Virus record (IMG/VR): IMGVR_UViG_3300049846_000593
Span: 1-25,269 of that record
Strand: one strand, 5' to 3'
DNA: 25,269 nucleotides
Source: a virus
Part shown: positions 1-25,269 of the stretch, piece by piece
How positions within the stretch are numbered: position 1 is the stretch's first letter
Layout: the number at the start of each line of letters is the position of its first letter
Position numbers and translations under genes: made by a program
The notes under the pieces: model-generated
The model's input: the letters and a program-made list of their open reading frames with translations, nothing else
What the model was told of the DNA's origin: nothing
Database searches by the model: none

Positions 1-63
1 ATCCTAGAGATTGAGCAAACGACCATCGAGATCCGAGAACAGATACTGGCCGCGTCGTCTTAG
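1..63 (+). CDS. C-terminal end of an upstream gene (partial)
   Basis: The first 20 codons of the window are open in frame 1 and end at a TAG at 61-63. The residues visible are ILEIEQTTIEIREQILAASS, a sequence compatible with a helical C-terminus. A strong intrinsic terminator follows 21 bases later, which supports this being the real end of a transcribed gene. The product cannot be identified from 20 residues. Confidence 0.5.
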   Translation: MLEIEQTTIEIREQILAASS

Positions 64-84
64 TCAAACTCAACGCGAGCCGGG

Positions 85-121
85 GGAGGGGTCGCCTCTC
101 ACGCAAACGACCCCTCCTTTT
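85..121 (+). terminator. Rho-independent terminator
   Basis: GGAGGGGTCG (85-94) is perfectly complementary to CGACCCCTCC (108-117), giving a 10-bp GC-rich stem with a 13-base loop, followed at once by TTTT (118-121). This is the classical intrinsic terminator layout for plus-strand transcription. It closes the operon whose last gene ends at 63 and separates it from the small gene starting at 139. Confidence 0.85.
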
Positions 122-138
122 AACTCGCAGGGGGTTTT

Positions 139-342
139 ATGAAACAGGTTCGCAAGTCTTTCCCACACGTCTGCGCCTGGCCCAGTCGCCAAGAGATTTG
201 GTGCGTACCAGGCGTTGGCTTCGCCGCAAGATCTGAGAGGGACATCTTCAAATCACTAGATGATATCCTGAAATTCTACTCGGTTATGTATTCATTTTCT
301 CAGGCTTCAAGACAGGAAAAGAAAGAATCCATCGCAAGCTAG
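139..342 (+). CDS. Small hypothetical protein (67 aa)
   Basis: I do not recognise this protein. It starts with ATG behind a G-rich site (AGGGGG, 129-134) and is followed 8 bases later by the next gene, which has the same kind of site. The product is basic at its N-terminus, has two cysteines (Cys12 and Cys22) and a mixed hydrophobic/aromatic centre, and shows no clear membrane segment. The segment at about residues 35-50 (IFKSLDDILKFYSVMY) could be an amphipathic helix. Its place directly after a terminator and before the late operon suggests a short accessory gene. A function cannot be given. Confidence 0.55.
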   Translation: MKQVRKSFPHVCAWPSRQEIWCVPGVGFAARSERDIFKSLDDILKFYSVMYSFSQASRQEKKESIAS

Positions 343-350
343 GGGGTTGA

Positions 351-578
351 ATGGACGAAGAAAATTTCGCATTTGAGGCACTTGTAATTGCAGCGCTAGG
401 GCTGTCGATTTTACTATTCATTATGTCCGGGTGCGCCCCTGTAGCGAAAAGCGAACCGAAGGAAACCAAAGCAGTAATCAGTGCGCTCCCAGGGTGTAAT
501 GAAATCGAGAACCCAATCCCTTATCCAAGCCCTAAGATGAATTGTTTCTCAGAAGATTTTCCGAACGATTCCGAATAA
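351..578 (+). CDS. Small membrane or lipoprotein-like protein (75 aa)
   Basis: The ATG sits behind AGGGGGTTGA, a plausible ribosome binding site. Residues about 8-27 form one hydrophobic segment that ends in MSGC, which resembles a lipobox with Cys28 as the lipidated residue. The segment after it is short, rich in Lys, Glu and Pro, and contains two more cysteines, as in small phage lipoproteins. The N-terminus (MDEENFAFE) is acidic rather than basic, which is unusual for a signal peptide, so a simple membrane anchor is also possible. It could be an o-spanin-like or superinfection-exclusion-type lipoprotein, but nothing in the sequence decides this. Confidence 0.6.
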   Translation: MDEENFAFEALVIAALGLSILLFIMSGCAPVAKSEPKETKAVISALPGCNEIENPIPYPSPKMNCFSEDFPNDSE

Positions 579-609
579 TTACTAATAATCAGCGCGATAT
601 TCCATAATA

Positions 610-637
610 TTGAAAGAATCGTGCCAAATGATATCTA
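610..637 (+). promoter_or_regulatory. Candidate sigma-70-type promoter for the late operon
   Basis: TTGAAA (610-615) and TATCTA (632-637) are separated by 16 bases in an AT-rich stretch of the 285-base gap between the small lipoprotein-like gene and the methyltransferase gene. The -35 matches the consensus TTGACA at five of six positions and the -10 at four of six. It would direct transcription into the packaging and head genes. The match alone is modest evidence. Confidence 0.3.
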
Positions 638-672
638 AATGTATCCATAAAGCATACGTCTGGACACTTTAA

Positions 673-692
673 AGTATACAAATCAGTACACT
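673..692. promoter_or_regulatory. Operator-like dyad
   Basis: AGTATAC (673-679) and GTACACT (686-692) are inverted copies with one mismatch, separated by 6 bases. The arm length and spacing are those of a binding site for a dimeric regulator. It lies 36 bases downstream of the candidate -10 element at 632-637 and upstream of the methyltransferase gene. No regulator gene is visible in the window. Confidence 0.3.
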
Positions 693-732
693 GTAACTTT
701 AGGTAACGGAACGCCGAATCGTCACCCAACCC

Positions 733-794
733 TTTAACTTAACAAAAACGCCCACCGGAAGACGGCGAGAGTTAATATTAAGTTAAACAGTTAA
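733..794. repeat. Nested inverted repeat with clustered GTTAA pentamers
   Basis: TTTAACTTAA (733-742) and TTAAGTTAAA (778-787) are perfect 10-base inverted copies. Inside the 35-base spacer, CGCC (749-752) faces GGCG (764-767). The pentamer GTTAA occurs five times within 62 bases: on the minus strand at 734-738 and 739-743, and on the plus strand at 771-775, 782-786 and 790-794. The element lies in non-coding DNA about 70 bases before the methyltransferase start. It could be a regulator-binding site, an RNA structure in the late leader, or part of the packaging (cos/pac) region, which in many phages lies near the terminase genes. Confidence 0.5.
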
Positions 795-863
795 GAAGAC
801 TTTACATATTACAAATTGCAATTCATGATTCGACCTAAGCGCGAAGGCGCCCGGAGAAGTCCA

Positions 864-2072
864 ATGAAAGTGAATTGCGCATATGACAAACTCGTTCCTC
901 TTCACGAGCTAAAGCAACACCCGAAGAACCGAAACAAGCATAACAAAGAGCAGATTCAGCGCCTCGCCAAAATCCTAGAACACCAGGGATGGCGCTCGCC
1001 GATTAAAGTCTCGAACCAAAGCGGGAAGATCACCTCTGGCCACGGCCGACTCATGGCCGCGCTTCACCTTGGCTGGATTGAAGCGCCCGTAGACCTCCAA
1101 GACTACGAATCCGAGGACCAGGAATACGCCGACGTCATCGCGGACAATGAGATCGCTCGCTGGGCGGAGCTAGATCTTTCTGGCGTTAATTTAGACCTCG
1201 CCGATCTAGGGCCGGACTTCGATCTAGATCTTCTAGGTATTAACGGATTCACTCTAGATCCTGAGAAGCTAGAACCACAGTGCGACGAAGACGAAGTTCC
1301 TGAGAAAGTAGAGCCTAAGGCGAAGCTAGGGGACATCTACCAGCTTGGACAGCACCGGCTTATGTGTGGAGATTCCACGAGCATTGATGCGGTGGAGAAG
1401 CTCATGGATGGCGAAAAGGCCGATATGGTGTTTACCGATCCTCCGTACGGAGACGGACACGCCGCTATGGACGTTGATCACTCACGGGCACTTATAGGTA
1501 AGGGAATCGTGACGAAGCAGCATCAGATTGCTTCAGATAAGAATCTCGACTTCCTGCCAGAAGCAGTAAACACAATCACTCCGTTTCTGAACGAAGGCGC
1601 GACGAAGCTTCTATTTTTTAAGTGGTCGAAGTGGCGCGAAGTCGAAGATGCAACGGCGGGGTGGGGAAGTCCATCGGCAGTATGCGTCTGGGACCGTGAA
1701 AAGATCGCCGCCGCTACCTTTCGGTTCAATCCTGTTCATGAGTTCTGTTTTCACTGGGGAAGTCAGGCTGACAAGCGGTGCCGTGGAAATCTTACAAACG
1801 TGTGGCGGCTTCCAAAAGAGTCTGAGTCGAAACAGCTTCACCCTACGGTAAAGCCACAGGGCATTTTGATTCCAGCTATCGAAGTCTGCACAGATCCAGG
1901 AAACGCGATCGTAGACCTCTTCGGCGGCTCCGGCTCAACCCTGATTGCATGTGAGAAAACGAACCGTAAGTGCTTCATGATGGAACTAGATCCGCACTAC
2001 GTCTCGGTCATCCTTGCCCGCTGGGAAGCGTACACGGGACGGAAAGCGGAGCTATTAAATGGCACGACCTAA
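864..2072 (+). CDS. ParB-domain DNA methyltransferase (adenine/cytosine-N4 type)
   Basis: This 402-residue protein joins an N-terminal ParB/Srx-like domain (about residues 1-105, with the nucleotide-binding-type motif GHGRLMAALHLG near 59-70) to a DNA amino-methyltransferase domain. The catalytic motif IV is DPPYG at 192-196 and the S-adenosylmethionine motif I is FGGSGST at 353-359. Motif IV before motif I is the order of the beta class of amino-methyltransferases. Such fusions are common next to phage terminase genes and probably modify phage DNA against host restriction; the target site cannot be read from the sequence. I chose ATG 864 because GGAG (853-856) lies 7 bases before it. Upstream in-frame starts exist at TTG 816 and ATG 825 but lack a good site. 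Its end overlaps the next gene by 14 bases. Confidence 0.88.
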   Translation: MKVNCAYDKLVPLHELKQHPKNRNKHNKEQIQRLAKILEHQGWRSPIKVSNQSGKITSGHGRLMAALHLGWIEAPVDLQDYESEDQEYADVIADNEIARWAELDLSGVNLDLADLGPDFDLDLLGINGFTLDPEKLEPQCDEDEVPEKVEPKAKLGDIYQLGQHRLMCGDSTSIDAVEKLMDGEKADMVFTDPPYGDGHAAMDVDHSRALIGKGIVTKQHQIASDKNLDFLPEAVNTITPFLNEGATKLLFFKWSKWREVEDATAGWGSPSAVCVWDREKIAAATFRFNPVHEFCFHWGSQADKRCRGNLTNVWRLPKESESKQLHPTVKPQGILIPAIEVCTDPGNAIVDLFGGSGSTLIACEKTNRKCFMMELDPHYVSVILARWEAYTGRKAELLNGTT

Positions 2073-2406
2073 AGCGGTTATTGACCAGGAACAGTTCGAA
2101 GCTCTTTGTCGGCTTAATCCAACGCTTAAGGACGCGGCCGCCTTCTTTAAAGTCGATCAAGACACCATTATCAACCGCTGCAAAGAGTGGGGTTACGAGG
2201 GTTTTTCGGACGCCCGGGATCAAAACATGGTCCATACTCGGCTTACGCTGATTCGGAATGCGCTTAAGATGGCTGAAAAAGGAAACCCTGCTCTCATGAT
2301 TTTTTGCCTAAAGAACCTTTGCGGATGGGTCGATAAACTGGAACAGTCCGGAAATGCTGACAGACCAATTACAGTCGTCATCGATAAGCAAGACGAAAAC
2401 CTTTAA
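2059..2406 (+). CDS. Terminase small subunit-like DNA-binding protein
   Basis: The 115-residue product has a predicted helix-turn-helix at about residues 21-45 (TLKDAAAFFKVDQDTIINRC), followed by a helical segment and a C-terminal beta-like tail (ITVVID). Its size, the N-terminal helix-turn-helix and its position overlapping the large terminase by 53 bases are typical of small terminase subunits, which recognise the packaging site and recruit the motor. The start overlaps the methyltransferase gene by 14 bases, so translation may be coupled. The assignment rests on context and fold, as small terminases are weakly conserved. Confidence 0.75.
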   Translation: MARPKAVIDQEQFEALCRLNPTLKDAAAFFKVDQDTIINRCKEWGYEGFSDARDQNMVHTRLTLIRNALKMAEKGNPALMIFCLKNLCGWVDKLEQSGNADRPITVVIDKQDENL

Positions 2407-3652
2407 GAAGACCGATAAGCAACGCGAAGCAATAGACGTTATCGCGAGCCCAGCCAGAAACGTAATGCTTTTCGGAGGCTCTCGATCTGGAAAGACCTTC
2501 ATTCTTATTTATGCTCTGATTTATAGGGCGATTAAGCATAGGTCTCGTCACTGCATTTTGCGCCTGAAGTTCAACCACATTAAGACATCGATATGGGCCG
2601 ACACGCTCCCAAAAGTTTTAAAGACCTGTTATCCGGATCTCCCGGTTATCTGGAACCGAGTCGACTACTACATCACTCTTCCTAACGGATCCGAGATCTG
2701 GATCGCTGGTCTAGATGACGAGAAGAGGGTGGAGAAGATTCTCGGCAAAGAATATTCGACGATGTACTTTAACGAGTGCTCACAGATTCCGTACAAGAGC
2801 ATAGGCGTAGCTATCTCCCGCCTTGCCGAAAAGAACGAACTCGCCAAGAAAACATACTTCGACGAAAACCCGCCATCGAAGAAACACTGGTCTTACTGGG
2901 TGTTTGTCAAAAAAGTGAATCCCGAGACAAGCGAGCCGCTAGACGACAGCAAGTACGCGTCGTTGCTGATGAATCCTGGTGACAATTTAGACAACATTGA
3001 CCCGGAGTACATCTCAGAGATTCTTTCACAGATGCCAGAGAACATGCGCCGCCGGTTCGAGCTTGGAGAGTTCGTCGACGACTATGACGGCCTGGTTTAC
3101 TACTCATTCGACAGAGACAGAAACGTAAGAGAGTTCGAAGAGCAGCCACAGGGAACCACTCTTATCGGAATGGACTTTAACGTTAACCCAATGACTGCGG
3201 TCGTTGGGAACATCATTAATGGCAAATTGTTTATCCATAACGACGTGTTTTTGGAAAACTCAGACACCTTTAGAATGTCCCACGAGCTTTGCAAAATGGG
3301 TCACTCTGGTGCGTGGGTATACCCCGACTCTACTGGTGCTAACCGAAAGACATCAGGTAAGTCCGACCACTCGATTCTAAGGGAGGCCGGATTCGTGATT
3401 AAGCCGACCAGGAACCCGCTCGTATTCGACCGGGTAAACAACGTGAACGCCCTTTTAAAGGCCGGCCTAATCGTCATTCACCCCAGGTGCCGAAAGCTTA
3501 TCAACGATCTAGAGAAGGTATCATGGAAGGGCCAGGACCTAGACCAAAAGACAGACCCAAGCCTCACTCACGTCTCAGACGCGCTGGGTTACCTGGCGTG
3601 GCACGCGATAAACGTATTTAAGAAGGACCAAGAGAAAATTATCGCCTACTAG
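2354..3652 (+). CDS. Terminase large subunit (packaging ATPase/nuclease)
   Basis: This 432-residue protein is the motor that pumps DNA through the portal and cuts it. The ATPase domain has a Walker A motif GGSRSGKT at 41-48 and a Walker B region MYFNE at 137-141, where the usual Asp-Glu is Asn-Glu, a variant known in phage terminases. The RNase H-like nuclease domain shows three acidic positions in the expected order: Asp274 (GMDFNVNP), Asp325 (PDSTG) and Asp409 (HVSDALGYL). Length is typical of the family. The ATG at 2354 lies inside the small-subunit gene in another frame with only a weak binding site. No closer in-frame ATG exists before Met38, so this start is the best available. Confidence 0.95.
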   Translation: MLTDQLQSSSISKTKTFKKTDKQREAIDVIASPARNVMLFGGSRSGKTFILIYALIYRAIKHRSRHCILRLKFNHIKTSIWADTLPKVLKTCYPDLPVIWNRVDYYITLPNGSEIWIAGLDDEKRVEKILGKEYSTMYFNECSQIPYKSIGVAISRLAEKNELAKKTYFDENPPSKKHWSYWVFVKKVNPETSEPLDDSKYASLLMNPGDNLDNIDPEYISEILSQMPENMRRRFELGEFVDDYDGLVYYSFDRDRNVREFEEQPQGTTLIGMDFNVNPMTAVVGNIINGKLFIHNDVFLENSDTFRMSHELCKMGHSGAWVYPDSTGANRKTSGKSDHSILREAGFVIKPTRNPLVFDRVNNVNALLKAGLIVIHPRCRKLINDLEKVSWKGQDLDQKTDPSLTHVSDALGYLAWHAINVFKKDQEKIIAY

Positions 3653-3691
3653 ACGCGGGGCGCGTAAGCGGAAATCTGAGACACTTCACGT

Positions 3692-3997
3692 ATGGCGAAG
3701 CGACTCTCGGTTCGTGATTTTCTGAGTAAACACGAGTTCAAAATCGCAGGGCTAACTTACAAAATCGCATGGTGCAAAGTCATCGACGACAAATCAACGC
3801 TCGGGTACTGCTGTGATGAATCGAAGGTCATATACCTAAAAGAGGGCGAAGACGAGGACGAGACGTTTAAAACCATGATTCACGAGCTTGTTCACGCGAT
3901 AGACCACGTCTATTCACTAAAACTAAGACACGCGCAGGTCAGAAAACTAGAGCTAGCACTTGCGGACTTCATGCTTCAAAATGACTTAGTAAAGTAA
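3692..3997 (+). CDS. Small HExxH zinc metalloprotein
   Basis: The 101-residue product contains HELVH at 64-68, the zinc-binding and catalytic motif of zincin metallopeptidases. His72, His80 and Glu87 lie downstream as possible third ligands. The layout, a short beta-rich N-terminus then one active-site helix, resembles the minimal ImmA/SprT-like phage metallopeptidases. It lies between the large terminase and the portal, so a role in head maturation or in processing a host factor is possible, but position is the only evidence. A capsid maturation protease is normally larger, so I do not call it one. The ATG has no clear Shine-Dalgarno sequence, and a small ACGCG/CGCGT dyad (3653-3665) lies in the gap before it. 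Confidence 0.75.
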   Translation: MAKRLSVRDFLSKHEFKIAGLTYKIAWCKVIDDKSTLGYCCDESKVIYLKEGEDEDETFKTMIHELVHAIDHVYSLKLRHAQVRKLELALADFMLQNDLVK

Positions 3998-4007
3998 AGG
4001 GGAACCG

Positions 4008-5498
4008 ATGCAGCTCTCTATGGCGGAAATTCAGACCATCATCAATGAGATTGAGTCTCAAGAAAACAGAGACCGAAAGAACAAAGAGATCCGATCTTAT
4101 GAGGTTATGGAGGGCGCGCTTAAGAAGTACGTCGGAGACAAGATCCGGTGCATGTATCCAAAGACCTGGGACACGTACACGATCGCAGATTATTCTCTCT
4201 TAAAAAAGATCGTCGACAAGAAGGCAAAGGCCTACAAGGAACTCCCGGTAAGGGCGCTCGAGGGAGATGAGGAGAACGAGGCATACCAAACGATCGCCAA
4301 AGACGATGGGCTTAATCAAGCCATGGCAAAGCTTGATAAGCTGTACTGCCAGCATAAATACGCCCTAATCGGCGTGTTTATGAACTTCGACGAAGCGGGA
4401 CAGCCAGACTTTCAGTTCATGCCGCTCGCCCCGTACGAATTTGACTGCGTTAAAGACGCGTCTGGAAACCTTAAGGTAGTTATTCTCTCTTATCCCGACT
4501 CCTCAATGGTGGTCGAGAAAGACTCAGACGGCGTTGATACCATCATCGCAGGCAGGAAACTAGACGAGGGGACAAGCCGGAGAGTTTACACGTTCTGGAC
4601 TGATACGAATCATTATATGATTCAAGTCACCAGGGACAAAGAAGGTCGAACGATGGGGGCGCCCGAAATCGTTCCGATCCCAGAGAACCCAGACAATGTA
4701 AATCCTTGGGGTGTTTTGCCGTTCGTTTACATTCCGAAATCAGACACGGCAAATTATCCAATCGCATCACCTCTGGCGGACCAGACAATCGAGGTTAATT
4801 CGCTCCTGTCGGTATACCTGACAAGCGGGAACATGCAGATTGGACAATTCGTCCTAAAGTATCCTCAGGGGCAGGAATTCCAGGTCGTTAGCTCTGGTCT
4901 AATGACTGGTATTCGCCTTCCTCAAAGCACAGACCCTGACGCCCCAGAGACGGACGCGTCCTATATCTCGCCGTCCCCAAACATGGACGGACACCGGACC
5001 TCTATCGTGACGTTCTTGAACCTCATCCTAGAAGAGAACGGTATTCGCGCGGCCAGCGGAACCGATATATCCTCTGAGAAGTTCGCGTCTGGCGTTGACC
5101 GGGCCATTTCTGAGTCTGACGTTCAAGACTGCATCGAATCGAACCAGGCGCTTTACTATTGCGTAGAGAACGAGGTTTACAAAATCGTCAAGGCGCAGCT
5201 TCAGAGCATTAACATCAATGTTCTCACATCCGAGAACGTTACGGTTATTTACAAGAAGCCGAAGATGCTAATCACCGACACCGAGCGCCTGAATAACTTA
5301 AAGCAGGCGATCGATATGGGACTCCTCGAAGAGTGGGAAAAATTCGTTGTTTACGACCCCAACCTTTCCGAAGACGACGCGAAGGCTAAGCTGGAAAGAA
5401 TCAACGGACAGAACGAAAAAAGAATGGCCCGCGCTGTTTCTGCGCTTGGCGGAGTGATGGATGCCGATCAGCCAGGAGAAAGTAACCAAGTTAATTGA
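4008..5498 (+). CDS. Portal protein (SPP1 gp6-like type)
   Basis: The 496-residue product follows the large terminase and precedes scaffold and capsid genes, as portal proteins do. Features seen are an N-terminal helical part, an aromatic-rich wing (for example FMPLAPYEFDCVKD near residue 142), a central helical part with ENGIRAASGTDISSEKFASG near 344, and an acidic helical C-terminus. Portals form the dodecameric ring at one capsid vertex through which DNA enters and to which the neck attaches. Length matches the SPP1-type family. AGGGGA stands before the ATG. The 3' end overlaps the next gene by 38 bases. Confidence 0.82.
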   Translation: MQLSMAEIQTIINEIESQENRDRKNKEIRSYEVMEGALKKYVGDKIRCMYPKTWDTYTIADYSLLKKIVDKKAKAYKELPVRALEGDEENEAYQTIAKDDGLNQAMAKLDKLYCQHKYALIGVFMNFDEAGQPDFQFMPLAPYEFDCVKDASGNLKVVILSYPDSSMVVEKDSDGVDTIIAGRKLDEGTSRRVYTFWTDTNHYMIQVTRDKEGRTMGAPEIVPIPENPDNVNPWGVLPFVYIPKSDTANYPIASPLADQTIEVNSLLSVYLTSGNMQIGQFVLKYPQGQEFQVVSSGLMTGIRLPQSTDPDAPETDASYISPSPNMDGHRTSIVTFLNLILEENGIRAASGTDISSEKFASGVDRAISESDVQDCIESNQALYYCVENEVYKIVKAQLQSININVLTSENVTVIYKKPKMLITDTERLNNLKQAIDMGLLEEWEKFVVYDPNLSEDDAKAKLERINGQNEKRMARAVSALGGVMDADQPGESNQVN

Positions 5499-6108
5499 TC
5501 TCGACCTTCCGTCAAGCCTGTCTAAGTCTGACGGCGACGAGATTAAAAAAGAAGTCGGGGATTTTATCCTTGTCTCAGTCCTAGACTACGTCGGGGATGG
5601 GAAATCTCCAGTAAGCGGCCGAGCTTTTAAGCAGCTCTCAAAAGAATACGCAGAAGAAGAGAAGGGCGGCAGACGCCTAGCCAACCTGGAGCTAGACGGA
5701 GACATGCTTAGGTCATTGACTTACGAGGTTACGAATTCTGGGATCGAATTTGGAATATTCGATTCTACTCAGGCACCAAAGGCGTTCAACCATAACGAAG
5801 GGGACACGCTTCCTAAGCGACAGTTTATCCCCGAGGATAAGCAAAAGTTCGTAGGTGATATTGAGAAGGGCATTCGTGAGATCGTAAATCGAAGGATTAT
5901 GGAGGCTTCCGAGGGAAGGCTAGAGGAGCGCAGAAGGCCTAGGTCTACTCCGTCGGACAATCGCCGTACAAATGAGATCTTAGAAGACCTTAGAGAGCAT
6001 CGGCTTTCAACACAGGTGGTTAACGCCGAGCCGGTGGGATTTAGCATTTTTGGGCAAACACCACTAGATCAGCTAGTCAGGAGCATTCTCAGTGGCGAAT
6101 CTAGCTGA
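5461..6108 (+). CDS. Virion morphogenesis/neck protein, first tandem copy
   Basis: The 215-residue product has the pattern SPVSGRAFKQLSKEYAEE, then LDGDMLRSL, then FNHNEGDTLPKRQFIP, which is characteristic of Mu gpG-like and related virion morphogenesis proteins that act in capsid assembly or head-tail joining. The next gene shows the same order of motifs, so the two look like a tandem duplication. This copy has an extra C-terminal part of about 70 residues that is rich in Arg and Glu. The start at 5461 is supported by GGAG 6 bases upstream (5451-5454). It overlaps the portal gene by 38 bases and the next gene by 17. Confidence 0.72.
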   Translation: MPISQEKVTKLIDLDLPSSLSKSDGDEIKKEVGDFILVSVLDYVGDGKSPVSGRAFKQLSKEYAEEEKGGRRLANLELDGDMLRSLTYEVTNSGIEFGIFDSTQAPKAFNHNEGDTLPKRQFIPEDKQKFVGDIEKGIREIVNRRIMEASEGRLEERRRPRSTPSDNRRTNEILEDLREHRLSTQVVNAEPVGFSIFGQTPLDQLVRSILSGESS

Positions 6109-6580
6109 TCGCTTAAAGAAAGCACTGATCGGGCCGGTCAAGAAGGCGATCGAAAATTTCAATAAGCAAATCAACAAAGGGACCATGAAGGAACTGACCG
6201 ACGAGGTTACGGCCCAGATTAAGCGCGGCATTTCTCCAGTTGATGGGGCCGGAAAGTTTAGAAAGTACTCAGATTCATATCTCGAGGCGATTAAGAAGGG
6301 CTCAGGGGAGGCGGAGCAGAAGCGCGGCAAGCGCAGCCCAGTGGATATGACACTCACCGGAAAGATGCTCGACTCGCTAGAAGTTACACAACGCGGCAAC
6401 TCTCATTTCATGGAGTTCGAAGACCCAAAGGCATACTTTCACAACAACAGTGGGGCCGGGAAAAGCCGAACGATTCGGCGCTTACTTCCTGATAAAGACG
6501 GAGAAAAATTCAACACCGTCCTTCAGAGAAAATTCGTCGCCGCGATTCGCCGGATCGTTAAAAGCACTAGGATTAAATAA
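6092..6580 (+). CDS. Virion morphogenesis/neck protein, second tandem copy
   Basis: The 162-residue product contains ISPVDGAGKFRKYSDSYLEA, SPVDMTLTGKMLDSLEV and FHNNSG followed by a basic stretch and RRLLPD, which align in order with the first copy upstream. Proteins of this pattern are neck or head-completion components of siphoviruses. The start is GTG with AGGAG at 6079-6083, 8 bases upstream. The protein is strongly basic, and its C-terminus (AIRRIVKSTRIK) could contact DNA or the portal. Two such genes in a row suggest distinct neck roles or a heteromeric ring. Confidence 0.72.
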   Translation: MANLADRLKKALIGPVKKAIENFNKQINKGTMKELTDEVTAQIKRGISPVDGAGKFRKYSDSYLEAIKKGSGEAEQKRGKRSPVDMTLTGKMLDSLEVTQRGNSHFMEFEDPKAYFHNNSGAGKSRTIRRLLPDKDGEKFNTVLQRKFVAAIRRIVKSTRIK

Positions 6581-6626
6581 CAACCTCACTTAGCTTTGTT
6601 GTGAAACCTTAACTAAGGGGAGTAAC

Positions 6627-7244
6627 ATGGAAAACAAAGCGAACGAAGGTTCGGCCCAATCTGGCGAAGGCCAGAATCAAAACACTGGAACGAAGAGCGT
6701 CGAAGAACTCCAAAAAGAGATCGAGGCGCTAGCGGCTTCAAACAAACGTCTTCTCGATGAGTCGAAGGGCTTTAAAGAGAAGTACAAAATGTCTGAAGCC
6801 GAAAAGGCGAAGCATGAGGAAAAAATCGCACTTGAAAAAGGCGACCTCCAAAAGCTTCTCGAGTTATCTAGGGCGGACACAGCGAAATTTAAATCCGAGA
6901 ACGAAACCCTGCGAGAGAAAGCACTTAATCAGGAAATCGTCCGGACAGTTTCTCAGTACGCAACGGATGCTCTGAACATCGAAGACGTTATGAATCAGCC
7001 AGCATATCTGGCGATTCTCAAGGAAGCGGCAGATCGGGATAACCTCACCGTTAACCCAGAAAAAGCCAAAACCTTCGTCGAGGAAGTTCGAAAGGCCAAG
7101 CCCTACCTTTTTAAGTCTTCGTCTCAGCCCGTGGTAGTCACTAAGAAACCTGGCAGCCCAGGAGTAATGACACCGAAGTCTCTCAATGAACTTGAGAGTA
7201 AAGACATCGAGGCCATGCTCCGAAGCGGACAATTCAGAAACTAG
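6627..7244 (+). CDS. Capsid scaffolding protein
   Basis: The 205-residue product is rich in Glu, Lys, Ala and Ser, has a disordered N-terminus (residues 1-22), and has a long predicted coiled coil at about 25-103 (VEELQKEIEALAASNKRLL is its start). The C-terminal part is basic and proline-containing, then ends in a short helix. This composition, and the position directly before the major capsid gene, match the Gp20-type scaffold that guides capsid shell assembly and is then removed. An AGGGGAG site lies just upstream of the ATG. Confidence 0.8.
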   Translation: MENKANEGSAQSGEGQNQNTGTKSVEELQKEIEALAASNKRLLDESKGFKEKYKMSEAEKAKHEEKIALEKGDLQKLLELSRADTAKFKSENETLREKALNQEIVRTVSQYATDALNIEDVMNQPAYLAILKEAADRDNLTVNPEKAKTFVEEVRKAKPYLFKSSSQPVVVTKKPGSPGVMTPKSLNELESKDIEAMLRSGQFRN

Positions 7245-7269
7245 CCCTTAATGGGAAAAGGAATTTAAA

Positions 7270-8121
7270 ATGGCAGACGCTATCCATGGTTCTACACAGC
7301 TTGCGGCGACCAAAGCAGATTTGGTGGCCGCTCTCGTTCAACGCGAACTCAAGTTTCAATCGAAACTTCTCCCGTTCGTCACGGACGTTTCTCAATTCGC
7401 GGTAAAGGGTGCTAAAACCATCTCCTTTCCGCGCCTTGCATCGTTCACGGCTGTCGACCGCGCCTCTGGCACGGCTGGCGACGCGACCACGATTCTCTCG
7501 AGCGCGGACCAACTCGCTCTCGATAAGGCGGCCTATGTCGCATACATCGTAGACTCGCAAGACGGCATCCAATCGGTTCTCAACTACGAACTCGAGTGTG
7601 CAAAGCGCGCTGCGACCGCTCACTCGCGTTATGTTGACGAGCAACTCATCGCGACGATGGAGTCCGAAGGTGAAGCGACCGCCACTGTTTCGGCGCTCAT
7701 CACCCGCGACGTTATCCTCGAGATGCGCGAAAAGTTCGTTAAGCAGGGCGGTATGCTCGATGCTTGCGCTCTTATCGTTAGCCCGGAACAAGAAACGGCC
7801 ATGCTGAAGATCGCTGAGTTCACTCAGCAACAAATCTACGGCTCTTCGGCTGTTCCTTCGGGAGTCATCGGGTCTGTCTATGGAATGCCAGTTGTAATGC
7901 ACCGTGGTCTTACCTCTGCTCAGTATTTCTTGAGCGGAAAAGACGGCGTCGCTATCGGCTTCCAACAATCGCCAATGATGTCCGAACAGGGCGCGAACGA
8001 GTACGGAGCTGGCGCTAAGCGCGTGGCTATCGACCAACTCTTCGGAGTCAAGGCGCTCCAGATCGCAGTTGAAGGCGCTGCGGCTGGCAAGTCCGCTCTC
8101 ATCATCAAAGACGGTAACTAA
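7270..8121 (+). CDS. Major capsid protein (HK97 fold)
   Basis: The 283-residue product follows the scaffold gene, has the length and composition of a small HK97-fold capsid protein, and shows typical segments: an N-terminal helix, a long beta stretch near 40-55 (FAVKGAKTISFPRL), a spine helix with DGIQSVLNYELECAKRAATA (about 98-117), and a P-domain-like part with SPEQETAMLKIAEF. The protein builds the icosahedral shell. All nine arginine codons are CGC or CGT, with none AGA or AGG, unlike surrounding genes, which fits very high translation. AAAGGAA stands before the ATG. There is no N-terminal protease or delta domain large enough to be removed. Confidence 0.85.
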   Translation: MADAIHGSTQLAATKADLVAALVQRELKFQSKLLPFVTDVSQFAVKGAKTISFPRLASFTAVDRASGTAGDATTILSSADQLALDKAAYVAYIVDSQDGIQSVLNYELECAKRAATAHSRYVDEQLIATMESEGEATATVSALITRDVILEMREKFVKQGGMLDACALIVSPEQETAMLKIAEFTQQQIYGSSAVPSGVIGSVYGMPVVMHRGLTSAQYFLSGKDGVAIGFQQSPMMSEQGANEYGAGAKRVAIDQLFGVKALQIAVEGAAAGKSALIIKDGN

Positions 8122-8128
8122 TCATTAA

Positions 8129-8347
8129 ATGAGGGAGACAAGCTCTGCTCGTATCCCTAATTTTCTAGTCGCCGGGGACCCTAAAGGTCTCCGGCGGCTA
8201 ATGCTTTTAAATAACATCAGACTGGGCCAAGAGGTTCAGTATCAGGACATCCAGTTCTCGTCCGGTAAGTGGTACGCGTGGTTCTACGAAGACGCGTCTT
8301 CCCTGGTTTCAGACGAGGCGCTCTCTAAGATGGGGGCTAAGAAATAA
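8129..8347 (+). CDS. Small hypothetical protein after the capsid gene (72 aa)
   Basis: The product is basic at its N-terminus and contains IRLGQEVQYQDIQFSSGKWY, a beta-rich segment with many aromatic residues. I do not recognise the family. Position immediately after the major capsid gene suggests a minor head or decoration protein. The ATG at 8129 has no Shine-Dalgarno sequence upstream. A GGGAG lies just inside the coding region instead, with no suitable in-frame start after it, so translation may depend on coupling with the capsid gene that ends 7 bases before. It overlaps the next start by one base (TAATG). Confidence 0.6.
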   Translation: MRETSSARIPNFLVAGDPKGLRRLMLLNNIRLGQEVQYQDIQFSSGKWYAWFYEDASSLVSDEALSKMGAKK

Positions 8348-10320
8348 TGGCTCTCCCGGGAACACAGCAGCAGCGAGAGTATCAAAATTTTACGGATAAT
8401 GGCGACGGAACCACATCTAGGTTCGTAAACGTCGTAAATCCGATTAGCGTAGAAATCGACACCACCGGACTTGCCACAGAGGCTACGCTTCAAGAAGTAA
8501 ACGATAAGCTTAACGACGGAAGTCAAAAGACTCAAATCGTAGACTCCACTGGAGAGATAGTCGAAGTTAAGGCGCTAGGAACTCAGGTTGTTTCTGGTGA
8601 CAAGGGTTTAGTTGTAAACTCAGTCATTCACGGTCTTACTACTGGAGGAGGCGGTGGATATGTTGACGTTAAGGTCAACCCATCTGGAGCACTAACAGTA
8701 GAGTCAACTGTGACCTCTTCTGCGCTTCCATCGGGAGCCGCGACTAGCGCGAACCAGACCACCGCAAACGCAAGCTTAGCCTCTATTGACTCAAAGCTTA
8801 CGGCCCCATTGTCTGTTACCGGACCTTTAACAGACGCACAGCTCAGGGCCACGCCAGTTCCTGTTTCGGCGGGTCAGTCTGGAACTTGGAACATAAATAA
8901 CATTACTGGCACGGTGTCTCTACCGACCGGAGCTTCTACCAGCGCAAACCAAGTAACCGCAAACGCATCGCTGGCGTCAATCGACGCAGGGATACCAGCA
9001 GCACTTGGACAGACGACAATGGCAAACTCTATGCCTGTCGTTATCGCCTCGGATCAAACTCCTGTAACTGCGGGCATTTATTTTACAAACAACTACGCAC
9101 CAAGTGCTCCGTATAATAACGGAGTTCAGACGAATTTGAGGGCTGACCCAGATGGACAGCTTCTTATTCGTGGCGACATTCTTACAGATGAAGGCACATT
9201 CAGAGACGATTTCTCAGGAGCGAATCTGTCGAACCAAAGATGGACTTCCGCTTCAACTGGAAACTCGTCTATCTCAGTCGCCGCATCTAACGTCACGCTT
9301 GCCTCTGGTACTGGGTCCGCGAACCGGGTCTCTATTACAGCCACCGGAGACTATGGTCCCATCAGCGCGAGATCAATGTTTTCCGTTTCACAGCGGATCG
9401 CAAACCAAGAAATCCGTTTTGGATTCGCAGATAACACCGCATCCCCATCAATTTACGCATTCTTCAAGTTCACAGGAACAGATAACACAGTAGTTATATG
9501 TGAGTCGTCTTCATCCGTAGCTGTATCAGACACACAGAGCACCACAGTAAAGATACCAAACGGGACTTCAGCGACATCAAACGATTATTATATTGAGGTC
9601 CAGCCAGATCAGGTTTCGTTTATTATTAACGGTTTTGTGGTAGCGAACCATAGGACACATATTCCGGGTCCTTATGATGAATTAAACGTATCCGCGATAA
9701 TTCAAAACTCTGCAATCGTTACAACCACTTCCCTAGTAATCGACTACGTTTATTTTATTAACCAGAATTCGCTTCAGGTTAACAACTCCTTTAGAGGAGA
9801 CCCAGTTCCAACGTCCGTATCTCAACAGACCGCAGTGACATACGGAGCGTCTGTAACCGGGCTAGTTATGGCGAATACACCGACTGACGTGTTTACCATA
9901 ACTGGGTCTGCCACTAAGACGGTTAGGATTAAAAGAATTTCATTAGATGGTACACAGACGACTGCTACGCACAGGGTTGTTCAGCTAATTAAAAGATCAA
10001 CTGCAAACACCGCAGGAACATCGACAACTAGAACAGCAGTTTCTTTTGATTCGACCTCAGCCGCAGCCACTGCCACAGTTTTGGCTTATACTGCAAACCC
10101 TACCACTGGGACTGCGGTTGGAACGCTTCATTCAGAGCTTCTTTTCATAGGGACAACCACTTCGGCAGTAGAAGATAAGTTTGTGTTCGAGACTATGAAG
10201 AACGGACTAGCTCAGGAAATTATCTTAAGGGGAACCAATGAGGTTCTCGCGATTAACATGAACGCTGTAACCTCTGCGGGAAACAGCATGAACGCTTCTA
10301 TTGTGTGGACTGAAGAATGA
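8347..10320 (+). CDS. Large fibre-like virion protein with lectin-type domain
   Basis: The 657-residue product has a small N-terminal part, a repeat region, a lectin-like domain and a beta-rich C-terminus. Two repeats of about 25 residues (SGAATSANQTTANASLASID near 127 and a variant near 192) resemble the fibre stalk repeats of phage structural proteins, as does the phrase MPVVIASDQTPV. At about 290-480, FRDDFSGANLSNQRW begins a region like concanavalin/LamG jelly-roll folds. Its position among head and connector genes, far from the tail tip genes, suggests a head-attached fibre or decoration that binds carbohydrate. The C-terminus contains a tumour-necrosis-like or jelly-roll candidate. It joins the next gene by ATGA. 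Confidence 0.7.
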   Translation: MALPGTQQQREYQNFTDNGDGTTSRFVNVVNPISVEIDTTGLATEATLQEVNDKLNDGSQKTQIVDSTGEIVEVKALGTQVVSGDKGLVVNSVIHGLTTGGGGGYVDVKVNPSGALTVESTVTSSALPSGAATSANQTTANASLASIDSKLTAPLSVTGPLTDAQLRATPVPVSAGQSGTWNINNITGTVSLPTGASTSANQVTANASLASIDAGIPAALGQTTMANSMPVVIASDQTPVTAGIYFTNNYAPSAPYNNGVQTNLRADPDGQLLIRGDILTDEGTFRDDFSGANLSNQRWTSASTGNSSISVAASNVTLASGTGSANRVSITATGDYGPISARSMFSVSQRIANQEIRFGFADNTASPSIYAFFKFTGTDNTVVICESSSSVAVSDTQSTTVKIPNGTSATSNDYYIEVQPDQVSFIINGFVVANHRTHIPGPYDELNVSAIIQNSAIVTTTSLVIDYVYFINQNSLQVNNSFRGDPVPTSVSQQTAVTYGASVTGLVMANTPTDVFTITGSATKTVRIKRISLDGTQTTATHRVVQLIKRSTANTAGTSTTRTAVSFDSTSAAATATVLAYTANPTTGTAVGTLHSELLFIGTTTSAVEDKFVFETMKNGLAQEIILRGTNEVLAINMNAVTSAGNSMNASIVWTEE

Positions 10321-11057
10321 TTAACATTTCGTGGTCATCAATAAAGTCATTCTCATCTGAAAGAAAAGCCTCGATTCAATACATCGAATTAGACTCGTCT
10401 TATATTATCTGGTGTTTTGACGGTCCGATGTATGTGACCTGTGAGGTTGTAAAAGATACTGACGACTGTGCTGACTTCGAGGGTAACTATAAGAACTCGG
10501 CTAATGTGACTCCAAAGAACGATGTCACCACGGCATACGAGAAGAGCGACAAGACGCTTAGATGTGTGTGCGCATTCGCTGAGACTGACACTAACGGGGT
10601 GGTAGAATTTTGTATTCCAGTTCCATCAACTAGCCGATGGATCGCGTATGGAGACATCGAGTTCAAGAACAGGGAGTTCGGAGACTACGTTTCCACGATT
10701 GAGCTGACAGATCTAGACCGGCTTCTTGCAATGCAAGTGGCACTAGGGATTGACCCTAACGCCACTCAGCCAGTCGACGACGCCACCGCAGCCGCAGCAT
10801 TAGGGATGCCTCTTTATCCCGTTTTAGGACACTACGACGAGCGCGGAATGCCAGATCCGCTACCGACTAACGCAAAGGGAAACCCTCGTGGCGGTATATC
10901 CATGAGCTTTCAGTATTCCATCACAGAGGCAGAGCCTATCGGCGGATATGGGCAGATGCTAGGCGGGATGTATCTCCGCATTTTGGCGAAAAAGAAAACC
11001 GCATCGGCTGGACAAGAGTGTCAGCTATCTATCGACTGGGGAGAACCGAATGCTTAA
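10317..11057 (+). CDS. Hypothetical structural protein downstream of the fibre
   Basis: The 246-residue product starts with a 4-base overlap (ATGA) with the fibre-like gene and ends overlapping the next gene by 8 bases, so it is probably translationally coupled to both. The N-terminal 110 residues are beta-rich with several cysteines, and a central segment (TELTDLDRLLAMQ-type helix near 125-140) links to a glycine-rich C-terminal part (EPIGGYGQMLGGMY). I do not recognise a family. The linked position suggests a partner or attachment protein for the fibre-like product. Confidence 0.6.
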   Translation: MINISWSSIKSFSSERKASIQYIELDSSYIIWCFDGPMYVTCEVVKDTDDCADFEGNYKNSANVTPKNDVTTAYEKSDKTLRCVCAFAETDTNGVVEFCIPVPSTSRWIAYGDIEFKNREFGDYVSTIELTDLDRLLAMQVALGIDPNATQPVDDATAAAALGMPLYPVLGHYDERGMPDPLPTNAKGNPRGGISMSFQYSITEAEPIGGYGQMLGGMYLRILAKKKTASAGQECQLSIDWGEPNA

Positions 11058-11475
11058 AACCGGAGACGTAGGATTTGTAATCGACAGAAATAGTAAGCTC
11101 TCAAAGACTATCGCCTGGTTCATGAAAAGCCGGTGGTCACATTCGTTTATCGTTCTCGGTGAGTTTAAGGGCGAGACGTTAATCGCAGAGACGTCGAACT
11201 TTGAGGTCATGATTTCGACTCTCTCGAGATACGAATCCGACCCTATGTGTTCCATGGAGATCTACTCTCAGAGCAGTCTGTCCGACGAAGACAGAGAAAC
11301 CAGCGTGGTAGAATCAGAGAAGATCCTGAAAACAACCCGCTACCCGGTGCCACTTTACGGGTTAACTAAATGCAAAAGCTCATCTCTTTTCGGGATAGAT
11401 CCTGAGAGTATAGACACAGAGGAACTGTACGTTCTGTGTAAGCAGTCTATGGTTCTGGTTCACAGTAAGGACTAG
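11050..11475 (+). CDS. Permuted papain-like (YiiX/NlpC-type) protein
   Basis: The 141-residue product starts with KTGDVGFVID and has WSHSFIVLGEFKGETLIAET at 29-48. This is the pattern of the permuted NlpC/P60-like YiiX family, in which the His of the SH pair is catalytic and a Cys near the C-terminus is the nucleophile. The only Cys in a comparable place is in LYVLCKQS near residue 130, where the family has Cys-Ser-Glu-like residues, so activity is not assured and the C-terminus is short. Members cleave amide or ester bonds in peptidoglycan or lipids. GGGGAG stands upstream of the ATG. Its place in the head module, away from lysis genes, is odd. Confidence 0.6.
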   Translation: MLKTGDVGFVIDRNSKLSKTIAWFMKSRWSHSFIVLGEFKGETLIAETSNFEVMISTLSRYESDPMCSMEIYSQSSLSDEDRETSVVESEKILKTTRYPVPLYGLTKCKSSSLFGIDPESIDTEELYVLCKQSMVLVHSKD

Positions 11476-11484
11476 GTCAGACAT

Positions 11485-12276
11485 ATGATTAAAATTTTTC
11501 TAGATTCGACAGAGATCACAAGGGAGATGCAGAAGGCCCTTGATGCGCCAGTGGTTTTAAATCTTACTTCTGGAAATTCTTCAACGCTCGAGGTGTGGAG
11601 TGAAAAACCGATCACGAAATCATTTTTCTCTATTGCGTCTGACCATGATGGGGATCTCGCTGTTCTATATTACAACGGCTCTTCTTATGTTGGCGTCTAC
11701 GGTCTCGAGGATTTAACCGGAAAACTAACCTCGGATGGTTGGGTCCGATGGACTAAGTCTAGCGATCTCGCCAAGGACGGCGACTACTATAAGACTAAGT
11801 TTGTAATCGGAACATTCGGATCTACGGCTACTGCCTCGATTCGCTTTATTGGAAGCATCTTCGCAGAGGACTCAGATCTCAAAACGGAGTATCCGAACAT
11901 CTACGATTATCTTCCACAGGGAGACGTTTCGCACATTCGGTTTCACGTCGCCGCAAAGGACGCCATCGTTCAGTTTTTCCGGGCCAAGGGTCAGAAAACT
12001 ACCTCGACTGATGGGACGAAACACCAGCTTGATGAGTTCGATTTCTTAGACACCACTGAAATGAGGCAGGCCGGAAAGTATATGGCCCTTGCTAAGATCT
12101 TTTTCTTTCTCTCTGACGGCGTAGATGACAAGTGGTATCAGAAGGGTAAAGACTTTTTAACAAACGCTACGTCTTCGATGGAGATTTATTATCTCTCGAT
12201 AGACCACGACAGAGACGCGGAGCCGGACACCGCAGAGGTTTTGCAAACCACAGAATTGAGAATCATTCGTGCCTAA
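11485..12276 (+). CDS. Probable head-tail connector protein with N-terminal beta domain
   Basis: The 263-residue product appears to have two parts. The first 145 residues are beta-rich (VLNLTSGNSSTLEVWSEKP; AVLYYNGSSYVGVYGLEDL), like a small decoration or binding domain. The second (about 145-263) is helical, with MRQAGKYMALAKIFFFLSD and KGKDFLTNATSSMEIYYLSI, resembling the helical bundle of gp6-type head-tail connectors that sit under the portal. Gene order, before a probable tail terminator and the tube gene, supports this. It overlaps the next gene by 8 bases. Confidence 0.55.
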   Translation: MIKIFLDSTEITREMQKALDAPVVLNLTSGNSSTLEVWSEKPITKSFFSIASDHDGDLAVLYYNGSSYVGVYGLEDLTGKLTSDGWVRWTKSSDLAKDGDYYKTKFVIGTFGSTATASIRFIGSIFAEDSDLKTEYPNIYDYLPQGDVSHIRFHVAAKDAIVQFFRAKGQKTTSTDGTKHQLDEFDFLDTTEMRQAGKYMALAKIFFFLSDGVDDKWYQKGKDFLTNATSSMEIYYLSIDHDRDAEPDTAEVLQTTELRIIRA

Positions 12277-12712
12277 TATCGTAAGAGACATAGTCGACCA
12301 GCTTGGGACTCAGATCGGGACCGTTCTCCCTAACAGGACGCTGTCTAGATATGCGTGGTCTATTGGGAACAACACCTATGTCACGAACTCTGGTCTTTAT
12401 GCGATCCGAGTAGGATCTGGAACGACGGTGGCCGGGACGAACAAAACAGTCACCATCCGGCAAACATTCGACGTCGTCCTTTCGTCTGATTTTAAGAACG
12501 TAGGCGACAATGACGCCGCACTGCAAGAGGCTGTTTTAACCCTGACAGATGACGCCGAAACGCTTTATTCCTATGCGTTTTACAGGCACTTCGACATTCA
12601 GCGCGTTCTTTTAGTGAATGCAGTTGATTTAAGCTCGCCAGAAATCGACAATGAAAATAATATTGTGTCGATGACGGTGAGCTTTTCAGTAACTTACCGA
12701 ACAGGAGCTTAA
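12269..12712 (+). CDS. Probable tail terminator/tail completion protein
   Basis: The 147-residue product starts at a GTG inside the end of the preceding gene and lies directly before the tail tube gene, the usual place of the tail terminator that caps the tube and joins it to the head. It shows alternating beta and helix (TVTIRQTFDVVLSSDF; ALQEAVLTLTDDAETLYSYA; ENNIVSMTVSFSVTY), compatible with the alpha-beta fold of that family. No diagnostic motif exists, so the call depends on gene order and size. Confidence 0.55.
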   Translation: MPNIVRDIVDQLGTQIGTVLPNRTLSRYAWSIGNNTYVTNSGLYAIRVGSGTTVAGTNKTVTIRQTFDVVLSSDFKNVGDNDAALQEAVLTLTDDAETLYSYAFYRHFDIQRVLLVNAVDLSSPEIDNENNIVSMTVSFSVTYRTGA

Positions 12713-12713
12713 A

Positions 12714-13910
12714 ATGGGTATCGGATTAGCTAAAAGTAAATCGTCTGTGTGGGTTAAAGAAGAAGTTACGGAAGGAACGTACGTCGCGCCCACCTCTGCG
12801 AACGATGCCCTTGAAGTCATCGAAGACGGGCTTGAGTTTAACTACACGAAAGAAACGATCGAGCGGGACAACCTGACATCCACAATTGAGAAGGTTGCCA
12901 CTCGCACCGGCCTTGCCAGCGTGGCGGGGAGCATCGGGATCGAAAATCGCGCTCATCCAACTGAAGGGGAGGCTCCTTACGCGGACCTCCTCTTCAAGTC
13001 CCTTCTCGGCGGAAAGCGGCAGCTCACGGCCCCGGTTACCTCTAAGGCGGCCGGGCACACCTCCACAACTATCGAGATTGAAGACGCGGATATCGGAGAC
13101 TTCGTCGTAAACGGAGTTTATCTGTTCAAGATCTCCACCGGGTATGAAGTCCGCCCGGTTACCGAGATTGATGATACTATCGGAGCGGCTAAAATCACCG
13201 TAGCCGTTGCATTTGAAGCTGGTGCGCCAACTGGCGCTATCGTTATCGCCAAAATGACTCAGTATTATTTCAATGAGGGGGCTCCAACTCTCTCGGTGAC
13301 GCACTATCTTGGTGGGGAAATCGAAGAGCGCAATTCAGGGCTACGATGTATTTCCGCAAGCCTGGAGAATTGGAGCACAGCGCAGTTGGCTAACTGGAAC
13401 TTTAGCATGGAAGGACTGACACAGACTCGCTCTGTAGCGTCGCCAGCATTTACTCCAGCATTCGATTCTTCTTCGCTCCCTCCCGTTTTGGTCGGCGCTT
13501 GCGTGTATTTCGGCGAACCGGGCAGCATGCTAGAACTCCAATATAACGAACTCAGCCTCACGCTTGAGAACACTAAGGCAGACATTCTCTCGGCCTGTTC
13601 TCCAAGCGGAAAGATTGGGTCTCGGTTCACTGAATTCAAAACCACTGGTTCGTTCGTTCCTTATATGGAAGACGACGATGTCGTTCGGTTCGGAAACTTC
13701 GACATGAATGACACAGTCAGTATTTTCGGATTCGCGAAGAACCCTGGTATGGTTTCTGGTCAAGACCTACAGTGGGTTGCGTTCTGGATCCCAAACGCAA
13801 AGATCACAGAAATCCCGGCTGCTGACCAGGATGGAATCCTCACCGATTCGATCTCGTTTCAGTCCTTCCGAGAAGCCGGGAACGACACTGTTTTCCTTAG
13901 CTTCATTTAA
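12714..13910 (+). CDS. Major tail tube protein
   Basis: The 398-residue product begins with KSSVWVKEEVTEGTYVAPTS and contains EDGLEFNYTKETIERDNLTS near residue 37, a start typical of phage tail tube proteins that stack as hexameric rings to form the tail. The rest is beta-rich, with a probable inserted or appended domain, as it is longer than the common 140-250 residues. AGGAG lies just upstream of the ATG. None of its 11 arginine codons is AGA or AGG, the bias shared with the capsid gene. A strong hairpin follows it. The region before a frameshifted chaperone pair and tape measure fixes the assignment. Confidence 0.83.
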   Translation: MGIGLAKSKSSVWVKEEVTEGTYVAPTSANDALEVIEDGLEFNYTKETIERDNLTSTIEKVATRTGLASVAGSIGIENRAHPTEGEAPYADLLFKSLLGGKRQLTAPVTSKAAGHTSTTIEIEDADIGDFVVNGVYLFKISTGYEVRPVTEIDDTIGAAKITVAVAFEAGAPTGAIVIAKMTQYYFNEGAPTLSVTHYLGGEIEERNSGLRCISASLENWSTAQLANWNFSMEGLTQTRSVASPAFTPAFDSSSLPPVLVGACVYFGEPGSMLELQYNELSLTLENTKADILSACSPSGKIGSRFTEFKTTGSFVPYMEDDDVVRFGNFDMNDTVSIFGFAKNPGMVSGQDLQWVAFWIPNAKITEIPAADQDGILTDSISFQSFREAGNDTVFLSFI

Positions 13911-13929
13911 ACACGGGCTTTGTATAAGT

Positions 13930-13981
13930 GAAGCTTTCGGTGGCCTGGGCCTTGCGGCCTGGGCCATCGTGTTCTAGCTTC
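13930..13981 (+). terminator. Long GC-rich hairpin after the tail tube gene
   Basis: Bases 38-51 of this interval's 13900s (13938-13951) pair with 13956-13969 in a 14-pair RNA stem including three G-U pairs, with a TTGC loop. An outer six-base stem, GAAGCT (13930-13935) with AGCTTC (13976-13981), encloses it. The stem is followed by only a mild T-rich stretch (TGTTCT). It may act as a partial terminator or as a 3' stabiliser of the abundant tube mRNA. The next start codon (13987) has no Shine-Dalgarno sequence and lies 5 bases after the outer stem. Confidence 0.55.
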
Positions 13982-13986
13982 TACTC

Positions 13987-14400
13987 ATGCAAATCTTAAA
14001 GTCCACAGACAGGGTCCGGGTTAAGATCGGAGAGATCGCATTTATTCTTTCGCCACTTAAACAGGCGCAGAAACTAGCTCTCTCAGGAATGACGATCGTA
14101 AAAGATGGGGTAGAGATTCAGGATGTAGCGAATCAGATTTCGTACATCGTGAAATATTGCGTAAAGGGAGTCGAAGGTGTGACAGATGCGCGCGGAGATG
14201 CGATCACACTCTCTTTCGATCCAGACGGCGCGCTAAACGATGACTCTCACTCGGAGGTTTTTGTTATCGTGAATAAAGCGAAACAACACTACCAGGCGAT
14301 GTTCCAGGTGGCCGGGAACGAGATCCCAAAGACGATCAAAGACCTTGTAACCGGAAAAGAAGTTAAGGGCGCAGAGGTAACGGTTCTCCCAAAGACTTAG
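13987..14400 (+). CDS. Tail assembly chaperone, short form (gpG-like)
   Basis: The 137-residue product lies between tail tube and tape measure, the place of the tail assembly chaperone pair (lambda G and GT). It is mainly helical in its middle (LKQAQKLALSGMTIV) and acidic near 78-90. The G form is made when ribosomes stop at TAG 14398-14400. Some ribosomes slip back one base on CCCAAAG at 14388-14394 and continue into the T part. Chaperones of this type bind the tape measure protein while the tube polymerises. No Shine-Dalgarno sequence precedes the ATG, so initiation may depend on the hairpin just upstream or on coupling. Confidence 0.75.
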   Translation: MQILKSTDRVRVKIGEIAFILSPLKQAQKLALSGMTIVKDGVEIQDVANQISYIVKYCVKGVEGVTDARGDAITLSFDPDGALNDDSHSEVFVIVNKAKQHYQAMFQVAGNEIPKTIKDLVTGKEVKGAEVTVLPKT

Positions 14401-14428
14401 GGCCGGACTACGCAGTGCTTACGGCCCT
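14388..14428 (+). promoter_or_regulatory. Programmed -1 ribosomal frameshift signal
   Basis: The zero frame reads C CCA AAG, the canonical slippery heptamer X XXY YYZ (CCCAAAG, 14388-14394). After a 4-base spacer, AGGGCCG (14399-14405) pairs perfectly with CGGCCCT (14422-14428) in a 7-bp GC-rich stem with a 16-base loop, and the stem contains part of the zero-frame TAG. The -1 frame is open through this site into the downstream reading frame. Slippery site, stimulatory hairpin, correct frame and correct gene position all agree. Confidence 0.88.
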
Positions 14429-14864
14429 TCTAACCGAGTCGACGCTTTCTCAGATTGAGATGCTACGACTTGTCTCAACTTTTAATTCTATTACAGACAA
14501 CAGATTCAACTGCTCTGTCTGTATAAAGTCAACTAGCGCAGCGCATCGGGAAGAGAAGAAGCGGTGTAATACGCCTGGCGAAAAACCGGTCGCAAAATAT
14601 CACGACTATTTAAACTACTACCGCTGCCCGGGGGCTTTTAGGTCTCAGGACTCGGTAGAGCTTATATTAGCGCATAGACTGTGGGAACAAGGCGTTTTAC
14701 CATATGATGGCGGGTTATTAGATCAGCCAGCGAAATACGTCGAAGCGATGCGGCTCATCGATGGGCTAAAGATAGAGCATCAAAAGGACTTGGAATTTAA
14801 GGCGGAAAAGTGGCGGACAACAAGGTCTCAGTCGAACTCACGATCGAACAGGCGCAGGCGCTAG
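14394..14864 (+). CDS. Tail assembly chaperone T part, made as GT frameshift fusion
   Basis: This is the -1-frame extension that, joined to codons 1-136 of the short chaperone, gives a fusion of 292 residues. Read as an independent gene it could only start at GTG 14415, which has no Shine-Dalgarno sequence, so the fusion is the better model. The T part has four cysteines in the pattern CX2CX14CX19C (starting with NCSVCIK), a candidate zinc-binding site, and ends in a very basic tail (RSNRRRR). The 3' end overlaps the tape measure gene by 55 bases. In lambda-like phages, the T domain recruits tube protein to the tape measure-bound complex. Confidence 0.78.
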   Translation, partial: DLGPDYAVLTALLTESTLSQIEMLRLVSTFNSITDNRFNCSVCIKSTSAAHREEKKRCNTPGEKPVAKYHDYLNYYRCPGAFRSQDSVELILAHRLWEQGVLPYDGGLLDQPAKYVEAMRLIDGLKIEHQKDLEFKAEKWRTTRSQSNSRSNRRRR

Positions 14865-16891
14865 ACTCCCTCCGATCGATCGGCTCACAGCTAGACAAGT
14901 TCTCTAAAAGCGCCGAGAAGGCCGCAAATAACGCCTCTGGATCATTTAATTCATTCGGTAAGACGGTAGCGGCTGTATTTAGCGGTAACATTCTCGCGGA
15001 GTTCGCGACCAGGGCCGTAGACAGCCTTTTAGAGATCCCGGAAGCGCTTGGGAAAGTAATCGAAAAGGGCATCGAGGCAGAGGCTGCAAACCGAAGACTC
15101 GGGCAAGCCCTTGTAATCTCTGGGAACGCATCTGAAGACGCAAAGGCAGACTTCGAGGCGCTAGCAGCCGACATCGCATCTCTTACCGGGGTTCAACAAG
15201 AGGCCGTAAAAAGCGCTGAGACATTCGCCCTCACACTTGGAGCGACATCGGACCAGGCCCAGAAAATTGTTAAGACAGCAGCCGACCTATCGGTTGCTCT
15301 CGGGGTGGACTTCAACACCGCAGTTCAGCAGCTTTCTCAGACCCTTGAGGGTTCTGCCGGAAGACTTGGCCGGGTGTCTTTTGAGGTTCGACAGCTAGAC
15401 GAAGACGCGCTCAGGTCCGGTGCGGCAATCGATATTTTAGCGAAGAAGTTCGGCGGTCTTGCAGACCTGAACGCATTGAACGTCGGAGTACAACTAAAGA
15501 ACATTGGAAATGGCGTAGAAGACCTCGTACAGAGCTTCGGAGAAGCTATTGTAAACTCTGATGCTCTAAAGGCCGTATTCATCGCAACCAATTCTGTGCT
15601 GAGAGATTTCGGAAGGTTCATCGACGAAAACAAGGGCGCAATTACTAAATTTACTGATGGGCTTGTTCAGGGTTTTCTCACTTCTACGCAGGCAATCGCG
15701 GCGTTTACAGACGCTTCTCTTAGGCTTGGCGCCATCATTAAAAACGTCGTAGAAATCGGACTTGGTGGGCTGGCAACGAGCCTTAACCTTGTAGACTCTG
15801 CGATCGAGAAGATCCTTAACCTTTTCAGATCGGAGCCGTCAACCAGAGCAACAGATCAGCTATCCGAAAGCATAAAGTCTGTAAACCAAGACACCACCGA
15901 TCTTTTAAACGCGTTTGATCCGAGCAAGTTCAACGCCACAAGCGAAGCAATCGTATCTTTCCGTGGGACCGTAGAGGACAGTCTTCAGGGTATTTCTGCT
16001 GCAGAAAAAAGCGCGACAGAAAAACAAAAGGCGCTAGCGGAACAGTCCGCCATAGACCGGGCAGCCGAGAGGCAAAAGCGCTTAGAGGAAGAGGCCGCAT
16101 TCCAAGAACAGCTGTTTCTCATCAGAGAGCAGGCAAACATCAACGCCCAGGCACAGGCACTTGCGCTAGAAGATACAGCGCTTCTCTCTCTTTCAAATAA
16201 CGCAGCACAGATTCAGGCGTTCGAAGAGCAAAAGATTAACACCCAGTTCGCGGCCCAGGAGCGAAAACTCCAGCTGATGAAAGAGGGGACTGAAAAAGAG
16301 CGCGCGATTGCGCTTAATGCAGCAAACCAGCAGGCAGCAGTTCAACAGTCTCGCACCCAATTCGAAGCGAACCAGCAAAGGATCAGAAACGAGAACCTGA
16401 AGTCCAGCCTTAGTTCGATCGCCACACTGACGGCATCTTCCAATAAAGAACTATTCGCGATCGGAAAGGCGGCAGCCATTGCCACGGCAACTATCGACGG
16501 AATCGCCGCGGTTCAGAAGGCGCTTGCCTCTGCCCCACCTCCGTTCAATTTCGTTCTTGCTGCACTTGTTGGGACGGCCCAGGCAATCAACCTATCTAAG
16601 ATCGCATCGACTCAACCTCCGGCATTCGCTGGAGGCGGGATCGTTGGCGGAAGCTCTTTCACCGGAGACAATGTAACCGCAAGAGTAAACTCTGGAGAAA
16701 TGATTCTAAACAAAGATCAGCAGGCAAATCTTTTCGACATCGCCAAGAACGGATCTTCCGGCGGATCTGTAATATCTGCCATCAACGCTCTTGGTGATAG
16801 AATCGCAGCCATGCAGGTACAGATCAACGTAAACGGAAGAGAGCTTGCCAGAATCGTAAGGGATGAACGAGAGGCCGGGTTTGCTGTCTAA
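14810..16891 (+). CDS. Tape measure protein
   Basis: The 693-residue product sets tail length and forms the channel filling of the tail. It is almost all helix with Ala, Gln, Ser and Glu-rich stretches, has hydrophobic segments near 270-340 and 575-600, and a long coiled coil at about 400-540 (AERQKRLEEEAAFQEQLF). The C-terminus carries FAGGGIVGG near 605 and VNSGEMILNKDQQ near 626, signatures common to tape measure C-termini. Start is GTG with AAGGCGGA upstream. A 693-residue tape measure suggests a tail of roughly 100 nm using the usual 0.15 nm per residue, which is inference. It is joined to the next gene by TAATG. Confidence 0.92.
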   Translation: MADNKVSVELTIEQAQALDSLRSIGSQLDKFSKSAEKAANNASGSFNSFGKTVAAVFSGNILAEFATRAVDSLLEIPEALGKVIEKGIEAEAANRRLGQALVISGNASEDAKADFEALAADIASLTGVQQEAVKSAETFALTLGATSDQAQKIVKTAADLSVALGVDFNTAVQQLSQTLEGSAGRLGRVSFEVRQLDEDALRSGAAIDILAKKFGGLADLNALNVGVQLKNIGNGVEDLVQSFGEAIVNSDALKAVFIATNSVLRDFGRFIDENKGAITKFTDGLVQGFLTSTQAIAAFTDASLRLGAIIKNVVEIGLGGLATSLNLVDSAIEKILNLFRSEPSTRATDQLSESIKSVNQDTTDLLNAFDPSKFNATSEAIVSFRGTVEDSLQGISAAEKSATEKQKALAEQSAIDRAAERQKRLEEEAAFQEQLFLIREQANINAQAQALALEDTALLSLSNNAAQIQAFEEQKINTQFAAQERKLQLMKEGTEKERAIALNAANQQAAVQQSRTQFEANQQRIRNENLKSSLSSIATLTASSNKELFAIGKAAAIATATIDGIAAVQKALASAPPPFNFVLAALVGTAQAINLSKIASTQPPAFAGGGIVGGSSFTGDNVTARVNSGEMILNKDQQANLFDIAKNGSSGGSVISAINALGDRIAAMQVQINVNGRELARIVRDEREAGFAV

Positions 16892-17658
16892 TGTGTACTA
16901 AATTTTATTTCAACAATCTTGTCTCCGGATCTGTTCTGAATCCATCTACTGAGAACGCGCAATTTCCAGCGGAGAACATCCTTGATTCAAGACGTACAAA
17001 GGTATTTAGGTCCAATACTAATAGCGACCATGTTTACTTTGATTTTGGAGCAGCCGAGCCGATCGATTCCTTTGTTGCCGTTGGCCATATTATTGACGGC
17101 TTTGGCTTTGTGTCTGCATCGGTTGAACTGAACAACGTCGCTACATGGACAACTGGGGCAATCGCAACCATCGCCGTCACGATTGATAACGTAAATGGTA
17201 TCGCGCACGGTGAGCTTGTTTCTCCTGTCAACGCCAGATACGCGAAGCTCATCATGACATCTACACTTGGATACTGCGAGGTTTCTAAGGTGTTCATTGG
17301 GGTAAAAGAGGAAGTCGGAACAGACAACGATTTCACATTCCCACTCACATTCCAGATGGACAACCGGGCCAGCGTTCAAAAAAACAGATACGGGCAGCGG
17401 TTTGTAGACGAGATCACGACCTCAAAGAAGTTCAGGGGCGATTTAAAGACCATGACGAACGACGAGGTTGACATGGTTTACGACCTCGCGAATCAGAACT
17501 CTTTCACAAAGCCGTTCTTTATGCGGATCGAGGACGCAGAAGTGTTCAACGATAACGACCGCGTAAACGGGTATTACTACTTAACCGAGGACCCGTCGTT
17601 CTCTTACGACAACGGCGGATTCTGGTCCACATCTCTAAGCCTGGAAGAGGGAATGTAG
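16891..17658 (+). CDS. Distal tail protein with discoidin-like N-terminus
   Basis: The 255-residue product is the first gene after the tape measure, where distal tail proteins lie. Residues about 10-130 follow the F5/8 type C (discoidin) pattern of a beta-sandwich: NPSTENAQFPAENILDSRRT, then YFDFGAAEPIDSFVAVGH and ARYAKLIM. The second half (about 150-255) contains a further beta-rich domain with aromatic-rich YYYLTEDPSFSYDN. The protein probably forms the ring between tail tube and hub and may bind carbohydrate. It overlaps both neighbours by one base. Confidence 0.65.
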   Translation: MCTKFYFNNLVSGSVLNPSTENAQFPAENILDSRRTKVFRSNTNSDHVYFDFGAAEPIDSFVAVGHIIDGFGFVSASVELNNVATWTTGAIATIAVTIDNVNGIAHGELVSPVNARYAKLIMTSTLGYCEVSKVFIGVKEEVGTDNDFTFPLTFQMDNRASVQKNRYGQRFVDEITTSKKFRGDLKTMTNDEVDMVYDLANQNSFTKPFFMRIEDAEVFNDNDRVNGYYYLTEDPSFSYDNGGFWSTSLSLEEGM

Positions 17659-18113
17659 TGTACCTGGTTATTAGTCCGGCCATAGACGTAGTTGAGCAGG
17701 CTTTTTCGATAGATACAGCTTATAGGCTTTGCCTAAAGAGAATTGCGTCGTGGATATATCTTCACAACGTCGGAGATTCGGACACGTTTAGATTCAGGCT
17801 CAGAAACGAGACAGATAACTATCTGGTCTGCGAAAAAGAGCTTACTGGTGCGGAGATAAAATCTTCTCTTAACGCGACGCAGGCATACTCCCACGGGAAG
17901 TTGTTTTTAGACTTTGACGACGATGTTCTTATTGGGCGAGGGAGATACTCGTTTGTCGCCGAGCAGCTGACTGGGTTTTCTACTACGACCTTTTTAGCTT
18001 TATGCAAAGACTGGGAAAGCCCATACTTTAGGCTAGATTCAACGCCAGCGGGCGACTGGTCAGATCCTTATTACTTAAGGCTTTATGATCAAGAAGGTCG
18101 TGAGATCTCATGA
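17658..18113 (+). CDS. Hypothetical minor tail protein (151 aa)
   Basis: The start is GTG in a TAGTG overlap with the distal tail gene, and the end overlaps the next gene by 4 bases. The product is a predicted beta-sandwich with many aromatic and acidic residues (YSHGKLFLDFDDDVLIGRGR) and no membrane segment. I do not recognise a family. Position indicates a tail tip component, perhaps the partner of the distal tail protein. Confidence 0.6.
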   Translation: MYLVISPAIDVVEQAFSIDTAYRLCLKRIASWIYLHNVGDSDTFRFRLRNETDNYLVCEKELTGAEIKSSLNATQAYSHGKLFLDFDDDVLIGRGRYSFVAEQLTGFSTTTFLALCKDWESPYFRLDSTPAGDWSDPYYLRLYDQEGREIS

Positions 18114-18676
18114 GCGCTAGAATTATCGATTTTCCAGATGGTTATACAAATGCGGCCGCACCGGTATTCGGTTCTGGTATCGGTGACGGATCTCTTCAAC
18201 CAGAGCAAGAGCAGCCGTCCGGCACTGTAGATGGAATTAACGACACATTTACTCTAGCTTATACGCCGTTTACAGAGAAGGCGACCCTCGTATTCGTAGA
18301 CGGGATTCAGAGGGACAAGGACACACACTGGAACCTTGTCGGAGACGACATCGTTTTCGAACCATCATTCATACCGACAATCGGCCAAGAGATTAAGGCC
18401 TACTACTTCAGGGCTACGCCCGCAATCGCGCCATCTTCGGCATCTATTAAGACTGAGTTCAGAACGATCACTGGCCCGGAGGCGACGGCAAAGCAACTCA
18501 CGCTTGTAGAAACTCCGTCCATGGCGAATGAGACGGCGCTTGATTTCATTGGTGTTGGGCCGCAGTTTTACGGGATAGATTACACTGTTTCCGGGACGAC
18601 ACTTTCCTGGAGCGGGCTATCCCTAGACGGGCTTTTGTTGGCCGGAGACAGGGTAAGAATTAACTACGGATATTGA
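18110..18676 (+). CDS. Tail fibre protein with two beta modules
   Basis: The 188-residue product carries two copies of a small beta module common in phage fibres. The first is seen in GTVDGINDTFTLAYTPFTEK followed by VDGIQRDKDTHW and ends in GQEIKAYYF (about 38-101). The second is more diverged (AKQLTLVETPS through DYTVSGTTLSW to VRINYGY, about 128-188). The same module closes the next gene. Such modules serve as attachment or trimerisation units at the tail tip. The start overlaps the upstream gene (ATGA). Confidence 0.65.
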   Translation: MSARIIDFPDGYTNAAAPVFGSGIGDGSLQPEQEQPSGTVDGINDTFTLAYTPFTEKATLVFVDGIQRDKDTHWNLVGDDIVFEPSFIPTIGQEIKAYYFRATPAIAPSSASIKTEFRTITGPEATAKQLTLVETPSMANETALDFIGVGPQFYGIDYTVSGTTLSWSGLSLDGLLLAGDRVRINYGY

Positions 18677-18688
18677 TAGGGGATCGAT

Positions 18689-19744
18689 GTGTCTAAAATC
18701 CTAGATAAGGGATTAGTAGAGGAATATACAAAGAGCCCGGCTACATCCACTGATACGGCTATTGCTAGGTTTGACGGAACCGACGGCCGCCAGTCAAAGG
18801 ACAGCCCAGACACAACGCTTAGTGATTCCGGAAGAATTTATTCTGGAGATGGAACTGCGTCAGTAAACGGGGCCAACCCAGGTCCAGAGCTTTTCATGTC
18901 TAGGAATGACGACGCGAATAGGCAGTTCGCTCTTTCCAACGGCACAAATGAAATGTTTATGTTCCTTCAGCCTGGGAGCCTTCCAGCAACCTTTGGAACC
19001 GCAACCGATACCGACCTTGCGGTTCAAGTCAACAACAGCATTTTTGTAATGGGCGTTCGTGGCGACACCGGAGAAATGTCAATTGGCGGATTTTTTGGTG
19101 CCGGAGGACAGCACGACCCATCTGTTTCGGCCCTTACTGTTTCTGGGGCTTCTGGACAAACGGCTCCGATTCAGAAATGGGACTCAACATACGGAAACAC
19201 GGTTGCATCTATTGACCCAAGCGGACAAATAAATACAGCCGCAGGAGTATATGCGGCTGGATTCGTTGGAGGGTCTGGAAGCACTCTTTATATCGACGGA
19301 ATCAGAACATCGTTTCCAGGGGACACAGCGTCTATTAACGTCGCCTCTAGGCAGCTACAGGACGCAGCAAACGGATTTATTTCTGTAGATTGGAACGCTC
19401 GAACACTCAACGCCACTGACCAGTCTGACGTTGTAGACTTTAGCGCCCCTGGGGGCCCTTCTTTTCCAGCAGTAACAGCAAACTCAATTGTCGGATTGAA
19501 CGGATCGAACACTGTAACCCCGTTTCAATGGATCAAAGAAACCCCGTCTGGCGCAGTGAACGGATCGAACGTAAACTTCACACTCGCTGAAACCCCACAA
19601 TCTTCGGGCGCAGTATCCCTATATCTAGACGGCCTTTATTTACACCCAACCGAAGACTACTCTATTTCAGGAACCGCCATTACAATGACAACGGCCCCGA
19701 CGACCGGCCAAAAACTTAGGGCGTCTTATCTGGGAGAATTCTAA
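18689..19744 (+). CDS. Tail fibre protein
   Basis: The 351-residue product starts at GTG behind AGGGGAT. Near residue 18, ATSTDTAIARFDGTDGRQSK is a known tail-fibre N-terminal pattern. The middle is beta-rich with repeated Gly and Ser segments (DPSGQINTAAGVYAAGF) like phage tailspike/fibre shafts. The last 65 residues (ETPSGAVNGSNVNFTLAETP to GQKLRASYLGEF) are another copy of the small beta module present in the upstream gene. It overlaps the next start by one base. Confidence 0.7.
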   Translation: MSKILDKGLVEEYTKSPATSTDTAIARFDGTDGRQSKDSPDTTLSDSGRIYSGDGTASVNGANPGPELFMSRNDDANRQFALSNGTNEMFMFLQPGSLPATFGTATDTDLAVQVNNSIFVMGVRGDTGEMSIGGFFGAGGQHDPSVSALTVSGASGQTAPIQKWDSTYGNTVASIDPSGQINTAAGVYAAGFVGGSGSTLYIDGIRTSFPGDTASINVASRQLQDAANGFISVDWNARTLNATDQSDVVDFSAPGGPSFPAVTANSIVGLNGSNTVTPFQWIKETPSGAVNGSNVNFTLAETPQSSGAVSLYLDGLYLHPTEDYSISGTAITMTTAPTTGQKLRASYLGEF

Positions 19745-20922
19745 TGGGAAAGATTCAAGACGCTGACATTAAAACAGCAGCAGAGCTTATCTCCGCTGGC
19801 GCCGCTGAGTCGGACCTTCCGAACGCAAACAAGGTCTACATCAGCGCATTTTCAAAAAGACTAGACGAGGCGATTGCTGACGGAGACCTGACTGGGGCTC
19901 CGGCATGGGGCGATATCACCGGAACGCTTTCTGACCAGACTGACCTTCAAAACGCGCTTAACCTTAAGGCCAATCTGGCGTCGCCCGCATTTACTGGAAA
20001 CCCAACCGCACCAACACAGGCGGCCGCAGACAACTCCACTAAGCTGGCCACAACGGCCTATGTTGAGACCGCTGTTGCAATCGTTTCTGGATCTTCGCCA
20101 ATCTCCCCAGCAGTACAGAAATATACTTCTGGGTCTGGGACCCACAATCGTGCGTACGCTTTCACGATCACTGCCGGAAGCGCAACCGAAGGCGCGACGT
20201 ACACAAACAATAGCGTAACTTTCACGGTTCTTTACACAATCGCAAGCGGGACAATCCTTCACGCATCTGGATCCGGATCCCCGACTTCTTCCGGGACTCT
20301 TACTAAAACTGGCGGAACTGGAGACGCCACACTAACGTTCAGCCTTTCTCACGCCCCGCTTTATTCTAAAGTAACTGTGGTTGGAGGGGGCGGTGGCGGC
20401 GCTGGAAACACCGGCGGCGGGTCTGGTGGAACTGGCGGTAACTCAACGTTCGGATCCACTCTTCTTGTCGGAAACGGTGGAACCGGCGGTTCCCCCGGGT
20501 CTCCTGGCGGCGCTGGAGGCACAGCCTCTCTAGGGGCTGGGGTATATGGCCTCGCAATTTCTGGGGGCAGCGGAAGCGGAGCGCAGCAGAGCTCAACCGC
20601 AAACATTCTTAACGTCGGAGGAATGGGCGGAAACAACCCGATGGGCGGCGCTGGTGGGGGCGGCTTCAACGGAAACAACGCAGGGGCTGGAGCAGACAAC
20701 ACCGGCGGCGGCGGTGGCGGGGGGGCTGGTGTCTCTAGCGCTTCCGCACAGGCGTCCGGATCTGGTGGCGGCGCCGGAGGGTACGCCTACGGTCAGATTA
20801 ACTCACCATCCGCCACTTACGCATACGCAGTCGGGGCATCCGGGGCGGCCGGGACGGCTGGAAACAACCCTGGTGGGGCTGGCGGATCCGGCCTGGTCGT
20901 CGTAGAAGAATACTTCCGATAG
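19744..20922 (+). CDS. Tail fibre with glycine-rich receptor-binding tip
   Basis: The 392-residue product has a shaft with the classic fibre repeat ASPAFTGNPTAPTQAAADNS followed by TKLATTAYVE near 79-107. From about residue 210 to 385 it is dominated by glycine runs (VVGGGGGGAGN; NTGGGGGGGAG), and it ends in SGLVVVEEYFR, a common C-terminus of phage glycine-rich fibre tips. Glycine-rich tips of T-even gp38 adhesins fold as packed polyglycine type II helices and bind the host receptor through variable loops between runs. I infer the same role here; the loops would decide specificity. The next gene follows after 4 bases. Confidence 0.75.
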   Translation: MGKIQDADIKTAAELISAGAAESDLPNANKVYISAFSKRLDEAIADGDLTGAPAWGDITGTLSDQTDLQNALNLKANLASPAFTGNPTAPTQAAADNSTKLATTAYVETAVAIVSGSSPISPAVQKYTSGSGTHNRAYAFTITAGSATEGATYTNNSVTFTVLYTIASGTILHASGSGSPTSSGTLTKTGGTGDATLTFSLSHAPLYSKVTVVGGGGGGAGNTGGGSGGTGGNSTFGSTLLVGNGGTGGSPGSPGGAGGTASLGAGVYGLAISGGSGSGAQQSSTANILNVGGMGGNNPMGGAGGGGFNGNNAGAGADNTGGGGGGGAGVSSASAQASGSGGGAGGYAYGQINSPSATYAYAVGASGAAGTAGNNPGGAGGSGLVVVEEYFR

Positions 20923-20926
20923 ACAA

Positions 20927-23467
20927 ATGTCATGGCTAGATTACGCGTCTAAAACGCGAAGCACAAAGATCGCTCTTGCTCACCTCTTCCCAAAACAGAG
21001 GTGGAAAGAGTGGTCTCTGGTCTCAGGATTCATTTACAAAACAACGGTAACGCATAATGTTTACAGCGTTTACAGCGGTCTTACCGCGCTGGTCGAGCAC
21101 CCGAATCAATCGCTTTCGGTGAATTCGTGGTATTTCGACAGCCAATCAAAAGAGCTTTACATTAATGTCGGAAACGACCCAAAGACCGAAGACATCATCT
21201 TCACCTACAAGCTCTGCTATTCTTCGGCTCCGGTAAATCTCCCTAACGATTTAGACAACGGGTACTACGTTGAATACGACGCTAGGATCAAAGACATCGG
21301 TGAGCTTAAACTAGAGCTGGACTATGAAAACGCTGGTATCGCTCTCGAGTCTTCAAGTAGCATTTCTCTTCACAACAATGACGGTTTTTTTGACGACATG
21401 TTCGACCGACTCGTATGGGAAAACCAGAGGGCGGTTTTCTACTCATACGGAAGCGAACTAGACCCGGCGCTTTCTAGGGTCATTTTCGACGGATTCATTG
21501 AAACGAAGGGCTTTAGTACATCCGAATTTAAGATGGGGCTAAAAGACGGATTCAAGCGCCTTAGGGAGCGAACCCAGCTTCCGGTTTTCACGGCTCTAGA
21601 CGGACAGATGTCCGATTCAGTTATCGACAGGCCGAAAAGACGCATATACGGCCGAATGAGTAAGATGGAATGCGTCGGAACAGACAAAGAGCTGGACGGA
21701 TTCGAGCTGACCGGGACATTCGCGGCATCTATCGGCGACTCAACCGTTACAGGAACAGGATCAGACTGTCTTGACGAGCTGTCTCCTAACGATGAAGTAA
21801 AATTCACTTTTAACGGCGATGAGTTTTCTTACACGGTTCAGACAGTGGATTCGGATACTTCTTTCACTGTTTCACAACCAATCGAGGCCCCGCTCTCTGG
21901 AGCTCTTTTGTGTTCGCCAACTGTTCCGTACCGGAGAATCAATCGAACATGGCACGTGGCTGGGCACCTATGCCACGATATCGAAACCACGATTACTGAG
22001 TTCATCACTCCGACAAGGGTTCGAGTTGTCTCAACCGCAGACTTCGAGGCCGGAGACCGGCTTGACTACAATAACGGCGAAGAGTTTCTGAGCCTTCAAC
22101 GCGTGTCAGAGGATGTTCTTGTTCTAGACCAGGCCCTTGCATCGGTTCCTTCGGGCGGAGAGCCGATCAAGAGCCCAGCCGTTCGGGATGTTTACTACGA
22201 GGCTAAGAAGCTAGAGCCAGACAGGGACTACGGAGTTTCTAACACAGCATCAGATTGCATTGTGACCCTAGACGAATTAGCCGAGTTCAACGTGACAAAG
22301 CCGTTTAAAACAGCGGCCACATTCACGTTTACGAACGGGTCTAGAAACATCACCTGTTCTACGACAGGTCTGGACCTTGGTACCATTTTCAGTACCAGGG
22401 ATTGGATCCGAGCAGACTCAATTACAAGACCGGAGTGGTACGAGATTCTTTCGGTCGCAGAGTCCGAGCTTGTCATTAGAACACCATTTTCAACGGCAAA
22501 CTTCACGGGCACAGCGGAGCGAAAGAACGTAGAGTACGTGAACGACGGATCCCTTATAACCGTCGACGTTAACGGAAAGCGCGGTTCGGACGACAGGTGG
22601 ATTAAAACCGCATCACAGGCCGTTCTTGACGTTTTAATGGAGGATCTGGACGTATCTAACATAGACACACAAAGCTTCTCTGACGCCGAGTTCGACGCGC
22701 CAGATCTAATTAGTTACGCGCTCCCAGAGTCGCCGGCCGGGCAATTCCCGGTCATCAGGGATGCTATAACTAACCTAAACAAGAGCGTATTCGGCGCGCT
22801 GTATCAAAACGCAGACTTTAATTTCTCGTTTAGCGTTCTTCAGTCTGACAAAGACGAAGACATGGAGACGATCGGCGAGGACGACATCCTTAGCTACACC
22901 GCGACCTCAAAGCAGCAGATCATGAACCTGGTCCGAGTTCTTTACAGGCCGCAGACGGACCTACAGGAAAGATCAGCAACAAATTCAGTATTCGAATTTC
23001 AGAATGAGTTCGTAGACACCCTCTCCGGGATTAAAAACACGCTAGAACAAAAGGCATTCTTATACCGAGACTCTGACGCGGAAACCTACGCCGAAAGGCT
23101 CGCGTTTCTGCGGTCGCTGACGAATACGAACATCACGATTAAAGGGAAGATAAATTTGGTTAGGTTCGGCCTCGGAGATAAGGTCGTATTAGACTTCGAC
23201 CGATTATTCTCGAGATACGGAAACGGGACATCCAAAAGAGTCGGGATTATTTACGGAGTATCGACTGACGAGGCTAATTCATCCATATCGATGAATGATT
23301 TTAACGCCATGTTTACTCGCGTGCCGGCCATCGCTCCTGACGACGCGGTAGACTTTAGTTCCGCGGAGGATTCGGACATTGCGCGCTGGGGATACATCGT
23401 TGACAATGATACAGAAACTCCAGATGGGGCGACGAATGCCTCGCTAGGAAACAATCTTCTAGGGTGA
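20927..23467 (+). CDS. Tail hub/central tip protein with inserted beta modules
   Basis: The 846-residue product is the longest in the window and lies among the tail tip genes, as the central hub (J-like) protein does. The N-terminal part (1-250) contains SLSVNSWYFDSQSKELYINV and ELKLELDYENAGIALESSSS, typical of hub domain I. Three beta modules follow, at about 259-328, 354-419 and 461-540, each with alternating strands and a conserved pattern of hydrophobic and SDT/LVL residues. The C-terminal part includes a helical segment and the domain ending in KVVLDFDRLFSRYG. The hub closes the tube and holds the fibres. A J-like fold is inferred from position and length. Confidence 0.6.
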   Translation: MSWLDYASKTRSTKIALAHLFPKQRWKEWSLVSGFIYKTTVTHNVYSVYSGLTALVEHPNQSLSVNSWYFDSQSKELYINVGNDPKTEDIIFTYKLCYSSAPVNLPNDLDNGYYVEYDARIKDIGELKLELDYENAGIALESSSSISLHNNDGFFDDMFDRLVWENQRAVFYSYGSELDPALSRVIFDGFIETKGFSTSEFKMGLKDGFKRLRERTQLPVFTALDGQMSDSVIDRPKRRIYGRMSKMECVGTDKELDGFELTGTFAASIGDSTVTGTGSDCLDELSPNDEVKFTFNGDEFSYTVQTVDSDTSFTVSQPIEAPLSGALLCSPTVPYRRINRTWHVAGHLCHDIETTITEFITPTRVRVVSTADFEAGDRLDYNNGEEFLSLQRVSEDVLVLDQALASVPSGGEPIKSPAVRDVYYEAKKLEPDRDYGVSNTASDCIVTLDELAEFNVTKPFKTAATFTFTNGSRNITCSTTGLDLGTIFSTRDWIRADSITRPEWYEILSVAESELVIRTPFSTANFTGTAERKNVEYVNDGSLITVDVNGKRGSDDRWIKTASQAVLDVLMEDLDVSNIDTQSFSDAEFDAPDLISYALPESPAGQFPVIRDAITNLNKSVFGALYQNADFNFSFSVLQSDKDEDMETIGEDDILSYTATSKQQIMNLVRVLYRPQTDLQERSATNSVFEFQNEFVDTLSGIKNTLEQKAFLYRDSDAETYAERLAFLRSLTNTNITIKGKINLVRFGLGDKVVLDFDRLFSRYGNGTSKRVGIIYGVSTDEANSSISMNDFNAMFTRVPAIAPDDAVDFSSAEDSDIARWGYIVDNDTETPDGATNASLGNNLLG

Positions 23468-23470
23468 TTC

Positions 23471-23986
23471 TTGGCATATACTAGCATTTCATCTCTGGCG
23501 ATTCAGGTCGGGAAGGCGATTAAAAAGAACCTTTTCGATCTCATCAAGCAAGACCTTGACGATCACGAGTCAAGAATCTCCGCCGTAGAAACCATCGGAA
23601 CTGTCTTGGATATCATCGACGAGACGTTCTATAGCGCAACCACTGCTGCGACACTGACCGGGATGTACTTTTATAAGGCGAAGCAGAGCCTTAGGATCAC
23701 AAAAGTAGAGATACAAATCTACGAGACCGGATCAATTTCTTCTGGAAGCCTTACAGTGGACCTAAAGAAATCGTCAACACTTGACCCAGTCGGATTCTCT
23801 AGCATCATGACGACTCAGGCCACGATCAACTTCGCAACAGCCTCAGACTATGATTTAAATGCTGGTGTGATCAACTCAACACTAAACGAGCTGTCGGTTA
23901 ACGAATATCTAAGGCTTGACGTGACGGCTCTGCCATCGACTCCGCTTTCTAAATTCAGGGCGCTAGTAATTGGAGAGCTTACCTAA
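23471..23986 (+). CDS. Minor fibre-like structural protein with N-terminal coiled coil
   Basis: The start is TTG behind AGGGTGA (23461-23467), 3 bases after that site and 4 bases after the hub gene. The 171-residue product has an N-terminal helix (LAIQVGKAIKKNLFDLIKQD, then DDHESRISAVE) that could trimerise, followed by a beta-rich domain (SGSLTVDLKKSSTLDPVGFS; LSVNEYLRLDVTALPSTP). This is a common layout of small phage fibre or tip proteins. It overlaps the next gene by one base. Confidence 0.6.
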   Translation: MAYTSISSLAIQVGKAIKKNLFDLIKQDLDDHESRISAVETIGTVLDIIDETFYSATTAATLTGMYFYKAKQSLRITKVEIQIYETGSISSGSLTVDLKKSSTLDPVGFSSIMTTQATINFATASDYDLNAGVINSTLNELSVNEYLRLDVTALPSTPLSKFRALVIGELT

Positions 23987-24498
23987 TGTCTAACACGTTT
24001 GTTCCGTTCAATTTCAACCCATCGGCGACGGCTGTTTATACAAACAACGAAACGTATACCGTTCCAGCAAACAAATTCGCGAACGTTCAAATTTTCCCAA
24101 ACCTTAACAATGACCAGGGCACCGTTTCGTTAAATGGCGATGTTTTCTTTAAGTCCGCTTATATTTGGAGAGACGACACATCTAGCGCAGGCGTCGGGAC
24201 AATCTCTCTCGTTGTCCCATCTGACGTAAAGGCAGACATTTGGTCTTACGATACTACCGGAGGGCTTAACTCAGTCCCAAGCAGCGCGACTAACGAGCCG
24301 GGGATTAATTATAGTTATTCTGGATCAACAATTAGCCACGACTCTGCTGTTGCCGGAAAAAAGGCATTAGTCGGAGCTGGTTTCGGAAATCAAACAACGG
24401 CGCCAGCATCTATCTGGGTGAAGGCCGGAGACGCTGTTGCAATATCTGCTTTGGGAGACATCAACGTTGTCGTCATGGAGTATGACGTTCCTAGTTAA
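23986..24498 (+). CDS. Small beta-rich fibre protein
   Basis: The 170-residue product starts in a TAATG overlap and contains NETYTVPANKFANVQIFPNL near 21-40, a phrase typical of small beta-rich tail fibre or decoration domains, and GDAVAISALGDINVVVMEYD at the C-terminus. It is rich in Ser, Thr and Asn with no charge bias. It probably joins the tail tip or forms a short fibre. The identity of the receptor or partner is not visible. Confidence 0.6.
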   Translation: MSNTFVPFNFNPSATAVYTNNETYTVPANKFANVQIFPNLNNDQGTVSLNGDVFFKSAYIWRDDTSSAGVGTISLVVPSDVKADIWSYDTTGGLNSVPSSATNEPGINYSYSGSTISHDSAVAGKKALVGAGFGNQTTAPASIWVKAGDAVAISALGDINVVVMEYDVPS

Positions 24499-24508
24499 GG
24501 AGATCCTT

Positions 24509-24649
24509 ATGGCCGCTATTATTTTCTTTCTTATGGGAGTCGGTGTTTTCTCAGCTGAAGTAAGCCAAGTCTACGAAGGCTGCAAAAAAGAAGACTTCAA
24601 GCCGGCCGTTTGCGAGAAGTACAAGTCACTTATCCCGCCGAAGAAGTAA
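24509..24649 (+). CDS. Short exported peptide with two cysteines (46 aa)
   Basis: An excellent ribosome binding site, AAGGAGAT (24497-24504), stands before ATG 24509, so this start is preferred over the longer in-frame ORF beginning at 24437. The 46-residue product has a hydrophobic N-terminus (AAIIFFLMGVGVFSA) that could be a signal peptide with cleavage after Ala16, then a charged part with Cys25 and Cys35 that could form a disulfide in the periplasm. It overlaps the next gene by one base. It could belong to the lysis genes; there is no lipobox, so it is not a typical o-spanin. Confidence 0.6.
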   Translation: MAAIIFFLMGVGVFSAEVSQVYEGCKKEDFKPAVCEKYKSLIPPKK

Positions 24650-24930
24650 TGCAGCCGGAGAACTGGCTTCAGGTAGTAATATCTGTAGTCGGAATCGCGC
24701 TGGGCGTTATCGTACACTCTCTTCGCGGAAAGCTTGATAACCTCGATAAGCTTACACATATCGACGGAATCCTAGATCAGCTTAAAAGCGTGGCAGAGAG
24801 ACTTAGCGCTCTCGTAACCAGACAAGAAGTTAGCGAGAGCCTTTTTAGGCTAGAAATTCAGTTTTTAAAGGAACGGGTTTCAGACCTAGAGAAGCGCATT
24901 TCTTCTTTAGAGCACGGGTCTGAGGAATAG
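24649..24930 (+). CDS. Membrane-anchored coiled-coil protein (spanin/XhlA-like)
   Basis: The 93-residue product starts at ATG 24649 in a TAATG overlap. It has one transmembrane segment at about 6-24 (LQVVISVVGIALGVIVHSL), then a long coiled coil to the end (DKLTHIDGILDQLKSVAERL and on). A membrane anchor with a periplasmic coiled coil is the layout of i-spanins. XhlA-type proteins have the anchor at the other end, so Rz-like is the better comparison. No partner Rz1-type lipoprotein gene is embedded in it as far as I can see. An alternative start at TTG 24610 adds 13 residues without a clear binding site. Confidence 0.6.
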   Translation: MQPENWLQVVISVVGIALGVIVHSLRGKLDNLDKLTHIDGILDQLKSVAERLSALVTRQEVSESLFRLEIQFLKERVSDLEKRISSLEHGSEE

Positions 24931-24942
24931 CGCTTTATCTCT

Positions 24943-24972
24943 TTGACAGAATTAAGCCGCAGACAATACCCT
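24943..24972 (+). promoter_or_regulatory. Candidate promoter for the holin-like gene
   Basis: A perfect TTGACA (24943-24948) is followed by TACCCT (24967-24972) after 18 bases; the -10 has the three most conserved bases (T1, A2, T6). It lies in the 71-base gap between two genes, one of the larger gaps in the late region, upstream of a gene with a strong ribosome binding site. The region could give the holin-like gene its own transcript. Confidence 0.4.
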
Positions 24973-25001
24973 TCTAATTAATCCACGGAGGAATAAATAG
25001 T

Positions 25002-25223
25002 ATGGAAATGCTTCAAAAATTCTTTGAATCCTTAATGAGCCTAGAATCCGGCGCTGTTTTGACGACCATTCTTGTCGTGTGGGAAGTTGTCGGACGAATT
25101 ATTAAAACCGAGAAGCCGGCCGGAGCCATCCGCTTTGCCGCAAACCTCATGCGCAAGGTCGGTGAGATTGCAGTTAAGCTCGCTGATATTCTCGACAAGT
25201 TCCTCCCTCAAAGCCTTAAGTAA
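25002..25223 (+). CDS. Holin-like small membrane protein (73 aa)
   Basis: GGAGGAAT (24987-24994) precedes ATG 25002 by 7 bases. The 73-residue product has one clear transmembrane segment at about 17-35 (GAVLTTILVVWEVVGRII) and an amphipathic, basic second half (KPAGAIRFAANLMRKVGEIA) that could lie on the membrane. Size, charge at the C-terminus, and position after the tail genes suit a holin or other lysis membrane protein. It overlaps the next gene by one base (TAATG). An alternative start, ATG 25008, would be 2 residues shorter. Confidence 0.6.
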   Translation: MEMLQKFFESLMSLESGAVLTTILVVWEVVGRIIKTEKPAGAIRFAANLMRKVGEIAVKLADILDKFLPQSLK

Positions 25224-25269
25224 TGGGCATTGGCGAGATATTCGCGGTTTTGAAGGCCCTGCCCAAGCT
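25223..25269 (+). CDS. Start of the next gene (partial)
   Basis: ATG 25223 overlaps the stop codon of the holin-like gene (TAATG) and the frame is open to the end of the window. The visible residues are MGIGEIFAVLKALPK. This is too little for identification. The overlap and shared strand suggest it belongs to the same lysis or late transcription unit. Confidence 0.45.
   Translation, partial: MGIGEIFAVLKALPK

Follow-up and report, generated by a model that had tools for sequence, protein, structure and literature searches.

The locus examined here raises a simple question about two overlapping open reading frames (ORFs) in the genome of an uncultured tailed phage; is the second frame translated as a protein in its own right, or is it reached from the first by ribosomes that change frame? 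In the window, i.e. the whole 25,269-nt stretch that was analyzed, itself an IMG/VR virus record, to which all coordinates given without a locus handle refer, the two ORFs lie between a tail tube gene (12714–13910, + strand; Pfam Phage_tube_2) and a tape measure gene (14810–16891, + strand; PHROG tail length tape measure). This order, tube–G–T–tape measure, puts the pair where lambda-like phages have G and T. Given its position, its frame, a slippery heptamer, an open −1 frame and conservation among relatives, we are highly confident that a programmed −1 frameshift would produce both forms of the tail assembly chaperone, G and GT, as a sequence-only reading of this DNA had proposed. Elsewhere in the window, two other ORFs were picked out by eye. 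The ORF at 816–2072, with which the packaging module opens, looks like a ParB-type domain at its N-terminus and, after it, like a DNA methyltransferase carrying a DPPY motif, and the ORF at 3692–3997, which follows the terminase gene and precedes the next long ORF, encodes a small protein with the sequence HELVHAID, likely a zinc-metalloprotease motif.

What does the overlap look like at the level of codons? The zero-frame ORF, a G-type tail assembly chaperone gene (13987–14400, + strand), encodes 137 amino acids and ends in GTT CTC CCA AAG ACT TAG, with the stop codon at 14398–14400 (+ strand). Read in the frame of G, the heptamer C_CCA_AAG at 14388–14394 (+ strand) fits the X_XXY_YYZ pattern, just as the sequence-only reading had described it. 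That reading also had the −1 frame open past the slip site up to 14862, and this is borne out: there is no stop from 14367 to 14861, and the frame closes with the stop codon 14862–14864. The T-type region (14388–14864, + strand, −1 frame) contributes 156 codons after the slip, such that the predicted GT fusion would comprise 292 amino acids (G residues 1–136 plus 156 of T), with a VLPK-DLGP junction and a junction tryptic peptide predicted to start DLGPDYAVLTALL. In-frame X_XXY_YYZ heptamers are not rare in the window, with 42 in 7653 codon positions; only the one at 14388–14394 opens onto a long −1 frame (158 codons vs. 65 for the next best). A second in-frame CCCAAAG is found 63 nt upstream in G (14325–14331), where it encodes part of a conserved Ile-Pro-Lys motif. 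The −1 frame from this site stops after 13 codons, so a slip there would yield only a dead-end product.

The arrangement recurs widely among relatives. A first set of 38 viral loci was gathered through the tail tube alignment, of which 35 relatives were readable, corresponding to 27 non-redundant loci with the window included; a second set of 56 loci came from two further scans with T alignments, and 33 of its heptamer-bearing loci were non-redundant with the first set, giving a pooled collection of 60 non-redundant loci. No relatives of the major head protein were found in viral contigs, and no relatives of G or the tail tube were found in bacterial genomes with the patterns used. In every one of the 35 relatives retrieved for the first set, the frame following G is −1 and stays open for 100–176 codons, an open +1 frame of similar length never occurs, and an in-frame heptamer lies 0–27 nt ahead of the G stop at all readable loci. 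Taken as a criterion, the combination of a heptamer at the gene end and an open −1 frame is present at 27 of 27 non-redundant loci, just ahead of the G stop, vs. 1 of 203 control ORF ends taken from these loci. The one control ORF end that qualifies, in L024 (1370–1888), has an AAAAAAG heptamer at 1870, past which the −1 frame is open over a long distance; this overlap is probably due to chance, since the next gene starts at an ATG of its own immediately afterward. In the second set, T is in the −1 frame at 53 of 56 loci, and a heptamer is present at 45. A comparison of homologous phages, which the sequence-only reading had suggested as a check, thus came out in favor of the heptamer. The closest relatives, L006 and L007, even share the CCCAAAG heptamer, with three bases between it and the stop, and their T is also 158 codons long.

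Named cultured phages of weaker similarity show the same layout. Alteromonas phage P24, Rhizobium phages L338C and RHph_I4 and Agrobacterium phage JP1 carry AAAAAAC or GGGAAAC; in Rhodobacter phage RcDurkin, also cultured, the −1 frame is open and no such heptamer was found. The GT frameshift is absent from the public annotation of Alteromonas phage P24 (L044, 2956–3267) and of two Rhizobium phages (L045 and L047, 1953–2342), all with AAAAAAC or GGGAAAC. Additionally, L060–L062 (G 1576–1992) and L109–L112 (G 239–688 in L109) have T in −1 with no X_XXY_YYZ in the overlap, and the slip site of these loci may be a weaker, A-rich one. In L069, L070 (G 1409–2071) and L078 (G 1571–1960), the T-like match lies in +1 when read against the overlapping ORF upstream, which reflects either +1/−2 frameshifting or a wrongly chosen upstream ORF.

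Which heptamers do these phages use? Across the 60 non-redundant loci, AAAAAAG occurs 27 times, AAAAAAC 10, AAAAAAA 9, CCCAAAG 6 and GGGAAAG 5. The expectation that CCCAAAG would be less common than GGGAAAG was therefore not met in this collection. In E. coli, AAAAAAG, GGGAAAG and CCCAAAG are the top three motifs by efficiency (PMC4066793), and CCCAAAG is the most efficient heptamer assayed there, reaching 54% with the IS3 pseudoknot.

Could T be made without any change of frame by the ribosome? One way would be for translation to re-initiate, or to be coupled, at GTG 14415 or ATG 14460, the heptamer then being a coincidence. Both codons are in frame with T and close to the G stop; neither has an evident Shine–Dalgarno (SD) sequence in the preceding sequence, in keeping with the earlier judgment that T lacks a good start of its own. 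In seven relatives (L009, L011, L023, L024, L025, L027 and L033), no ATG, GTG or TTG appears in the −1 frame before codon 49–78, and the first start codons that do appear fall within the conserved part of T, so full-length T could be made there only by frameshifting. Additionally, amino-acid selection acts on the −1 frame of relatives right from the slip site. For example, over the 57 codons past the slip site in L011, L012, L013 and L019, 5 of 6 pairs have a larger share of synonymous changes in −1 than in either of the other frames, and the −1 frame is never interrupted, whereas the other frames are; in L006 and L007, three codons differ, and all three differences are synonymous in −1. A heptamer is also present in all 27 loci, and none of the 27 has a −1 start codon between −10 and +8 nt of the heptamer start, the range tested because the SD-like element described below would serve initiation there. 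Due to the startless −1 frames and the pattern of selection in relatives, we rejected an independent start for T and consider it very improbable.

Two further explanations would dispense with ribosomal slippage altogether, and to each we assign a likelihood close to nil. Since the window is a metagenome contig, in which one missing base could create an overlapping −1 ORF, the two ORFs might be one gene split by an assembly error or a mutation; the same −1 arrangement in 35 and 53 more contigs refutes this, as does its presence in named phages in culture, Alteromonas phage P24 and Rhizobium phage L338C among them. Alternatively, it might be RNA polymerase that slips, as it could on the long A runs that many relatives have (AAAAAAG, AAAAAAA). 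Transcriptional slippage is, however, hardly credible for CCCAAAG and GGGAAAG, which contain no run longer than three, nor does it account for a site that sits in frame as X_XXY_YYZ with ribosome-acting stimulators on both sides. Ribosomal −1 frameshifting is thus the reading that we carry forward.

If ribosomes slip at this heptamer, what stimulates them to do so? Upstream lies an element that the earlier reading had not described: an SD-like GAGGT at 14374–14378 (+ strand), a presumed stimulator whose GAGG ends 10 nt before the heptamer. Among the first-set loci, a good anti-SD duplex is present at this position in 20 of 27, vs. 4.4 predicted by positions of the same phase within those genes, and when synonymous codons were shuffled with the protein kept, 21 loci compared with 12.7 and a maximum of 19 in 2000 shuffles. 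A [G/A]AGG ending exactly 10 nt upstream occurs in 12 of the 27 (vs. 1.7%). The distance window was picked on the first set; in the independent second set, the duplex is found at 15 of 33 loci vs. 5.6, and [G/A]AGG at exactly 10 nt at 5 of 33 vs. 1.8%. For the window alone, the synonymous-shuffle test was not significant (p 0.28), so the claim of an SD-like element stands for the family. Its placement fits earlier work, in which SD sequences that stimulate −1 shifts act 9–14 nt upstream (PMC5009743). A conserved SD was seen in 3 of 13 IS/prophage clusters (PMC4066793). In the literature that we searched, from which Xu 2004 was absent, SD stimulation was not found stated as a general rule at tail-chaperone sites.

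Downstream lies the second presumed stimulator, a stem–loop at 14399–14428 (+ strand) in which 14399–14405 pairs with 14422–14428 (AGGGCCG/CGGCCCT). The description of a perfect 7-bp stem beginning four bases past the heptamer and taking in the A and G of the TAG was exact; the loop is 16 nt, and the stem folds at −13.3 kcal/mol. The window stem is modest relative to chance (z −1.0 to −1.9), and it falls within the most stable 3–4% of local windows. A pseudoknot was considered and rejected for the window, as the loop and the downstream sequence share at most 4 nt of complementarity (GACT), which is not above the level expected by chance. Is the stem conserved? In a single set, the answer was equivocal (Wilcoxon p 0.16). 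The later pooled test on 60 loci revealed a folding peak directly past the heptamer, with a mean of −8.2 vs. a background of approximately −5.8 kcal/mol, and 18 of the 60 loci, the window included, are in the top 5% of their own neighborhood. As a class, then, the hairpin is real, yet it is facultative, being found at about one-third of loci. The sequence-only reading had made the stem a cause of the frameshift; the stem is indeed present in the window, but it is not the general stimulator, for L006 and L007 keep CCCAAAG without a comparable hairpin. By comparison, the upstream SD-like element is more widely conserved than the stem.

Putting these elements together, we envision that most ribosomes would translate G and terminate at the TAG at 14398–14400, while some would be held up at C_CCA_AAG by two features: base pairing of the 3′ end of 16S rRNA with the GAGGT located 10 nt upstream, and the hairpin that stands 4 nt downstream. 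The P-site tRNA-Pro and the A-site tRNA-Lys would then re-pair one base back, and the slipped ribosomes would go on into T to make the 292-residue GT fusion. By analogy with lambda, G would bind the tape measure protein, with tail tube subunits recruited by the T part. The analysis shows the anatomy of the site, its conservation among relatives, the selection acting on the −1 frame and the enrichment of the two stimulators; that frameshifting occurs, how efficient it is and what the two proteins do are all points that we infer.

What do the proteins themselves suggest? Pfam and PHROG searches with G and T of the window gave no convincing match, and a profile search with G against PDB sequences gave none. 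The predicted model of G is confident (pLDDT 90), and its best Foldseek match in the PDB is the HK97 tail assembly chaperone gp13 (2OB9), a weak match (E 0.21) with a Z of 4.4, an rmsd of 4.3 over 86 residues and 10% identity. We take gp13 to occupy the same place in the tail gene module as G does here. Several viral Foldseek matches of the G model are named tail assembly chaperone; the T model has no meaningful match in the PDB. The putative chaperone function of G and T is thus based mainly on gene order, the frameshift itself and the weak structural match. Known tail assembly chaperones are very divergent in sequence.

The closest parallel is G/GT of phage lambda (G_GGA_AAG), with which the window shares gene order, the −1 direction, a heptamer near the end of G, and a G and a longer GT placed before the tape measure gene. 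It differs from lambda in having C_CCA_AAG, the SD-like element 10 nt upstream and the 7-bp hairpin, and no sequence similarity to described families could be detected for its proteins. For the frameshift conserved among the tail genes of dsDNA phages, the source is Xu, Hendrix and Duda (2004), as cited in PMC3711429; the present locus would be an addition to this known class, with a mechanism that is already known. In E. coli dnaX and IS911, too, a heptamer is flanked by an SD upstream and a stem–loop downstream, although their signals make a polymerase subunit or a transposase, whereas the window has them in an unrelated gene, that of a tail chaperone.

Compared with the sequence-only reading, the analysis contributes an SD-like stimulator with family-wide statistics, a facultative hairpin and the recurrence of CCCAAAG in relatives, and it flags GT fusions that automatic annotation has overlooked. 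A broad set of uncultured phages is added to a classical recoding system, and the statistics show that selection acts at tail-chaperone sites, too, on two stimulators otherwise known chiefly from dnaX and IS elements. There is, in our estimation, an even chance that these phages hold a large unannotated family of chaperone pairs in which the SD-like element at a fixed 10 nt is the main conserved stimulator, the hairpin is an optional second one, and the G:GT ratio is tuned by swapping AAAAAAG, GGGAAAG and CCCAAAG. Because the relatives differ in heptamer, SD and hairpin, they offer a natural series on how phages set their G:GT ratio.
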